This document shows, in pieces, positions 1-64,000 of a DNA stretch of 64,000 bases. Made by a program: the position numbers and the translations under genes. This DNA is from an uncultured Gemmatimonadota bacterium. GTDB taxonomy: Bacteria > Gemmatimonadota > Gemmatimonadetes > Palauibacterales > Palauibacteraceae. Under the pieces are notes generated by a model. It was not told where the DNA came from. It made no database searches and saw only the letters and a list, made by a program, of their open reading frames with translations. Position 1 is the first letter of the stretch. Each line of letters begins with the position of its first letter. The stretch is from the NCBI GenBank assembly GCA_913043255.1, contig CAJWLK010000001.1, positions 248,001 to 312,000 on the forward strand, given 5' to 3'.

Positions 1-778
1 TAGTCTCAACAACCAGTGTATCCCCGTACCAGTGACCCCATGAGTCACCCATCCACGGACGCAAATTCCTCACCAACGGCTTGTGTGAACCTACTTCTAT
101 GATTCGGACATCGTGCACCATCTCTGTCATGATCATGACATGATCCGGCGTCTGCACGATCGTGTAGTTATTGTTATAAAAGTAGTTTGGGAGCATCGGA
201 GGACCTGCATTCGATCCAAATGACATTATGCAACGCTCACCTAGGGGTCGGTTCTCGGGGTTGTCGTACTGACCAAACCGACTTCGATTTTCAAAACTCT
301 TCCGTCGGCGCTCCCGAGCACCTTCGGTCAATGGCGGTATGCGCCCGTTCTCAGGCTGGGTGATTAGCGAACTCCGTTGTTCACCATTAAAAACAGCCAC
401 CTTATCCCCGGCCTCAATCCAAAAGTAATTGTATCCTCCCACCCCGCCGGCCGGTCCGGTAGAACCATCACCACCTACTGGTGGCGCTTCACGATCAGGA
501 TCGCTAGGCGCCGAGGTCGTATCGATGTGTCGCTGACGGCCCTCCTCAATTTCGACAACCTGCTCCGGTGTCAGCACCCGACTCTGACCTCGGGGGCGTT
601 GTATAGGTGTTATCGTCGCATTGCTCCAGTTGCCCTGCAGGTCTGGGTACCCTTCCGGCGTCCGTGGCATAACCCACTCTTGCTCATCTTGAGCCTCTAC
701 TAGCCCGAGAGAGAGCACTCCTGCAACTATAACCGCACCGGCCGACACCAAGAACAGCAGTAATCTCGGAATGCTCAA
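1..778 (-). CDS. Secreted protein of unknown function, 3' end cut by window edge
   Basis: This frame runs open from a TTG at 776-778 to the window edge, giving 259 codons without a stop. The TTG is preceded by GGAG five bases upstream, and an in-frame TGA lies just before it, so TTG is the best start. The N-terminus is hydrophobic (about residues 4-28) and ends near VEAQ, as in a Sec signal peptide. The mature part holds PDLQGNW near the start, then RCI, GPPML and IVQTPDHVMIMTEMVHD, and ends near GDSWGHWYGDTLVVET. I know this motif set from uncharacterised secreted proteins common in Acidobacteria and Gemmatimonadota; no activity is established. The C-terminus is missing. The call as a real gene is firm; its function is unknown. 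Confidence 0.75.
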   Translation of the reverse strand, partial: MSIPRLLLFLVSAGAVIVAGVLSLGLVEAQDEQEWVMPRTPEGYPDLQGNWSNATITPIQRPRGQSRVLTPEQVVEIEEGRQRHIDTTSAPSDPDREAPPVGGDGSTGPAGGVGGYNYFWIEAGDKVAVFNGEQRSSLITQPENGRIPPLTEGARERRRKSFENRSRFGQYDNPENRPLGERCIMSFGSNAGPPMLPNYFYNNNYTIVQTPDHVMIMTEMVHDVRIIEVGSHKPLVRNLRPWMGDSWGHWYGDTLVVET

Positions 779-968
779 CTCTTCTCCTCATCTGTCAAAA
801 CCCAATTTTCCCAGGCCTGTTCGCAAAACCTAGCGCATATAGAATGAGCGTGCGGATTTGACTTGCGGCTAGCAAGAGAACTGGCCCCTTCTCAAATCAT
901 TGCTCCCTTGGCGACAAAATTAGAATTTTAACATCCGTATTATAGAGCGTCTGGAGGAACCAAGTCAT

Positions 969-2318
969 ATGACAACACGCGGGTCCCTTAACGAAAACAC
1001 ACTCGAGGCACTCCTGCGATCACTCGAGCCGGCGCTAGCGATACATGACCGTCGATATCCAGGGGACCAATCAAATCGACAACCCGTACATACAGTGGCG
1101 GGAGGGGCGCATCTATTCCAGCACAATATCAGCGCAAAACTTGGGCGAGTCGCACTTAACGCACTTGATGACTACGCAGCCACCTCGAAAGATTTCGCTG
1201 AAATAGTTGATCTCAAGGACTCAGCCCTTGCCGCAACCATCTATGAGAGAGTGCGGACAAAACTCAAACGCGAGCCTATCGAGGATTTCCGCATTGATTT
1301 TGAAGACGGATTTGGGCATCGCCCTGATCCCGAAGAAGACGCTTTGGCAATCCAGGCGGCGAAAGAAACTGCTGTCGGAATCGCTGCTAAATCTCTTCCT
1401 CCATTCATTGGAATCCGCATCAAGCCTCTATCACGCGATCTCGCACCACGGGCTCTGAGAACACTAGACCTTTACGTGAGTGAGTTGTCGGAAACAACTG
1501 GAGGGACTCTCCCAGATAATTTCGTAATCACATTGCCTAAAGTCGTCCGTGCCGAACAGGTTGAAACTCTAGTAAACGCCCTCGAGGCGCTTGAGCAAAA
1601 GCTAGGACTAGAAGAGAATGCTCTAGCGATCCAGATCATGGTAGAGACACCCCAATCAATCATCTCGGCAGATGGAAATTCACCCCTCCCACAATTCGTA
1701 GATGCCGCAAAAGGACGCTGTACTGGGGTTCATTTTGGAGTGTACGATTTTACTGCAAGCACTTCTATCACAGCGCGGCATCAACGCATGCAGCACACAG
1801 TCTGCGACCTAGCCCGCAACATTATGTTGGTCTCGTTGTCGGAAACCGGGGTCACGCTGTCCGATGGAGCTACAAACCTTCTGCCCGTACCACGTCATCG
1901 AACAACAGATGGCAAAGACCTTACATCCGCCCAGATCCGTGAAAATCAAGCCTCAATGCAAAGAGCATGGCGGCTCCATTTCGAAGACATTCAACATTCT
2001 CTTATGAACGGTTTCTATCAAGGATGGGACCTTCACCCCGCACAGTTCGTTACTCGATATGCTGCCATTTATACGTTCTTTCTCGAAAACCTTGATTCGG
2101 CAGCCGCACGACTTGCGCAATTTGTGAAGGGAGCTGCGCGCGTCACGCTTACTGGCCAAGTCTTCGACGATGCACCAACCGGACAGGCATTACTCAACTA
2201 TTTTCTGCGTGGACTCTCATGTGGAGCACTCACAGAAGAAGAGGCAGAACAAACCGGGCTGAATATCGATCAACTCAAAATGCGCTCCTTCACACAAATC
2301 CTTGAAGCCCAAAAGTGA
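969..2318 (+). CDS. HpcH/HpaI-type aldolase superfamily protein (DUF6986-like)
   Basis: A 449-residue cytoplasmic protein with no signal peptide. It resembles the DUF6986 group of the phosphoenolpyruvate/pyruvate aldolase superfamily (CitE/HpcH-like TIM barrels, often annotated simply as aldolase). Visible support: an acidic stretch FRIDFEDGFG near 107-116, MVETPQSI at 224-231 with a Glu at the position of a metal ligand in this superfamily, VHFGVYDFTAS near 254-264, and WDLHPAQF near 353-360. GGAGG lies 11 bases before the ATG. The gene is followed 43 bases later by a proline-racemase-family gene and then a BKACE gene, all on the same strand, which suggests one catabolic unit acting on a keto acid. 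The substrate is not readable from the sequence. Confidence 0.7.
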   Translation: MTTRGSLNENTLEALLRSLEPALAIHDRRYPGDQSNRQPVHTVAGGAHLFQHNISAKLGRVALNALDDYAATSKDFAEIVDLKDSALAATIYERVRTKLKREPIEDFRIDFEDGFGHRPDPEEDALAIQAAKETAVGIAAKSLPPFIGIRIKPLSRDLAPRALRTLDLYVSELSETTGGTLPDNFVITLPKVVRAEQVETLVNALEALEQKLGLEENALAIQIMVETPQSIISADGNSPLPQFVDAAKGRCTGVHFGVYDFTASTSITARHQRMQHTVCDLARNIMLVSLSETGVTLSDGATNLLPVPRHRTTDGKDLTSAQIRENQASMQRAWRLHFEDIQHSLMNGFYQGWDLHPAQFVTRYAAIYTFFLENLDSAAARLAQFVKGAARVTLTGQVFDDAPTGQALLNYFLRGLSCGALTEEEAEQTGLNIDQLKMRSFTQILEAQK

Positions 2319-2361
2319 TGATAGCATGCGACCTACTGAACACCCCTAGTGGAGAAGAGTG

Positions 2362-3420
2362 ATGCACATCTCAAAGATGATCACCGCGGTTGATCTTCAC
2401 GCTTGTGGAGAACCCGGACGCGTTATTACTGGAGGGGTCCTCGATGTCCCAGGCCAAACTATGTTCGAAAAGGCTCAGTACCTTGCTTCAGAGGGAGATG
2501 CCCTTCGCAAGATGATGCTTTTGGAACCAAGAGGCTATCCAGCTTCGAACTGCAATCTCATACTCCCTTCGACGAACCCTGAAGCAGACGTCGGCTTTGT
2601 CATCATGGAGCACGTAGAGTACCCACCCATGTCTGGAACAAACACATTTTGTGTCGTTACAGCCTTAATCGAGACAGGGATGGTGGAGGCCATAGAGCCC
2701 GTCACGGAACTTACGCTGGAGGCACCGGCCGGTTTGGTTCGCGTGCATGCTGAGGTCAACAACGGCAAAGTCACCAATGTGACGCTTCGTAACGTACCCG
2801 CTTTCTCCGTTCACCTCGACACCTTGATTGACGTACCCGAGTTCGGACAAATAAAGGTTGATGTCGCCTATGGCGGCATGTTCTTCGTAATTGCAGACGC
2901 ACCGAGTCTCGGACTCGAGTTAACACCATCAAATGCGGGGCACCTCGTGCGCGCTGGCGAAATGATCAAAAAGAGTGCTAAGGAACAACTCACCGCAGTG
3001 CATCCCGAAAACCCAGACATCTCTGGTGTCAGTATTGCAGAGCTTACAGGACCACCTACGCATCCGGATGCTACCGCGAAGAATGTCGTCGTAGTCTCGA
3101 CAGGCGAACTGGATTGGAATCGTCCAGAGACTTGGACGGGGGCCGTCGACCGTTCACCATGTGGAACTGGGACTTGTGCGCGGATGGCAACGCTCCACGC
3201 AAAAGGACAATTGGAGTTGAACGAGGACTTCATTCACGAAGGCATATTAGGGACCCTATTCACTGGACGACTCGTCGAAGAAACAACTGTCGGGGACCAA
3301 CCCGCTGTCATACCAACACTTACGGGTCGAGCATGGGTGACCGGGATTGCACAATACGTAGTGGACGCAGACGATCCATTTCCCGAAGGTTTTACCGTTG
3401 GTGACATCTGGGGGCAATAA
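2362..3420 (+). CDS. Proline racemase superfamily enzyme (Ser-Cys type; hydroxyproline epimerase or trans-3-hydroxyproline dehydratase)
   Basis: A 352-residue cytoplasmic member of the proline racemase family. True proline racemases and 4-hydroxyproline 2-epimerases use two catalytic cysteines. Here the first site reads PPMSGTNTF, with Ser91 in place of Cys, while the second is intact (DRSPCGTGT, Cys267). Ser-Cys members of the family are known to include trans-3-hydroxy-L-proline dehydratases and 4-hydroxyproline epimerases, so plain proline racemase is unlikely. GGAG at 2351-2354 lies seven bases from the ATG at 2362; a GTG at 2359 is the alternative start. Neighbours are an aldolase-like gene upstream and a BKACE gene downstream. 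The aconitase X genes and DadA-like gene elsewhere in the window fit hydroxyproline breakdown. Confidence 0.85.
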   Translation: MHISKMITAVDLHACGEPGRVITGGVLDVPGQTMFEKAQYLASEGDALRKMMLLEPRGYPASNCNLILPSTNPEADVGFVIMEHVEYPPMSGTNTFCVVTALIETGMVEAIEPVTELTLEAPAGLVRVHAEVNNGKVTNVTLRNVPAFSVHLDTLIDVPEFGQIKVDVAYGGMFFVIADAPSLGLELTPSNAGHLVRAGEMIKKSAKEQLTAVHPENPDISGVSIAELTGPPTHPDATAKNVVVVSTGELDWNRPETWTGAVDRSPCGTGTCARMATLHAKGQLELNEDFIHEGILGTLFTGRLVEETTVGDQPAVIPTLTGRAWVTGIAQYVVDADDPFPEGFTVGDIWGQ

Positions 3421-3513
3421 ACAGAAATCACCAGAAAATCGGATCACCCCCTCACGGGTACAAGCCGACCTTAACTCACTATAATTGAGAATAACTAATA
3501 GAGTGAGCCTGTC

Positions 3514-3544
3514 TCGACTTTCTTAGCTACTCTGGTCCTATAAT
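3514..3544 (+). promoter_or_regulatory. Possible sigma70-type promoter before BKACE gene
   Basis: A perfect TATAAT at 3539-3544 sits 19 bases after TCGACT (3514-3519), which matches four of six bases of TTGACA. It lies 35 bases before the GTG start at 3580, inside a 159-base gap, so the BKACE gene may have its own promoter in addition to any read-through from upstream. Based on pattern alone. Confidence 0.3.
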
Positions 3545-3579
3545 CTAAGGTCAGTATCAAAAATGTGGAGAGAGATGAC

Positions 3580-4461
3580 GTGAGTCGACCAGTAATGATT
3601 ACCTGTGCCGTGACTGGGTCCTTCGATACGGTATCCAAGAATCCTGCGGTTCCCGTATCACCTATTGAGATTGCCCAATCGGCTCTGGACGCAACCAAGG
3701 CAGGAGCCTCTATCGTACACATCCACGTTCGGGATCCTGACACAGGAGACCCTAGCATGGACTTAGGACTTTATCGTGAAGTGGTTGAGAGAATTCACGA
3801 ACAGCGCACAGACACTATTATCAATCTGACCACTGGACCCGGTGGTCGATTCGTTCCGGGCTTGAAAGATGCATCTCCGCAGGCCGGTACGACTCTGTTG
3901 CCACCGGCAGACCGCATCGCTCACGTCCAAGAGCTCAACCCGGATATCTGCTCGTTGGATGTGGCGACAATGAATTTTGGAGAAGCCGCGTTCCTCAATG
4001 TTCCAGACCACTTACGTTTCATGGCTAAACATATTCGAGAGGCCGGTGTGGTACCTGAGCTTGAGGTGTTTGAACCAGGCCACATCCGCCTGGCCCGAAA
4101 GTTGATGGATGAGGAACTAGTCGATGAACCGGGACTCTTCCAGATCTGTCTGGGAATCGATTGGTCTCAACCCGCTACCCCCGAAGCGATGTTGTACATG
4201 CGTAGCCTCCTTCCAAAACAATGCACATGGTTCGCATTCGGTACAGGACCAACGCAGTTTCCAATGGTTGCCCAAGCTGTCCTTCTGGGCGGAAACGTCC
4301 GCGTAGGTCTCGAGGACAATCTCTATATGAGCCGAGGCGTGCTCGCCCCGTCGAATGCGGCACTCGTGGAACAGGCTGTAAAAATCATCGAGTCGCTGGG
4401 CTACACGGTGGCGACACCGACCGAAGCCCGGAAGCTACTGGGGCTGCGTCAAGCTTTATGA
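3580..4461 (+). CDS. BKACE family beta-keto acid cleavage enzyme (DUF849)
   Basis: A 293-residue cytoplasmic TIM-barrel enzyme. BKACE proteins condense a beta-keto acid with acetyl-CoA and release acetoacetate and a new acyl-CoA, using zinc held by an HxH pair; that pair is visible as VHIHVRD (His47, His49). Further family signs are TTGPGGRF, the LDVATMNFG segment, GHIRLARKLMD and VRVGLEDN near the C-terminus. GTG at 3580 is chosen because GGAGAGAG (3567-3574) lies five bases upstream and the protein then begins right before the first strand VMITCAVTG; GTG at 3565 is an in-frame alternative adding five residues. The beta-keto acid substrate is unknown. It follows the proline-racemase-family gene, so a product of amino acid breakdown is plausible. 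Confidence 0.88.
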   Translation: MSRPVMITCAVTGSFDTVSKNPAVPVSPIEIAQSALDATKAGASIVHIHVRDPDTGDPSMDLGLYREVVERIHEQRTDTIINLTTGPGGRFVPGLKDASPQAGTTLLPPADRIAHVQELNPDICSLDVATMNFGEAAFLNVPDHLRFMAKHIREAGVVPELEVFEPGHIRLARKLMDEELVDEPGLFQICLGIDWSQPATPEAMLYMRSLLPKQCTWFAFGTGPTQFPMVAQAVLLGGNVRVGLEDNLYMSRGVLAPSNAALVEQAVKIIESLGYTVATPTEARKLLGLRQAL

Positions 4462-4474
4462 GTTTGTGAGTGAA

Positions 4475-4557
4475 CGGAGGGGGCGGGATTCGAACCCGCA
4501 TGTCCTTGCGGACGCCGGTTTTCAAGACCGGTGCATTAGCCGTTCTGCCACCCCTCC
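4475..4557 (-). tRNA. tRNA-Ser (anticodon UGA)
   Basis: Read on the minus strand, the gene begins GGAGGGG and ends CCCCTCC plus discriminator G, giving a seven-base acceptor stem. The anticodon arm is CCGGT-CTTGAAA-ACCGG with TGA in the loop. A long variable arm (GTCC-GCAA-GGAC) marks a class II serine tRNA. The T arm is GCGGG-TTCGAAT-CCCGC. CCA is not encoded. It lies between the convergent BKACE and signal peptidase genes, with no sign of an integrated element next to it. Confidence 0.95.
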
Positions 4558-4599
4558 CACGAATTATTCATTAAAGTTGTTTAAGAAAAATCAATGCGG

Positions 4600-5352
4600 C
4601 TAAGGAGAGGGACCGATCCTTCCAGGTCTCATCGCCGAGAGAAACCGCACTGGCCTAAGTGCTTCTCGATCATATGAATAGTAGATAAAGATAGGCTCTC
4701 CCTTCATTTTTTTTCGCTCTACCAAACCCCAATAGCGTGAATCAAGGCTGTATTCTCGATTGTCTCCAAGCATGAAATACCGCTCTTCCGGGATAACGAT
4801 TGGTCCCCAATTATCGCGCGTCGGACGATAATTCGCCCGATCTTCCGAAGACATAACATGGTCGAGCTGCCACAACATGTCTGGGTCGGCGACGTCAGCC
4901 ACCCTTGGATCGTGCTGCACGTAGGGTTCGTCAATCTTCTCCCCGTTCCGAAAAAGCACACCATCCTCCATCCAGAGCGTATCCCCAGGGATGCCAATCG
5001 TGCGCTTTACAATATCGAGCCCGGGAGCGTGGTCTGCTCGAAAAACAATAATGTCGTTGTTATCTGGCTCGGTATATCCAGGGATACGCAATGCGCTGCC
5101 GGGGATCGTCGTTCCCAGAGAGATTTTATTGACCAGCAAGAAATCTCCGACCAATAGCGTTTCCTCCATGGACCCAGAGATAATCACGAAGGTTGAGAAA
5201 AGAAAAGTTCGGACAAAAATGAAGATGAGTCCCGCAAATAAAAGTGTGCGTGCCCATTCTACAAACCACTCCTTGCTGAATCGGGGAGGCGGTGGCTTCT
5301 TACTTTCAGCACTCTTCATGTCTGATTTTCCCGCTTCGATTTTTTCCTCCAT
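4600..5352 (-). CDS. lepB: Signal peptidase I
   Basis: A 250-residue inner-membrane serine protease that removes signal peptides from exported preproteins. A cytoplasmic Pro/Lys-rich tail (1-30) is followed by one membrane segment (about 36-55) and the catalytic domain. The nucleophile is Ser61 in SGSMEETL and the general base is Lys116 in DIVKRTIGIPGD. The conserved box GDNREYSLDSR starts near residue 196. Length and order match type I signal peptidases of Gram-negative bacteria. The gene stands alone between a tRNA-Ser and a small membrane protein gene. The many Sec-dependent products in this window are its natural clients. Confidence 0.96.
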   Translation of the reverse strand: MEEKIEAGKSDMKSAESKKPPPPRFSKEWFVEWARTLLFAGLIFIFVRTFLFSTFVIISGSMEETLLVGDFLLVNKISLGTTIPGSALRIPGYTEPDNNDIIVFRADHAPGLDIVKRTIGIPGDTLWMEDGVLFRNGEKIDEPYVQHDPRVADVADPDMLWQLDHVMSSEDRANYRPTRDNWGPIVIPEERYFMLGDNREYSLDSRYWGLVERKKMKGEPIFIYYSYDREALRPVRFLSAMRPGRIGPSP

Positions 5353-5558
5353 TTGTGAGATCAGCTTAGGAGCACTCCCATCGAAATGGCCGTACCTGAG
5401 CGACGCCTACTTTGCAGGGCCTCCGACGCTCACGCAATCAGGCCACAAAAGTTCGCTGCACACATTCGGATACGTCGTACAGTGTGCACCCCTCACTTAC
5501 TTAGCAGGTTGGTTCTTTTCACTCTTTCAATCAACACTCCAGAAACCAACGAATTCCA

Positions 5559-5927
5559 TTAAGTAAATCCGCGATTGTAGCCCAACCAACAGCCTGCCAG
5601 CACTGCAGCTATGGGACCGAGAAGAAACAAAAACGCTAAGTTCAGGTCACCGTGGTGAGGATCACTAATGGAAATAATCACTCCAACGATACCAAGAAGC
5701 CCTAAACCCCACCCCGCAACGACAGCCCAGCCGAATAGTTTCCAGCCTGAGTTCCATTTTGCCAATGCAAACCCCACGACAACATAAAAACCGATTCCAA
5801 GCACTACTCGGATAAGGCCAACCGGAACGGGAACCACGTCGCTAAACACCAATCCTAAGCCGACAAACCCCGCTATCGATACGGTTACGATTGATAAAAA
5901 TGTCTTCATGGGTGCGAAGATGTGCAT
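5559..5927 (-). CDS. Small integral membrane protein, unknown
   Basis: A 122-residue protein made almost entirely of hydrophobic stretches, with about four predicted membrane spans (roughly residues 9-28, 36-54, 63-86 and 95-116). I do not recognise the family. No clear ribosome binding site precedes the first ATG; ATG at 5909, six residues in, would give a start closer to the first hydrophobic span. It lies 206 bases upstream of the signal peptidase gene on the same strand, but the gap is long, so an operon is not evident. Confidence 0.6.
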   Translation of the reverse strand: MHIFAPMKTFLSIVTVSIAGFVGLGLVFSDVVPVPVGLIRVVLGIGFYVVVGFALAKWNSGWKLFGWAVVAGWGLGLLGIVGVIISISDPHHGDLNLAFLFLLGPIAAVLAGCWLGYNRGFT

Positions 5928-6024
5928 AACATATCAGATTCTCAAATAGAAAACGTGAGTCGGCGCAGCAGAAAAGATCTGTATGACTCACCTTCCGAGG
6001 AGGCAGTTCAAGAAAGGACGAGAA

Positions 6025-6222
6025 ATGGCAACTTACATGTGCGAACAATGCGGCATGAGCATCGGGACAATGACATGCGGAGAGTGTGGGGCCGAATTGG
6101 TTCACGACACGGTCCAAGCGAACGATGGAAATTCAGTTCACGTCGCAAAATGTCCGGAAGAACACGGCATGGTGAAGTCACCCATGTGCTGTGGCCAGGA
6201 TATGGAGTGCGACATACTCTGA
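6025..6222 (+). CDS. Small cysteine-rich zinc-ribbon-like protein
   Basis: A 65-residue protein with eight cysteines: C6-x2-C9, C18-x2-C21, C43, C55-C56 and C62. The paired CxxC knuckles suggest a zinc ribbon. The start at 6025 is chosen because AAGGACG lies a few bases upstream and the protein then begins at MATYMCEQCG; an upstream ATG at 5983 would add 14 residues of poor quality. I have an impression of similar short proteins with KSPMCCG near the C-terminus in marine bacteria, all without assigned function. No operon partner is evident. It could be a metal sensor, a rubredoxin-like scaffold or part of a larger complex; none can be favoured from sequence. Confidence 0.7.
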   Translation: MATYMCEQCGMSIGTMTCGECGAELVHDTVQANDGNSVHVAKCPEEHGMVKSPMCCGQDMECDIL

Positions 6223-6331
6223 GCTGTGGGGTCCTTCAGGAAAGAAATCTAGCACTGTCAACAAAAATGATACCCTGACAGAAGAAAACGGAACAAAGCA
6301 GGTGACGGCGAGTTTATATTAGAGGGTCTGC

Positions 6332-6357
6332 ACCAGAATTAGAATTGAAGTTCTGGT
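6332..6357 (+). promoter_or_regulatory. Short hairpin in leader of plug-domain gene
   Basis: ACCAGAA at 6332-6338 pairs with TTCTGGT at 6351-6357 around a 12-base loop, ending 18 bases before the ATG at 6376. That gene has no visible Shine-Dalgarno, so the hairpin could influence translation. Seven base pairs may be chance. Confidence 0.2.
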
Positions 6358-6375
6358 AGTGAACCCCCATCTTTT

Positions 6376-7224
6376 ATGAAGAGAAAACTAAACGGTGCAA
6401 AAACGAGAGTGAGTTATCTACGTCGAAATAGCGAGCGGGCTTGTGTCACACTCGTACTGGCAGGCCTTAGCTTAGCAACTGGCCAAGCACATGGGCAAAA
6501 CACGAACGAGCCACGACGGACAGCGTCACTCGTCGGTCAAGTCGTCAGTGCTTCCACAGGTCGTCCTGTGGAAGGTGCTGTTGTCCACCTCCTCCGATCG
6601 GGCTACGGCGCACTAACGGACAGCACCGGAAACTTCCGAATCCCACAGACGTGGGCTGGACCCGATTCTCTTGAAGTCCGCTTCATTGGATACGAGCCAA
6701 GCCATCAGCCGATAGACCTTGTACCCGATGAAACAACCCGAGTAACACTATTACTAAGTCAAACCGTTGTCCGAATCGCTGATCTCACAGTAGAGATTCG
6801 ACAAACCCGTCGCGCCAGGAACCTGGCTGGGTTTGTAGAACGGATGGAGCGCGGATTTGGAACATTCTATACTCCAAGAGATGTTCAAACTCGCAACCCA
6901 AGGCTTCCGAGCGATTTGTTCCGGGGAGAACCAGGCGTTCAAGTGGGACGTATGGAGTATGGCCGAGCCCCAGTATATCTGGGCGACGGTGCTAGTGGGC
7001 GACAGTGTCCACCTGCCGTATATTTAGACGGCGTTTATCAAGCTGGGATGCAGGTTGATGACCTCCCCAAAGAAGATATGGGGGCCGTCGAACTCTACAA
7101 ACGCGGCACTGAAACCCCCATGGAATTCATGCGCACGGGGTCAACGTGCGGTGCCATTGTAATATGGACGCCAGATGGACCTGGCTTTCTCGACTGGGAG
7201 GGAGAACTTCCAGACCCATATTAA
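6376..7224 (+). CDS. Carboxypeptidase-regulatory-like plus TonB plug-like secreted protein
   Basis: A 282-residue exported protein. After a long basic N-region, a hydrophobic stretch ends near AHGQ (about residue 41). Residues about 50-130 form a carboxypeptidase-regulatory-like beta-sandwich (LVGQVVSASTGRPVEGA, then GYGALTDSTGNFRIP). The rest resembles the plug end of a TonB-dependent receptor (RPPAVYLDG-like CPPAVYLDGVY, then VELYKRGTETPMEF and CGAIVIWT). No beta-barrel follows, so this is not a whole receptor. Proteins with this two-part build are frequent in Gemmatimonadota. Two cysteines (CPP and STCGA) may form a disulfide. Role unknown; surface adhesion or receptor interaction is possible. 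Confidence 0.75.
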   Translation: MKRKLNGAKTRVSYLRRNSERACVTLVLAGLSLATGQAHGQNTNEPRRTASLVGQVVSASTGRPVEGAVVHLLRSGYGALTDSTGNFRIPQTWAGPDSLEVRFIGYEPSHQPIDLVPDETTRVTLLLSQTVVRIADLTVEIRQTRRARNLAGFVERMERGFGTFYTPRDVQTRNPRLPSDLFRGEPGVQVGRMEYGRAPVYLGDGASGRQCPPAVYLDGVYQAGMQVDDLPKEDMGAVELYKRGTETPMEFMRTGSTCGAIVIWTPDGPGFLDWEGELPDPY

Positions 7225-7236
7225 TCCGCCTGAATA

Positions 7237-7647
7237 TCACCCAACGCACTTCAACCCGTTCAGTGTGAAATCCCACTCCAACACAATGTCTCTCCGAAGA
7301 GAGTGGTATACCGAACAGTACTTATCGAACGAGAGTTGAAGAGCTCGCCGCGCCTTAGCTTCGTCCACACTACCAGATAAATGGAATGTAAATTGGAGTC
7401 GCTTTATGAACTGAGGTGAGTCCTGGGCACGCAGAGCCCGAGTCTCCACGGTTAGTGACTCGAGTTCTTCTTTCCCTTTCTTCAGAATCACTACAACGTC
7501 AATAGCTGCACACGCGGCCACGGACTCCATAAGCAATCCTACAGGGCTCGGGCCGGTCTCTTGATTGCCGTCGATCGAAGTCTCGAAACCAGCCCGTTCG
7601 GCCGTAAACTTGAGATCGCCATTCCACTCCAGATAAATCTCGTCCAA
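7237..7647 (-). CDS. OsmC family protein
   Basis: A 136-residue cytoplasmic protein of the OsmC/Ohr fold. Members reduce organic hydroperoxides with two cysteines; here the pair is in VAACAAIDV (about residue 46) and KYCSVYHSL (about 110). The loop GPSPVGLLMESVAAC is typical of the family. The start is TTG at 7645-7647 with GAGGAAA just upstream. The overall pattern fits the YhfA-like OsmC subgroup better than Ohr, whose fingerprint is not evident. It is convergent with the plug-domain gene, only 12 bases apart. Role in peroxide or reactive-sulfur detoxification is inferred from the family. Confidence 0.85.
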   Translation of the reverse strand: MDEIYLEWNGDLKFTAERAGFETSIDGNQETGPSPVGLLMESVAACAAIDVVVILKKGKEELESLTVETRALRAQDSPQFIKRLQFTFHLSGSVDEAKARRALQLSFDKYCSVYHSLRRDIVLEWDFTLNGLKCVG

Positions 7648-7706
7648 AATTTCCTCGTGTCGTCAGTAATCGGTGAGATGAAAGGCTAAGACCGTCAGTC
7701 AGCCAG

Positions 7707-9101
7707 TCAATCGAAACGAAGGGCCCAAAGTCCGCTGTTCATGTCGGAGACCCAAAGGTGACCCGCATGCCATTGAGGCGCCCATGTGCAAGTTCCTGAA
7801 GACTGGCAATTCCCTACTCCATCATAAGTAAATGATGCGATCGTCCGACCTTGGCGGTGTAGTTCGCCGAGAAGTTCTCCGCTCACGTCTATCGCAAAAA
7901 TCCCCTGATTATACCAGGCCGCGTAGAGCACATCATTTTCCTCATCCAACCAAAAGTTGTGAGGGGTAGTCCCTTCTACAGTATAGGTTGCTACCTCCCT
8001 TGGATTCGCCAAATCTTGAGCGTCAACGACGTGCATCTTACCCGGTGTTGAGAAGTCTTCTTCGCCAACGAAAACGTATCCGCTTTCCGGGTCGTACCAC
8101 GCATTATGAGTGTCCCCTCCTACAGTCTGTTTTCGGGAAACTTCTACGGGGTTTTGTGGAGAACCCCCGGCGATACCATTCCCTACATCTAAGATGATGA
8201 GCCCAGGGTCCCAATGAGATAGAAACGCCAGACCGTCACGCACATAGACATCGTGGAGAAATTGGTCTCCACCATAGAAGCTGGCCGCGATGGAGGGGTT
8301 TGCCGGGTCCGAAATGTCAAGGATGCGGAGTCCGCTTGATCGGCTCGATCCATCGACGACGGCGTACACGAAATCACCATCGATCCAAACGTTATGGACC
8401 CCCTGCTCGAGTGTGGCAGTGAATCGACTAATAACCTGTGGATGAAGTGGATCAGAAAGATCTAGAAGCGTGATTCCGTTGAGGCCATCTCCGGACCCTT
8501 CGTGAGTCAGAACGGCCAGAGTTCCGTCATCACGAATCTTGACGTCATTCACCGTGCCCGCTGTAACTGCGACCGAATCAGTAATCGTTGGAGAAGACGG
8601 ATTTGAGATGTCCCACGCGTACAATCGGTTGCCTTGGAAACGACCCGTTCCAGAGTTTCGCGTTCCCCAAGTACCTGTGTACGCAAAACCACCGTTCAAC
8701 CACAGATCCGACGTGAAACGGTCACGAACCTCACCATGCCCCACCACCGAAAACGTGCGATCCGAAACCCCGCGTAGAGAGATTGTAATCGCCTTCTCTG
8801 CACGAACATTCTGGGCCTCGGCCACAACAGTGGCACCTCCCGGACGATACGCCACAAAACGTCCATCCACTTTTATTAAACCAGCACCGGCAGGCTCCAC
8901 AGACCAGTCTACTGACACTTCTGACGGTGAACCATCTTGTGTAACCACAGCCCCGAACGAGACCACGTCTCCCTGTCGCACCTCAGAAGGCCCCGTTTCG
9001 ATCCTGATCATGAGATCTGCAGGAGAGCAACAAGGGGCTGTAGGATCCGAGCATCCGATCGTAGCCCCCATAAACGTTCCAACAATCAGCACCAAGCGCA
9101 T
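7707..9101 (-). CDS. LVIVD-repeat beta-propeller lipoprotein with Ig-like domain
   Basis: A 464-residue exported lipoprotein. From ATG at 9101 the signal reads RLVLIVGTFMGATIGC, with the lipobox Cys at about residue 17; a GTG at 9137 would add 12 residues and bury the signal. Residues about 30-110 look like a bacterial Ig-like fold (QGDVVSFGAVVTQDGSP, RPGGATVVAEA). The rest is a run of LVIVD-type propeller blades, each pairing a phrase such as LRILDISDPANPSI or ITLLDLSDPLHPQV with a following strand. Such proteins sit on the cell surface or in the periplasm and have no known enzymatic role. It neighbours another exported protein gene on the same strand. Confidence 0.85.
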   Translation of the reverse strand: MRLVLIVGTFMGATIGCSDPTAPCCSPADLMIRIETGPSEVRQGDVVSFGAVVTQDGSPSEVSVDWSVEPAGAGLIKVDGRFVAYRPGGATVVAEAQNVRAEKAITISLRGVSDRTFSVVGHGEVRDRFTSDLWLNGGFAYTGTWGTRNSGTGRFQGNRLYAWDISNPSSPTITDSVAVTAGTVNDVKIRDDGTLAVLTHEGSGDGLNGITLLDLSDPLHPQVISRFTATLEQGVHNVWIDGDFVYAVVDGSSRSSGLRILDISDPANPSIAASFYGGDQFLHDVYVRDGLAFLSHWDPGLIILDVGNGIAGGSPQNPVEVSRKQTVGGDTHNAWYDPESGYVFVGEEDFSTPGKMHVVDAQDLANPREVATYTVEGTTPHNFWLDEENDVLYAAWYNQGIFAIDVSGELLGELHRQGRTIASFTYDGVGNCQSSGTCTWAPQWHAGHLWVSDMNSGLWALRFD

Positions 9102-9189
9102 TCTCTTGGCCCGTGATCTTCGAATCTCGCAGTTCACGGACGAACGACTACAGGAAAAAAAGTTCCGTGACTACCTAATGCTAACCAAA

Positions 9190-9897
9190 TCAATTTCTAC
9201 AGTTGGGGTCTGCAAGCTTAATCGCGAGACCTTCAAGGCCAAATAAAATCAACGCACCTGACGGCGGGTTGTCCGGATGAGGACGAAGATCGCCCTTGGG
9301 GTACAGGATCGCATTCGCCTCCGCCCGTTCCGCTTCGATCACGAACTGCTCGATGATTTCTTTATTATCAGTGCCAGACCCGGTTCTCCTGGCCACGATT
9401 CTCCCCTTATCTTCGTACTCGCAGCGCTCAAGGTTCCACCCCTCTCGGCACAGAAATTGTCGAGGGAATTCCATGTCAGGACACATCAACAGACGACCTT
9501 CTGCCCCCCCACCTCCACCGCCTACCGCTGCGGTCAACATAGATATACCTAAGTCGACACGCTCGAAGTCCGCAGCCATCGTATACTCCATCGTTTCACC
9601 AGCGAATGCGGCGAACGCTGCTTGGAGCACGAGAGGGATACCCACCGGAATCCCACACAGTCGATAAACTCCATCAAGCCCAGTATCGGCACTCGTATCC
9701 CCTTCAGCCCAAGTAGCTGTCACAGTCGCGGCGGGCATGGTCATCTCCGAATCAGAATCAACCACATAGCCGATGAGCCCACCGGCATCGCCGGACAGCG
9801 TGGGACATGTTTCCTCAAGTGTTTGCGCGCCTAGCCCCGAAGCTAAGAGACCTAGCAAAACCAATCCGGCACCTAGAAATCGCATGATACTTGTCAT
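9190..9897 (-). CDS. Secreted protein with carboxypeptidase-regulatory-like domain
   Basis: A 235-residue exported protein with a clear signal peptide (MRFLGAGLVLLGLLASGLGAQ after three extra residues). A strong AAGGAGAA lies five bases before the ATG at 9897. Residues about 38-115 look like a carboxypeptidase-regulatory-like fold (GGLIGYVVDSDSEM, then DGVYRLCGIPVG). A poly-glycine linker near 125-131 leads to a C-terminal part with conserved-looking cysteines (LMCPDMEF, LCREGW, ERCEYED, PNCRN). I do not recognise the C-terminal part. The downstream lipoprotein gene starts about 90 bases away on the same strand, so the two may be co-transcribed. Confidence 0.7.
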   Translation of the reverse strand: MTSIMRFLGAGLVLLGLLASGLGAQTLEETCPTLSGDAGGLIGYVVDSDSEMTMPAATVTATWAEGDTSADTGLDGVYRLCGIPVGIPLVLQAAFAAFAGETMEYTMAADFERVDLGISMLTAAVGGGGGGAEGRLLMCPDMEFPRQFLCREGWNLERCEYEDKGRIVARRTGSGTDNKEIIEQFVIEAERAEANAILYPKGDLRPHPDNPPSGALILFGLEGLAIKLADPNCRN

Positions 9898-10057
9898 AGT
9901 GCTTCTCCTTCATAACCCTGAGCTAATACCATAAGCATGGCACTCCTTCACAAACAAAGCCTGACTCCCCAGACTCAACATTCATACAACGTAGCGCATC
10001 TGACCGATGTTGGTCCAAGGTTTTGTGTTCTAGGCGCCTTCGCGAAAGATTCCCTCT

Positions 10058-11254
10058 ATGCCAATATCCGTCGATAGTACCCACCTAACTCGCTCGCTCG
10101 CCGAACTTGTAGCGACGAACTCAATAAACCCATCACTGGTGCCCGAGGCTGATGGCGAGGCTGCGATTGCCGACGTTACCGCTCGTCATATGCGTGAAGC
10201 AGGACTTCAGGTCGAACGGTATGAACCCAAACCTGGGCGTCCGAGCCTGATAGGCCGGTTAGTCGGGACTGGCCAAGGACCAACCCTCATGCTCAATGCC
10301 CATTACGACACCGTGGGTGTTGAAGGGATGCAGGCACCATTCAATCCCATAATTGAAAACGACCGACTCTATGGTCGTGGCTCATATGATATGAAAGGAT
10401 CGCTGGCCGCATGCATCGAAGCAACGCGTGCAATTGCTATGAGTGAACAGGCATTAGCTGGTGATGTACTAATCGCTGCGGTGGCGGACGAAGAGTACGC
10501 AAGTATTGGGACAGCTGACCTTTTGGTACGCCGTGAACGAGGCGAACTAGACTTCGACGCGGCGATTGTCACAGAACCCACTTCCCTAGCCCTTTGTGTA
10601 GCTCATCGAGGTTTCACTTGGCTAGAAATCGAGACACAAGGACTCGCAGCTCATGGAAGTCGATACCACATCGGCGTCGATGCCAACATTCGTATGGGGC
10701 GCGTACTCCGAGAACTCGAAGCCCTGTTATCCGACCTACAGGCCAGACCAGGGCACCCGTTACTTGGGCCTCCGTCTCTACACGCCTCGATGATCGAAGG
10801 CGGCGTCGGGATCAGTACATATTCACCAAGCTGTAAACTTAAAATTGAGCGACGGACGGTTCCACCCGAGAGTCAAAAAACAATTGAAAACGAGATAGTC
10901 AACCTACTCGACTCACTGCAAGACGATGACCCGAACTTCGAGGCCACCTGGAAGACATCCTTTCACCGAGATCCATTTGAGACCCTACCTGATGCCCCAA
11001 TTGCACGCTGCGTATCGACCGCCGCCGCTGGAGTCTTGGGAAAGCAGCCTGACGTCATAGGGGACTCGGCGTGGATGGACTCAGCACTAACATCCGAGGC
11101 TGGTGTCGATACCGTCGTTATCGGACCGCACGGGCAGGGAGCCCATGCAGCGGTAGAGTGGGTTGATATTACTTCATGTGTTCAACTCGCAGAGATCCTA
11201 GCGCACGCTGCAATTGACTTCTGTAACCAAGGTGTGGATCGGCAAATTGCCTGA
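10058..11254 (+). CDS. M20 family metallopeptidase (ArgE/DapE-like)
   Basis: A 398-residue cytoplasmic di-zinc hydrolase. The M20 signatures are all present: NAHYDTV (His82, Asp84), GSYDMKGS with the bridging Asp111, and ADEEYAS with catalytic Glu145 and ligand Glu146. EPTS near 175 and HGQGAHAAVEWVD near the C-terminus supply the remaining ligands. The insert between about 185 and 290 is the usual dimerisation domain. ArgE and DapE remove N-acyl groups from ornithine and diaminopimelate; more distant members cleave dipeptides or carbamoyl amino acids. The gene has no biosynthetic neighbours, so a catabolic deacylase is as likely as a biosynthetic one. It is convergent with an amidohydrolase gene four bases away. 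Confidence 0.87.
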   Translation: MPISVDSTHLTRSLAELVATNSINPSLVPEADGEAAIADVTARHMREAGLQVERYEPKPGRPSLIGRLVGTGQGPTLMLNAHYDTVGVEGMQAPFNPIIENDRLYGRGSYDMKGSLAACIEATRAIAMSEQALAGDVLIAAVADEEYASIGTADLLVRRERGELDFDAAIVTEPTSLALCVAHRGFTWLEIETQGLAAHGSRYHIGVDANIRMGRVLRELEALLSDLQARPGHPLLGPPSLHASMIEGGVGISTYSPSCKLKIERRTVPPESQKTIENEIVNLLDSLQDDDPNFEATWKTSFHRDPFETLPDAPIARCVSTAAAGVLGKQPDVIGDSAWMDSALTSEAGVDTVVIGPHGQGAHAAVEWVDITSCVQLAEILAHAAIDFCNQGVDRQIA

Positions 11255-11258
11255 TTTC

Positions 11259-12800
11259 CTACCAAGCGTGGCCCTTACCCGGCGTCGAGAAAATTCGCTC
11301 GTAAGGGAGCGCATCTAGATCGACAACTGTGCCGTTCCGAATCACCGCATGAATCGCCCGGATGTTACTGATGTCTTCCAAAGGATTCGCATCTAGAATC
11401 ACAATGTCTGCATACTTTCCAACATCAAGGGTGCCCAGTTCATCAAGCATCTTGCACGCGATAGCGCCATTGCGAGTGATAGCAACGATCGCTTCCATCG
11501 GTGTCATCCCGAGTTCTACTAAGCCCTCTGTCGCAATCACACTCCCAATACCAAATGACTGATTCTCGAATTTGACTTCGCGACGCAGTTCGGGGGCACT
11601 CCCCAAATAATTGTCTGTACCGATCGTAGTCACGCACCCATTGGCGATGAGCTTCTCCGCGTTCACCCGACGAATTCTGATCCGGTCGCCTTTAGCTCGG
11701 CCCTCCGCCCGGCGCTCCGCTGAGGTTAACTCCAATCCATCGCGACGGCGTCCATGTTCATCGGCTGCCGTCATCTTCTCCCGCTCTTCAAGATGTCGTT
11801 CCCACGCAGGTCCAGCGACCGTATTCGCGATCATGGCACACACAGTTCCGCGTTCAACGATCTCTTTCACTAGTGCGTCCGGGATCTCGTTTGGGAGAGC
11901 TTCGGGGTGCTGAATTAGATCGACACCTGCTAGAACTGAGATCCAAAGACCCTCTGGACTCGTCGAGTGAGTTTCAGCAACAAGTCCGCGTTTATGAGTC
12001 TCCTCGACCAAAACTTTTTGTGCATCGGGAGAGAACCCGATCATAATCACTGCGTTTGAATGGCTCGTGCCCCCATATTTTATGAAGTTGGGACCTATGT
12101 CTAGGTAATCATTGATTGCTAGACGAAGATTTTCGGATTCCATGTGCATCAACTCTTCACCCGAGCCCTGCGTGATGAAGTCGTTGAACTGTTCCTGAAA
12201 CAAGGTCAAACCTTCTTCCCGTGTACCTGAAAACGTTTCAGAATACGGCCCGCCCCAGCCTACAATATTCCCCGCCACCAGCATCCGAGGACCGACGGTA
12301 TCACCGCGTGCGATTGCGTCACGAATCTGTATGAGTGGAATCAGTGATCCATAGCTGTCGCGCACGGTGGTGAACCCATGTTTGAGCTGAAGCTGAGCTG
12401 CTTCGAGCGTGAGATTCGCATTCATGTTCTCGTAGCGCACCAGAGTCTCATGCAAATCGAGGTGACGGGAAGCAGGACCAGATCCATACAAGGATAAGTG
12501 AACGTTACTGTCGATGAACCCCGGGGTTATGTATTTCCCGGCACCGTCAATCACCTGAGTTCCATCTGGAATCTGGACTGAAGACCTCGGACCAACAGCA
12601 AAGATTCGTTCCCCTTCGATTACGAGCGTCCCATCTGGGATTGGAGGGTTCCCATTTCCATCGATGATGGTGACTCCCACAATGGCAGTCATTTCTCCCG
12701 GTTCTTGGCAGACCACATATCTCGGAGTGGACACAACAAACACCAACACAAGCGTGAATAACAACGCGGGTACGCGATCCGGGAGGATTCGATGGAACAT
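11259..12800 (-). CDS. Exported amidohydrolase (imidazolonepropionase-like) with altered HxH motif
   Basis: A 513-residue metal-dependent amidohydrolase with a Sec signal (hydrophobic 12-25, cleavage near VVCQ). GGAG lies six bases before the ATG. The N-terminal beta-sandwich reads GVTIIDGNG, and the C-terminal one closes with LGTLDVGKYADIVILDANP. The barrel keeps ETHSTSPEG, IQHPEALP and TIGTDNYLG. The first metal motif is GFIDSNVHL, so Asn replaces the first His of HxH. This may define a subfamily with a different or single metal site. Family members hydrolyse cyclic amides, dipeptides or N-acyl amino acids. The gene precedes no clear partner; the PQQ dehydrogenase gene lies upstream about 80 bases away on the same strand. 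Confidence 0.83.
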   Translation of the reverse strand: MFHRILPDRVPALLFTLVLVFVVSTPRYVVCQEPGEMTAIVGVTIIDGNGNPPIPDGTLVIEGERIFAVGPRSSVQIPDGTQVIDGAGKYITPGFIDSNVHLSLYGSGPASRHLDLHETLVRYENMNANLTLEAAQLQLKHGFTTVRDSYGSLIPLIQIRDAIARGDTVGPRMLVAGNIVGWGGPYSETFSGTREEGLTLFQEQFNDFITQGSGEELMHMESENLRLAINDYLDIGPNFIKYGGTSHSNAVIMIGFSPDAQKVLVEETHKRGLVAETHSTSPEGLWISVLAGVDLIQHPEALPNEIPDALVKEIVERGTVCAMIANTVAGPAWERHLEEREKMTAADEHGRRRDGLELTSAERRAEGRAKGDRIRIRRVNAEKLIANGCVTTIGTDNYLGSAPELRREVKFENQSFGIGSVIATEGLVELGMTPMEAIVAITRNGAIACKMLDELGTLDVGKYADIVILDANPLEDISNIRAIHAVIRNGTVVDLDALPYERIFSTPGKGHAW

Positions 12801-12879
12801 ATGCTACTCCAGATTATAAGAAATTATATCTTCAGACACTTCGCAGCTTCTCAAAAATCTGAGAACCCCCATCTTCGAC

Positions 12880-14841
12880 TTATTCAGGAAGGGTAAATGC
12901 CTGAAGCTTGGAGTCAACGTATTCGACATCCGACGTGGCAACTACCACAAATTGACGGCCCGTTTTCGTCCGATATGTCATGGGGTTTCCTCGACCAAGG
13001 CCATCACCCAAATCACCGCGCCACAAGGTAGTTCCGTTCGTTGAATCGATACCTTCTATCCAAGGTGTTCCACCCGCTAGAAACACAATGCCACCAGCTG
13101 TCACAAGAGGCCCCGAAGTGGTTCCATGGCTTTGGGGCGAACCACCCATTGGCGGGAGGTCGAGCCCCGTCAGCGCTGGGTGACTGCGAACCGCTGAATC
13201 GTCTCCAAACGGACGTTGCCACAAATGCTCGCCTGTATCGAGGTCAATCGCCGTCAACGTCCCATAGGGAGGCTTGAGAAGAGGGAGCCCGTTTTTCAAT
13301 GTCAGATACCCATTAAAATTGGGTAAGTAATCAGCATCTCCCTCATCTCCATCGCCTGCCGCGACACGCGCTAGGAACGGGTCATTATAGGCCTTCACAT
13401 AAAATGTTTTTGTTATCGGATCAGTGGCACCGCCCCCCCAACCGGCACCACCAATCAGCCCTGGCATCATGATTGTGCCTTCAATCGAAGGCGGCGTAAA
13501 AATTGGGCCGGTCCGATATTTACTAATGAGATCCAACGCCTCAGTTCTCAGCTCTGGTGTAAAATTGATGAGGTCATCTTCCGTTATCCCCTGACGGGCG
13601 AATGGTGCCGGTCGCGTTGGGAAGGGTTGCGTTGGCTGAGGCACTTCACCCGGAACGGTGCTTTCGGGCACCGACCGCTCTATAATCGGCCATACGGGCT
13701 CACCTGTGACACGATCGAACACATAGACAAATGCTGTCTTCCCTACCGCCACTACAGCATCAATTTCACGCCCATCGACTTCAATTGTGACAAGGCTAGG
13801 AGGGGCCGGCAAATCGTAATCCCAGAGCCCGTGGTGAACAGTTTGGAAGTGCCATACCCGTTCTCCGTTTCTTGCGTCCAGGCACACTAACGATTCCGCA
13901 AACAGATTCGCACCCCGGCGATGACCACCATAAAAGTCATTGTTGGGCGTCGATACCGGCAGATAGATGAGTCCGCGTTCTGCATCAAGTGAGAAAGGCG
14001 CCCATACGTTGGCCGATCCCGTATAGGACCAAGATTCTTCTTCCCAAGTATCAACCCCAAACTCACCTTCTTTGGGAATCGTGTGAAAAGTCCAGAGCAA
14101 CTTTCCACTCCGCGCATCGAATGCCTGAACATCACCAGGGGGATTATTTCGATAGATACGGGTATCCGGGACACCGCTCCCGACGATCACAATGTCTTCA
14201 AACACAACAGCTGGTGACGTGTTTGATATGTGAAGCCGGTTCGCATCCCAGGCGAGACCTTTCGTCAGGTCAACTTCACCTCCGTTTCCAAAACTGGAAA
14301 CCATTTCCCCTGTCGCGGCATCAAGTGCAATAAGCCGCCAACGCGAATTAAGGAAGATCCGTCGCTCCTGCCCATCACTCCACTGTGTGATCCCACGATG
14401 ACAAAACCGACACCCCCGGTGGAGGTTTCCCCACTCGTAGGCCTTCGGATCGTAACTCCAGTATTCGGCTCCGGTCTCAGCGTTAAGTGCAACGACACGG
14501 TTATAGGGCGTAGATACCCACATGGTATCGTTGATCACGATCGGGGTCGCTTCAAACGCGCCCGGCGCTACACGTTCACCCTGGAGAGGGCTCGAAGCTG
14601 ACGGAATTGCTTGCTCTCTCGTTTCCCAAGTCCACACAGGCTGAAGCTTACTGACGTTGTTTCGGTCAATATCCGTCAGTGGCGAATATTTCAGACCACC
14701 AGCATCACCTCCATAAACGGGCCAGTCATCTCCTACTGATGTCGAGGAGTTAACGCTCGACCCGGGAGGCTGGCACCCACTCAGAAACAAGCTGATGGTA
14801 AGGGCTACGATTTGGCCTACGATATTCCAGTTGTCTTGCAT
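12880..14841 (-). CDS. PQQ-dependent dehydrogenase, lipoprotein
   Basis: A 653-residue quinoprotein of the glucose/alcohol dehydrogenase type, an eight-bladed propeller that binds pyrroloquinoline quinone. It likely oxidises a sugar or alcohol in the periplasm. The start at 14841 has AGGGAAAG upstream and yields a lipoprotein signal ending SLFLSGC; an ATG at 14979 would add 46 residues of non-signal sequence. Family signs: WPVYGGDAGGLKYSPL, the tryptophan-docking phrases NRVVALNAETGAEYWSYDP and LIALDAATGEMV, EGEFGVDTW, and IDLDTGEHLWQRPFGD. A CRFCH sequence falls in the usual HRG region and would be a heme c site if used. No separate cytochrome domain is present. Confidence 0.9.
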   Translation of the reverse strand: MQDNWNIVGQIVALTISLFLSGCQPPGSSVNSSTSVGDDWPVYGGDAGGLKYSPLTDIDRNNVSKLQPVWTWETREQAIPSASSPLQGERVAPGAFEATPIVINDTMWVSTPYNRVVALNAETGAEYWSYDPKAYEWGNLHRGCRFCHRGITQWSDGQERRIFLNSRWRLIALDAATGEMVSSFGNGGEVDLTKGLAWDANRLHISNTSPAVVFEDIVIVGSGVPDTRIYRNNPPGDVQAFDARSGKLLWTFHTIPKEGEFGVDTWEEESWSYTGSANVWAPFSLDAERGLIYLPVSTPNNDFYGGHRRGANLFAESLVCLDARNGERVWHFQTVHHGLWDYDLPAPPSLVTIEVDGREIDAVVAVGKTAFVYVFDRVTGEPVWPIIERSVPESTVPGEVPQPTQPFPTRPAPFARQGITEDDLINFTPELRTEALDLISKYRTGPIFTPPSIEGTIMMPGLIGGAGWGGGATDPITKTFYVKAYNDPFLARVAAGDGDEGDADYLPNFNGYLTLKNGLPLLKPPYGTLTAIDLDTGEHLWQRPFGDDSAVRSHPALTGLDLPPMGGSPQSHGTTSGPLVTAGGIVFLAGGTPWIEGIDSTNGTTLWRGDLGDGLGRGNPMTYRTKTGRQFVVVATSDVEYVDSKLQAFTLPE

Positions 14842-15112
14842 ATTCAGACTTTCCCTGTAGCAAGAAAATGTGATGTCTACTACATAGCTTAACTTCCATG
14901 CCGGGCCGGCACAGGCCTCAGTACCTACGTTACAATCGTAACCAGTCCTCCACCGTGGAAATGGATTTATCAGAATCAATTGCTACCAGCAAAACCACTG
15001 CTATTTTTCACTATTGGGATGGAGGGCATTCTGATCAGTTCATCGATGAGATATAATCGACCTCTAGTGATTGTCGAGTGGAATCTCATCTAGCGTTTTC
15101 CATGGAGGATCT

Positions 15113-16048
15113 GTGAAACTCACGCGTCGTAAACTACTCAAACTGGGGGCCAGCGCGGGCGCATACGCTGCAGTCGCACCGAGTAGCACTCAGGGGTGGA
15201 CCACTCGATTACAAGAGGGGGCCGTAGTAACAAAGCCCATCCCGTCCAGTGGCGAACACGTGCCCGTGATCGGAATAGGGACACGAGACTACAATACGGA
15301 AGCCTCAAGCGAAGAAATGAAACGTTTCCAAGACACGATGACCGCGTTCATCGAACATGGGGGAACCATCTTCGATACAGCGGCAGGATATGGGAGAAGC
15401 ACCTCGGAAACGGTCCTTGGGAGTCTCGCCGATGATTTGGGTCTCGCCGATACCATATTCTGGGCTACCAAAGTGGATCGGGCGCCAAAAGATGAGGGGA
15501 TAGCCCGTATGGAGGATTCCTTTGACAAGCTGCACGATGACGTCATCGACCTCATGCAGGTTCATAACCTCCGCGGAACGTCAACCCAGTTGGCTACAAT
15601 TCGAGAATGGCAAGAGGAGGGGCGCATCCGATACAGTGGGGTGACGACCTCCAGCGCCCGCCAGTACGAAGCCATGGTTCAGACGATTCGAACCGAAAAG
15701 ATCAACTTCGTTCAGGTCGATTATTCGCTTGCTAACCGCGGCGCAGCAGAAGAAATCCTTCCACTATGTGCCGAACGTGGAATTGCCACGCTAATTAATC
15801 TCCCATTTGGTAGGGGTCGACTGTTTCAGGCTGTGGATGGTCACGTTCTGCCCGATTTCGCAACTGAATGGTGCGACAGTTGGGGACAGTTCTTCCTTAA
15901 ATACGTGGTCTCACATCCCGCGGTGACCACTGCGATTCCTGGCACAACAAAACCGCATCATGCGATCGACAACATGGGGGCGGCGCGTGGATGGATGCCC
16001 GATGCCAAAATGCGGAGTCGAATGGAAACTTGGTTCGATGCCCTCTGA
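15113..16048 (+). CDS. Tat-exported aldo/keto reductase
   Basis: A 311-residue aldo/keto reductase with a twin-arginine signal (TRRKLLKLGASAGAYAA). GTG at 15113 is chosen because GGAGG sits four bases upstream and the Tat motif follows directly; an ATG at 15071 would add 14 residues. The catalytic tetrad is present: Asp and Tyr in FDTAAGYGRS, Lys in WATKVDRA, His in LMQVHNL. The C-terminal SHPAVTTAIPGTTKP is the usual cofactor-binding strand and helix. Tat export implies that the NADP cofactor is loaded before transport, or that the domain has another use; export of such reductases is common in this kind of bacterium. It stands apart from its neighbours. Confidence 0.88.
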   Translation: MKLTRRKLLKLGASAGAYAAVAPSSTQGWTTRLQEGAVVTKPIPSSGEHVPVIGIGTRDYNTEASSEEMKRFQDTMTAFIEHGGTIFDTAAGYGRSTSETVLGSLADDLGLADTIFWATKVDRAPKDEGIARMEDSFDKLHDDVIDLMQVHNLRGTSTQLATIREWQEEGRIRYSGVTTSSARQYEAMVQTIRTEKINFVQVDYSLANRGAAEEILPLCAERGIATLINLPFGRGRLFQAVDGHVLPDFATEWCDSWGQFFLKYVVSHPAVTTAIPGTTKPHHAIDNMGAARGWMPDAKMRSRMETWFDAL

Positions 16049-16158
16049 CAACTCATTCAGACGGTAGGATACGGAGTTCAGCAGGCATTTAAAGAAGTAA
16101 GACGCCCCTGGCCACTAACGGAATTAATGTGGCCCAAAGGTTATGATCAGGAGGCTCG

Positions 16159-16509
16159 ATGGAGCCCCATGCCAAGCAAACCGATGAAACCCTACTCGCC
16201 GAATGTGACGTGGACACATTTCGAGCTGGGGGGCCTGGCGGACAACACCAAAATAAAACGGAATCAGCAGTGCGATTGGTCCATCGACCAACGGGGATTG
16301 TCGTCACGGCTCGAAACTCTCGAAGTCAGCACCGAAACCGCCAACAAGCACTTCAACAACTGCGAACAATCTTAGAAGAACTTGCGCGCCCCAAAAAACC
16401 GCGCGTCCCTACAAGCACGCCTCCAATAGCGAAAAAGAAACGGCTAGAGGATAAGCGCCGCCGCTCGGAGCGGAAGAAAAACCGTAAGAAACCAGACCTC
16501 GACGACTAA
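16159..16509 (+). CDS. GGQ-domain release-factor-like protein
   Basis: A 116-residue protein holding only the peptidyl-tRNA hydrolysis domain of class I release factors. The GGQ tripeptide is at 27-29 in [16 protein letters not shown], followed by [14 protein letters not shown]. The stop-codon-recognition domains are absent. A strongly basic tail (about 80-116, rich in Lys and Arg) recalls ArfB/YaeJ, whose tail enters the empty mRNA channel of stalled ribosomes. AGGAGG lies four bases before the ATG. It may rescue stalled ribosomes, but short GGQ proteins of this subtype are poorly studied and are not clear ArfB orthologues. It is convergent with the amidohydrolase operon. Confidence 0.85.
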
Positions 16510-16532
16510 CCAATTTGTCTGCGACAATTGGT
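16509..16532. terminator. Hairpin between convergent genes
   Basis: ACCAATTTGTC (16509-16519) pairs with GACAATTGGT (16523-16532) around a three-base loop, with one bulged T. It overlaps the stop codon of the GGQ gene and ends just before the last codon of the convergent amidohydrolase gene. There is no long T run, so termination in either direction is plausible but unproven. Confidence 0.4.
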
Positions 16533-16541
16533 CACAAAGGG

Positions 16542-17879
16542 TCAGGTCGTTGTAACAGCCTTCGCCTTCAACGGACGGTTTTTATACTCCTCCCACAACC
16601 GGTTATGCTTGTTATCAAGATCAGACGGGACACCGCGAACGAACACGTGCTCGATATTGGTGGTGATCTCAAGCGGATCCCCATCAGTGACGATCACGTT
16701 CCCAACTTTTCCGACCTCCAGCGAACCTAATCGATCAGCCACGCCCAAGATCCGTGCCGGACCGAGTGTGATCGCTTCAAACGCATCGTCTTTCGCTAAG
16801 CCCCACGAGACTGAATTTGCCGCCTCGTACGGTAAGGTCCGCGAGTCAGATGAACCAAATGTCGCGAATGCGATTTCGACACCCGCATCAGCCAACAAAC
16901 CCGGAAGTGTGTTGGGGTCATCGTATGGATCGTCCTGATTACTGGGGAGGCGTTGAACCGGACCGAGAATTACAGCGACACTCTTTTCTGCGAGTAAATC
17001 AATCACCTTCCGGGCACCGGATGCACCCGCAATCACGATGTCGAGGTTCCATTTCCCCGCAAATTCAATCGCGGATTCGATCTCACGATGACCGTTCGCA
17101 CGGATAATCACCTTCATACCCCGATCAAGCACACGAGTCAGGTTTTCGAGTTGCAAGTCACGTCCCAAACGCGTGGACCCAGCGTCCATCGCCTGTTTGT
17201 AGTGTTGGGCAGCCACAAGCCAATCATCCATCTCTTCTACTTGCTCGTCGAATCGCCGCTTTACTTCATCAAACGATCTCCGACCTCCGCCTCCCCCAAA
17301 CCCTCCAAATCTACCACCGCGAGTCGCTAGCGATGGCCATGTCATGACCATGGCCGCAGACTTTTCGATCTCCATCTCTTCCACCGTCCATCCATCAAGG
17401 TGGACGAGGGTCGCTTGGCCCGTGATACCCGAGCCACTCCCTCCAGGGGCAGCAAGCGTGTGCGTGATCCCGTTCGCACGAGCAACCGGGATGTGTTCGC
17501 TCGCTGGGTGGATTGCCGTGTGCGCATTCAAGTGCGGATTAAATCGACCCATCTCGGTCGCATCGTTTGTTGCTGCTACCGAGCCAATCTCCGTAAGTCC
17601 AAGCTGGCTAAACGCGTCGATCATTCCAGGGTATACGTGTTTGCCGGTTCCATCGATGGTCTGCGCACCTGATGGAATATCCACGTTTTGACCAATCGCA
17701 ACAATCCGCCCTCCCCGCAAAATGATTGTTCCATTCTTGACGGGCTCACTCGAAACCGTGTGGATCGTGGCGCCTCTTATGACGTAGGTATCTCCATCCT
17801 GTGCGAACACTTCGTTAGCAGACAAGATCAGCAGGGTAATCACACCCACTGCCACTATCTTCCCAAGGGTTCGACTCAT
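16542..17879 (-). CDS. Exported amidohydrolase-fold protein lacking HxH
   Basis: A 445-residue exported member of the amidohydrolase superfamily, last gene of a five-gene operon. A Sec signal ends at EVFAQ. The two halves of the N- and C-terminal sandwich are intact (YVIRGATIHTV; LGSLEVGKVGNVIVTDGDP). Where active enzymes have GxIDxHxH, it reads GMIDAFSQLGLTEIG, with both histidines gone. GGRFGGFGGGGGRRS near 185-199 is an unusual glycine-rich insert. Loss of the metal motif suggests a non-catalytic partner or a changed mechanism. Its ATG overlaps the stop of the upstream amidohydrolase gene by four bases (ATGA), so the two are translationally coupled and probably act together. Confidence 0.85.
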   Translation of the reverse strand: MSRTLGKIVAVGVITLLILSANEVFAQDGDTYVIRGATIHTVSSEPVKNGTIILRGGRIVAIGQNVDIPSGAQTIDGTGKHVYPGMIDAFSQLGLTEIGSVAATNDATEMGRFNPHLNAHTAIHPASEHIPVARANGITHTLAAPGGSGSGITGQATLVHLDGWTVEEMEIEKSAAMVMTWPSLATRGGRFGGFGGGGGRRSFDEVKRRFDEQVEEMDDWLVAAQHYKQAMDAGSTRLGRDLQLENLTRVLDRGMKVIIRANGHREIESAIEFAGKWNLDIVIAGASGARKVIDLLAEKSVAVILGPVQRLPSNQDDPYDDPNTLPGLLADAGVEIAFATFGSSDSRTLPYEAANSVSWGLAKDDAFEAITLGPARILGVADRLGSLEVGKVGNVIVTDGDPLEITTNIEHVFVRGVPSDLDNKHNRLWEEYKNRPLKAKAVTTT

Positions 17880-19231
17880 CGGTTACCTCCCCTCGTACCC
17901 GTTTCTTCCTTCTCGTCTTCGCCTAGTGTCTCAAGGAGTTCCGCCTTTTCCTCTGCAATGCGTACTCGCATCTCCCGGTCCTGATCAACATCGAACACGA
18001 CATTCCCATCTACATACGTCGTTCGAACCTTCGCATAGGAAGAAAGTGGATAGTTCTCCCATAAAACGACATCCGCATCTTTTCCAACTTCGATCGAACC
18101 AACTCGATCATCGATCATGAGCTGAATCGCCGGATTAATCGTCACAAGGGCAAGCGCCTGTGCCTCGGTCAACCCACCCCATTTCATCGTCTTGGCAGCC
18201 TCTTGATTCAGGTGACGCCCCTCTTCCCCAGAGTCCGAGTTGATTGATACGACTACCCCTCGCTCTGTCATGATCGCTGCGTTATGAGGAATCGCTTCAT
18301 ACGCTTCGACCTTGTAAGCCCACCAGTCCGAAAACGTGGAAGCATGTGCGCCGTGCTCAGCCATCTCATCTGCCACACGGTATCCTTCCAGCACGTGCTG
18401 GAAGGTGTGGATTCGAAAACCAAACTCTTCGGCGACCCGCATCAACTGAAGGATTTCATCAGCTCGATAGCTATGGGCGTGGACAGACAGACTGCCGTTG
18501 AGTATGTCGACCAACGGATCAAGCTTCAGATCTCTTCTCGGCGGGATCGCACCCTGATCCCCACCCTCTCGGCGATCTTCATACGCATCCCATTCCCGTC
18601 TGTACTCAGTCGCCTCTACAAACGCTTGACGGATAACATCCATTACTCCCATGCGTGAGGCAGGATAACGCTGTGGCAGTCCCGTCCCGGCACTCCGAGA
18701 TCGTTTCGGATTCTCTCCGAGCGCGAACTTGATCGTTGGCGGGGCTCCCTGGAACAACAATCCCCCAGCATCCTCTCCCCAACGGTGTTTGATAACTGCG
18801 TTTTGCCCACCAATGGGATTAGCACTTCCATGCATCACGTGCGACGTCGTCGTTCCTCCAGCTGCCTCGCGATAAATCGCGATATCGGTCGGGTCGATCA
18901 CATCCATGACCGAGACCATAGAGGACACCGATACCGAACCCTCGTTAATCGACTCAGCCGCAATATGAGAGTGTGCATCGATGATGCCCGGGGTCACAAA
19001 CTTATCCGTCCCATCGATGACGGTAGCATTCGAAGGAGCCTGGACATCTGACGCGAGCCCAACTGCAGAAATCCGACCGTTCTCGAATAAAATCGCACCA
19101 TTCTCAATTTTGCCAGCATCCGCCGCAGTTAGGATCGTGGCTCCTCGAATCAGGACCGGGGTATCCTGTGCGGCCGCTTTTCCAACAACCGTCAGTGCAA
19201 GCCCTAGCGCCAAGAGGCAAAACTGTCTCAC
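17876..19231 (-). CDS. Exported amidohydrolase with intact metal motif
   Basis: A 451-residue exported amidohydrolase, fourth gene of the operon. A signal peptide ends at KAAAQ. The first metal motif is intact: PGIIDAHSHIA. Other ligand-bearing segments are SLSVHAHSYRAD, RIHTFQHVLEGY and VVSINSDSGEE. The C-terminal sandwich closes with VGSIEVGKDADVVLWEN. The charged tail (EEKAELLETLGEDEKEE) is probably a linker or coil. It overlaps both neighbours by four bases. It is the only one of the three amidohydrolases here with a canonical first metal motif, so it is the probable catalyst of a periplasmic complex or pathway. The substrate is unknown; dipeptides or N-acyl amino acids are typical for the family. 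Confidence 0.88.
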   Translation of the reverse strand: MRQFCLLALGLALTVVGKAAAQDTPVLIRGATILTAADAGKIENGAILFENGRISAVGLASDVQAPSNATVIDGTDKFVTPGIIDAHSHIAAESINEGSVSVSSMVSVMDVIDPTDIAIYREAAGGTTTSHVMHGSANPIGGQNAVIKHRWGEDAGGLLFQGAPPTIKFALGENPKRSRSAGTGLPQRYPASRMGVMDVIRQAFVEATEYRREWDAYEDRREGGDQGAIPPRRDLKLDPLVDILNGSLSVHAHSYRADEILQLMRVAEEFGFRIHTFQHVLEGYRVADEMAEHGAHASTFSDWWAYKVEAYEAIPHNAAIMTERGVVVSINSDSGEEGRHLNQEAAKTMKWGGLTEAQALALVTINPAIQLMIDDRVGSIEVGKDADVVLWENYPLSSYAKVRTTYVDGNVVFDVDQDREMRVRIAEEKAELLETLGEDEKEETGTRGGNR

Positions 19232-19650
19232 CTGCCACCTCCTTCTTTACGGACGCCCGAAACGCCCGCGGTGAACTGTCCCCCCATGGCACTGAGCGTA
19301 CCAGTCAATTCATCAGAAGTGAACGTACCACTGTAGCCGACATCGACGCTTTGTCCCTGCATATTGACCATCAGGTAAAGATTAAATGCGTCGCCCTCGA
19401 CTGATCCTCCTCCGATATCCACCGGACCCATTTCAGGCGAGTCCATCGACCCTGTCACCGATCCGTCTTCGTGTTGAATTACATCCCAATTTTGTTGGAA
19501 TATTCCCATCTCGCTATCAATCGTAACGGCCCATTGTCCGGTCATGTGCGGAGCGTCTGCATTCTGCGCCTGAAGACTGGAACCAGATAGGCCCAACAGT
19601 GCTAGGACAGCGAAAAAGGCAGGTCTATTCAGAAGTCGTTGAAGCCTCAT
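19228..19650 (-). CDS. Small exported protein of amidohydrolase-associated beta domain (copy 2)
   Basis: A 140-residue exported protein, third gene of the operon. A signal peptide ends at LQAQ (about residue 29). Residues 36-140 form one copy of a roughly 100-residue domain that also makes up the next gene upstream and the C-terminus of the first amidohydrolase. Shared features are an opening TGQWAV, alternating strands with SVTGSM, SVEGDAF and YSGTFTSDELTGTL, and an ending GQFTAGVSGVRKEGGG. The strand-turn rhythm suggests a small beta-barrel or lipocalin-like sandwich. It overlaps the downstream gene by four bases and the upstream gene by one (TAATG). Function unknown; a binding or docking role is inferred from the fusion. 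Confidence 0.8.
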   Translation of the reverse strand: MRLQRLLNRPAFFAVLALLGLSGSSLQAQNADAPHMTGQWAVTIDSEMGIFQQNWDVIQHEDGSVTGSMDSPEMGPVDIGGGSVEGDAFNLYLMVNMQGQSVDVGYSGTFTSDELTGTLSAMGGQFTAGVSGVRKEGGGR

Positions 19651-20069
19651 TACTTGCCTCCTGTAGCACGGACTCCGGTGAAGTCCGCCGTAAATTGCCC
19701 GCCCCCAGCGATGAGCGTGCCTTTGAGAGTGTCGTCTTCACCAAGTTCACCTTTGAACTCGATCATCACCTCTTGCCCGTTGAAGTTTCGAGTCATCGAA
19801 AAGGAAAACGCGTTCCCCATAACCGAACCTTCTTCTACCTCGGCAGCCCCCTGTCGACCTTCGACGGTGCCTGTAAGTGTGTTGTCGCGATGTTGCTCCA
19901 ACTGCCACGTCATGTCGAAGTCACCCTGTTGCATCCAAATTGTGACGGTCCAGGGGCCGGATAGATCTACTACGGAATCTGTGATCTCATGACCTCGTAA
20001 CCCAAAAGCAGTCGACATCGAGACGCCTACCAGCGCTGCGAGCATCAGGCTTCGAATGATCTTGTTCAT
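19650..20069 (-). CDS. Small exported protein of amidohydrolase-associated beta domain (copy 1)
   Basis: A 139-residue exported protein, second gene of the operon. The N-terminus (KIIRSLMLAALVGVSMSTAFG) is a signal peptide. Residues 36-139 are a copy of the domain described for the gene downstream: SGPWTVTIW, then TLTGTVEG, SVMGNAFSF, FKGELGEDDTLKGTL, and the ending GQFTADFTGVRATGGK. The ending is nearly the same as in the fused copy (FTMDFTGVRPTGGG), so the three copies are clearly related, probably by duplication within the operon. The start overlaps the upstream stop by four bases. Confidence 0.8.
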   Translation of the reverse strand: MNKIIRSLMLAALVGVSMSTAFGLRGHEITDSVVDLSGPWTVTIWMQQGDFDMTWQLEQHRDNTLTGTVEGRQGAAEVEEGSVMGNAFSFSMTRNFNGQEVMIEFKGELGEDDTLKGTLIAGGGQFTADFTGVRATGGK

Positions 20070-21769
20070 CGACCACCTCCCGTGGGGCGAACACCTGTGA
20101 AGTCCATCGTAAACCTCCCCCCGAAGGATGCGGTCCCCGTAATCTCATCACCATCGACTGTGCCACTGTATATGACCTCGACTTGTCTGCCCCCCCCCAT
20201 GGAAGCACGAGCTGTAATACTGAATTCGTTATCACTCACCCAACCGTTCGTAATCTGCTGCTCTCCACGTTCTCCAGTGATTGTTCCTGATAAAGTTCCA
20301 TCCTCCGTCATCTCAAGGACGGCCGTCGCTTCTTGAGAATCATTATTGAGCGAGACTAACCACTCACCCGTCATATCCACGGCAGGTGGGACTGAAGGTC
20401 GTGCAACCGCAGACGCTTCAAACTTATGGCCATCGACAAACACGATCTTGACTACCGTCTCTTCATCAAAAAGCGCTCCGTCCGTAACCACTAAGTTCGC
20501 AATTTTCCCTTCTTCGACGGACCCCAGCATCTGATCTACACCAAAGATCTGAGCTGGTGATATGGTGAGTGCACGGAGGGCTGCTTCTTCGGACAACCCA
20601 TGTTCCAGCGCTGTGCGAACTTTTGCCATCAATCGGTTGGGGCTTCCTGTTGAACCGCTATAAAAAGCCCAAGTAGCTCCGGCCGCTTCCAACTGAGCGG
20701 GCGTCGTTGGGGCATAGGCACGCCGTGTCAAAGACTCGAGAGATTCTTCCACCTCAGGATCCGCGTTTCGGTTTGCCTCAGGCCAATCGAGATTCACGAG
20801 AACGGGCACTCCGGCCGCCACTAAATCGGCTGTGATCTTGTAGGCATCATATCCGCCCGCAATAACCGGACGCATTCCGGTTTCCCGGGCTAGTTTCAGC
20901 ACACGCTGCATCCCTGCGACATCGTTGGCAGGAAGCACGGTGGGCCACCCCTCCGTAATAGATGCCTGAACAGGAGCCAACGACCGATCGTACATTGGGC
21001 GTGGCTGTCCACGCGGATCGCTATAGTATGAATCTCCATAAGTTGTTTGATGACCAGCATCTAAGTACAACTGTCTAATGTAAGATATCACGCCCATCAT
21101 CGACCCCGGGAAGGCTCGGAATCCACCGGCCGGATTCATCGTGAGCCGGAGGGCGACGGGGGTCCTAACAACCATCTCCTGCTTATTCCCCGCATAATTG
21201 ATCACGCTGCCCTTACCCGTAACGATCCCTGCATCAGGTGCTACCATGCCGTTCGTGAAACCCCCTTTGCGCCAGGCCTCAAGTGCCTCCGAGTCCGGAT
21301 CAAGCATATTTGCGGCATCCAACCATGGGGTCGTTGCAGGCCGATCCTCAGGGCCATCCGAGATTGGACCCTCTTGGGAAAAACGGGCGAACGGGTTACC
21401 GAGTCCACCACCTGAGGACCCACTTTCTTCTTGCTCAAGACCTGTCTGCGTTAGGGCATCGAAAAGGCCCGGATATACGGTCAAACCAGATCCATCGATC
21501 ACCCAAGCGTCACCCGGAGCCGTCACACCCTGACCCACAGATTCGATGAGACCGTTACCAATCACGACGACACCATTTTCGATCACCGTCCCCGTCCCCG
21601 TCACAATCCGAGCATTCTCGATCGCGAAAAACGGAGGAGTGTTCGGGGCCTGGCTCGGCATGTACTGCGCTGCGATCGGTGCGGGAACTGCCAGTGCCAC
21701 TAGTGACAGGGCGAGAGCCCCCTGCACCGCTCCGCCCGCAATCATCCTTTGGAGGAGCGTTCGATTCAT
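20066..21769 (-). CDS. Exported amidohydrolase-fold protein fused to C-terminal beta domain
   Basis: A 567-residue exported protein, first gene of the operon. The start at 21769 gives a good signal peptide (LALSLVALAVPAPIAAQ) with AAGGA ten bases upstream; an ATG at 22003 is in frame but adds 78 residues that do not look like a signal. Residues about 50-440 are amidohydrolase-like (FAIENARIVTGTG at the front, LGSVEEGKIANLVVTDGA at the end). The metal motif position reads YPGLFDALTQTGLEQ, with no HxH. Residues about 464-567 are the beta domain that also occurs alone in the next two genes (TGEWLVSL to FTGVRPTGGG). The fusion ties that domain physically to the amidohydrolase fold. Confidence 0.85.
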   Translation of the reverse strand: MNRTLLQRMIAGGAVQGALALSLVALAVPAPIAAQYMPSQAPNTPPFFAIENARIVTGTGTVIENGVVVIGNGLIESVGQGVTAPGDAWVIDGSGLTVYPGLFDALTQTGLEQEESGSSGGGLGNPFARFSQEGPISDGPEDRPATTPWLDAANMLDPDSEALEAWRKGGFTNGMVAPDAGIVTGKGSVINYAGNKQEMVVRTPVALRLTMNPAGGFRAFPGSMMGVISYIRQLYLDAGHQTTYGDSYYSDPRGQPRPMYDRSLAPVQASITEGWPTVLPANDVAGMQRVLKLARETGMRPVIAGGYDAYKITADLVAAGVPVLVNLDWPEANRNADPEVEESLESLTRRAYAPTTPAQLEAAGATWAFYSGSTGSPNRLMAKVRTALEHGLSEEAALRALTISPAQIFGVDQMLGSVEEGKIANLVVTDGALFDEETVVKIVFVDGHKFEASAVARPSVPPAVDMTGEWLVSLNNDSQEATAVLEMTEDGTLSGTITGERGEQQITNGWVSDNEFSITARASMGGGRQVEVIYSGTVDGDEITGTASFGGRFTMDFTGVRPTGGGR

Positions 21770-22030
21770 GTGAGATACATCCTTCTTAGTGAGGCCAACT
21801 CTCAGGAGAGCGACTACGGCCGCAGCAGACCAACTCAAATACATCCCGCACGCGGCCTCCGAGGGAAATAATAGAACACGCAACCTCGAATCTCCATGGC
21901 AACCCAAATCAAAGCAACCGTTTTCAATTATGCAGTTGGCGGCGGACACTTTTTTGTGTACCGTTGCTATCGAGGCCACAAGCCTCATTAGACCCATATC
22001 CATAAGGAACGCGGCAGATCCGGAGCAACC

Positions 22031-23485
22031 ATGAAACCCGTAAGCTCTATACCTCCTGACGGACTGATTGCCGTAGTCAAAGAGGACTGCCCAACATGTC
22101 GGCTTGTCGAACCAGTGCTACAGCAAATCGGATCGACAAAGCGCGGGATCGTGGTGTATACACAAGACGACCCGACGTTCCCATGCGATGTGCCTCAAGT
22201 GATTGACGACCGAACGCTCAATACTTCTTTCGACCTTGAGATTGAGACCGTACCTACCTTAATCCGGCATGAAAATGGGCAAGAAGCTGAAAGGGTAGTT
22301 GGGTGGAACCGCGCTGATTGGCAACGTGTAACGGCGGTCGCTGACCTTGGCGAGGAACTACCAGCGCATCAGCCAGGCTGCGGTTCTAGATCTATTGAGC
22401 CTGATGCGACATACAAATTACGAGCTCGTTTCGGGGATACGGGAATTCGTGCTCGTAGGATCCAGGTCGACCAATTTGAAGATGAGATAGAAACCTGTTT
22501 TGATCGAGGTTGGAGTGACGGCCTACCCGTAGTCCCTCCTACGCCTGAACGGATTCTTCGTATGCTGGAAGGGACTTCACGAGCACCCGATGAGATCGTC
22601 GGCCAGGTACCACCCGACCTAGCGCCATGCACGATAGAGCGGGTCGCAATCAACGCCGTGATGGCAGGCTGTTTACCCGAATACATGCCAGTGGTACTTG
22701 CTGCGCTTGAGGCAGCACTGGAGCCAAACTTCACTCTGCACGGGATCCTGTGCAGCACATGTTTCACGGCCCCACTAATTATCGTCAATGGCCCGATCAC
22801 AGAGAAGATCGGGATGAATTCGAGCCTCAATGCATTAGGCCAGGGTAACCGCGCTAACGCAACCATCGGTCGAGCTCTCAACTTGATTGTGCGAAACGTA
22901 GGTGGAGGCCGACCCGGAGAGATCGACCGCTCGACATTCGGGGCTCCGAGTAAATACACATTTTGTTTTGCTGAAGATGAATCAGACCCAGAGTGGCAAC
23001 CACTTTCCGTAGCTCGCGGAGTCACTTCTGGTGCAAATGCGGTCACCCTATTCCAGGGCGAAGGAGTTCAGGGCATCCTCGACCAGCGCTCACGAACCCC
23101 CCGCGAGCTCACTCGGTCACTTGCAGCGGGGCTTCTCGCCGTGTGCCACCCACACATCTGTGAGTGGGCACACGCAGTGCTCGTCATTTCCCCCGAACAC
23201 TATTCCATCTTCCGGGCAGCGGGTTGGGATCGTGATAGAATTACCGATGCGTTGTTCGAGGCGACAACACGGAATGGTGAGGACGTCGTGCAAGGGGCCG
23301 GTGGTATTGCCGAGGGAGTACCTAAGAATCGGGCGGGTGAAATGGTACCAAAGTTCCCACCTGATGGGCTATTACTAGTCCGGGCCGGCGGACAAGCCGG
23401 ATTGTATTCAGCCATCTTGGCGGGGTGGCCAGGTGGCCGGGCATACAAAGAGTCACACCCCATCACAAGAGAGATAATCGAATGA
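22031..23485 (+). CDS. Thioredoxin-fold protein with UGSC-associated domain
   Basis: A 484-residue cytoplasmic protein. Residues 1-105 look like a thioredoxin fold: strand GLIAVVKED, redox pair C20-P-T-C23, then the cis-proline phrase TVPTLI at 73-78. The rest (about 145-484) is a conserved-looking domain without a function I can name: GWSDGLPVVPPT at 160-171, NAVMAGCLPEYMPVVL, a second CxxC (C241-S-T-C244), VNGPITEKIGMNS and RANATIGRALNL. GGAG lies five bases before the ATG. Its stop overlaps the start of the next gene by four bases (ATGA), and that gene encodes a UGSC selenoprotein. A redox partnership, with the thioredoxin part reducing or delivering electrons to the selenocysteine site, is a reasonable inference. 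Confidence 0.8.
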   Translation: MKPVSSIPPDGLIAVVKEDCPTCRLVEPVLQQIGSTKRGIVVYTQDDPTFPCDVPQVIDDRTLNTSFDLEIETVPTLIRHENGQEAERVVGWNRADWQRVTAVADLGEELPAHQPGCGSRSIEPDATYKLRARFGDTGIRARRIQVDQFEDEIETCFDRGWSDGLPVVPPTPERILRMLEGTSRAPDEIVGQVPPDLAPCTIERVAINAVMAGCLPEYMPVVLAALEAALEPNFTLHGILCSTCFTAPLIIVNGPITEKIGMNSSLNALGQGNRANATIGRALNLIVRNVGGGRPGEIDRSTFGAPSKYTFCFAEDESDPEWQPLSVARGVTSGANAVTLFQGEGVQGILDQRSRTPRELTRSLAAGLLAVCHPHICEWAHAVLVISPEHYSIFRAAGWDRDRITDALFEATTRNGEDVVQGAGGIAEGVPKNRAGEMVPKFPPDGLLLVRAGGQAGLYSAILAGWPGGRAYKESHPITREIIE

Positions 23486-24012
23486 ACGTCGAATCCACTG
23501 TACTCCACGATCCCACTTCCGAATTCGCACCGGTTAATCAGCCGAGGCGGCGACCACCCACATCCCTCAAAGGAAAAATCGTCGCACTCCAAGACATCGG
23601 GAAGCTCCGAAGCGACGAGTTTCTAGACTACATCGAGGAAGACCTAAACCGACGTGGGATCAAAACTCTTCGCACAGCTAAACCCACTAACGCGAAGCGA
23701 GCCCCCGTAGAGATCCTCCAAAAGATCGAGAAGGAGGCCGACGTAGTGGTGCAAGCATTAGCCGATTGAGGTTCGTGCACATCATGCGGTCTGCATGACA
23801 TCAAAGACTTGGACAAACGTGGGGTGCCCGGCTGTTTTGTAGTGACGACAGAGTTTCGAGATGCTGCGGCAAGCCAATCGCATTCCCTCGGCTTCGAGCC
23901 CGCGATCGTATGGGTCTCGCACCCAATCCAGAACCGATCGCCTCAAGAACTTGAGGCAATCGCTGCGAAAGCTATTGACCCTATCCTGTCTATGATCACA
24001 GAGTCCACCTGA
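23482..24012 (+). CDS. UGSC-family selenoprotein (TGA at 23767-23769 read as selenocysteine)
   Basis: Read through the in-frame TGA, this is a 176-residue protein with selenocysteine at position 96 in the motif D-U-G-S-C-T-S-C-G. That is the signature of the UGSC family, a selenoprotein family first noted in marine metagenomes. The frame stays open for 80 more codons past the TGA and keeps protein-like features: GLHDIKDLDKRGVP, VVTTEFRDAAA, then a Pro-rich loop and helix to the end. A stem-loop of the bacterial SECIS kind follows the TGA. The start overlaps the upstream thioredoxin-fold gene by four bases. The catalytic role is not established; a redox or reductive activity is likely. SelA, SelB, SelD and tRNA-Sec are not in this window and must exist elsewhere. 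Standard gene calling would split it. Confidence 0.85.
23767..23800 (+). promoter_or_regulatory. Candidate bacterial SECIS element
   Basis: Immediately after the TGA (23767-23769), TCATGC at 23782-23787 pairs perfectly with GCATGA at 23793-23798 around the loop GGTCT. The apical loop starts 19 bases after the TGA and carries G residues, as expected for a SelB-binding bacterial SECIS hairpin. It lies within the coding sequence. Confidence 0.6.
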
Positions 24013-24088
24013 GCGATTGTAGCACTAGGCTTGGGGAGATTAAGACTCGGATGCTACGGGTCCTCTTATGACCGACCTGTATCGGAAG

Positions 24089-24763
24089 TCATCGGTTAAG
24101 ATCAACAATCTTGATATTTCTCCAACGGACTTTAATACCACCACCGTCGTGGATCTGAAGTGCGATCACTCCCTCGCCTTCCCCGATTTCGGCATCAACA
24201 AGCTGGACCATTTCTACTCCATTCAGCCATGTAGTGACCGTGTCAGCTACCGCCCGAATTCGTAACAAATTCCAATCCCCCATCCGAACGTCAGGCTGAT
24301 CCGATTGTGGCTGAATCAACCACCCCCTGCCATAGGACTCGTAGATTCCACCTGTAAACAAACCAGGTGGAGCAACTTCGGCCTGCCACCCATTGATGAT
24401 TATCCCGTCAAGGTTCGACCGAAAAAAAACGCCACTATTTCCGTCAGCCTCTTGCTTGAACTCAAGAGTGAGATCGAAATCGAGGAACGTTTTTTCTGTC
24501 GCCAAATAACCATACTCAGCGTCGCGGCCACTCTCACACACGAGGTCGCCCTCCTCGACGTACCAGAGCTCAGTCCCGTGAATCTCCCAGCCTTGTAGAT
24601 CGTGACCGTTAAACAAGGTTTGTGGCTCCCCCCAATTCTCGGGCAAAGGGTCAGCCTGGCCACCACACCCAGCTACTAGCCCAATCAAACAAAATATTAC
24701 CCAAATCGACTGAGGTGCACGGACATCGATGTGAATCTCACCCGTCAAGTCGGCCCCCCTCAC
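24089..24763 (-). CDS. DUF1080 (3-keto-disaccharide hydrolase-like) lipoprotein
   Basis: A 224-residue exported lipoprotein with a DUF1080 concanavalin-like beta-sandwich, a family with reported 3-keto-glycoside hydrolase activity. GTG at 24763 overlaps the upstream stop (GTGA) and has AGGA four bases before it. The signal WVIFCLIGLVAGC supplies the lipobox. The family core reads TLFNGHDLQGWEIHG, FDLTLEFKQEADGNSGVFFRS, TGGIYESYGRGWL, GDWNLLRIRA, TTWLNGVEMVQL and ends VRWRNIKIVDL. It is the last gene of a three-gene operon with another DUF1080 lipoprotein and a Gfo/Idh/MocA oxidoreductase, which suggests work on oxidised sugars. Confidence 0.88.
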   Translation of the reverse strand: MRGADLTGEIHIDVRAPQSIWVIFCLIGLVAGCGGQADPLPENWGEPQTLFNGHDLQGWEIHGTELWYVEEGDLVCESGRDAEYGYLATEKTFLDFDLTLEFKQEADGNSGVFFRSNLDGIIINGWQAEVAPPGLFTGGIYESYGRGWLIQPQSDQPDVRMGDWNLLRIRAVADTVTTWLNGVEMVQLVDAEIGEGEGVIALQIHDGGGIKVRWRNIKIVDLNR

Positions 24764-25539
24764 AGAATCCTGATCTTGATGTTCCGGTACCATACGAGTC
24801 GTCCGTGATCCTGAAGACCAATGGGACCGGATAAGGCGCGACCGTAGCTGGGGAATTCTGCAAATTTGCTTTTCGCAACCAATGCCTCCCACTCAGGCGA
24901 ACCAAGCTCGTACTCAACCATCTTATACCCGTTCAGCCAGTGCTCAACATGCACACCATCAACAATGATACGGCCTTCATTCCAGTTCCCAAGTGGCCTG
25001 AGAGACCGTTCTCCTGTAGCCGCATGCAGATCATAATTGTCACCTGTCAAATGGGTGCGCATGTCCATTGTTCCCATGTCGACATATGCCTGGTCGTCTA
25101 ACACCTGAAACTCGGGTGCATTGTGCCAGATCTCAGCACCCAACTCTTCGATCACACGATATAAGACACCGCTATTTGCCACTTCAGAAAGCCTAAATTC
25201 AAACCGCAGGTCGAAGTTCGAAAAATCCTCCTCAGTTACAAGGTCGCCTCCAACCGCAACATCTGGGTCGGTAGCCGTGGCACCGACAACTAACATCCCA
25301 TCTACCACAGCCCAACCGGTGTCCGGGAAAGTTTCGTGATTATACCCCCTCCAACCACGTGTCGTCTCACCATCAAACAATAGGCGCCACCCATCCGCTC
25401 GCTCTTCTTTTGAAAGGGTGTTCGGTTGGATGGCTGGCGTTTCACGCTCCGTTGCATGACTAGCCTCTTCGGGACTCGAGCCACAACCAATGGCAACCAA
25501 TAACAAAGCCAAAAAGGACTCCATCCGTAGAGCCTTCAT
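24760..25539 (-). CDS. DUF1080 lipoprotein, second copy
   Basis: A 259-residue exported lipoprotein of the DUF1080 family. The start at 25539 overlaps the upstream stop by four bases (ATGA) and gives the signal MESFLALLLVAIGC. Core motifs: RLLFDGETTRGWRGYN, FDLRFEFRLSEVANSGVLYRV, PEFQVLDDQAY, GNWNEGRIIVDG, VEHWLNGYKMVEYEL and GLQDHGRLVWYRNIKIRIL. It is clearly paralogous to the next gene but only moderately similar, so the two may split substrate specificity. Co-transcribed with the Gfo/Idh/MocA gene upstream. Confidence 0.9.
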   Translation of the reverse strand: MKALRMESFLALLLVAIGCGSSPEEASHATERETPAIQPNTLSKEERADGWRLLFDGETTRGWRGYNHETFPDTGWAVVDGMLVVGATATDPDVAVGGDLVTEEDFSNFDLRFEFRLSEVANSGVLYRVIEELGAEIWHNAPEFQVLDDQAYVDMGTMDMRTHLTGDNYDLHAATGERSLRPLGNWNEGRIIVDGVHVEHWLNGYKMVEYELGSPEWEALVAKSKFAEFPSYGRALSGPIGLQDHGRLVWYRNIKIRIL

Positions 25540-26921
25540 GTAAGCTTCAAGGATTCTGGGTTCCACCGGACGATCCGATCTTCAAAATAACTCAGGTTAC
25601 ACGCGAGGGCCGGAGCCGCTGCTCGGAGCCCGAACGTCGCATCCTCTACCACCGGTTTCCCAGTTCGTATACCCTCGAAAAAGTTAAAGAAATGATCAAC
25701 GTGAGCGCCCCGATACTCGGGTTCGACGGTGTAGCGCATCTCGGCCGGTGGTAGCATTCGCGAACGTGCTTGAAGCGCGTTATCTGATGAGGCGACGTCA
25801 GCCATTTTTTCTTGCGAAAAAGTGTCAAGCGGATCCACAGCGATATTCTTACGAAGCACGACCTCGGTCCAAGTGATATCCATGGAGCCTTCACTCCCGA
25901 CAAGTCTCAAAAAAGTGCTACCTGAGGTTCCATCAACGAAGTTCACCCTAAGGGAAAGATTGAAACCGGGATGGGTATCCGCGGCTGGATAATCAAACAT
26001 CCCAAGAAGCACATCGGGGACCTCTCGCCCGTCCTCCCAATACCTCAAGCCACCCGTGGCTTGAATCCGCTCTGGACCTTTAGAACTCACAATAAAATGA
26101 AGGCTTGAAAAGAGGTGAACAAACAGATCCCCCGCTACACCAGTCCCATAGTCAGTGTAGTTACGCCAGCGAAAGATCCGAAGTGGATCGTAAGGCCGTT
26201 CAGGCTTATCCCCTAGAAACCGCCTCCAGTCAACCGTGTCCTCTGACGCACCGTCTGGGATTGGATATTGCCACGCCCCAATAGGATCATTGCGAGCCCA
26301 AAACCCCTCGGCATAATTCAGCTTCCCGATGGCACCAGCCTCGAACAGCTCCTTTGCCTTCTCATTCCCAAGAGAACTCATTCCTTGGCTCCCCACTTGG
26401 AAAATTTTTCCTGTTGTACGCTGAGCACGAATGAGAGCATCTCCCTGCTCTATCTGGTGCACCATCGGTTTCTCGCAATACACGGACTTCCCTGCTGTCA
26501 TCGCATCGATTGAGATTTTCTGGTGCCAATGATCAGGGGTAGCGACTATTACAGCGTCTACATCCTCTCGTGCGATAATGTCTTCGAAATATCGTGTAGT
26601 TATCAGATCAGGACCGTACCGCTTCTTCGCGGCCTCAAGCCGACCATCGAATACGTCGCAAACGGCTACGAGTTCAACCCCCGGAATTCGGAGTGCTGTC
26701 GACAGATCAGCCAAACCCATTCCGCCTGCCCCAATCAGCGCGAGCCCAATACGGTCACTCGGTGACACACGACGATCTCGCGATCGTTGCATAATCGACT
26801 CAGACTGGCCAGATACAGTTGCGGAAAGCAACTCCGGCATCCCAGCAACCATTGCTGACCCCGCCACTGCCCGTTTTATGAAACTCCTTCGACCTGTTGA
26901 CCTTCTTTTTGGTTCAATCAC
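25536..26921 (-). CDS. Tat-exported Gfo/Idh/MocA oxidoreductase
   Basis: A 461-residue NAD(P)-dependent oxidoreductase with a twin-arginine signal (TGRRSFIKRAVAGSAMVAG). The Rossmann loop reads LIGAGGMGLADL and the family signature is VYCEKPMVHQIEQG. The C-terminal half is the substrate-binding sandwich (GSEGSMDI, RGAHVDHFFNFFEG). The start is GTG at 26919-26921. Members of this exported subgroup often act on sugars, sometimes with tightly bound cofactor. Downstream, overlapping by four bases, are two DUF1080 lipoproteins. The combination suggests a periplasmic route in which a sugar hydroxyl is oxidised to a keto group and the glycosidic bond is then cleaved. Confidence 0.9.
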   Translation of the reverse strand: MIEPKRRSTGRRSFIKRAVAGSAMVAGMPELLSATVSGQSESIMQRSRDRRVSPSDRIGLALIGAGGMGLADLSTALRIPGVELVAVCDVFDGRLEAAKKRYGPDLITTRYFEDIIAREDVDAVIVATPDHWHQKISIDAMTAGKSVYCEKPMVHQIEQGDALIRAQRTTGKIFQVGSQGMSSLGNEKAKELFEAGAIGKLNYAEGFWARNDPIGAWQYPIPDGASEDTVDWRRFLGDKPERPYDPLRIFRWRNYTDYGTGVAGDLFVHLFSSLHFIVSSKGPERIQATGGLRYWEDGREVPDVLLGMFDYPAADTHPGFNLSLRVNFVDGTSGSTFLRLVGSEGSMDITWTEVVLRKNIAVDPLDTFSQEKMADVASSDNALQARSRMLPPAEMRYTVEPEYRGAHVDHFFNFFEGIRTGKPVVEDATFGLRAAAPALACNLSYFEDRIVRWNPESLKLT

Positions 26922-27221
26922 GACGCAGCTCGATAGTAAGAGAAGTAAACAAAACGATTAATTCCAGCTGACACCGTAGAGGTTTAATTGGTCTACTAGC
27001 AAGACGCACACCGACTCTTTCGTGTCGATCCGTACAGGACCCATCCAAAGTCGCCGAGAGCTTATCATCAAACCTATTGTGTGAGTGAATAGGTAGGGGG
27101 GGCTTGCTCTGCGGATACAAATCGCCCTATTTGCGGGTTAGTAATGGCGTAAACCGGTGAGGGAGGGCCTCACTATAGTGACGCCTATATTCACACCTCG
27201 CGAAGATTGAGGGAGGTTCTA
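26922..27221. other. 300-base intergenic region between divergent genes
   Basis: No gene or RNA is visible. It must hold promoters for the Gfo/Idh/MocA operon (minus) and the class V aminotransferase gene (plus). The only clear structure is the palindrome listed separately at 27166-27185; GGGAGG just before 27222 is the ribosome binding site. Confidence 0.5.
27166..27185. promoter_or_regulatory. Palindrome, possible operator
   Basis: TCACTATAGTGA at 27170-27181 is a perfect 12-base palindrome. Outside it, after one mismatched pair, GGC (27166-27168 region) and GCC extend the symmetry to about 20 bases. It lies about 40 bases before the aminotransferase start, a usual place for an operator. 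Binding protein unknown. Confidence 0.35.
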
Positions 27222-28526
27222 ATGCCAACCCGACGCAGCTTCCTCTCAAAACTCGGACGTTCCGCAGCTGCCGCAGGAGCTTTCACCACCATCCCGACAA
27301 AGTGGACAACTACAATTGCAACTGCTCGGGAACTGTCAGCCACCCCCGGATCGCCGGAAGAGATCGCTCAAAACGAAGAATTCTGGCTTGATATTCAACA
27401 AGCGTTCACAACTGATCGGTCACTAGTAAACCTCAATAACGGCGGCGTGAGTCCTACCCCATCTCATGTACTAGAAGCGATGAAGCGCGATCTCGACTTT
27501 GCGAATCAGTTACCAGTGTACAACGGGTGGGAAATACTCGAACCGCAACGTGAAGGGATACGGGCTCGACTGGCTAGGCAGTGGGATGTCGACCCTGAAG
27601 AGGTCGCAATCACCCGAAATACTTCTGAAAGTCTGCAGATTTTACAGATGGGATACGACCTAGAGCGCGGCGATGAGGTCGTGACAACAACTCAAGATTA
27701 TGGCCGAATGATCACTACGTTCAAACAGCGTGAGCGACGTGAAGGCATTGTCCTAAAGCAGTTCAAGATCCCAATTCCAGCGGAGGACCCGGACGAAATC
27801 GTCCGTCTGTTCGAGCAACAAATCACAGACAGAACCCGAATGATCTTGATGTGCCACATGATCAATATCACAGGACAAGTTCTTCCTGTACGCAAAGTCG
27901 TAGAGATGGCCAAATCTTACGAAATCCCAGTACTCATTGACGGGGCACATTCTCTCGCCCACCACGAGTTCAAGATCTCCGATCTTGGGTGTGACAACTA
28001 CACAACAAGCCTGCACAAGTGGCTACACGCACCAATCGGAACGGGGATGCTTTATGTAAAAAAAGACGAGATCTCGAAAGTTTGGCCGCTTCAAGCCGCA
28101 GCTGAATCACAAAACGACAACATCCGCAAATTTGAACAAATCGGGACTCATCCAGAAGCCAATTTCCTAGCTATTGGTGAAGCTCTCACGTTCCACCAGC
28201 TCATCGGGGGTAAGCGCAAGGAGGCCCGACTCGTCTATCTGCGCAACCATTGGGCCGAAGCACTCTCAAGCCTTAACAACGTGCGACTCAACACAAGCCT
28301 CAAACCCGGGTTTGCGTACGGTATTGCGAACGTCCAAATCGAAGGCATCGAGACCAGTTCATTACGGAACTGGCTCTGGGATAAACACCAAATCTTCACA
28401 GTGCCCATCAACCACCCCGAGTTCACAGGGCTCCGAGTCTCGCCATCAACGTACACAACAATCGAGGAACTCGACCGTTTCATCGATGCGATGACCTGGG
28501 TGGCAAAACACGGGATCCCGGCCTAA
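27222..28526 (+). CDS. Tat-exported class V aminotransferase family protein
   Basis: A 434-residue PLP enzyme of the class V aminotransferase / isopenicillin-N-epimerase-like group. ATG at 27222 has GGGAGG five bases upstream and leads straight into a twin-arginine signal (TRRSFLSKLGRSAAAAG). The fold type I signatures are present: NLNNGGVSPTP, ITRNTSESLQ, VLIDGAHSLAH with the cofactor Asp, and TSLHKWLHAP with the Schiff-base Lys. Relatives include cysteine desulfurases, epimerases and lyases; the active-site loop Cys of desulfurases is not evident, so sulfur transfer is less likely. Export is unusual for a PLP enzyme but consistent with Tat transport of a folded holoenzyme. Confidence 0.88.
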   Translation: MPTRRSFLSKLGRSAAAAGAFTTIPTKWTTTIATARELSATPGSPEEIAQNEEFWLDIQQAFTTDRSLVNLNNGGVSPTPSHVLEAMKRDLDFANQLPVYNGWEILEPQREGIRARLARQWDVDPEEVAITRNTSESLQILQMGYDLERGDEVVTTTQDYGRMITTFKQRERREGIVLKQFKIPIPAEDPDEIVRLFEQQITDRTRMILMCHMINITGQVLPVRKVVEMAKSYEIPVLIDGAHSLAHHEFKISDLGCDNYTTSLHKWLHAPIGTGMLYVKKDEISKVWPLQAAAESQNDNIRKFEQIGTHPEANFLAIGEALTFHQLIGGKRKEARLVYLRNHWAEALSSLNNVRLNTSLKPGFAYGIANVQIEGIETSSLRNWLWDKHQIFTVPINHPEFTGLRVSPSTYTTIEELDRFIDAMTWVAKHGIPA

Positions 28527-28562
28527 TAGGAAACACCACCACCAGGGTAAAGGCTCACAATA

Positions 28563-28614
28563 GGGAGCGGTCACGAGATAGACGTAAAACTCTATCCTCA
28601 CTCTGATCGCTCCC
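28563..28614. terminator. Hairpin between convergent genes
   Basis: GGGAGCGGTCA (28563-28573) pairs with TGATCGCTCCC (28604-28614): 11 pairs including one G-T, with a 30-base loop. It lies between the convergent aminotransferase and NudC genes and could terminate both transcripts. Confidence 0.45.
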
Positions 28615-28638
28615 TTACTGGCTAGCCCTAGTGACGAG

Positions 28639-29610
28639 CTATTTCGGATCGTCCAACCACCCCTGGATTAATCGACGGGAGACGGAGACGCGTCCGGGGA
28701 GCCTGAGCCCAATCTCTTTACGGGCAATGAGTTCATCTCGATGAAACCAGCGAGCGTCTGCAAGCTCACGACCGTCAATCCGCAGGTCTCCTCCCACTCT
28801 AATCGCATAGAACCCAATCATAAGGGAAGCGGGGAACGGCCACGGTTGAGATGATTGATATCTAACCGAATCGACCTCGATCCCCGACTCTTCATGCACT
28901 TCACGGATTACAGCTTCGGAGAGACTCTCCCCGGGTTCGACGAATCCAGCCAACGTTGAATACACACCAGCAGGCCAAATCTCTTTTCGACCTAGCAGGC
29001 AACGATCTCCATCCTCAACAAGCACAATTATTGCCGGATCTGTACGCGGAAAATGTTCCGTTCGACAATGCTGATTCCCACAGCGTCGGACATGACCACC
29101 ATGAACCGGTTGTGTGGATCCGCCGCAGGTACCGCAAAATCTCTGCCCATTGCTCCACTGAATCATAGCTCGTGCGTACGCGAGCAAGGAGCCTTCACTC
29201 TGCCCAAGCATCGCACCGATCTTGTTAAGATCGTGGAATTGTCCAAGCGGCAGTTCATCAATCGGATTCGTAATGTCCGCAGTGAAGACAGGACGACCGT
29301 TGTCGAGACCGAGGAATATCCATTCCTCGTCGACAACTCCAAGATCTCGCATGGCTGACGCTTCCAGCAGTATCGGATCATACCCTACTTCGTCGTCGCC
29401 CCCAATCACTAAATTCTGAGATTGCCACATGGGGACAACTCGAGCCTCCTCATTTTTGCGACAGGATACAACCCATTCCGCATCCCCTCGCTTTTCGGCG
29501 GCTCTATCTAGGGTGCCTCCGGCAAATGAGTTGGGGGGGCGGTGGCCATCTTTGAGAGCGTCCGGTAAGATCTCGCCAATCGACATGTACCCCAAGGTAA
29601 CGGGGATCAT
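28639..29610 (-). CDS. nudC: NAD(H) pyrophosphatase / RNA decapping Nudix hydrolase
   Basis: A 323-residue Nudix hydrolase that cleaves NADH to NMNH and AMP and, in E. coli, removes NAD caps from RNA. A zinc ribbon (FCGTCGG and RRCGNQHC) precedes the Nudix box GFVEPGESLSEAVIREVHEE, and the NudC hallmark SQPWPFPASLM follows. Longer than the E. coli enzyme because of an extended N-terminal domain, a length also seen in Actinobacteria. Cytoplasmic, no signal. It stands alone and is divergent from the HAD hydrolase gene. Confidence 0.93.
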   Translation of the reverse strand: MIPVTLGYMSIGEILPDALKDGHRPPNSFAGGTLDRAAEKRGDAEWVVSCRKNEEARVVPMWQSQNLVIGGDDEVGYDPILLEASAMRDLGVVDEEWIFLGLDNGRPVFTADITNPIDELPLGQFHDLNKIGAMLGQSEGSLLAYARAMIQWSNGQRFCGTCGGSTQPVHGGHVRRCGNQHCRTEHFPRTDPAIIVLVEDGDRCLLGRKEIWPAGVYSTLAGFVEPGESLSEAVIREVHEESGIEVDSVRYQSSQPWPFPASLMIGFYAIRVGGDLRIDGRELADARWFHRDELIARKEIGLRLPGRVSVSRRLIQGWLDDPK

Positions 29611-29669
29611 GGGTTAATGCTGACCGATGATCTCACTAATAGAATCAACTACGGAGGAAAAGACTTTTG

Positions 29670-30386
29670 ATGAAACCAGAATTTTCTCCGAAAATAAAAC
29701 TAGAGCACCCCAACCAACGAGACGGGAAAACGCTGCTAACCTTTGACTGTTACGGAACGCTTATAGACTGGGAGGCTGGGATCTTGTCAGCGCTCCAGGA
29801 CGCGTACCCTCTCGCCAGAGAAGTTGATGAAGAAACACTTCTCCAGGACTTCCATTCCTCACAAAACGCTATCAAGAGCAGTGAATACCGAAAATACCGA
29901 CAACTTTTGATGGAAGTCTCGATGCACGTAGCAAAACAGAACGGATGGGATCAACGAATTGATAGGGCGGAAATCGTTCCCAAAAGTATTCCTACTTGGC
30001 TTCCCTTCCCTGATACGAATGTAGCCCTGAATCAGCTCGCCGATGCAGGCGTAACACTCGGCATTCTCTCGAATATCGACAACGATCTCCTAGCAGGCAC
30101 ACTCGAACATTTCCATGTCAGTTTTCCATTTATTGCCACTGCGGAAGATCTGCTTAGCTACAAACCTGCTAGCGCGCATTTCGTTCGTGGTCGCGAGTGG
30201 GCTACCGAACACCAGACATGGATACACGTTGCCCAGAGTTTGTTTCACGATGTTGAACCTGCCAGTGAGATGGGGATACCGGTGGTTTGGGTGAACCGGA
30301 AGTCAGAGGTGCTCCCAAGTACGGCTCACCCCATGCACGTCGTGTCTAATCTCGCAAAATTTGTAGAGTGGTTTCTGAGCCCTTAG
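29670..30386 (+). CDS. HAD-superfamily hydrolase (haloacid dehalogenase-like)
   Basis: A 238-residue cytoplasmic HAD hydrolase. Motif I is TFDCYGTLIDW with nucleophile Asp26; motif II is ILSNIDND; motif III is the Lys in SYKPASAHF; motif IV is degenerate (FHDVEPASEMG rather than GDD). The DCYGTLIDW wording is typical of type II haloacid dehalogenases and related phosphatases. GGAGG lies 12 bases before this ATG and nine before a TTG at 29667, so the start may be one codon earlier. Substrate unknown: a 2-haloacid or a phosphate ester. Confidence 0.83.
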   Translation: MKPEFSPKIKLEHPNQRDGKTLLTFDCYGTLIDWEAGILSALQDAYPLAREVDEETLLQDFHSSQNAIKSSEYRKYRQLLMEVSMHVAKQNGWDQRIDRAEIVPKSIPTWLPFPDTNVALNQLADAGVTLGILSNIDNDLLAGTLEHFHVSFPFIATAEDLLSYKPASAHFVRGREWATEHQTWIHVAQSLFHDVEPASEMGIPVVWVNRKSEVLPSTAHPMHVVSNLAKFVEWFLSP

Positions 30387-30457
30387 GCGCACGACACATT
30401 GAAACGAACGTAGTGACACCATGCCTAAACTAGGTGACCGATGACGATCGTATCGCC

Positions 30458-31312
30458 TTAATTATTCGAAGGCTTCTCTATTAAAACAGTATATATAAAC
30501 CGGTGGAGTTCTTTCCAAAGTTCTTCGTAGTCGAAAATGTCGTTGTGTCCAGCACCAGTAATCGACAACCACTGCTTAGGGCAGTGTGCAACTTTGAAGA
30601 GCTTGCGTGCTTCTTGGGGAGGAATCACCCGATCTTCGGATCCAACCCCAAATAGGATCGGAACATTGATTCTCGGAACGCGCGCTAATGAGTCGAATCG
30701 GGTCAAATCCCATTCAAGATACCAAGCAGGCAGGTAAGAGAACCGGTGCCGTGCTATGGCCGGAGTATGCGTAAAGGCCCCTAACATCACTACAGCCGCC
30801 AGAGGACTGTGAACCGCAAGATCTGCGGCAACTGCACTTCCAAGTGAGTGACCCACAACAATCAGTTGGTGTGGGTTGATAGCCTGAACATCTACCAGCC
30901 ATCGGTAGATGGACCGCGCGTCAGTGTACAGACCTTCTTCTGAAGCCTTCCCCTCACTAAGACCGAAACCTCGATAGTCCGGTAAAAGAACGTCAAGTCC
31001 GAGGTTAGCGAGACTCGCTGCCACGGCCCCACAGTCCCCAAGATGTCCGGCATTCCCGTGAAAAAATACAATGGTACCCACACTCGATTGCTCACTCCTG
31101 GCGGGAAACCACCACCCATGCAGGAGTAAGCCATCGTCACTCGGAATCCAAACCTCACTAGCATCCGAGAACCCCCAAAATTTCGGATGACTTTCTTGAG
31201 GTTGCAGCGGCTCGGGAAAAAAAACGAAGGAAGGGACTATAAAATGAACAAAAAGACGTGCGAGGAGGAGGAGTCCCACAAGTCCGAGGGCAAGACCAAA
31301 CATCACCCCCAT
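30458..31312 (-). CDS. Membrane-anchored alpha/beta hydrolase (ABHD13/BEM46-like)
   Basis: A 284-residue protein with one N-terminal membrane anchor (about 4-26) and an alpha/beta hydrolase domain. The oxyanion region is FFHGNAGHLGD, the nucleophile elbow is VGHSLGSAVA, the acid is in GVGSEDRVIPP, and the base in GAGHNDIFDY. This pattern matches the BEM46/ABHD13 family of serine hydrolases, whose substrates are mostly unknown. The nitrilase-like gene lies 7 bases downstream's opposite side (its stop is at 31320, upstream on the minus strand), so the two are probably co-transcribed. Confidence 0.88.
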   Translation of the reverse strand: MGVMFGLALGLVGLLLLARLFVHFIVPSFVFFPEPLQPQESHPKFWGFSDASEVWIPSDDGLLLHGWWFPARSEQSSVGTIVFFHGNAGHLGDCGAVAASLANLGLDVLLPDYRGFGLSEGKASEEGLYTDARSIYRWLVDVQAINPHQLIVVGHSLGSAVAADLAVHSPLAAVVMLGAFTHTPAIARHRFSYLPAWYLEWDLTRFDSLARVPRINVPILFGVGSEDRVIPPQEARKLFKVAHCPKQWLSITGAGHNDIFDYEELWKELHRFIYTVLIEKPSNN

Positions 31313-31319
31313 CTCACCC

Positions 31320-32165
31320 CTACTTCACTAGCGGCGGATCAGGCTCACCCCACCCCGCATACACACGCGGTCTGCGATCGCGCCAAAATAGTTGTCGCGC
31401 CGTAGAGGAGGCACACTCTTTGAGATCAATGTCCGCTAAAACGATCGCATCTTCGAGTTCCGGGCCACGGGCCACTATGACACCATCAGGATTAACAACG
31501 AACGAATCACCCGCAAAAGTTAACTTTTCCTCCTGACCCACTCGATTGCAGAGGGCTGCAAAGTAGCCATTCTGGAACGCGGCCACCTGCAGTTCCGCCT
31601 CAAAAAGCCCTTCAGGCCACTCCCCTATCGCACCAGCCTGCGGGATAACCACGAGTTCGGCGCCTAACTCCCCCAGACGTCTCATATACTCGGGGTAATG
31701 CCGATCATAGCAGATCGCGACACCAACTCTCCCTACCGCAGTATCATAAACGGAAGCATCCACATCTCCCTTGGCATAATAGCCCTGTTCATGGAAGTGT
31801 CTGTACTCAGTAATGTGCATCATCCGAGTCACTCCCAGTAATGCCCCATCCGCGTCAAAAACGGGAGAGCTATCGTAGTAACGATTGTCAGATCCTAGTT
31901 CATACTGATTGAATACAGTTACCAAACCAAGATCAGCTGACTCTGAACCGATGCGATCAGAAGTCGGACCCGGGATGGATTCGGCGACCCCTGCAGCTTG
32001 GGGATCATTTTTGCACTGAGGGAAGAAGCGATCGATGGCAAGTTCGGCAAAACAGACCAGGGCAGCACCAGCATCAGCAGCTGTTCTCATTGCCTCGATC
32101 GCACACTCGATATTCTCTTCGCGATCACATCCTGCACTTTGTTGGATTAGAGCAATTTTCATCAT
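31320..32165 (-). CDS. Nitrilase-superfamily protein with Met replacing catalytic Lys
   Basis: A 281-residue cytoplasmic carbon-nitrogen hydrolase related to N-carbamoylputrescine amidase and beta-ureidopropionase. These enzymes use a Glu-Lys-Cys triad. Glu is in VCFAELAID and Cys in GVAICYDRHYPE. The Lys position, normally in a phrase like YRKxHIP, reads GVTRMMHITEY, so Lys is replaced by Met. The remainder of the fold is intact, including NRVGQEEKLTFAGDSFVVNPDG. It may belong to a subgroup with a displaced lysine or altered chemistry. It sits just upstream of the alpha/beta hydrolase gene and eight bases downstream of the DUF481 gene. Confidence 0.85.
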   Translation of the reverse strand: MMKIALIQQSAGCDREENIECAIEAMRTAADAGAALVCFAELAIDRFFPQCKNDPQAAGVAESIPGPTSDRIGSESADLGLVTVFNQYELGSDNRYYDSSPVFDADGALLGVTRMMHITEYRHFHEQGYYAKGDVDASVYDTAVGRVGVAICYDRHYPEYMRRLGELGAELVVIPQAGAIGEWPEGLFEAELQVAAFQNGYFAALCNRVGQEEKLTFAGDSFVVNPDGVIVARGPELEDAIVLADIDLKECASSTARQLFWRDRRPRVYAGWGEPDPPLVK

Positions 32166-32173
32166 ATCCTCAG

Positions 32174-33070
32174 CTAGAAACTCGCCACGAATGCGACAGT
32201 GAAGACCGTATCCATCTTGTTAAGAGGAACTAACACCGTTTCACCCGTGGGCGTACCAAGTGGCTGCTCTAAGGGAACGTCACCGACCGATGGTTGGTTG
32301 TCGAACAAGAGTCGTAAGCTCGTCTTGAGCGCTAACCCACCACTAATATCGACGGTCAATGCATTCGTGAAATCGGCGCGCAGATCCTTTGTGTCCCGTA
32401 AACTTTCATCGACGATGAGGACGCTTGAGAGCGCCGTCGTCGTGGTCAGTTGGCGTTCTAGGTCCCAGGAGACTCGCAATCCGGGGAACGTGCCAAAAAT
32501 GGTCGGATCGTCTACAACATCTTTTTGCGAGGTGAATGTGAACCCAACATCCGTTTTGAATCGGAGGAGTGAGTCCTCGGCCCAAGTGTTACCTACACCA
32601 CCTACCAGGGTAAAACGACTGTCAAACCCCGCAAACGTGTTTCGCTCCCAACCAGCGCCCCCGTAAACAAAAAACTTATCAGATACCGACCGATCATACC
32701 GTGAGGTCAAGAAATAGTTCTCAGCTGTAACGCGATTCGTAGAACTTTCATCCAGAGTAAATGAGTCGGCGGAACCAATAGCCGTCCGTATGGTCTTCCC
32801 CGTTTTGGTTCGGAGAGTTCCAGCTCGAACCGAAAACTCGGAAGTTCCCCACTCCCGTTTTATCTCACCACCAAGCCCAAACGTCTGAGCGCTGGAGTTG
32901 CCTCCCAAAAAGAGCAGATTCAACTCAGCGTTGTATAACCAACTAAGCTCTTCCTCATCTTGCTCATCCTGCCCCAACATACCGACTGGCGACATAAAAG
33001 CGCCTAGCACCACCAATACAAATACAACTTGCGACTCGAATAGCGCACTCAGTTTTCGAATTCGAATCAC
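32174..33070 (-). CDS. DUF481-family outer-membrane-type protein
   Basis: A 298-residue exported protein. From the GTG at 33070 a basic n-region is followed by the hydrophobic stretch VVFVLVVLGAFM and cleavage near GMLGQ. The mature part is made of alternating amphipathic strands (NAELNLLFLGGNSSAQTF, RVTAENYFLTSRYD, YGGAGWERN, NALTVDISGGLALKTSLRL) and ends in a C-terminal Phe (FVASF), as outer-membrane barrels do. DUF481 proteins are salt-stress-induced outer-membrane proteins of unknown role. The start is uncertain: TTG at 33121 would add 17 residues, and no start has a well-placed ribosome binding site. Confidence 0.75.
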   Translation of the reverse strand: MIRIRKLSALFESQVVFVLVVLGAFMSPVGMLGQDEQDEEELSWLYNAELNLLFLGGNSSAQTFGLGGEIKREWGTSEFSVRAGTLRTKTGKTIRTAIGSADSFTLDESSTNRVTAENYFLTSRYDRSVSDKFFVYGGAGWERNTFAGFDSRFTLVGGVGNTWAEDSLLRFKTDVGFTFTSQKDVVDDPTIFGTFPGLRVSWDLERQLTTTTALSSVLIVDESLRDTKDLRADFTNALTVDISGGLALKTSLRLLFDNQPSVGDVPLEQPLGTPTGETVLVPLNKMDTVFTVAFVASF

Positions 33071-33380
33071 CTCTCTACCCGCGAGTGAACTTCCAGGGGT
33101 CCCTCCAACGATGTTACCCAAAAAACCCTTGCGTTAAAAACCACACCACTGGCGCATCCGGATCGTATCTACCGCACATATGACCTTCTCGATACCACCA
33201 GGGTGATGTGACTCGCAGTTCGCAACAAGGGTCTCCTTTAAAAATGAGAACAAATACAAGATCACATGTGGGACCCATCTTATCGCAACTCGTTCCGGGC
33301 TGGCCAATCGATGCGCGACACGCGAGCTTGCGGCGCTGGTCTTAGAACAACATGAGAAATTCCATACAGGAGCTTTAGGA
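33071..33380. other. 310-base intergenic region
   Basis: Between the DUF481 gene (minus) and an M20 gene (plus). I see no gene, RNA or strong repeat. AGGAG eight bases before 33381 is the ribosome binding site of the M20 gene. If the DUF481 gene starts at 33121, the region is about 50 bases shorter. Confidence 0.5.
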
Positions 33381-34862
33381 ATGCCTGAGTCTTCCCCAGT
33401 CCTCAGTCGAAAACCGCGATCGATTTACCATGAAATCATCGCGGTCCTAACCTTAGGTACAATTATCGTCTGGTGTCCGGAGGGGCTGAACGGCCTGCAA
33501 CAGTCCCAAATTTCCTCGATCGACAACCATGCGGATCACTATGGTCAAATGGCCCAGCAAATATGGGGATGGGCGGAGGTAGGATATCAAGAAGAACACG
33601 GTTCTGCTCTCCTGAACGAGGAACTGAAAGCAGCCGGGTTTTCTATCGAGTCAGGAGTCGCGGGGATGCCAACCGCCTTCATAGCAAGTCACGGCTCTGG
33701 ATACCCCGTGATTGGGATCTTGGCGGAGTTTGATGCACTACCTGGACTCTCACAAGATGCGGTGCCGGAACGAAGCCCCATCATAGAGGGAGGCGCTGGT
33801 CATGCGTGTGGTCACCATCTCTTTGGCGTTGGATCTGTCGCAGCAGCGATCGCAGTAAAGGAATGGCTTGAGGAGACCGGACAAGATGGAACAATCCGAC
33901 TCTATGGCACGCCAGCTGAAGAGGGCGGCGCCGGCAAGGTGTATATGGTCCGTGACGGCTTATTCGATGATGTCGATGTGGCGTTGCATTGGCACCCTGG
34001 AGACAACAACAGCGCAGCGGCTGGGCGATCTCTCGCTAATAAATCGGCAAAATTTCGTTTCAGAGGTTATTCGGCCCATGCGGCGGGAGCACCCCACCGC
34101 GGACGGAGCGCACTTGATGGCGTAGAAGCCATGAATCATATGGTAAACTTGATGCGCGAACACGTTCCTCAAGAGACTCGGATCCATTACGTCATCACAC
34201 AGGGGGGATTTGCGCCAAACGTCGTCCCAGACTTTGCTGAAGTCTACTATTATGTCCGCCACCCCAACGCTCCCACGGTTGTAGAGTTGTTCGAGCGAGT
34301 AGTCAACACAGCAGAAGGAGCAGCTCTTGGGACCGGGACCGACTTAGAATACGAGGTCATACATGGACTCTACGACCTCGTCCCCAACGTGGCACTCTCT
34401 GAAGTCATGGACTCCAAGCTCCGGGAAGTGGGCGGTGTAGAGTACACCGAAACCGAGCGCGCCTTTGCGCGCCAGATCCAATCGACATTCGAAGGGGGTT
34501 CCACTCGAGCCCTCGGCACAGAATCCGAGATCGAGCCTTTTTATATTGAAGAGGCAGGAGGAGGATCCACTGATGTCGGCGACATTAGCTGGGTCGTACC
34601 CACCGCCGGCTTGAGTACGGCCACGTGGGTCCCTGGGACTTCTGCACACAGCTGGCAGGCTGTGGCCGCAGGTGGAACTGAGATTGGGAATAAGGGAATG
34701 ATGGTAGCAGCGAAAACACTCGCGTTGACTGCGATAGAATTATTCAAACGTCCTGATGTGATCACTGTCGCCTGGGAAGAACTCACGGAGCGTCGAGGTG
34801 CAGACTTCGAGTACTCAGCACTTCTGGGGGACCGTGATCCGCCTCTCGACTACCGGCGCTAA
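33381..34862 (+). CDS. M20 family amidohydrolase (AbgB-like), exported
   Basis: A 493-residue member of the M20D group, related to p-aminobenzoyl-glutamate hydrolase subunit B. An N-terminal hydrophobic segment (about 18-32) suggests export or anchoring. Signatures: ILAEFDALPGLSQ, GHACGHHLFGVGS with metal ligands, LYGTPAEEGGAGKVYM with the catalytic Glu, and SAHAAGAPHRGRSALDG in the dimerisation domain. The C-terminal GGGSTDVGDISWVVP and GTSAHSWQ carry the last His. Substrates of the family are N-acyl or aminobenzoyl amino acids. AGGAG is eight bases before the ATG. Convergent with the aconitase X genes. Confidence 0.88.
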   Translation: MPESSPVLSRKPRSIYHEIIAVLTLGTIIVWCPEGLNGLQQSQISSIDNHADHYGQMAQQIWGWAEVGYQEEHGSALLNEELKAAGFSIESGVAGMPTAFIASHGSGYPVIGILAEFDALPGLSQDAVPERSPIIEGGAGHACGHHLFGVGSVAAAIAVKEWLEETGQDGTIRLYGTPAEEGGAGKVYMVRDGLFDDVDVALHWHPGDNNSAAAGRSLANKSAKFRFRGYSAHAAGAPHRGRSALDGVEAMNHMVNLMREHVPQETRIHYVITQGGFAPNVVPDFAEVYYYVRHPNAPTVVELFERVVNTAEGAALGTGTDLEYEVIHGLYDLVPNVALSEVMDSKLREVGGVEYTETERAFARQIQSTFEGGSTRALGTESEIEPFYIEEAGGGSTDVGDISWVVPTAGLSTATWVPGTSAHSWQAVAAGGTEIGNKGMMVAAKTLALTAIELFKRPDVITVAWEELTERRGADFEYSALLGDRDPPLDYRR

Positions 34863-34873
34863 TCAGCGCCGGT
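34852..34873. terminator. Hairpin between convergent genes
   Basis: ACCGGCGCT (34852-34860) pairs perfectly with AGCGCCGGT (34865-34873) around AATC. It overlaps the stop codon of the M20 gene and lies 20 bases from the end of the convergent aconitase X small-domain gene. GC-rich stem, no clear T run on the plus strand. Confidence 0.45.
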
Positions 34874-34893
34874 ACGTCACCTCGCCAATCCGA

Positions 34894-35316
34894 TCAGTTC
34901 GGTATGACCACACCCGATTCCTCGATCCGCACACGATCGGCGGTTCGAAGTACATCAAAATCGAGCGGGTCGAGAGCGACGACAGGTAAAACCCGACCGT
35001 AGAGTTCGGCTGCCACGATCGCGGCAAGTGCGAGAAAAGAATCTGGCTCCCGGGTCAAAAAACCAACGGGTGCGGTGCCCCGCCGCACCGCTTCGAGAAG
35101 AACGGCCGTCGTAGTACTGGAACCTCGCGTAGCTGGGATGGCCATGATATGCCCCGCACCATTTTGACCTACTAGCTGGTGTCTACGATCAATCACCTCG
35201 CCCGATCGTGCATCGTATCCTCCCCAGAAACTGAGGGGCTCCGAAGTGTATAAGAGTTGGGCTTCGACACTCCCTGGAACCAGCGAACACCCGACCAGAG
35301 TTGGAGAAGGGGTCAT
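34894..35316 (-). CDS. Aconitase X swivel-domain subunit (DUF126)
   Basis: A 140-residue protein equivalent to the small swivel domain of aconitase X. ATG at 35316 overlaps the stop of the large subunit by four bases (ATGA); a TTG at 35325 is an in-frame alternative. The family phrase GHIMAIPATRGSSTTTAVL holds the conserved serine of the active site. LVPGSVEAQLLYTSEPLSFWGG at the N-terminus is also typical. Together with the large subunit it forms an Fe-S dehydratase; bacterial aconitase X enzymes have been shown to be cis-3-hydroxy-L-proline dehydratases. Confidence 0.88.
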   Translation of the reverse strand: MTPSPTLVGCSLVPGSVEAQLLYTSEPLSFWGGYDARSGEVIDRRHQLVGQNGAGHIMAIPATRGSSTTTAVLLEAVRRGTAPVGFLTREPDSFLALAAIVAAELYGRVLPVVALDPLDFDVLRTADRVRIEESGVVIPN

Positions 35317-36587
35317 ACGATCCAAATACCGTCGTCGCGAGTCACTCGGCCAATAACCGCAGATTCAACACAGTCCCGCAGACTACCGAATGCAACTGCA
35401 CGCTCTAAAAGTCCTGGCGCGTAGTATGCGTACTTGGCGGAATTAGTCATGAGACGCCTGATATCATCTGGGAGCATTGGCGTGGTCAAGATACAGGTAT
35501 CGACCGTGAGTTCAGCACCGAACGCTTCTACGATGCCCAAATATCCAGCTTTATGCGCAAGCATTCGGACACCCCGACTCGTCGTAATCAGCATACGAAC
35601 GGCCGGACTTCGTTCCCGCCCTTGTACCAAAGCAGCCAGCCTCTTGAACTCGGAAAGAGAGAAATGTGGGCTTCCAAGCACAACCAAATCCAAACCATCA
35701 GATTCAGAAAGTCCCGACCCAAGATCATCTCGTGCTTCCCTTAGATCTTCGAGTCCCACTGAGAAGCATTCCACAGGCTCGGTTTCTTGAAACGCCGTCG
35801 CTATATCCGGGGCCTCAGGCGTATGGCCGACCCAGTGGAATAATGCGACTGAACCAGACGAAGCCATAGCAGCACCCAACGCCTTCAGATCATCCTCTTC
35901 CGGTTGGACAGAGAGGCCATCTAACACAGGGTTTCGCCCAGCTGCCTGGAGTCCAATCCAGTGCCCCAGAACAGGATAAAAAGCCGGGTCATCAGCCAGT
36001 TTAGAAGGCACACGAGCCAGGTCAATCAGCACCTGACCTTTGCGATTTTCGGTCAAGTGGAGTCCTGCAAATGGGGCTCTCCCCGTAACCGCGCAGCAGA
36101 TGTCCAAAAGATCGGGATAACGTTCAGTGCGGGCACCTAGAACAGAGTTTGCGAATATGATTGCGCTAGACTCACCCCAAGCTACTTGTTCACCCAAGAC
36201 CGGTCGGGCCTGCGTTTGATAAGGAGCACACGTCCAAGTGGGCTCGCACCCCATTCGTTCGTAGGCCTCCATCTGACGGCGGGCGGGTCCAGCCCAATCC
36301 TCCGGTACGGACCAGTCACGCCAACCGTCGACATCTACCCCCGATACATTGAGCGTAGTCGGCACTTGGACCCGACTCCCTCCATCCGCGAGTCGTTCGG
36401 CGAACTCGAGCGTGGCTGGGCCTTGGTAGAGGGACGAATCAATATGCGCCCCACTGATATCAAGCAGTTCAGGAGCATTTACCACTTGTGCCATACGAAC
36501 CACAATTGACATGGCAAGGCGTGGTCCTTCCCCAGCTTCACCACTCAGCAAGGTATGGTCACGGTCTGCGAGTTTGATTGAGCTCAT
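35313..36587 (-). CDS. Aconitase X catalytic subunit (DUF521); likely cis-3-hydroxyproline dehydratase
   Basis: A 424-residue catalytic subunit of aconitase X. Family signs: the N-terminal LLSGEAGEGPRLAMSIVVRM, SGAHIDSSLY, and cysteines positioned to bind an iron-sulfur cluster (Cys114 and Cys120 in GCEPTWTCAPYQ, and Cys164/165 in LDICCAVTGR). WGESSAIIFANSVLGART is highly characteristic. In archaea the family acts on phosphomevalonate; in bacteria the split two-gene form dehydrates cis-3-hydroxy-L-proline. The latter suits a window that also has a proline-racemase-family enzyme and a D-amino-acid dehydrogenase. Divergent from an Asp/Glu-racemase-family gene, 157 bases apart. Confidence 0.9.
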   Translation of the reverse strand: MSSIKLADRDHTLLSGEAGEGPRLAMSIVVRMAQVVNAPELLDISGAHIDSSLYQGPATLEFAERLADGGSRVQVPTTLNVSGVDVDGWRDWSVPEDWAGPARRQMEAYERMGCEPTWTCAPYQTQARPVLGEQVAWGESSAIIFANSVLGARTERYPDLLDICCAVTGRAPFAGLHLTENRKGQVLIDLARVPSKLADDPAFYPVLGHWIGLQAAGRNPVLDGLSVQPEEDDLKALGAAMASSGSVALFHWVGHTPEAPDIATAFQETEPVECFSVGLEDLREARDDLGSGLSESDGLDLVVLGSPHFSLSEFKRLAALVQGRERSPAVRMLITTSRGVRMLAHKAGYLGIVEAFGAELTVDTCILTTPMLPDDIRRLMTNSAKYAYYAPGLLERAVAFGSLRDCVESAVIGRVTRDDGIWIV

Positions 36588-36744
36588 GAGTGTTCCATTC
36601 CCAAAGAAGCCGCCAGAATGTAAGCCGAGATGCTAACCTTCAGCGAATATCGTCCTCCTACCTCGAAGATTGGATTCCTCAGCCGGAGGGGGAGAGATAG
36701 ATTTACCTCAAGAACCACCAATACCAAAGGGAGTACGTTGGACA

Positions 36745-37479
36745 ATGCGAATTGTATATTATCTTCCGGGACCCATGTCGCGCGGGCCATTAGGGCCAGA
36801 AGAACTCGTCCGACGGGGAGCATATTTAACTCAAGCAGCGTTCCAATCGACAGAGCTTGAGGTTCGCGAAAGTGATGTAGGGCCATCATCGATCGAGTCG
36901 TCAGCGGAGGAATATCTCTCGATTCCAGCCACACTCGAAGCTGCACCACGTCTTGAGGCTGAGGGATTCGATGCCATGATTATCGGGTGCTTTGGCGATC
37001 CCGGATTAGCCCCGACGCGAGAGCTTGTCGGAATACCCGTAATCGGACCGGGACAAGCCAGCGCACTCGCTGCCGCTCAGGTAGGACAACGCTTCGCAAT
37101 CATCACGGTAGTAGATGAGGTGGTCCCTGCGATACGACGGCAGATGCGCAGCTACGGTCTCGAAGGACTGGTGTCGGATATACGTGCAGTCGACGTACCG
37201 GTTCTCGAATTACGAGAACGAGCTGATGAGGTGTTGGGCACGCTCGAACTTGAAGCGCACGCAGCACTTCAGACCGGGGCCGACACACTGATACTAGGGT
37301 GTATGACGATGGGGTTTTTGGATGTCGCCCGAGCCCTTCAAGATCGTATTGGAGTACCGGTCATAAACCCCGTCTTGGCCTCCTTGAAGGCAGCCGAAAG
37401 TGCCATTTCAATCGGCTTATGCTCATCCCGGCAGGCATATCCAAGACCGAGAAAGACGATTGATTCACTGGTTAGCTAA
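36745..37479 (+). CDS. Asp/Glu/hydantoin racemase family protein
   Basis: A 244-residue cytoplasmic protein of the aspartate/glutamate/hydantoin racemase superfamily. ATG at 36745 is chosen since family members begin at MRIVYYLPGP-like strands; the open frame extends to 36670 without a better start. The two catalytic cysteines appear in MIIGCFGDPGL and LILGCMTMGF, and GIPVIGPGQAS and GVPVINPVLASLKAAE are typical loops. It lies divergent from the aconitase X genes, which suggests a shared regulatory region and a role in handling a D/L amino acid or hydantoin from the same pathway. Confidence 0.87.
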   Translation: MRIVYYLPGPMSRGPLGPEELVRRGAYLTQAAFQSTELEVRESDVGPSSIESSAEEYLSIPATLEAAPRLEAEGFDAMIIGCFGDPGLAPTRELVGIPVIGPGQASALAAAQVGQRFAIITVVDEVVPAIRRQMRSYGLEGLVSDIRAVDVPVLELRERADEVLGTLELEAHAALQTGADTLILGCMTMGFLDVARALQDRIGVPVINPVLASLKAAESAISIGLCSSRQAYPRPRKTIDSLVS

Positions 37480-37489
37480 CCACCCCAGT

Positions 37490-37520
37490 GCCAGCAGGTG
37501 ACATGAAGAACCCTGCTGGC
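37490..37520. terminator. Hairpin between convergent genes
   Basis: GCCAGCAGG (37490-37498) pairs with CCTGCTGGC (37512-37520) around a 13-base loop. It lies between the racemase gene and the convergent CapA gene. Confidence 0.45.
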
Positions 37521-37547
37521 AAGTTACCGATCCATCCTCGTCCTGTG

Positions 37548-38936
37548 TCAGGGACGGATCACCCCAACTCCATCCTCAATCTTAAGCGACGTACCATACG
37601 GATTCGAAAGCTCGGTTAATTCTTCGAGGATTTCTTGACCCAAAGCATCATCTGCTAACATTGGCCTACCTCGGACGGGTCTCGGCGATTGAAAGCCAAG
37701 CGTGATCGGGTACAATCGAACCTCAGCGAGTTCACCACCCTGAAACTCTACCACAGGGACTACACTTTCCCAGAACATTTTCCCGGCCGGGAAAGAACTC
37801 GATCCCGCTCTATCAATGCGAACATCCTGGAACTCTCCAGGCTGTGCCTCATGAGGCAAACCCTGCGCAGCGTAGTTGTCGTGAGGCTGCAGTTCTACAG
37901 TTTCGTTCTGCATAACGAAGTTAGCGAGCGAATAGAAAATCGGTTTACCTCGGTAGACTTCGATCCCTCTTATACGATGCGGCCCGTGACCGATGAAGAT
38001 ATCGGCGCCCGCGTCAACCACACTCCGTGCTACGTCCACAATGAACTCGGCTGCAACAGTTGCTTGATTGCCCGTGCGAGATCGGTCACCTCCACCTTCA
38101 TGTGTGTGGCTAGTGACCAACACCCACTGCGCCTGGCGTTTCGCATCTTTTACAACCTCTACAATCTCAGCCAAGTCACTGGCGTTGGGCACTGTAGTGA
38201 TACTGTTTGTGCTCCCCTCACTGAACTGCACTCCACCAAAACGAACCGTGGACCCCTGGGCAAAACCAGGACGATATTCCTTTAACGCAGCACGCAGTCC
38301 TTCCATTCGCTCAGAGGTAAGGGTGACATGCGTCTCGTAACGAATCGGACTCAGACCTGGCCGCCCACGCATGTCGGGGCGTTGATGGCCAGCACGTGAC
38401 TCATCAGGAAATGTGGATGCAATGGAGATAAGAGCTACTCGCCCCCCCGGTGTATCTATATAGGCCGGTTGTCTGGCTCGAGCCAAGTTCTCGCCGAACC
38501 CTGCAATAGCGAGTCCAGCTTCCTTGGCCGCTGCTACCGTTCGCCGGGCACCCCCAGCCCCAAAATCCATCGTGTGGTTGTTTGCAATACTGACCATGTC
38601 AAATCCGAACCAGGACAGTTCATGTGCAAGTTTGGGGTGAGCCCGCATATAGGTCCCACCACTGTTTGCCGCTGGGATCACATCATCCTCGTAATCGTGA
38701 AACAACACTTCGAGGTTTACGAACGCAGCCGTGGCATTCTGGATAATTTCGCGCAGCTGAAGAAACTCGGGTTCGCGGTAAGGAGACATTTCGCGCGTGA
38801 TGATAGCGTCACCCGCCAAAGCAAATGACATATCACCGCGCTCATCCTCAAACACCTGAGAGTTCAATGACCCTGGAATGATTCCCAAGAACACGAATAG
38901 AAGAAGCCCAATCCAGACTTTACGATCACTGCGCAT
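37548..38936 (-). CDS. CapA family exported metallophosphatase-like protein
   Basis: A 462-residue exported protein of the CapA/PgsA (poly-gamma-glutamate synthesis) family, which has a calcineurin-like metallophosphoesterase fold. ATG at 38936 has GGAGGA upstream and yields a signal peptide (VWIGLLLFVFLGIIPGSLNSQ). Signatures: FALAGDAIITREM, AAFVNLEVLF, MVSIANNHTMDFGAGG, LVTSHTHEGGG, IFIGHGPHRIRGIEVYRGKPIFYSLANF. The two metal-site loops (GD and NNH) are intact. No capsule genes are near, so the role here is probably a general phosphatase or hydrolase. Divergent from the N-acyl-D-amino-acid deacylase, about 90 bases apart. Confidence 0.9.
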   Translation of the reverse strand: MRSDRKVWIGLLLFVFLGIIPGSLNSQVFEDERGDMSFALAGDAIITREMSPYREPEFLQLREIIQNATAAFVNLEVLFHDYEDDVIPAANSGGTYMRAHPKLAHELSWFGFDMVSIANNHTMDFGAGGARRTVAAAKEAGLAIAGFGENLARARQPAYIDTPGGRVALISIASTFPDESRAGHQRPDMRGRPGLSPIRYETHVTLTSERMEGLRAALKEYRPGFAQGSTVRFGGVQFSEGSTNSITTVPNASDLAEIVEVVKDAKRQAQWVLVTSHTHEGGGDRSRTGNQATVAAEFIVDVARSVVDAGADIFIGHGPHRIRGIEVYRGKPIFYSLANFVMQNETVELQPHDNYAAQGLPHEAQPGEFQDVRIDRAGSSSFPAGKMFWESVVPVVEFQGGELAEVRLYPITLGFQSPRPVRGRPMLADDALGQEILEELTELSNPYGTSLKIEDGVGVIRP

Positions 38937-39025
38937 ATGTTCCTCCGATACGTTACTTGTGTGCCCTACTGTGGGACTGTCAGATTCAGAATAACTCAAG
39001 CCTATTTAGAAACCTCGCAACCAAC

Positions 39026-40618
39026 ATGATGCCCATGACCCTGCTCCGCCACGTCCGACGACTAACATTTCTCTTACTGGGCATGATTGCACTACCCCTG
39101 TGCTTGACTGCTTCACCTCAGTCTTACGATCTCATCATCCGCGGTGGAATAGTGGTAGATGGAACTGGTTCACCCCCCAAGCAGTCTGATCTCGGTATTC
39201 GGAAGGACCGGGTTGCAGCCGTAGGTGACCTGAGTGGAGCGAGTGCGAATCGAGTACTCAATGTACAGAACCTCCATATCGCCCCAGGGTTCATCGACAC
39301 ACACTCGCATGCAACACCTGGCTTGCTTCGAAACGAGCTACGAACCGCCCACGCACTTCTCGCACAAGGGATCACCACGATCTTCGCCAACCCAGATGGG
39401 GGTGGTCCTGTTAACCTGGCCACGCAGCGAGATCAACTGGAAAACCCCGGCATAGGAGTAAATGTCGCACCCTTCATCCCACATGGAAGCGTGCGGCGTG
39501 CTGTGCTCGGGATGCAAGCCCGTGAAGCCACTCCGGAAGAACTTGAGCGCATGCGCGGACTTGTGCGCGCTGGAATGTCAGAGGGTGCGTTTGGATTGTC
39601 GTCCGGTCTCTACTACGCTCCAGGCTCGTACGCGCCCATCGGCGAGGTTGTCGAACTTGCTAAGGTGGTAGGGGAGTTTGGAGGTTCGTATCAAAGTCAT
39701 ATTCGTGACGAATCTGATTACTCCATCGGCGTGGTGGCTGCTGTCGACGAAGTAATACAGATCGCGCGCGCAGCGGGGATTCCCGGAGTTGTGACACACA
39801 TCAAAGCGCTCGGGCCCAGAGTGTGGGGTGATTCCGAGGTCATCGTCGACCGCATCTCGGCTGCTCGCAACGAGGGCGTTGCAGTTTATGCAGATCAATA
39901 CCCTTACGAGGCATCGGGCACTGGGATCGTGGGGGCACTTATTCCACGCTGGGCCTTGGCCGGAGGTGACGAGGCATTTGAAGCTCGCCTTCAAAACCCC
40001 CGGGAACGTGCGCAGTTAGTTGAAGACATATGGGAAAATTTTGATCGGCGTGGCGGAGCAGAGCGTCTCGTCCTCCAAGGTGGCGAATACCAAGGAAAGT
40101 CACTAGCGGAAGTGGCAGCTACTCGAGGGACTGATGCAGTCGAAGCTTCTCTCCAGCTCCTCAAAGAAGGCGGACCCACAAGTCTCGTCTCGTTCAACAT
40201 GGATGATGCAGATATCCAAAGATTCATGATCCAACCATGGATGATGACCTCTTCCGACGGTGGGCTCTGGGTGCAGGGTGAGGGTCAACCACACCCGAGA
40301 GGCTTTGGTGCGTTTGCTCGGCGGATCGGCAAGTTCCTCATAGAGGACAGCATTGGGACTCTTGAAGGAACGATTCGTTCGATGAGCGGATTGCCCGCCG
40401 ATGTTTACAAGGTCGACGGTCGCGGGACGATTGAAGAAGGAGCTTACGCAGATATTGTGGTGTTCGACTTAAAACGTTTTCGAGATCTCGCAACGTACGA
40501 CGATCCGCACAAATTTTCAGAAGGTATCGAGTATGCTCTTGTAAACGGAAGCTTGGCAATCGACGAGGGCGAGTTCACTGACATTCTTGCCGGAACCATC
40601 TTGAAAAAAGCACGATAG
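39026..40618 (+). CDS. Exported N-acyl-D-amino-acid deacylase (D-aminoacylase)
   Basis: A 530-residue exported amidohydrolase that removes acyl groups from N-acyl-D-amino acids. A signal peptide spans about residues 8-32 (LTFLLLGMIALPLCLTA). The family motifs are complete: APGFIDTHSHATP, GLSSGLYYAPGSYA, SHIRDES, VTHIKALG, YPYEASGTG, TSSDGGL with the catalytic Asp, and HPRGFGAFARRIG. GTIEEGAYADIVVFD closes the sandwich. ATG at 39026 is chosen to fit the signal; ATGs at 39029 and 39035 and a GTG at 38957 are alternatives, none with a clear ribosome binding site. A D-amino acid product would suit the DadA-like dehydrogenase in this window. Confidence 0.9.
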   Translation: MMPMTLLRHVRRLTFLLLGMIALPLCLTASPQSYDLIIRGGIVVDGTGSPPKQSDLGIRKDRVAAVGDLSGASANRVLNVQNLHIAPGFIDTHSHATPGLLRNELRTAHALLAQGITTIFANPDGGGPVNLATQRDQLENPGIGVNVAPFIPHGSVRRAVLGMQAREATPEELERMRGLVRAGMSEGAFGLSSGLYYAPGSYAPIGEVVELAKVVGEFGGSYQSHIRDESDYSIGVVAAVDEVIQIARAAGIPGVVTHIKALGPRVWGDSEVIVDRISAARNEGVAVYADQYPYEASGTGIVGALIPRWALAGGDEAFEARLQNPRERAQLVEDIWENFDRRGGAERLVLQGGEYQGKSLAEVAATRGTDAVEASLQLLKEGGPTSLVSFNMDDADIQRFMIQPWMMTSSDGGLWVQGEGQPHPRGFGAFARRIGKFLIEDSIGTLEGTIRSMSGLPADVYKVDGRGTIEEGAYADIVVFDLKRFRDLATYDDPHKFSEGIEYALVNGSLAIDEGEFTDILAGTILKKAR

Positions 40619-40688
40619 TCGACCAAAACCGGACTGTTTCCCAAACGCGTTATCCAACACAAGCAATAGAAAAGATCGGAGCAATCGA

Positions 40689-43600
40689 ATGATCCGTCGC
40701 ATCTCCCTCTTTAGCTCTTCACGCAGTTGTTTGTCATGTGCTCTACTACTCGTCCTAACGAACATTCCGTTGGTGGGACAAACGCTTCCAACCGACCAGA
40801 CCGAGGTCCACCACTCTTCCATGGTGGCCCCAGTATCGACTTTCCCAATGGATGCTGTGCCCCCCGTGGCAATTCCAACCGTCGATCCGAGCCTGTTCGG
40901 TGGCCTCTCCTACCGTTTCGTCGGACCATCTCGTGGCGGCCGGGTGACTGCGGTTGAAGGACACCGATCAACACCCTACACGTTCTATCAGGGTGCTACA
41001 GGAGGAGGGGTGTGGAAGACAACCAATTACGGAATGGATTGGGAGAACATATCAGACGGATATTTCAGATCGCCATCGATAGGTCACATTGAAGTTGCAG
41101 ACTCCGACCCGAACGTTATCTACGTGGGCACAGGCTCTGATGGAATCCGCTCAAATATCATCATCGGGAAAGGCGTATACAAATCAACAGACGCCGGCGC
41201 TACGTGGTCTCATATGGGGTTGGAGGATGCGGGACAAATCGGCGCAATCAAAGCACATCCGCAACATTCAGATCTGGTCTACGCTGCCGCTATTGGAAAC
41301 CCCTTTAAGAAGAATAAAACCCGAGGTGTCTATCGATCCAAAAATGGAGGAATGAACTGGGAACGAGTCCTTTTCACGTCGGACTCCGTCGGAGCAGTGG
41401 ACCTTGAGTTCCACCCAACGAATCCTGACGTAATATACGCCGGCATGTGGAGGGCACAGCGAACTCCTTGGACCATCATCTCTGGAGCTGCCGCAGAGGA
41501 TGGAATTTGGAAGACAATGGACGGCGGCGACACGTGGCGACGGATCACAACGGGGCTCCCCGAGGGTCTCATCGGGAAAGTAGACTTCGCGGTATCACCC
41601 GACATGCCGGACCGTGTCTACGCACTAGTCGAGGCCCCTGAACCCATTGAGGGACTCTACCGTTCAGAAGATGCAGGCGAAACATGGGCTCTCGTAAACG
41701 ATGATCCACGTAATCAGCTCATGCACCGACCATTTTATTTTACCAATATCACAGCCGACCCAAACAACGCAGATGTAGTCTATGTTCTGAATCTTTCAAC
41801 ATGGAAATCAACCGACGCCGGAGTGACGTTCGCCGGGACTATCCCGACAGTACACGGAGACGACCACGACCTCTGGATCAATCCGGATGATTCGCGAATC
41901 ATGATCCACGGTAGCGATGGCGGTGGTGTTGTGACGCTAGACAGAGGCCAAACGTGGTCACCCATTAACAACCAGCCCACCGCGGAACTCTATCAAATCG
42001 ACGTTGATGACCGCTTCCCCTATTGGCTGTATGCAGGCCAACAAGACGATTCGTACACAGTCTCTGTACCGAGTCGACAGCCATCTGTGTCGGCACCAGG
42101 AGGGCCTGACGCGTACTGGCGTTCTCCGGGCGGGTGCGAGACGGGCCCCGCTGTACCAAAGCCCGGCGATCCTGACATCGTATATGCCAATTGCAAGGGC
42201 AGGTTCGGCGTGTACAACCAACGAACGGGACAGGAACAACAGTACTACGTTGGCGCAGTTAACATCTATGGTACTAACCCCGCCAATCTACCCTACCGTT
42301 TTCAGCGAGTCGTACCAATCGAAGTTTCACCACACGATCCCAATACCGTCTATCACGGTTCACAATTCGTACACAAAACAATGGATGGCGGGAGAACATG
42401 GGAGAAGCTCTCTCCTGATCTAACGGCATTTGACCCAAATCGGCAAATGGTGTCGGGAGGACCAATAACGCGCGACGCCACAGGGGAGGAACACTATTCG
42501 ACGCTCTATGTGATCGAAGCCTCGCCACACAATACCGATGTGATCTGGACAGGTGCTAACGACGGGCCCGTCTTTGTCACGCTCGATGGTGGTGAATCTT
42601 GGGAAAACGTCACTCCTCCGCTCATGCCGACTGAGGGTCGCATCAACTCCATCGACATTTCACGTCATAACCCGGATAAAGTGTATGTTGCGGGGTACCG
42701 GATTCTACTCGGAGATTTTCGCCCTTACGCCTGGAAAACGGAGGACGCAGGTCAAACATGGACTCTCTTAACTGACGGCGAAAATGGTATCCCCATCGAC
42801 TTTCCTGTGCGGGTCGTGCGTGAAGATCCCAACCGCGAAGGGCTGCTTTACGCGGGAACTGAGTTCGGAATGTTCATCTCATTCGATGACGGCGGAAGCT
42901 GGCAACCCTTTCAGCTAAACTTGCCCCTCACTCCCATCACCGATATCGAGGTTTACCGACAAGATCTTGCACTCTCGACTATGGGTCGTGGGTTTTGGGT
43001 GTTGGATAACCGCTCAATCCTGCACGAAATCGACAGCGAAGGGTCGATTGGGACCACCGGGGGTAGCCATCTCTTCGCCATAGATCCACAGTACCGTTCA
43101 CGATACTTCCGAAACTCGGGATTTGGCTGGTCTAATTCAGCACGACCTCAGTACCCGGGGGCCGGCGCTGTGATTGACTACTGGCTCCCACCTGAACTGA
43201 ACGATGGCTCAGTCGTGACCATCGAATTCATCAATGATCAAGGAGATGTGGTCCGCACATTTCAAGAAAAAAAAGAGGAGCAGCAACCACCGGAGCAGGC
43301 AATGCAGCGCATGGCTTCGGGGTATCGAGACAACAACGGAATCAGGACGACACCAGGAGCACACCGGCTACGTTGGGATCTCTGGTCGGAAGGGGGGCGT
43401 CGCAGTGGAGCTATGGTCCCTCCCGGCGACTATGTCGTTAGGCTGACAGTTGACGAAACCGTGTCAACTAGGACGCTTGCGCTACAAATCGACCCGCGCG
43501 TGGAGGCAGAGGGAGTCACGATTGCAGATCTTGAAGAGCAATACCGATTCAACCTCGAGGTCCGTGAAGCACAAACCGCAGCTCAAGAAGTTGCAGATGA

Positions 43601-43913
43601 TATCGATGACCTGCTCAAGATGATCGAGGAAGCACGCTCAGACGCTGGCGGATCGACCAATCGGCTGCTGCAAGGTATCGCAGCAGAGGCTACTGATCTC
43701 GACAAACAGGTCAATGATGCAAGTGGCAGCTATCCTCAACCAATGCTCTTGAGTCAACTCAACTATCTGGCAGGAATGACCTCGAGGGCTGACCAAATAC
43801 CTGGGGCAGATGCCTACACACGCCTCAACGAACTGCAACAGGAAGTAGAAACAGTGCGTGCGCGTACCCAAACCCTAAAACGTCGACTTAGCGCAACAAC
43901 CCAAGCGGAGTAA
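40689..43913 (+). CDS. Large exported BNR/sortilin-like beta-propeller protein
   Basis: A 1074-residue exported protein with a signal peptide ending near LVGQ. It is built of WD40/BNR-like propeller repeats; the Asp-box S/T-x-D-x-G-x-T-W recurs (STDAGATW, SKNGGMNW, TMDGGDTW, SEDAGETW, STDAGVTF, TMDGGRTW, TLDGGESW, TEDAGQTW, SFDDGGSW). A C-terminal non-propeller part (about 880-1074) has a PPGDYVVRLTVDE strand region and a final coiled-coil-like stretch. Proteins of this build are annotated as glycosyl hydrolase or VPS10/sortilin-like, but catalysis has not been shown. GGAG lies seven bases before the ATG. Such proteins are common in Gemmatimonadota and Acidobacteria. Confidence 0.9.
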   Translation: MIRRISLFSSSRSCLSCALLLVLTNIPLVGQTLPTDQTEVHHSSMVAPVSTFPMDAVPPVAIPTVDPSLFGGLSYRFVGPSRGGRVTAVEGHRSTPYTFYQGATGGGVWKTTNYGMDWENISDGYFRSPSIGHIEVADSDPNVIYVGTGSDGIRSNIIIGKGVYKSTDAGATWSHMGLEDAGQIGAIKAHPQHSDLVYAAAIGNPFKKNKTRGVYRSKNGGMNWERVLFTSDSVGAVDLEFHPTNPDVIYAGMWRAQRTPWTIISGAAAEDGIWKTMDGGDTWRRITTGLPEGLIGKVDFAVSPDMPDRVYALVEAPEPIEGLYRSEDAGETWALVNDDPRNQLMHRPFYFTNITADPNNADVVYVLNLSTWKSTDAGVTFAGTIPTVHGDDHDLWINPDDSRIMIHGSDGGGVVTLDRGQTWSPINNQPTAELYQIDVDDRFPYWLYAGQQDDSYTVSVPSRQPSVSAPGGPDAYWRSPGGCETGPAVPKPGDPDIVYANCKGRFGVYNQRTGQEQQYYVGAVNIYGTNPANLPYRFQRVVPIEVSPHDPNTVYHGSQFVHKTMDGGRTWEKLSPDLTAFDPNRQMVSGGPITRDATGEEHYSTLYVIEASPHNTDVIWTGANDGPVFVTLDGGESWENVTPPLMPTEGRINSIDISRHNPDKVYVAGYRILLGDFRPYAWKTEDAGQTWTLLTDGENGIPIDFPVRVVREDPNREGLLYAGTEFGMFISFDDGGSWQPFQLNLPLTPITDIEVYRQDLALSTMGRGFWVLDNRSILHEIDSEGSIGTTGGSHLFAIDPQYRSRYFRNSGFGWSNSARPQYPGAGAVIDYWLPPELNDGSVVTIEFINDQGDVVRTFQEKKEEQQPPEQAMQRMASGYRDNNGIRTTPGAHRLRWDLWSEGGRRSGAMVPPGDYVVRLTVDETVSTRTLALQIDPRVEAEGVTIADLEEQYRFNLEVREAQTAAQEVADDIDDLLKMIEEARSDAGGSTNRLLQGIAAEATDLDKQVNDASGSYPQPMLLSQLNYLAGMTSRADQIPGADAYTRLNELQQEVETVRARTQTLKRRLSATTQAE

Positions 43914-43933
43914 GGAGAGAATCATGTGGCCGG

Positions 43934-43971
43934 CCTAGGCTGTACTCAGAACTCAAAGAGTTCAGCCTAGG
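43934..43971. terminator. Hairpin between convergent genes
   Basis: CCTAGGCTG (43934-43942) pairs perfectly with CAGCCTAGG (43963-43971). A nested AACTC-AAA-GAGTT pairs within the loop. It lies between the BNR-protein gene and overlaps the stop of the convergent cyclase gene. Confidence 0.5.
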
Positions 43972-44746
43972 TTGGGGACAGCGCAATCACGCGGAGTGGG
44001 CTACCACTCCCGTCTACGATCTTAAGAGGTGCAGCAATCAGAACTGCACCAGTGGGCGGCAATTGATCAAGATTGCATAAACTAGCGAGCCCTAACTTCC
44101 CTGCCCCATGCATAATCGAGTGATTCGGGAAGGGGGGGTCAAACCCTCCCGCTTGTCCTGCATCGGTTCCGACGGTCTCCACACCAACACCAAGCACGTC
44201 GCGCTCCATCGCAAGAATCAGCGAGGTGTCTTGGTGGAATCCGGGCGAGTGGGGCCCATCCTCCTCTTCATTAATAAAAGACTCCTTCCCGTCTCGACGA
44301 CTCCACCCTGTGCGCAGTAATGCCCAAGCACCCGATGGTACTCGGCCGTACTGCGTTTCCCACTGCTCCAGATGCTGGGGGGTAAAAAGATAATCGGGAT
44401 CTTGAGCCACTTCCTCTTCAACGTTAAACACACAGGCTGGCCCAACAAATTGGCTTGCCGGGATCGTGTCAGTCGTCCCGTTCGGCAAGTCCTTTCCGGT
44501 TATCCAGTGGATGGGGGCGTCGAAGTGTGTTCCGGTATGTTCGCCCAACGAAATATTGTTCCAATACCAAGCGGGCCCTGCATCATCGTAGCATGAAATG
44601 CGTTCGATGGTCACACCCTTAGAGGGTGAAAATATGGAGGGCAGGTCAATGACCACCGTGTCCGGTCCAAGTGGGATTGTGAGATCCACGACTCGAACCG
44701 ATCCGGTGCTAAGTTCTTCTACGAGGCGCTGAAGAACATCGGACAT
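43967..44746 (-). CDS. Cyclase family protein (kynurenine-formamidase-like)
   Basis: A 259-residue cytoplasmic metal-dependent hydrolase of the cyclase family (PF04199). The defining motif is intact: GEHTGTHFDAPIHWITG. GAWALLRTGW, FPNHSIMHGAGKLGLASL and a C-terminal APLKIVDGSGSPLRVIAL complete the fold. Members hydrolyse N-formylkynurenine, isatin and related amides or lactams. GGAG lies six bases before the ATG. The copper amine oxidase gene is downstream's opposite side: its stop lies at 44847, about 100 bases upstream on the same strand, so joint transcription is possible but not evident. Substrate unknown. Confidence 0.88.
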   Translation of the reverse strand: MSDVLQRLVEELSTGSVRVVDLTIPLGPDTVVIDLPSIFSPSKGVTIERISCYDDAGPAWYWNNISLGEHTGTHFDAPIHWITGKDLPNGTTDTIPASQFVGPACVFNVEEEVAQDPDYLFTPQHLEQWETQYGRVPSGAWALLRTGWSRRDGKESFINEEEDGPHSPGFHQDTSLILAMERDVLGVGVETVGTDAGQAGGFDPPFPNHSIMHGAGKLGLASLCNLDQLPPTGAVLIAAPLKIVDGSGSPLRVIALSPT

Positions 44747-44846
44747 CGCATTCTCCTCAAGTATCTATAGCCCTCAAGTTTCCGCGCGATTGGCCTAGGC
44801 TCTCTACCTTCCACAACCACGCTGGACATCAACCCGCCGATCCCAT

Positions 44847-46868
44847 CTAATTCCCACCACCACCAGCCGTGACTCCCCGCCAATTCGTGGGGATATCCAA
44901 GGCCGGATTTCCATCGAAAAAGTTAAACGGCATCAGCTCGAACTGGTGAAATGCGGTCGGCATCACTGGAAAGTCTTCGGTTCGTGGAACATGGTGAAAA
45001 CCTGCCGTATACCAGACAACAATGTCCGTATTTTCGATCGGTCGGTCTGCACTCGCCCAAGCAGGCAATCCCCCTGTCCCATCGCTTTGGTTCGGATACA
45101 ACCCAGCGGCATAAAACTCATCCGGATCATGCGGTGTTACCCAAAGATGGTGATTGGTAAATCCGCCACGCTTTTGAGCCATATCATCCTTTGATAACAG
45201 GCTATACGCGATGCTGTTCCCTGGTCGGAGCACGTATCCCGGCTTGTTTCCAAAGGGCCCATCAGCATCCGGATTGATCACCCGCCAAACTGCAGGGCTC
45301 GCTGCATTGTAATCAAGCTGAGCATCACCCTCTGTCGCTGCGACCTCTGATTCGACTATCCACCCGCTTCGCGGTCCCTCAAACTCTGTGGGTACTATTC
45401 GGTCAACAGACAGACTGTTGTTTGTACCTGCCACATCGAGGTCTAGACGAAAGCTAAAAAAGTGGTCGTGATTTGTGGCAACCAGACCTGGCGCAACCAA
45501 AGTCCCGTAGGCCGTCTCATCCGCTGCCGTTGGATCATCCATCGACTGAGCCAGTACGCCTTTCAATCCATCCATCCCAGTAGCACCAATTCGCGCGATA
45601 ATCCGCCCGTCTTGGGAAAACACCCAATCGAGGTAGTAATCATAGTTTCCTACTGTCGCGATCATACGGGTGACCAACTCGACCGAACGACGCCCCTCAT
45701 ACGTCTGAGTGATGACGTTGTCGAGATGGCGCCACGCGGGGTCTCCGATGTTCCGCTCGAATACGCAGATAACATCCTCTGCGGTGTATGGGTTACCCAT
45801 ATCGTCTGGAAGCACAGCCCCGAGGGTAACGCTTGTTTCTGGACAGTCGTAGCCACGGACAAGAGGCGTCGCCATCCCACCAAAGCCATACTCCCCACTA
45901 TCCATAAAAGTACGTGAGAACCAAAGGCCGGTCGGATCCATGTACGGAACAAATATCTCCGACAAAGAACCTTGGTACATAACGGGCCGCTCAACATCAT
46001 GCTCACGATAGCTTACATCGGAGACAACCAGTCCAGAGCGCTTATCCATGCGGTAGTGGAACGTCCAATTATCCCATTCAATCACATGTCCGCGTATAGT
46101 GAAGTTGGCACCATTCGGTTGGTGTATGAGAACCGGATCAAGTGCAGCACGGGTAGCTCCAACCGAAGCCTCATCATATCCACCGACAACATCTGGAACG
46201 GGAATGATCGCCCCATCGTAAATTTCGATCACTTCACCACTATTGAGATCGACCACCGCTCCTAAACCCTCGATTGGACGACTCCAAAAGTTGGCATCTT
46301 CCCCTAGCACAAAACAGGGAAGCTTGATCAGCCGCTTGCCTTCATGCCCAGGAATTCCGTAGTTGCCGAGCGAGTGCGGGACACAGAATACCTCGTCCAT
46401 GGTGAATCCGCGTGTGGCTAGGGCAGCCGTAAACTCAGCGTTCAGGGCCAAGGCTTCACCCGGCTTAGTAAACTCTTCAAGCAGCACACTTGGCTGCACC
46501 CCTTCAATCTCGGTCCATGAAGAAACTTTCCCATCGGACAGATCGACTACTGCCTCAAAGGTTTGAGGGCCCTGCTTGATCACAGAAAAAGAGGTTCGAT
46601 TCACGTCCTCACCTTCGGACCAACTTGTGACACGAGACTTCGTCGGCTCACGAAGTTCGACATTTGCAAAGCGTGTGGCGTCATCAATGTGCCCTGCTTC
46701 TCGTAGAACCTCGAGCGTTTTCGTGTACTCGTCTGCCGTCAAAGGATCTAAAGGATGCTCAACTGGGGCGGCGGACTGCAGGCTGTTGGCCCGCACTTCG
46801 CAGCCAATGACGACGGTCGAAAGAAGAACGACAATACCAAGTTGGCTCTTCTGAAAGCAGCTTAACAT
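44847..46868 (-). CDS. Copper-containing primary-amine oxidase, lipoprotein
   Basis: A 673-residue exported copper amine oxidase that turns primary amines into aldehydes, ammonia and hydrogen peroxide. The signal peptide has a lipobox (TVVIGC). GGAGG is six bases before the ATG. The topaquinone precursor is Tyr409 in VGNYDYYLDW; the catalytic base is Asp323 in FMDSGEYGFGG; copper ligands are His467 and His469 in NHDHFFSF and His625 or 626 in TAGFHHVPRTEDFP. The N-terminal part carries the usual small alpha/beta domains (DPLTADEYTKTLEVL). All known active-site residues are in place, so the enzyme should be active. Tyramine, phenylethylamine or similar amines are typical substrates. Confidence 0.94.
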   Translation of the reverse strand: MLSCFQKSQLGIVVLLSTVVIGCEVRANSLQSAAPVEHPLDPLTADEYTKTLEVLREAGHIDDATRFANVELREPTKSRVTSWSEGEDVNRTSFSVIKQGPQTFEAVVDLSDGKVSSWTEIEGVQPSVLLEEFTKPGEALALNAEFTAALATRGFTMDEVFCVPHSLGNYGIPGHEGKRLIKLPCFVLGEDANFWSRPIEGLGAVVDLNSGEVIEIYDGAIIPVPDVVGGYDEASVGATRAALDPVLIHQPNGANFTIRGHVIEWDNWTFHYRMDKRSGLVVSDVSYREHDVERPVMYQGSLSEIFVPYMDPTGLWFSRTFMDSGEYGFGGMATPLVRGYDCPETSVTLGAVLPDDMGNPYTAEDVICVFERNIGDPAWRHLDNVITQTYEGRRSVELVTRMIATVGNYDYYLDWVFSQDGRIIARIGATGMDGLKGVLAQSMDDPTAADETAYGTLVAPGLVATNHDHFFSFRLDLDVAGTNNSLSVDRIVPTEFEGPRSGWIVESEVAATEGDAQLDYNAASPAVWRVINPDADGPFGNKPGYVLRPGNSIAYSLLSKDDMAQKRGGFTNHHLWVTPHDPDEFYAAGLYPNQSDGTGGLPAWASADRPIENTDIVVWYTAGFHHVPRTEDFPVMPTAFHQFELMPFNFFDGNPALDIPTNWRGVTAGGGGN

Positions 46869-47040
46869 GTAGAACCTCCGACGGTTTTATACGACTAAAA
46901 AAAGATCCAGTCCGCTAAACATATTTACTCACCCCATTAACTCCTGCCATCTCTATATCAACTGCGAGTCATAAGGGACAAGGGGAATGCCATACAAAAT
47001 ACAACAGAAACAACGATCTGTCCGTAGGTGACTCATTGAT

Positions 47041-48501
47041 TCACTCCCTCGCAGAATCACGGGCAAAAAACACTGACAGATTTTGTTTAGGGTGCGGTTT
47101 CGTCATTCGTGATACAATAACAAACAATAACAAACTGATACCAACCCCAACCTCGACCGAGTCAATTCCATAGAGGGGGAAATAATACTCTTGGAAAAAC
47201 AGCGTCCAGATGAGGCAGGCGGTAAAACCGCCAATCATAGCCGCCACTGCACCTTTGGCCGTCCCACGTCTCCAGTTAAGTCCAACCACAATGGGGACGA
47301 AAAAGAAGGAGGCGATGAATTTCGCCTGTTCAAGAACTATGCCCTGAACATCGCCTAATTTTTGAAGTGCAAACACAAGAGGAATGACTGCGAGTATCAC
47401 GATTGAAACGCGATTAGCATTCACCATATGCCTTTGACTCGCGCCAGGCTTGATGAATTTTCCATATAGATCGTGCGCAACACCAGCACCGGTCACAAGG
47501 AGAACCGAATTGACGGTTGACATGATTGCCGAAAGCATGGCCACGAGTAAGAGGGCTCCTACAATTGGTGGCAAGGCCTGAAAGGCCATAACCGCTGTGG
47601 CTTGATCCTGCGAAGGAAGATTTGGGAACAATACACGCATCAGCATCCCAATCGACATGATACACGTACTAATCACGAGTTGGAATCCGATCGAGACAAA
47701 AATTGCTCTCCGTACAGTTCGCTCATCCCGCATCGAGTAGAACCGGGTGAGCTCATAGGGAGCTGCAGCAATTGAGAAACCAAACGCAATCGCAAACGCT
47801 AGTAGCTCCTTAGGACGATAGTACCCTCCAACCAAACGCGGATCGAGTGTTTCGAGGAACCTCCACGAGCGGCTGACAGCCAAAGTCAGGTCCCCTCCAC
47901 CAACATGATGAAGCAGGACTGGAATCGAGATTAAAAGTGCTCCCACCATGATGAGTGTCTGCAAAAACTCGATGTAGGAGCTAGAACGAACACCTCCCAA
48001 CAGCGTATATAACGCTGTCGACGCAACGATTATCAGCATAGCTGTAATCGGACGTATTCCAAACACTACTTCGGCTATCTCACCTCCGGCCTGGAACTGC
48101 GCAACGAGGTAGATCGTATACGCAACAACGATAAGAATCCCCGCGAGTGCTCCAGCTATTGGGCTCCCATAGCGAGCAGAAATGTAGTCGGGGACTGTCA
48201 GTGCTCCGAGACGACGAAGCTTGGGGGCAACGAAAAACGCTGAGACCAGCCAACCGCACCACATACCGATCCATGGCCACCACCAAGACACACCAGCTAA
48301 GTAATGTCGCCCAGCGGTTCCGACAAACGTACCTGCCGATATCTGAGTCGCCGCCAGAACGGCTCCTCCCACCAACGGCCCAATCGAACGGCCTGCTGCC
48401 AAGAAGTCGACCTCTGTATCCGTACGGAAATAGCTCCATATAGAGATCGACATTATGACTAGGAGATAGACGACTAGTACGATGTAGAAGACGGTACTCA
48501 C
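47041..48501 (-). CDS. Sodium:solute symporter (SSS family)
   Basis: A 486-residue inner-membrane transporter with about 13 membrane spans. SSS features include the N-terminal DFLAAGRSIGPLVGGAVL, SAGTFVGTAGRHYLAGVSWW, GGVRSSSYIEFLQ and the core helix LVAMLSAIMSTVNSVLLVTG. Members import sugars, amino acids, acetate or urea with Na+. The GTG start overlaps the stop of a 68-residue membrane protein gene by four bases. That gene, an exported protein gene and an M28 peptidase gene form a run on the same strand, so the symporter may import products of the peptidase. Confidence 0.93.
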   Translation of the reverse strand: MSTVFYIVLVVYLLVIMSISIWSYFRTDTEVDFLAAGRSIGPLVGGAVLAATQISAGTFVGTAGRHYLAGVSWWWPWIGMWCGWLVSAFFVAPKLRRLGALTVPDYISARYGSPIAGALAGILIVVAYTIYLVAQFQAGGEIAEVVFGIRPITAMLIIVASTALYTLLGGVRSSSYIEFLQTLIMVGALLISIPVLLHHVGGGDLTLAVSRSWRFLETLDPRLVGGYYRPKELLAFAIAFGFSIAAAPYELTRFYSMRDERTVRRAIFVSIGFQLVISTCIMSIGMLMRVLFPNLPSQDQATAVMAFQALPPIVGALLLVAMLSAIMSTVNSVLLVTGAGVAHDLYGKFIKPGASQRHMVNANRVSIVILAVIPLVFALQKLGDVQGIVLEQAKFIASFFFVPIVVGLNWRRGTAKGAVAAMIGGFTACLIWTLFFQEYYFPLYGIDSVEVGVGISLLLFVIVSRMTKPHPKQNLSVFFARDSARE

Positions 48502-48704
48502 GAAGCTTCATCCCCATCTTGTAGCATCCCGGGTACGCCACGGGTGCTCTCCTCCTCCACTTCGGCCTTACGGTCGGCAAGTGCCCGTCTCGCTTCAATC
48601 AGTCTTCGTTCCAGATCATCATCCGCACTTACAACCGAACGGAATTTGAGGATCATTGTGAGACCAACTACAAAGATGGTCGCCGCTACTAGAATCATCG
48701 TCAC
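48498..48704 (-). CDS. Small membrane protein coupled to SSS symporter
   Basis: A 68-residue protein with one membrane span (about 3-20) followed by a charged helix likely to form a coiled coil (DDDLERRLIEARRALADRKAEVEEE). It overlaps the upstream gene by four bases and the SSS gene by four (both GTGA). Such a small, sandwiched membrane protein could be an accessory subunit of the transporter. I do not recognise the family. Too short and too well coupled on both sides to be an accidental frame. Confidence 0.75.
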   Translation of the reverse strand: MTMILVAATIFVVGLTMILKFRSVVSADDDLERRLIEARRALADRKAEVEEESTRGVPGMLQDGDEAS

Positions 48705-49339
48705 AACGTCCCCACTGACTCAGGGCGACGAACTCGACCAATACGCAGTGCGTAACCTGCACCTAAAACAATTAGGACAAGAGCAATGAGGTCTGCGATA
48801 CGGCTAAAAGTAAACGCCCCTCGACCCGCCAACCGCAGGAGTGCTGGGACACTGGACAACTCGACCTCTAGATCTCCGCTATCCGTCAAGCTAAATCTGG
48901 GGAGGCTGGTGGGTAAATCAATCATCGAAAGCCGATCACTGGAACCCCTAATCCTTATCAAATACGGAGTCTCGACCTCACGGACTACCGTTAATTCAGC
49001 CCGACCACCAGTGACAAAAAGCGGGATTCGTTCTACTGAACCAGTTACCAAGAACCGTATAGTGATGGGGGTTCTGTTCTCGAGAGTAAGTTCATAATGT
49101 TCACTGGTTTCGGTAAGGGTTTCACCGAGAATGTTATGACCTTCGTCGACAACTTCGACAACCTCCAAGTGTTGGTCATCAAAACGTATAGCGTAGGCCT
49201 CTAGTAGATCTTCTGAAGGAACTAACTGCTGACGAACCTCTGCTCCGTTTTCAAGCAATGTTACCACTACCGTGTCCGTCGTCTGAGCGACTGCGGTAGC
49301 TGGTAGTAGCAGCGCCAGAGAAACGAGCGACATCCGCAT
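48701..49339 (-). CDS. Exported protein with C-terminal membrane anchor, unknown
   Basis: A 212-residue protein with a signal peptide (LVSLALLLPATAVAQ) and one C-terminal membrane span (about 178-199, IADLIALVLIVLGAGYAL) followed by a short basic tail. Between them is a beta-rich periplasmic domain (ENGAEVRQQLVPSEDLLEAY, YELTLENRTPITIRFLVTG). I do not recognise the family. It sits 10 bases after the M28 peptidase gene and overlaps the small membrane protein gene, so it probably belongs to a transport complex with the SSS symporter. Confidence 0.75.
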   Translation of the reverse strand: MRMSLVSLALLLPATAVAQTTDTVVVTLLENGAEVRQQLVPSEDLLEAYAIRFDDQHLEVVEVVDEGHNILGETLTETSEHYELTLENRTPITIRFLVTGSVERIPLFVTGGRAELTVVREVETPYLIRIRGSSDRLSMIDLPTSLPRFSLTDSGDLEVELSSVPALLRLAGRGAFTFSRIADLIALVLIVLGAGYALRIGRVRRPESVGTL

Positions 49340-49349
49340 CGCCGCGTCG

Positions 49350-51125
49350 TCAGCTACTCGGATGAGCAGGTGTCATCTTATTCCCTACTCGTCGAACTGC
49401 CTGCACAGCTTCGTAGAAACCGTTCGCCACATAATTAACCTCTCGACCAAGTTCGTTCACCAAAAAGGGCAGTTGGTCAGAGAACTCAACAGCAGTTTGC
49501 TCAAGCTCTTGGATCCGTGCCAATCGTGGAATTGGCATCCTCGGCAAGGCCGGATCATGATCGAAAGAACCCCCTTCTGCATAACCTATTGGAACGAGGA
49601 TTCTAGCGAGTTCAATAAAGAGGTTATTCAGGAGACAAGCCTCATCCGATCCCGCATCCGACAAGCTGATGCGTGCATATAGATCATCGAGTGCGGCCGA
49701 CAGCTCTTTGAGCTCATCTTCAGCTCGGCTCAAGTCCAAGTATCCTTCGGAAAACTTAACGTAGGTAACCATCTGTTCAGCCAACTCCGCCACGGTCTCA
49801 CGAAAATCGTACGGAAGGACCCACGCATTGAGGACGCGTGCAATTGACGCAACGTACACGCGAAGGTCGCGCTCGAGGTTAGGGCGTTCGGCTACGCCCA
49901 TTAGGTCATCTTCTGTATGCCATGCGATGTTGCCGCCACACCCTCCTGTAGGATAAAACCCGAGGGCATCACGCTCTCCAGCCGGAATATTCGAAAGAAG
50001 CATGTAAAAAGAAGTGAGACCGATCTGGTTGAACGAGTAGTCGCCAGCTCGTAAAGGTCTAAGTCGCTTCGCTGTCTTTCCCGTAGTGTCTTTGATGGCC
50101 TTAGAACACAGTGGTCCCGCTTCAGCCATCCACATCACGTCATCGTATTCGGTCGCGTGCCAACACCCCGGAGAGTCGATATTGATAGCACCGACACATC
50201 GCTTCCTGAGATCAAGCGCAAACTCGTCTGCAAACCAAGTCGACCCGGCATACCGGCCCGTTGAGTGCCCTGGCCACCAAGCAATCCACAGCGATCGATC
50301 GAGCTCCTGTCTCGCATTCTGGAAAATGCGCGCGAGTTCAAGCAGCGTGGCATCCCCAACCGCATTATCACCAATACCCACATCCCAAGAATCATAGTGA
50401 CCATGGACAAGCATGAACTCATCCGATGCACCACCAATACGTGCAACAGGGAGCTTGCAACGATACCACCCTTCCTCAAGTTGTACTCTCAGGGTGACCC
50501 GCTCACCTGCTGCTGCCTTTAGACGTTCTCCGTCGCTGTTATTTACTGCCACCACGGGAGTGTTTGGCTTTTCCCGAAGATTCCGTGTTGTTGGAGTTCC
50601 CCAGATGGGCGTACAGATACCCCAATGAATGTTCCGACCCGGGTTGATGAAGATCTGTCCCACCGCACCAGCCGCCTCAAGAGTCGAAACAGTTCCAGGC
50701 ATAGCATACCCTTCTGTGATCACAACCTTTCCCGTTAGATCGGGAACGCCTGAAGCATGAAGATTTGCGAATAAATCACGATGACCTGTAACGGCCGTAG
50801 CTGGCACATAGACGAGTTCAGCCGTCAAGCCACCACCCGAAGTCGAGACTGCAAAAGACGGAGGTTTGGCACGCAATTGCTCGCCTTCAACTTCAACTGA
50901 TGATTCTCGCGGGAGCGAGAGATAGAGATCCGGTTCGTATACATCATGGTCCACGCCCATACGCCCCAGCTCAGACGCAATGTACTCCGCCGCAACATGC
51001 TCATCCTCAGAACCCGATTCGCGAACCAAGCTGGAGAAACGTTCAAGCAAGGGCCACCCAACATCGAACGAGACATCATCTAGAAGGTCAGGCTCAAGCA
51101 CCGGAGCATCGGTGGTAAAACTCAT
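49350..51125 (-). CDS. M28 family metallopeptidase with PA domain
   Basis: A 591-residue zinc peptidase related to glutamate carboxypeptidase II-type M28 proteins. ATG at 51125 is chosen, with AAGGAG 11 bases upstream; an open frame extends to 51176. A protease-associated domain lies about 90-230 (GKVVITEGYAMPGTVSTLEAAGA). The zinc site keeps HGHYDSWDVGIGDNAVGD, NIDSPGC and WHTEDDL. The usual catalytic Glu-Glu pair is replaced: the segment reads WWPGHSTGRYAGS. This wording occurs in a subfamily and may mark different chemistry. No signal peptide is seen, so it is probably cytoplasmic. It starts the run that ends with the SSS symporter gene. Confidence 0.87.
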   Translation of the reverse strand: MSFTTDAPVLEPDLLDDVSFDVGWPLLERFSSLVRESGSEDEHVAAEYIASELGRMGVDHDVYEPDLYLSLPRESSVEVEGEQLRAKPPSFAVSTSGGGLTAELVYVPATAVTGHRDLFANLHASGVPDLTGKVVITEGYAMPGTVSTLEAAGAVGQIFINPGRNIHWGICTPIWGTPTTRNLREKPNTPVVAVNNSDGERLKAAAGERVTLRVQLEEGWYRCKLPVARIGGASDEFMLVHGHYDSWDVGIGDNAVGDATLLELARIFQNARQELDRSLWIAWWPGHSTGRYAGSTWFADEFALDLRKRCVGAINIDSPGCWHATEYDDVMWMAEAGPLCSKAIKDTTGKTAKRLRPLRAGDYSFNQIGLTSFYMLLSNIPAGERDALGFYPTGGCGGNIAWHTEDDLMGVAERPNLERDLRVYVASIARVLNAWVLPYDFRETVAELAEQMVTYVKFSEGYLDLSRAEDELKELSAALDDLYARISLSDAGSDEACLLNNLFIELARILVPIGYAEGGSFDHDPALPRMPIPRLARIQELEQTAVEFSDQLPFLVNELGREVNYVANGFYEAVQAVRRVGNKMTPAHPSS

Positions 51126-51254
51126 AATTGGCGGATCTCCTTCAAGATATACAGGGATGTGCGAGGATAGACCCAATCACCAGATTACTGGGTCCAGCTT
51201 TTACTCAAGCGTTGGGTAGACCAACAGGGTGACCTCTATAACAGCACGTATATC

Positions 51255-52457
51255 CTAATCTGCTACGGCGACCCCTTCATAAATATTCACACCATCACTG
51301 TTGGCGACGGTAATCCGCGGCCGGGTCTCTCGGAATGGCATCCATGCACAGCCATAGTCTCCAGATTTATTGATAGCGACAAATTTTTCCGAGGGGATGA
51401 AATCCGGGTTCACGTTCCTATATTTGTGCCGTATCATAGCTACCGCATCTTCACATGCCTTCTGCGGCGTCCTTCCCTCAGCCATCCGTCCAACGATGAA
51501 GTACGATGCACAAGACTTGATTACATCTTCGCCCCGTCCTGTGACCCCCGCAGCACCGATATCGTTGTCGACGTAGAGCCCCGCGCCAATGATCGGCGAG
51601 TCCCCGATCCGGCCAGGGATCTTCCACGCTAAACCGCTAGTGGTCGTTATCCCAGAGACATTGCCATCCGCATCAACAGCAAGAACGTTTGTCGTGCCAT
51701 ACCGGTGAATCAGCGCCTCAGCGAGAACGTAATCTCGGTCAGGTCCGTTGCGGCCTGGGAGATCCAAGAGTTCAGCCCACCATTCTGCCTCTGCCAGTGC
51801 CATATCAAGGCCCGATCCTGCGTCTCCCCGACTTCCTCCCGCTGCTCCACTTTTAGGCTTTTTGAGGTGATCAGGCGGCCCCCAGTCGTCAACATCTGAA
51901 ATCTGTTCGCGCCAGCGCAGCCAAGCAGCTCTTGACCTCGGCGTCATCAGTTCTTCGATCTCAAAACCGAAATCGACCGCAAAACGCTGTGCATACTCGC
52001 CAATGAGCATAACGTGATCCGTTCGCTCCATAACGAGGCGTGCAACCGAAGCAGGAGTTCGGATACCTTCGATTCCCGCAACCGCACCCGCGTTGTAAGT
52101 AGCGCCATCCATAACTGACGCATCCAGCTGAACAACCCCTTCTGCATTGGGCATCCCACCCCACCCCACTCCCGTACCCTCTGCGTCCAGTTCAACGGTA
52201 TTTGCCCCTCGTTCCACCGCATCGAGTGCTGAACCACCACTTGATAAGATCTGCCAAGCACGGTGCGCCGCCGTTTGACCTACCTCATTGGTATGACTCG
52301 TGATCATCATAGGAGTAGTACTTCCAGTCTTGGACGCAGTCCGCGGTCGCATTGTGCTCGCGGAAAGTTTCGACGGAAGCGCGCCCATAAATGCTGCAGC
52401 GGTACCCAGGTTGACCCCGCGGCTGATGAAACCACGTCGGTTGATCCGATCGGACAT
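51255..52457 (-). CDS. Tat-exported N4-(beta-N-acetylglucosaminyl)-L-asparaginase family Ntn hydrolase
   Basis: A 400-residue Ntn hydrolase that cleaves itself to expose an N-terminal Thr. Homologues remove the glycan-linked Asn side chain or hydrolyse isoaspartyl peptides. A twin-arginine signal is visible (NRRGFISRGVNLGTAAAF). The likely self-cleavage site is YGTTNVLAVDADG, followed by TTTSGLAWKIPGRIGDSPIIG, GLYVDNDIGAAGVTGRGED. The alpha part has GGSALDAVERGANTVELD and GTGVGWGG. Periplasmic location would allow attack on glycoasparagine or isoaspartyl debris. It lies upstream of the M28 gene by 129 bases on the same strand, possibly in the same transcript. Confidence 0.92.
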   Translation of the reverse strand: MSDRINRRGFISRGVNLGTAAAFMGALPSKLSASTMRPRTASKTGSTTPMMITSHTNEVGQTAAHRAWQILSSGGSALDAVERGANTVELDAEGTGVGWGGMPNAEGVVQLDASVMDGATYNAGAVAGIEGIRTPASVARLVMERTDHVMLIGEYAQRFAVDFGFEIEELMTPRSRAAWLRWREQISDVDDWGPPDHLKKPKSGAAGGSRGDAGSGLDMALAEAEWWAELLDLPGRNGPDRDYVLAEALIHRYGTTNVLAVDADGNVSGITTTSGLAWKIPGRIGDSPIIGAGLYVDNDIGAAGVTGRGEDVIKSCASYFIVGRMAEGRTPQKACEDAVAMIRHKYRNVNPDFIPSEKFVAINKSGDYGCAWMPFRETRPRITVANSDGVNIYEGVAVAD

Positions 52458-52713
52458 TGTTAATCTCCCTGTTTGGAGCGTTATTCTTTTATCAATTTTT
52501 TTCAGCTATGAGGAGGCTTATCCAAAGGCACCTGCCCATGACGGTAGCAAGCCACACTCAACTTCCAGAGCACTAATACCTATTCCACTCAGCACAACTG
52601 TGACAGCGGGTAGCCAAACAATCACTTCTGTCACGACTCCGTATTGATATCATCCAATACATGTTGCGACCCCTTCAAACTGGTGGCGACCTATAGGGGT
52701 GCGCTAGCATACA

Positions 52714-54066
52714 ATGATGATCTCACCACGTGAACGTTGGGGAAACCAACTCGGCTTCGTTCTCGCCACTATCGGATTCGCTGTCGGGTTAGGCAACATC
52801 TGGCGATTCCCATACTTAGCAGGACAGAACGGAGGCGGAGCTTTCGTACTTATCTATGTCCTGCTCGCGATCGTGATCGGCATCCCACTTTTCTGTGCAG
52901 AAATCAGCATGGGACGCAGAGCTCAGAAGACACCATTGGCCGGAATGCGGGACTTGGTGGGGCGAAGCCCGTTTCGGATCATCGGGTGGCTCGGGATCGC
53001 GGCCGCCTTTCTTATCACAGCCTATTACCAGCTCCTCCTAGGCTGGATTGCGGCTTATTTCGTTCGAGCCTTTAGGGGAAAATTTCGTACGGAAGATGTG
53101 GAGCAGGCTACCGAGATTTTCAATGCCTTTACTTCAAGACCACTAGAGGTGCTCGCTTACACGGTCCCCGTGATGATCCTAGCAGCATTTGTTGTGGCAC
53201 GAGGGCTTCGGGAAGGAATTGAGCGGTCTGCTCGTATCTTGACCCCACTCTTATTCTTCTTTCTAGTGGCACTAGCAGTGATATCGATTCAATTCGAGGG
53301 CGCACTAGAAGGTGTGAAGTGGTACTTACAGCCAGATTTCTCAGTGGTTACGGCTCAGACATGGCTCGCTGCCCTCGGTCAAGTCTTCTACTCGATTGGC
53401 ATCGGGATGGCGGGGGCCTTCGTGTACGGGAGCTACCTCGATCCAGAGACGAGTGATATTCCAGGAAACGCTGCAAAAGTTGTCACCTTTGATACGATAG
53501 CCGCCATTCTCGCAGGCCTTGTTATGTTTCCGGCGCTGTTCGCATTCGGTTTAGAGCCCAACCAAGGGCCGGGCCTTCTATTCATCACCATGACGGAGTT
53601 GTTTGGGCGTCTCCCAGCCGGCGATGTAGCAGCCGGGTTTTTCTTCCTCTTCATCTTCATTACGGGAATCACTTCTTCACTCGCTTTGCTCGAAGCACTC
53701 ACTGCGACCGTCATGGATTCGCTGGGCTGGTCACGTCAAAGATCCCTCTGGACAACACTTACGTGCCTGTTGATGGCGGGGGTTCCAATCGCCCTCGGTT
53801 TTGGTCCCTGGGCTACAATACAAGTCTTCGGCTTGGACCTCTTCGGACTCGCCGATTACCTCTCAGGCAATGTGTTCCTAATGCTAGGCGGATTGGCGAT
53901 CTCACTGTACGTCGCAACCTCATGGGGGTTCGCAAGCTTTCGTCAGGCCACTAATACAGGGGCCGGGCGTTTCCGCGTAACAGGTGCATGGGGACCCGTA
54001 ATCCGATATATCGCTCCAATCGCCGTCGCCATCGTATTGCTAGCGGGCCTCGGGCTGTTCTCCTAG
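52714..54066 (+). CDS. Neurotransmitter:sodium symporter (NSS family)
   Basis: A 450-residue inner-membrane transporter with the LeuT fold and about 12 spans. The hallmark is in the first helix region: GLGNIWRFPYLAGQNGGGAF. QVFYSIGIGMAGAFVYGSYL and SSLALLEALTATVMD cover two further helices with substrate and Na+ contacts. Bacterial members import amino acids such as tryptophan, leucine or tyrosine with Na+. The start is ATGATG at 52714; the first or second codon could serve. Stands alone, divergent from the asparaginase gene and convergent with pdxH. Confidence 0.94.
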   Translation: MMISPRERWGNQLGFVLATIGFAVGLGNIWRFPYLAGQNGGGAFVLIYVLLAIVIGIPLFCAEISMGRRAQKTPLAGMRDLVGRSPFRIIGWLGIAAAFLITAYYQLLLGWIAAYFVRAFRGKFRTEDVEQATEIFNAFTSRPLEVLAYTVPVMILAAFVVARGLREGIERSARILTPLLFFFLVALAVISIQFEGALEGVKWYLQPDFSVVTAQTWLAALGQVFYSIGIGMAGAFVYGSYLDPETSDIPGNAAKVVTFDTIAAILAGLVMFPALFAFGLEPNQGPGLLFITMTELFGRLPAGDVAAGFFFLFIFITGITSSLALLEALTATVMDSLGWSRQRSLWTTLTCLLMAGVPIALGFGPWATIQVFGLDLFGLADYLSGNVFLMLGGLAISLYVATSWGFASFRQATNTGAGRFRVTGAWGPVIRYIAPIAVAIVLLAGLGLFS

Positions 54067-54108
54067 TAAATCAAATGTGTCAACAAGATCTATTTCGGTG
54101 AGATCCAC

Positions 54109-54774
54109 TTACGGCTGAAGACGCGTAATCAACCAATCCCGATCCGTCTGAGTATAGAGCAACCGATCATGTAATCGGTCAGCTCGTCCCTGCCAAAACT
54201 CGATGCGGTGAGGTTTCAGAAGATATCCACCCCAATAAGACGGTAGCGGAATATCCTCTTCGTCGAATCGGCCCTCCACATCGACAACCTTCAATTCCAA
54301 AGTCTTCCGATCGGGAACCTTCCGACTTTGATCTGAGGCCCATGCTCCTATTTGACTCCCTCGGGGCCGTGTACCGAAGTACGCCTCAGACTCTGCCTTA
54401 GGTAGCCGCGAAACACTACCCTCTACTCGAACCTGACGCTCTAAAACTGACCAGTAAAAACAAAGAGCAACCTGTGGGTTCGCTTCGATTTCTATGGCTT
54501 TGCGGCTCTCGTAATTTGTAAAGAAACGGAAGCCCTCCTGGTCTACCCCCTTGAGGAGCACCATACGTACCGAAGGGGCACCAGTCAGAGTAGACGTGGC
54601 TAGGGACATCGATTCGGGGAGCAGAAGCCCAGACTCCTCTGCTTCATCGTACCAGTGACTGAACAGAGCAATCGGATCGGGATCCGCTGACAACTCGACG
54701 AGCCCCTTTGTCACGCCTTTAGAGAGCGTTCGGATTGCGCGAAAATGCGCCCTTAGGTCATCAAGAAAATTCAT
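54109..54774 (-). CDS. pdxH: Pyridoxamine/pyridoxine 5'-phosphate oxidase
   Basis: A 221-residue FMN enzyme that makes pyridoxal 5'-phosphate, the cofactor of the aminotransferase-type enzymes in this window. Family signs: SVRMVLLKGVDQEGF, FFTNYESRKAIEIEANP, ERQVRVEGSVSRL, RPRGSQIGAWASDQS, and the C-terminal domain WGGYLLKPHRIEFWQGRADRLHDR. Full length. It stands apart from the DadA gene upstream, separated by 180 bases containing a strong hairpin. Confidence 0.95.
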   Translation of the reverse strand: MNFLDDLRAHFRAIRTLSKGVTKGLVELSADPDPIALFSHWYDEAEESGLLLPESMSLATSTLTGAPSVRMVLLKGVDQEGFRFFTNYESRKAIEIEANPQVALCFYWSVLERQVRVEGSVSRLPKAESEAYFGTRPRGSQIGAWASDQSRKVPDRKTLELKVVDVEGRFDEEDIPLPSYWGGYLLKPHRIEFWQGRADRLHDRLLYTQTDRDWLITRLQP

Positions 54775-54819
54775 GGCACCAGAAAATGCGACAGCACACG
54801 GCAGATCGCGAGAGGGGGG

Positions 54820-54850
54820 GGCCTTCTTCTGTTATAGCCAGAAGAAGGCC
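54820..54850. terminator. Strong hairpin between dadA-like and pdxH genes
   Basis: GGCCTTCTTCTG (54820-54831) pairs perfectly over 12 bases with CAGAAGAAGGCC (54839-54850) around a seven-base loop. It lies downstream of the DadA-like gene and upstream of pdxH, both minus. On the minus strand it is followed by a run of C, not T, so intrinsic termination is uncertain, but the stem is too long to be chance. Confidence 0.5.
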
Positions 54851-54953
54851 AAACAGTTCTTGATATGGCTATCACAGTTCGCTTTCCGTGACTATCGGCC
54901 TTCTGACCGTTCGATTTAAGAATCACACGCCGGGTTAGCATTACATCAAATTT

Positions 54954-56198
54954 CTATTGGAATCGGGCCGGAGTGAAAGACGTAAGATCTACCTCAGGAT
55001 CACCTTTGAGGATGAGTTGCGCCAGCGCTTTTCCAGTCGCCGGAGCTAATGTGACCCCTAACATCTGATGTCCAGTCGCAACGAATGTATTGTCGGACGT
55101 GGGAAGAGAACCCAACACCGGCAATCCGTCCGGGGTAACGGGCCGCATCCCCACCCAATCGACCCTGCTATCTCCCTGGAGTGCCCCTGGGAGATAACGG
55201 TGTGTAGTTCGTTCAAGCACTGAGATGCGTCGGGCATCAAACTGGAGATTGATGCCCGACAACTCCATCGTTCCAACGATCCGAATAGAACTGTCAAATG
55301 GAGTAAACCCGATCTTCGCATTCGCTAGATATGTCGGCCGAGAAAGTGTCACTCCGGGGTTCTCCACGGTGATGCTATACCCTTTCCCCGCCTGGACCGG
55401 CAATGGAGCGTTCAACTGTGCGGAAAGCAGTGAAGTTTCCGCACCTGCAGCGAGTAAGAATGCATCGGCCTCAACCTCACCATCTGGACCTATGGCTGAC
55501 TTTGTCACGGTCCCATCTCGGACAAAATCTTTGACCTCGAAGCCCTCTATCACCTCGACACCCTGCCCCTCCAAATATGTAGCGAGCCCATCACATAAAG
55601 TGTCGGAACGCACCCGAAAATCGCTCTGGACAATCAAACCTCCAACTGAATCACCTACTAGCGATGGGGCAGCATCACTGACTCCGGCTCGATCTAAAAC
55701 GTCGACGGGACCAACGCCAAAGTCTTCTAGCCCCTCAATATCAGCACGACTTCGAGAGAGCGACTGTTCGTCAGAGTAGACAATAAGCGTTCCAGATTCT
55801 GCCATATCAAACTGGACGCCATCAAATTGGAGATCTTGATAAAGCTCTCTCGTCACTACATTAAGCGCAGCCAAGGCCTTAACTCCAGACGCATAGCTAT
55901 CAGCGTTGCAATGCCGACGAAAAGCCCAGAGCCAAGGCCCCAATGTAGGGAGTGCACTTGGCTTGATGTAAAGTGAGCCATTGGATCGAAAAAGAGACCA
56001 GAGTGAGGCAACCGTAAGATCGGGGGTCGGTAGTGGCGTTGATATGGATGGACACACCCAACCGGCGTTTCCGTACGAGCAGCCACCACCCACACGGTCA
56101 CGCTCAATCACGACGACATTGGCGCCACCTTTCTGTAAGTAATGAGCACAACAGAGTCCAATGATGCCGCCACCTAAGACAGCTACTCGCATCGACAC
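54954..56198 (-). CDS. FAD-dependent D-amino-acid dehydrogenase (DadA-like)
   Basis: A 414-residue FAD enzyme of the DAO/DadA family. The FAD-binding motif is GGGIIGLCCAHYLQKGGANV, followed by SYGNAGWVCPS. The C-terminal DWVGMRPVTPDGLPVLG and ATGHQMLGVTLAPATGKALA are typical. DadA enzymes oxidise D-amino acids to keto acids with electrons to the respiratory chain; close relatives oxidise D-hydroxyproline. The latter would continue from the proline-racemase-family enzyme. The amino-acid symporter gene lies 25 bases upstream on the same strand, so import and oxidation are probably coupled. Confidence 0.9.
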   Translation of the reverse strand: MSMRVAVLGGGIIGLCCAHYLQKGGANVVVIERDRVGGGCSYGNAGWVCPSISTPLPTPDLTVASLWSLFRSNGSLYIKPSALPTLGPWLWAFRRHCNADSYASGVKALAALNVVTRELYQDLQFDGVQFDMAESGTLIVYSDEQSLSRSRADIEGLEDFGVGPVDVLDRAGVSDAAPSLVGDSVGGLIVQSDFRVRSDTLCDGLATYLEGQGVEVIEGFEVKDFVRDGTVTKSAIGPDGEVEADAFLLAAGAETSLLSAQLNAPLPVQAGKGYSITVENPGVTLSRPTYLANAKIGFTPFDSSIRIVGTMELSGINLQFDARRISVLERTTHRYLPGALQGDSRVDWVGMRPVTPDGLPVLGSLPTSDNTFVATGHQMLGVTLAPATGKALAQLILKGDPEVDLTSFTPARFQ

Positions 56199-56223
56199 TC
56201 ATTCCGTGTTAGAAAAATCACGA

Positions 56224-57486
56224 TCACACCTCCACGATCAATTCATCCTGACTAATAGCTAAGGCAACAACTAAGTCACCAGTCACATTCGTCGATGTGC
56301 GAGCCATCCCGAGAATGGCTTCAACCCCGAAGATGAGTGCGATAGACTCACCAGGAACGCCAATCGATTCAAGGATCACGACAATTAGTGGGATGGCACC
56401 CATCGGGATGCCGGCCGCACTTACCGCGGTAAGAACGGTGAGAGCAGCAATCATAACCTGCGTACCGAGACTAACCGGGACACCGAATGCTTGTGCAAGA
56501 AAAAGGAGTGTAATCGGGATGAAAAAAGCCGTCCCATTCATATGGAGTGTAGCCCCGAGTGGGAGCACAAACCCGGAGACTTTACGAGGAATACCCAACT
56601 CTTTTTCTGCCGCTTGCACAGTCGTAGGAAGGGTGGCGGAGGAGCTACTCGTCGCGAATGCCGTCAACATCGGAAGACGGATTTTCTGATAAAATTCCAC
56701 AGGCGATAATTTACCAAGAATCTTCACCAGTCCAGCGAGAACCCCAAACTGATAGAGCACAAGACCCACCAGAACTGCGCCACAATAAAGCCCGAGTGGC
56801 ACGAGGATATCTAGCCCCAGCCGTACTGTAACGGCGAAGGCAAAACCAGCGACACCGATCGGGGCCAATTTCATTGCGAACCCAATCATGACCATGGTGG
56901 TGCGCGCAATTCCATCGAGCACGTTGAGCACTGGCTTTGCTTGAGTCTCCGAAAGCCGCGTGAGTGCTAACGCAAAGACAAGCGTAAAGACAATGAATGC
57001 GATCAGGTCACCATCGACTGCAGCTGCTAGCGGATTTCGCGGGACGAGATTGATGAAGGTCGAAATGCCAAAATCGGATCCTGCTGCCTTGACCACCGAT
57101 TCTGCTTGTGTCGAAAAGGTGGCCAAGAGTGTTTCCCTGAGCTCAACACTAATACCCGCCCCGGGTCGAACCACATTCCCCACAATTAGTCCAAGAACTG
57201 AGGATGTGAGCGTCATCCCGAGAAACAACAACATGGTCTTGAAACTCAAACGACCCAATCGCTCAAGGTTTCCAATACTGGAAACTCCTAGAATGAGTGT
57301 CGAGAAGACAAGCGGAATCACAACCATGAGGAGTAGACGAAGAAAGATCTGCCCCGCCGGCTCCGCCAAATACGTGACAATCCAGTCGACGGTAACCGTG
57401 TCATCGGTCCAGCCCGCCATTCCGAGACCGGCTACAGTCCCAACTCCAAGACCCACAAGAATCTTAGAGTTCGGGGACACGCTCAT
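56224..57486 (-). CDS. Dicarboxylate/amino acid:cation symporter (DAACS)
   Basis: A 420-residue inner-membrane transporter of the GltP/GltT type with about eight spans and two re-entrant hairpins. The serine-rich hairpin is TSSSSATLPTT, and the Na+/substrate region reads LGATLHMNGTAFFIPI and MARTSTNVTGDLVVALA. In glutamate carriers the phrase NMDGT is standard; here it is HMNGT, which may alter cation or substrate choice. The gene precedes the DadA-like gene by 25 bases, so the likely cargo is a D- or acidic amino acid. Confidence 0.92.
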   Translation of the reverse strand: MSVSPNSKILVGLGVGTVAGLGMAGWTDDTVTVDWIVTYLAEPAGQIFLRLLLMVVIPLVFSTLILGVSSIGNLERLGRLSFKTMLLFLGMTLTSSVLGLIVGNVVRPGAGISVELRETLLATFSTQAESVVKAAGSDFGISTFINLVPRNPLAAAVDGDLIAFIVFTLVFALALTRLSETQAKPVLNVLDGIARTTMVMIGFAMKLAPIGVAGFAFAVTVRLGLDILVPLGLYCGAVLVGLVLYQFGVLAGLVKILGKLSPVEFYQKIRLPMLTAFATSSSSATLPTTVQAAEKELGIPRKVSGFVLPLGATLHMNGTAFFIPITLLFLAQAFGVPVSLGTQVMIAALTVLTAVSAAGIPMGAIPLIVVILESIGVPGESIALIFGVEAILGMARTSTNVTGDLVVALAISQDELIVEV

Positions 57487-57732
57487 ACCCTACCTCCGTA
57501 TTATAACCAGAGTTTACATACACTCATGAAGCTCCATGGACCGTGACCGTTTGATCGTGCTAAAAAACAATGGTGCGAGCAGAGTAGTCGGCTCGCAAAC
57601 TATTTTCTAGGTGTTTCGCTTACAGGCAAAGATCGCGTCACTCACCCATCGACTGTTGCCCACACTAGCTTCCTGCTTCTAACCTCCTGACTTCGGTTGG
57701 CACTCATATCGCGACGAAGGATTAAAATAAGT

Positions 57733-59040
57733 ATGACTAAAACATCTAAAAACACAGCTTGTGCTTTCCTCCTCACGGCAATGATTCCAATCGGGCTGTG
57801 GGCTCAAGACCCAACAGTTGATAAGGCTGTCGATCAGTTTCTGAATGAGACGATCGAAATGCGCCATCAAATTCACCAATTCCCAGAGTTGGGAAATCGG
57901 GAGTTCAAGACTGCCGAAATGGTAGCTGAGCACTTGCGCGCGCTGGGTTTTGACGAGGTCATGGTTGACGTGGCGCATACGGGGGTTGTGGGCATCCTAA
58001 AAGGAGGACTTCCAGGAGACGTCGTGGCAGTGCGGGCAGACATGGATGCGCTTCCCGTCACCGAGGATACCGGGTATTCGTTCGCTTCAACCGTCCGTAC
58101 CGAATACCTCGGGCAAGAGGTTGGAGTCATGCATGCTTGCGGACACGATATTCATACCGCTGTCCAGCTTGGTGTCGCCTCTATACTGGCATCGATGCGA
58201 GAGCAAATTCCAGGCACAGTCAAATTCATATTTCAGCCTGCTGAAGAAGGCCCTCCACCTGGAGAAGAGGGCGGGGCCGACCTTATGGTACGTGAAGGCG
58301 TTATGGATAACCCTCGTCCATCAGCGATATTTGGCCTCCACTCATTCTCTGAGATGGAGGTAGGCACCTTAGGATACACTTCGGGACCAGCATTAGCTGC
58401 AGTCGACCATATCAAGATCCGGATTGTTGGGCAGCAAGCACATGGAGCTGCCCCACACCTAAGTCTAGACCCAATCGTAATGGCCTCACAGGCCGTCATG
58501 GCATTCCAAACGATCCGAGCGCGCAACCTGTCCCCACTTGAACCAAGCGTTATAACTGTTGGGATCATGCGAGGAGGGGTACGCAATAACATCATCCCAA
58601 ACGAGATGTGGCTCGAAGGGACAGTTCGTACCTATAGCCCAGATGTCCGTGATATGATTGAACGGCGGATAGGGGAAATTCTGGCAGGGATCACCGCTGC
58701 TGGGGGCGGATCATACGAACTTGACTATGACCGAGGAACACCCGCAACGATTAACAATCCTGCGTTGACCGCGCAGATGGCGCCAACCCTAGCCAAGATC
58801 GTCGGTGAAGAAAACGTGTTCATATTAGAGCCCACGATGGGCGGTGAAGACTTTGCGTATTTTGCCAATGAAGTGCCCGGTTTCTTTTATAGGCTAGGCT
58901 CGGTACGGCCGGGGACCGTATCAGGCGGCCATCATACACCAACCTTTGCTGCCGATGACGCTTCAATCGCAATCGGGATGCGCGCCATGTCAAACCTTCT
59001 ACTGGAATACCTAAAATCAAGGCTACCATCGACCCAATGA
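57733..59040 (+). CDS. M20 family IAA-amino-acid-hydrolase-like amidohydrolase, exported
   Basis: A 435-residue exported M20D hydrolase. ATG at 57733 gives a signal peptide (ACAFLLTAMIPIGLWAQ) with AAGGA 11 bases upstream; a TTG at 57697 would add 12 residues. Core motifs: HQIHQFPELGNREFKTAE, VRADMDALPVTEDTG, HACGHDIHTAVQLG with metal ligands, FQPAEEGPPPGEEGGADLM with the catalytic Glu, and GGEDFAYFANEVPG. Members cleave N-acyl or indole-acetyl amino acids. Tandem or convergent to an unrecognised gene. It is the third M20 gene in the window, with a different sequence pattern from the other two. Confidence 0.92.
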   Translation: MTKTSKNTACAFLLTAMIPIGLWAQDPTVDKAVDQFLNETIEMRHQIHQFPELGNREFKTAEMVAEHLRALGFDEVMVDVAHTGVVGILKGGLPGDVVAVRADMDALPVTEDTGYSFASTVRTEYLGQEVGVMHACGHDIHTAVQLGVASILASMREQIPGTVKFIFQPAEEGPPPGEEGGADLMVREGVMDNPRPSAIFGLHSFSEMEVGTLGYTSGPALAAVDHIKIRIVGQQAHGAAPHLSLDPIVMASQAVMAFQTIRARNLSPLEPSVITVGIMRGGVRNNIIPNEMWLEGTVRTYSPDVRDMIERRIGEILAGITAAGGGSYELDYDRGTPATINNPALTAQMAPTLAKIVGEENVFILEPTMGGEDFAYFANEVPGFFYRLGSVRPGTVSGGHHTPTFAADDASIAIGMRAMSNLLLEYLKSRLPSTQ

Positions 59041-59071
59041 AACTCGTTCCATGAAATAGCGGGCACACAAT

Positions 59072-59806
59072 TTATGGTTTTTCCTTTAGCCACTCTAGCA
59101 ACTGGTTAAATTCTTCTTCTGTCATTGGAAGATCGCCATTACAAAGCTCTTCCGCCCACTCTTCGACATACTGAGCGTTGTCCCAATCGGGATTGCCATT
59201 GGTGAAGGTGGGTGCAGCCATCCAACCATCATGTGTTCGCCAGTAGGTGTGACAGTCTTCTTCGCGATACCAGATGCAGTTATGTGCAGCCCCAAGATTC
59301 CAAAATGGCACAACCTCGGAGGTGTTCGACTCCCCTTTGTCGCGCCAGCCCCACAATTTCAAGCCGGCTTCTCCGGCAAGGTCTAAGATCTCAAAGTCCA
59401 CCGTTTCACCTTTGAAGGGTGCTTGCCAACTCCCACCTCCTCGATTGCTCTCAATTTGGCCGTCATCCCATAGCCGCCATCCATCCGGCCAGCCAGCCAC
59501 TTCCATCATCACCTCTCTGCATACCTCTATGGAGGTGACGTTGCCGAGATCATTGGCGGCGGCGGCGGAAGCACAGTGTAGGCAGTACCGCACTTCGATT
59601 GGCGGTTCATTGTCGAAGTCATTCTCGAAGCTGACCAAGTAGGTGCGAACCGGCGTATAGCATCTTTTGCTGTCTACCCGCACTCGCTCTGCCCTGAAGG
59701 CTCTTGGAAAGCCTGCTTTTAGGATGCTCACAGCCCCCGCGTGCACCACGTCACCTTGACAGCCCAAAACGCGACCGCCGCCGGGGAAAACGTTTTTACT
59801 TGTCAT
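59072..59806 (-). CDS. Unrecognised Trp- and Cys-rich protein
   Basis: A 244-residue protein with no signal peptide and no family I recognise. It is rich in Trp and Cys. The C-terminal half contains WPDGWRLWDDGQIES, LWGWRDKGE, CIWYREEDCHTYWRTHDGW and ends in an acidic helix (MTEEEFNQLLEWLKEK). RYCLHCASAAAAND in the middle has a CxxC. No clear ribosome binding site precedes the ATG. The frame is open over its whole length and has protein-like composition, unlike the antisense frames nearby. It lies between an exported M20 gene (convergent) and a carboxypeptidase-regulatory-like protein gene on the same strand. It may be lineage-specific or acquired. Confidence 0.65.
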   Translation of the reverse strand: MTSKNVFPGGGRVLGCQGDVVHAGAVSILKAGFPRAFRAERVRVDSKRCYTPVRTYLVSFENDFDNEPPIEVRYCLHCASAAAANDLGNVTSIEVCREVMMEVAGWPDGWRLWDDGQIESNRGGGSWQAPFKGETVDFEILDLAGEAGLKLWGWRDKGESNTSEVVPFWNLGAAHNCIWYREEDCHTYWRTHDGWMAAPTFTNGNPDWDNAQYVEEWAEELCNGDLPMTEEEFNQLLEWLKEKP

Positions 59807-59826
59807 GCTACATCACTGATCAGAAA

Positions 59827-61578
59827 TCAGGGGTCAACTTCAAGATCGTACCAAACGATTGGTGCATCCTGCACCACAGTAATAGGCGTGTGTAACCCAT
59901 TGATATGAAGAGCTAGCCTTTGACCAACGGGCACATCGCAAACGATAAACCGACCATCTCGATCGGTCTCAACACTGGTTTGTACCACCATGTCAGCCGG
60001 CAGAGGTTCCTCAGTTATCGGGGCTAGACGATCGACGTTCCACTGTGCCTTGATGGAAACCCCCCAAAGTGGTTCGCTCGTAGAGGAACCGTAAGCTATA
60101 CCTATTAACGCTCCTCGAGATGTATCCACGCGTAAATCCGGACAGATCTGAGGATAAATCGTTTCAACAGCCGGAAGGCCAAGATCCAGATTCGGACTTA
60201 CTCCACCTTCTACAACCACCATGCGTTCGATAGAACGAATCCCCAGCGTGTGTAGCCGCGGGTGATCAAAATGAATCGCATAGACACCATCCGGAATTCC
60301 AACAATGCGGTATGCGCCTGTTGAATCACTGGTCTTCGCGAAAGAATTCGTCTCCGATTCCGGCAAAAACGCTGCCGCATCATCCCAATCGCGAACTTTT
60401 ACAACGGCTCCAATAAGTGGACCACCACTCACACTATCGTAGACGGCCCCAACGATACCACCTGGATCGTCACCGAGGATTTCCCGCTGGCCTACAAACG
60501 CATTAGTGACTGATCCTCCAGTCTGACGATACCCTACAAGAACAGCCTGCAGTCGATCAGCAGAGGCTGCAGCTCCAACTCGGTGAACATTCCCTGAGAT
60601 GGGGAATCGGATCCACCAGTCACTAACATAGAAAGGGCCATTGGGGAGTCGGTCAAACGTAAGATCTGCCCCTACGAGGCGACGATTAGCCCCTCTTGGA
60701 AGTGGCACATTTCGATATAGTATCTGAACTCTCAACAGTTCAGCCGTTTCTTCCTCAATCCAGAGAGTACCCTCAATCTCGATCACAGGACGGGTACCCC
60801 TGGGTATGAATGTGATACCAATAACCCGAGTTCCATCCAGTTCCTCCCTACGCAGTCCAAAGCAGTGTGTATTGCGAAACTCAGGCGAGAGCAGGGCTTT
60901 TGCATCCGGTGCGTGAAAAGTTGATGAATCCTCATTTACATTGGCGTAACCAGAACGCACGAGCTTATCGATCGGCAAGCCTTCGAATGGCGGCAGTTGA
61001 ACCCGTAGACGGTTCCTAGTCTCAACATCACGGATCGCAAGGCTGCTCGATTCCAAGGTCCGATCATATTCAGTGAGCGAAAACGTCAATTCCTCTTGGT
61101 CCTCTGCCCAGACAGCAGTCTGAAGTGCTTTGCGAGCCTCCTCCCATACAGCAGCGAGTTCGGCCCCTTGAGTAGGGTCGTCCAAACAGGAGCTCACCAC
61201 TTCAACTCTCAGCTCAGAGAGAGAAACTGGCTGGGGAGGAACTTCAATCTGGACGGTAACGAGCTGACCAAGTGAAAGGTCGTAAACCTCGGAAGTCCAA
61301 TTTTGATAACCAATTCGTTCGAGCCGCACGCGATACTCCCCTGGCTGCGTTGCAGCGAGCGAAAAAGTGCCACTCTCAGACGTAAATGTAGCTTCGGAAG
61401 TCTGATCCCTGTCGTCGATCAGTGTAATGAAACCGCCAGCGATCAACGGCCCCCCACCCGCCTCACGAACAGTTCCATTAATACTCTGGGCAGTCGCCGG
61501 GGTTACATGGCCCAAAAGAACAACTACGATCGCTATTACAGAGAATAGCAAACGGCTTTTCTCCTGCCCTATGGTCAT
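59827..61578 (-). CDS. Exported protein with three carboxypeptidase-regulatory-like domains
   Basis: A 583-residue exported protein. From ATG at 61578 a signal peptide spans LLFSVIAIVVVLLGHVTPATAQ; an ATG at 61617 would add 13 residues, and no start has a clear ribosome binding site. Three carboxypeptidase-regulatory-like repeats: near the N-terminus (INGTVREAGGGPLIAGG to GEYRVRLERIGYQNW), near 380-450 (GIVGAVYDSVSGGPLIGA to GVYAIHFDHPRLHTLG) and at the C-terminus (GALIGIAYGSSTSEPLWG to DGRFIVCDVPVGQRLALHI). The middle part (about 115-370) is less clear. No TonB plug or barrel. Common in Gemmatimonadota; role unknown, possibly surface recognition. Confidence 0.8.
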   Translation of the reverse strand: MTIGQEKSRLLFSVIAIVVVLLGHVTPATAQSINGTVREAGGGPLIAGGFITLIDDRDQTSEATFTSESGTFSLAATQPGEYRVRLERIGYQNWTSEVYDLSLGQLVTVQIEVPPQPVSLSELRVEVVSSCLDDPTQGAELAAVWEEARKALQTAVWAEDQEELTFSLTEYDRTLESSSLAIRDVETRNRLRVQLPPFEGLPIDKLVRSGYANVNEDSSTFHAPDAKALLSPEFRNTHCFGLRREELDGTRVIGITFIPRGTRPVIEIEGTLWIEEETAELLRVQILYRNVPLPRGANRRLVGADLTFDRLPNGPFYVSDWWIRFPISGNVHRVGAAASADRLQAVLVGYRQTGGSVTNAFVGQREILGDDPGGIVGAVYDSVSGGPLIGAVVKVRDWDDAAAFLPESETNSFAKTSDSTGAYRIVGIPDGVYAIHFDHPRLHTLGIRSIERMVVVEGGVSPNLDLGLPAVETIYPQICPDLRVDTSRGALIGIAYGSSTSEPLWGVSIKAQWNVDRLAPITEEPLPADMVVQTSVETDRDGRFIVCDVPVGQRLALHINGLHTPITVVQDAPIVWYDLEVDP

Positions 61579-61651
61579 TCCGGAAGAATGCCGAAAAAAT
61601 ACCGCGCGAGGGCACATGGCACGTTTACCAATCTCTAACTATGGGAGCCCA

Positions 61652-63649
61652 TTAAAGACGCAGTCCCATAAGCATATTGGGGGCTTGGATTACGAGGTGC
61701 TGCTTACCCTCGTGCATATAGGTCATCACGCCGTACCGCGGGTTCCCCGGCAATTCAACCCTTCCAAGTCGTTCACCCGTCGTTTTATTAACGGCATACA
61801 GGTAGGGGGTTCCGTCACTCCCATTCCCCGTGTACAGGAGCATTGTCTTTGTCACGATTTGAGCTGCCTGTCGACCAGTACCTGTATTTTGAACATCTAA
61901 ACCTTGGAGTGCACGATGGTTTAACACAGCTTCCGGTGTGTCCCCAACCGGAATCCACCACAAGTGTTCACCGGTATTCATGTCGATCGCTGTTATCTTG
62001 CTGTACGGAGGTTTAAATATCGGAAGACCTTGTACCCGCCCTACACCAGCATAGCCACCCACTGCAAAATCGCTGATAGTCACCCCTGTGGGTGCTTCTT
62101 CCCGAGCATCACGCTCAATCCCTGGGACCATAATTCGAGATCCGCACCCTTTTTGAGAGGTCACATATAGGATGCCTGTTTCGGGATCCGCAGCTGGAGT
62201 TCCATCGATGTTCGTGCCACCGACGTCTCCTGGACACCATAGTGAAGCCGTCTTCCCTAGGTCATTGTCACGGTGCAGCGGAGGCATGAAGAGAGGCCCT
62301 ATAACAAAATCCTCCAGAGCATCAATCGCGGCCTGTCGAAGTTCGGGGGTAAAGTCGATCAAGTCATCGTGTGTAAGACCCTGCATATCGTACGCTGCCG
62401 GTTTTGTAGGGAACGGCTGCGTGGGTGAGAGTTGCTCGCCTGGCATGAGTGCATTTGGTACTGGTCGTTCCTCGATGGGCCAAATCGGTTCCCCCGTCTC
62501 ACGGTTGAACGCATAGGCAAAAGCTTGCTTTGTAACCTGCACCACTGCCGGGATGTCTTCACCGTCAACCGTTACGTCCATCAAGACCGGAACCTGTGGT
62601 GTGTCATAATTCCAGATGTCGTGATGAACGAGCTGATAGTGCCATACCCGCTCACCCGTTTGTACGTCGAGTGCTATCAGGCTCGTGCTAAACAGATTGT
62701 TACCCGGTCGGAAACCACCCCAAAAATCTTGAGTAGCACCATTTGTTGGGATGTACACGATTCCGCGCTCGGGATCGGCTGAGAGTGGGGCCCAAGATGA
62801 AATATCACCGGTCCACTCCCATGCATCGTTTTCCCACGTCTCGTGACCAAACTCGCCCGGTCCTGGGAGAACTGAAAACTTCCACTTAAAGTCACCTGTC
62901 AACGCATCGTATGCGAGGATATCACCCGGTACGTTTTCTGGACGCGATTGATTGTAGCCTTGCTCAGCAGAGTTTCCGACGACGATAACACCGTTTACGA
63001 CGATCGCTGGTGAAGAACTCGTGATGTACCCTACTTCTAATGGAATCCCATAGTATGGGTCGTACTCGTGACCCAAATCTGCAAGCAAATCCACAACCCC
63101 AAACTCTGGGAATCCATCAACAGGCACTGCCCCTCCAAAACTTTCCACATGCTCGCCTGTATCTGCCCAGAGTGCGTGGAGAAAAAATGCCGGACTTACA
63201 AGATATACAACGGGACGTCCATCAATCTCACCATACGCAACGCCCTTCCCGTGGTTTTTGCGCATGGAATATTCCCACCGGTAGGTTGGAGGCTCGACAT
63301 AGCTCCACAGTTCTTCACCCGAACCCGCATCGAGTGCAACAACGTGTCGTCTTTCGCCAGCTACACTGATGAGCTTTCCATCGACGTATATAGGGGTGGC
63401 TCGAGCGTTCACCTCTGGAAAGTTTGATCCATCCCATACCCACGCGACCTCAAGATCAGAAAAGTTGTTTGGGGTGATCTGGTCCAGACCAGAATACCGC
63501 TGCCCCATTGCATTTCCAGTAATATTTAACCAGTCACCTTGCCTGTCTTGAGCGGTGACTCGTGATACCGGGGCCAATAGCATATACGAAACCAGGCAAA
63601 CCCAGGTTCCGACAATCGCGGGTTTAACTCTACCCTGCGTTCTTCTCAT
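61652..63649 (-). CDS. PQQ-dependent dehydrogenase, exported (second copy)
   Basis: A 665-residue quinoprotein. ATG at 63649 has GGAG seven bases upstream and gives a signal peptide (VCLVSYMLLAPVSRVTAQ); the frame is open to 63952 but the extra residues are not signal-like. Propeller signs: GQRYSGLDQITPNNFSDLEVAW, VVALDAGSGEELWSYVEP, LIALDVQTGERVWHYQLVHHD, AFAYAFNRETGEPIWPIEE and AIDMNTGEHLWWIPVGDT. It shares overall layout with the lipoprotein at 12880-14841, but lacks its lipobox and its CxxCH. Probably oxidises a sugar or alcohol in the periplasm. Divergent from an acyl-CoA-synthetase-like gene, 186 bases apart. Confidence 0.9.
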   Translation of the reverse strand: MRRTQGRVKPAIVGTWVCLVSYMLLAPVSRVTAQDRQGDWLNITGNAMGQRYSGLDQITPNNFSDLEVAWVWDGSNFPEVNARATPIYVDGKLISVAGERRHVVALDAGSGEELWSYVEPPTYRWEYSMRKNHGKGVAYGEIDGRPVVYLVSPAFFLHALWADTGEHVESFGGAVPVDGFPEFGVVDLLADLGHEYDPYYGIPLEVGYITSSSPAIVVNGVIVVGNSAEQGYNQSRPENVPGDILAYDALTGDFKWKFSVLPGPGEFGHETWENDAWEWTGDISSWAPLSADPERGIVYIPTNGATQDFWGGFRPGNNLFSTSLIALDVQTGERVWHYQLVHHDIWNYDTPQVPVLMDVTVDGEDIPAVVQVTKQAFAYAFNRETGEPIWPIEERPVPNALMPGEQLSPTQPFPTKPAAYDMQGLTHDDLIDFTPELRQAAIDALEDFVIGPLFMPPLHRDNDLGKTASLWCPGDVGGTNIDGTPAADPETGILYVTSQKGCGSRIMVPGIERDAREEAPTGVTISDFAVGGYAGVGRVQGLPIFKPPYSKITAIDMNTGEHLWWIPVGDTPEAVLNHRALQGLDVQNTGTGRQAAQIVTKTMLLYTGNGSDGTPYLYAVNKTTGERLGRVELPGNPRYGVMTYMHEGKQHLVIQAPNMLMGLRL

Positions 63650-63835
63650 TCGAGCTCTCCACTTTGTGACATCTTCAATTGGGCGATGGGTAATTCCCTG
63701 CCCGATTTTACATTGTTGCGCCTGCCATGAACATGGACCGCAACCAAACCCAAGTATATCGTCTTTTTCTAATTGACAGGCGATAACGTGCCCTAGGGGG
63801 GGCGCACAACGACGCCTACGAGTACACTTTGCCAC

Positions 63836-64000
63836 ATGAACAATTTGGGCACACTTCTGCCACGACAGACACTGTATCGTCCTGATCAACTGGCAATCGT
63901 CTTCGAAGACACTCGCCTGACGTTCCGTCAATTCGGCGAACGGGTCAACCAATTATCAAATGCCCTCCAGTCACTGGGGGTTCGTAAGGGCGATAAAATC
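63836..64000 (+). CDS. AMP-dependent acyl-CoA synthetase, N-terminal fragment
   Basis: An open frame from ATG at 63836 to the window edge, 55 codons. LLPRQTLYRPDQLAIVFEDTR, LTFRQFGERVNQLSNALQS and LGVRKGDKI are the standard opening of ANL-superfamily acyl-CoA synthetases: the pre-strand, the first helix and the GxxKGD turn. The adenylation motifs lie beyond the edge. Divergent from the PQQ dehydrogenase gene. No clear ribosome binding site. Confidence 0.8.
   Translation, partial: MNNLGTLLPRQTLYRPDQLAIVFEDTRLTFRQFGERVNQLSNALQSLGVRKGDKI

Follow-up and report, generated by a model that had tools for sequence, protein, structure and literature searches.

The window analysed here, a stretch of 64,000 nucleotides from an uncultured Gemmatimonadota bacterium, holds a genuine UGSC-family selenoprotein gene in which an in-frame TGA encodes selenocysteine (Sec), an assignment that sequence comparison with relatives confirms. 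The gene starts within the stop codon of an upstream partner gene (Table 1), and the two products probably make up a single thioredoxin-dependent enzyme. We computed the conservation of the TGA and the selection past it, the complement of Sec machinery, the UGSC fold, and the recurring links to the partner and to thioredoxin. The family and its use of Sec are already published, and the window gene adds one member.

Table 1. Features of the UGSC locus, in coordinates of the window.
Feature	Position	Strand	Remarks
Partner gene, 484 aa	22031..23485	+	N-terminal thioredoxin-like domain and C-terminal domain of about 330 aa with DGLPVVPPT signature
CPTC redox motif, partner residues 20-23	22088..22099	+	C20, T22 and C23 invariant in 13 aligned partners
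Partner C-terminal domain	22493..23482	+	homologous to stand-alone and fused paralogues
ATGA overlap	23482..23485	+	selenoprotein start within partner stop
UGSC-family selenoprotein gene	23482..24012	+	176 residues, Sec is residue 96; PF24696 match
In-frame TGA read as Sec	23767..23769	+	kept in relatives; Cys codon there in non-Sec forms
Candidate bSECIS hairpin	23782..23798	+	stem 23782-23787/23793-23798, loop GGTCT; comparative support

An in-frame TGA in a UGSC-family gene

The selenoprotein frame opens with an ATG at 23482, reaches the TGA at codon 96 and continues through 80 open codons to a terminal TGA at 24010-24012. Around Sec the product reads ALAD-U-GSCTSCGLHD, that is U96-G-S-C99-T-S-C102. 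An earlier sequence-only reading had placed D-U-G-S-C at residues 95-99, with GSCTSCG and 80 open codons after the TGA, and both the frame and its translation agree. An open frame past a TGA is weak evidence alone because such frames are not rare in the window, where 94 of the 2273 TGA stops in six frames have 80 or more open codons after them and 5 of these 94 also have 95 or more before them. The strength of the Sec assignment is thus carried by homology and not by the open frame.

Membership in the UGSC family, also proposed in that reading, is clear from PF24696, which matches residues 8-173, across the TGA, with 114.5 bits against a gathering cut-off of 25 (E 7.7e-33). The U/C-G-S-C motif is present, and U96, G97, C99, C102, H105, D106, H147 and P148 are invariant in 19 aligned proteins. 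The equivalog model NF041046 gave 122.1 bits against a cut-off of 125 (residues 31-172, profile positions 2-146 of 147); with the Pfam cut-off passed and the motif in place, we read this shortfall of 3 bits as probably reflecting a tight cut-off and not non-membership. The marine metagenome origin that had been given for the family agrees with the part of PMC2398784 available to us, in which the family was described from ocean metagenomes.

The codons after the TGA are, judging by substitution ratios, under purifying selection. The pN/pS ratio of the 77 codons past the TGA was 0.20-0.37 in all eight comparisons with relatives and was lower after the TGA than before it in seven, the exception being locus L017. 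The dN/dS ratio was about 0.08-0.16 in the six of eight comparisons with a computable dS, which is saturated.

A conserved hairpin after the TGA

The perfect six-pair stem with a G-bearing loop that had been reported 13 bases after the TGA was seen in full: the arms TCATGC and GCATGA form six Watson-Crick pairs around the loop, and the first stem base is the thirteenth after the TGA. Folded alone, the hairpin was not significant in any of three stretches (z −0.7 to −1.5; 15 to 41 of 200 shuffles fold as well), and the predicted single-sequence fold takes another register of the 5' arm. Comparative analysis was carried out on 26 chosen contexts (24 of them distinct), from which L066 and L067, neither of which fits the hairpin, were left out. 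In these, 97.2% of cells pair, and the covariation score was 0.197 against 0.094 in shuffles, a value reached by 0 of 500 shuffles. Slid-partner controls pair in at most 47% of cells, and at two true pairs both bases have changed. When the count is extended to all 54 distinct contexts and takes in L066 and L067, pairing is seen in 310 of 324 cells (95.7%). In L064 and L065, a codon change from Cys to Trp (TGC to TGG) is matched by a change from G to C on the opposite arm.

Codon choice was tabulated over the same 54 distinct contexts. The stem serine is TCG or TCA in 45 of 45 cases, whereas the serine of the GSC motif is spread over TCC (21), AGC (10), TCG (8), AGT (8) and TCA (2). The stem cysteine is TGC in 49 of 49, against 45 TGC and 9 TGT for the first cysteine. 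The rows are phylogenetically related, and these pairing and codon figures do not translate into a clean probability. On this comparative support we regard the hairpin, conserved across relatives, as a candidate bSECIS element.

Selenocysteine machinery and distribution among relatives

The window's genome comprises 2.45 Mb in 28 contigs and is 93.9% complete. A search for the Sec machinery, on which the sequence-only reading had let the assignment depend, returned the whole set of tRNA-Sec(UCA), selA, selB and selD. The tRNA-Sec, with anticodon TCA, was found by ARAGORN and by the Rfam tRNA-Sec model at 74.1 bits. This Rfam model is unspecific: 5 of 14 control genomes also score above its cut-off, as does a second site in the window's genome. 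The selA model gave 500.6 bits and is specific, just one of 14 control genomes scoring above its cut-off; selB gave 361 bits and selD 371.8 bits, the latter with an in-frame TGA of its own at GAG-U-GCK. The only tRNA found in the window itself is a tRNA-Ser(TGA) at 4475-4557 on the minus strand, which weakly matches the tRNA-Sec model, just below cut-off.

UGSC was found in 17 of 60 related genomes, with exactly one in-frame TGA in each match. The carriers are the window's genome, 15 of 16 others of the genus and one from another family of the class. The selA model exceeds its cut-off in 51 of the 60 and in 16 of the 17 carriers (all save G006), so UGSC is distributed more narrowly than the machinery. 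Among 385 genomes of the class to which an alphaproteobacterial relative belongs, 99 of 104 UGSC matches carry one in-frame TGA; at most eight candidates were scored per genome and these counts are lower bounds. One alphaproteobacterial genome, G064, has eight or more UGSC genes, 8 of its 19 candidates having been scored; all eight have the TGA. In a motif search, 24 of 25 loci had the TGA at this codon, and the remaining locus, L033, which that search missed, has one TGA at the corresponding place. Non-Sec forms have a Cys codon at the Sec position, as in L112-L115 and in seven of eight plasmid homologues.

UGSC together with the partner domain was found in Gemmatimonadota, Proteobacteria, Actinomycetota and haloarchaea, and plasmid loci tie UGSC to named isolates, with the Sec form in Acidovorax sp. 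T1 and Paracoccus ferrooxidans and the Cys form in Roseovarius sp. THAF8 and Variovorax sp. SRS16. On Acidovorax sp. T1 plasmid p2-T1 (L123:6995-7522), the Sec-form gene is annotated as a 97-codon hypothetical CDS, and the partner domain comes after it. On P. ferrooxidans plasmid pFER4 (L136:5435-7092 and 10407-12182), the UGSC gene is divided at the TGA into two annotated hypothetical proteins; the partner adjoins UGSC, and the plasmid also carries selB, about 3.3 kb downstream. The haloarchaeal plasmids L124, L128, L129 and L130 carry Cys-form UGSC with one or two partner genes, variously in the vicinity of genes for CoA transferase, CoA ester lyase, LLM oxidoreductase, DUF6282 and TRAP or MFS transporters, and these loci look like catabolic gene clusters.

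The loss of such genes to standard annotation had been foreseen: gene callers end the window gene at the TGA, the Acidovorax CDS stops there and the Paracoccus gene is cut in two. Such annotations are what one would expect if translation really ended at the TGA or the TGA were a sequencing error, the gene then being a pseudogene or coding for a protein of only 95 residues. Homologues ending at that position would have pointed the same way; instead they continue past it, with one in-frame TGA in all 17 related matches and in 99 of the 104 alphaproteobacterial ones. Together with the purifying selection past the TGA, the conserved hairpin and the full Sec machinery, this makes a stop or an error scarcely credible, and we rejected a plain stop codon or pseudogene on the conservation of the TGA in relatives and the selection after it.

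A partner gene that accompanies UGSC

The ATGA overlap is expected to couple translation of the two genes, and in relatives the partner stop likewise lies near or overlaps the UGSC start. The window's genome has one copy of the partner C-terminal domain. In all 25 loci of one set, to which the window's own locus belongs, this domain adjoins UGSC or is no more than about 1 kb away, and the same was observed in further sets: 29 of 30 loci, 12 of 13 loci (in the single miss the contig breaks off within the locus) and 8 of 8 plasmid records. The sets overlap a little: L009 and L021 are one contig, judging by length, as are L010 and L022, L081 is the same place as L064, and L050 and L068 likewise coincide. 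All eight scored UGSC genes of G064 have the partner domain, which in L064, L066 and L067, all from that genome, is fused to UGSC in one chain. At L066:4468-7678 the fusion gene precedes another gene with the partner domain and one resembling thioredoxin reductase, the latter scoring below the TrxB cut-off. Cys-form UGSC keeps the partner too (L112-L115 and seven plasmid records). The exception is L087/L121, where a UGSC selenoprotein gene has no partner domain within about 5 kb on either side.

The partner gave sub-threshold thioredoxin matches (TIGR01068, 22.1 bits; Pfam Thioredoxin, 15.7 bits), the latter being its only Pfam match at E up to 1, and its domain of about 330 residues had none. 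PDB sequence searches and Foldseek searches of the partner returned thioredoxins for the N-terminal domain and no clear match for the C-terminal domain, the model of which is mediocre (pLDDT 74.5). Fold matches to fumarate hydratase were set aside (TM 0.17-0.20 on the query). A fusion of UGSC to a domain named 'Unknown_1' was already noted in 2008, in the portion of PMC2398784 open to us, and the partner C-terminal domain is perhaps that domain. The overlapping partner gene and its functional bearing are an addition beyond the earlier sequence-only reading.

Thioredoxin supply across clades

Text patterns were used to sort 62 partner proteins, a count that omits duplicates, open-ended rows and matches that do not reach profile position 300 (for this early end the L066 and L067 fusions, L115 and one part of L074 dropped out). 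An N-terminal thioredoxin (Trx) site was present in 32, a C-terminal C-x-D-C tail in 17, both in none and neither in 13; four incomplete rows were counted as Trx forms after CPTC was found, and the partner N-terminus of L025 and L088 lies outside the sequence covered. In the partner tree all Trx rows fall within one 33-row group (SH-aLRT 96). The four changes that the tree gives for Trx are inflated, a narrower text pattern having labelled L011 and L099 as 'none'. The split between Trx domain and tail follows clades and amounts to a few events, not 49.

Genes resembling trxB were present in 6 of 14 plasmid loci, a count that includes a match at the edge of L132, about 5 kb from the partner; six of these 14 loci were fetched through the partner, and five of the six hold UGSC. 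A trxB-like gene was also found in one of eight wide loci of G064 and G062, among which L068 is a Trx-fused form. None was seen in 8 Trx-fused wide loci, 21 own-genome loci, 12 PrdB-like loci or the window, in a comparison where the lengths of case and control loci are unequal (193, 81 and 85 kb against 72, 39 and 64 kb). A thioredoxin-reductase model was the best match for all six trxB-like genes checked; L126, L131 and L133 pass the TIGR01292 cut-off, and L066, L125 and L135 miss it. The gene order is trxB-trxA-partner-UGSC in Arthrobacter, trxB follows UGSC in Roseovarius, and Variovorax SRS16 has trxB three genes ahead of the partner. These trxB-bearing loci belong to other clades than the window's and are mostly Cys forms. 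Near the Trx-fused form no other gene recurs consistently across phyla, and the neighbours gave no consistent hint of a substrate.

Predicted fold of the UGSC protein

An AlphaFold2 model of UGSC, built from 19 sequences, has a pLDDT of 91.9 and a pTM of 0.85. Its elements run beta-alpha-beta-alpha-beta-[Sec]-alpha-beta-alpha-beta-alpha, or (beta-alpha)5, with Sec96 after strand 88-94 and before helix 97-112. The fold is thus predicted with confidence to be flavodoxin-like. The best 50 of 1873 Foldseek matches in the PDB (E up to 10) were TIR, flavodoxin, SRP-GTPase, lumazine-synthase and similar alpha/beta proteins, with no thioredoxin among these 50; TM scores among the matches listed were low, 0.31-0.52 on the query. 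A PDB sequence search gave a best E of 0.16. In the text of PMC2398784 that could be consulted, UGSC is grouped with likely thioredoxin-fold redox proteins; given the (beta-alpha)5 model and the lack of thioredoxins among the matches listed, we rejected a thioredoxin fold for the modelled protein.

A proposed two-subunit selenoenzyme

We favour, as the probable reading, that UGSC and the partner constitute one thioredoxin-dependent two-subunit selenoenzyme that has Sec96 as its nucleophile and works in the manner of GrdB and PrdB. The UGSC selenoprotein would be made together with the partner, and both would belong to one enzyme. Sec96, which sits where the third strand of the flavodoxin-like domain ends, would attack a substrate bound by UGSC, by the C-terminal domain of the partner or by both, and the product would leave. 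Sec96 would then be held in a selenenylsulfide with Cys99 or Cys102, to be reduced by the CPTC site of the partner's fused thioredoxin domain, which the cell's thioredoxin reductase would in turn recharge. The pair would thereby work like the selenoprotein-B reductases without being one. What we infer in this scheme is that the two proteins form a complex, that electrons flow in this direction and that the reaction is reductive. With rather less assurance, we suggest that UGSC and the partner domain could represent a widespread class of two-subunit, thioredoxin-driven selenoenzymes and Cys enzymes that cleave small molecules reductively, as GrdB does, outside classical Stickland fermentation, with diversified substrates and, in the window's clade, the electron donor fused into the partner.

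UGSC might instead be a redox relay or a peroxide or repair enzyme that exchanges thiols with another protein, the partner only supplying electrons. U-x-x-C is a common redox motif, a thioredoxin link would suit any thiol-dependent enzyme, and the placement among likely thioredoxin-fold proteins in the accessible part of PMC2398784 fits such a role, but the modelled UGSC fold is not that of thioredoxin. At least eight Sec paralogues with the partner in one genome would fit diversified substrates better than a general relay, and the plasmid neighbours (CoA transferases, transporters and lyases, mostly with Cys forms and in other clades) suggest the same, and we consider a relay unlikely. Less likely still, and rather improbable, is that these proteins act on C-X bonds without net reduction, as lyases or transferases, with thiols only keeping Sec reduced; genes of the isocitrate lyase/PEP mutase family, CoA ester lyase and CoA transferase are indeed among the neighbours, but we would argue that a dedicated Trx domain or a nearby trxB exceeds the usual need for maintenance. 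The literature covered, to which subscription journals contributed little, held no paper connecting UGSC with thioredoxin reductase or with a partner operon. For the two-subunit selenoenzyme that we favour, the near-constant partner, the thioredoxin link and the corrected fold prediction turn an 'unknown redox protein' into testable biochemistry.

Comparison with known systems

The window gene shares with the UGSC family of PMC2398784, as far as the text available to us describes it, a near full-length match, D-U-G-S-C and UxxC; it differs from the fusion noted there in that the partner stands as a gene of its own, with a thioredoxin domain. A UxxC redox-type motif is also common to UGSC and to thioredoxin-fold selenoproteins (Prx-, Trx- and Grx-like), from which the window protein is set apart by its predicted (beta-alpha)5 flavodoxin-like fold.

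GrdB carries UxxCxxC (PMC13188914, consulted in part), a spacing that UGSC has in U96-C99-C102. Around Sec, the window protein matches the GrdF, GrdH, GrdB and general selenoprotein-B models at E 3.5e-4 to 9e-3, and 10 of 19 UGSC members match TIGR01917 (GrdB) at E up to 0.1, with a best value of 7.5e-4; two match PrdB. These values are near noise because unrelated models reach E 0.002 for single UGSC members, as fumarate reductase models did for one member in the same scan. In hhalign, the Sec of UGSC falls on the Sec of a PrdB-like profile (P 5.8e-4, probability 29%). Membership in GrdB or PrdB was rejected, the scores being far below the family cut-offs (16.8 against 602.2 bits for TIGR01917 and 15 against 65.45 bits for TIGR01918). 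We read the likeness as one in the way of working and perhaps as remote homology, not as membership.

PF07355 had no match in the window's genome, and 15 of the 19 genomes searched have matches. In UGSC-carrying genomes, GRDB-like (PF07355) frames run through a TGA at LLPV-U-PxC at L100:1122-2393, L102:1156-2478 and L104:1270-2466; the products are apparently PrdB-like selenoproteins. How wide the substrates of GrdB-like enzymes might be is illustrated by fluoroacetate-degrading bacteria, for which the section of PMC10838667 that we could consult proposes GrdB-related genes in C-F bond cleavage.

UGSC has weak profile matches around Sec in common with GrdB (TIGR01917, PF07355) and PrdB (TIGR04483), but it is a small single-domain protein, and no other Grd or Prd subunit was identified with it. 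The clostridial grd operon has its own trxA and trxB, according to the available text of PMC10880999, and this thioredoxin system parallels the thioredoxin link of UGSC and its partner.
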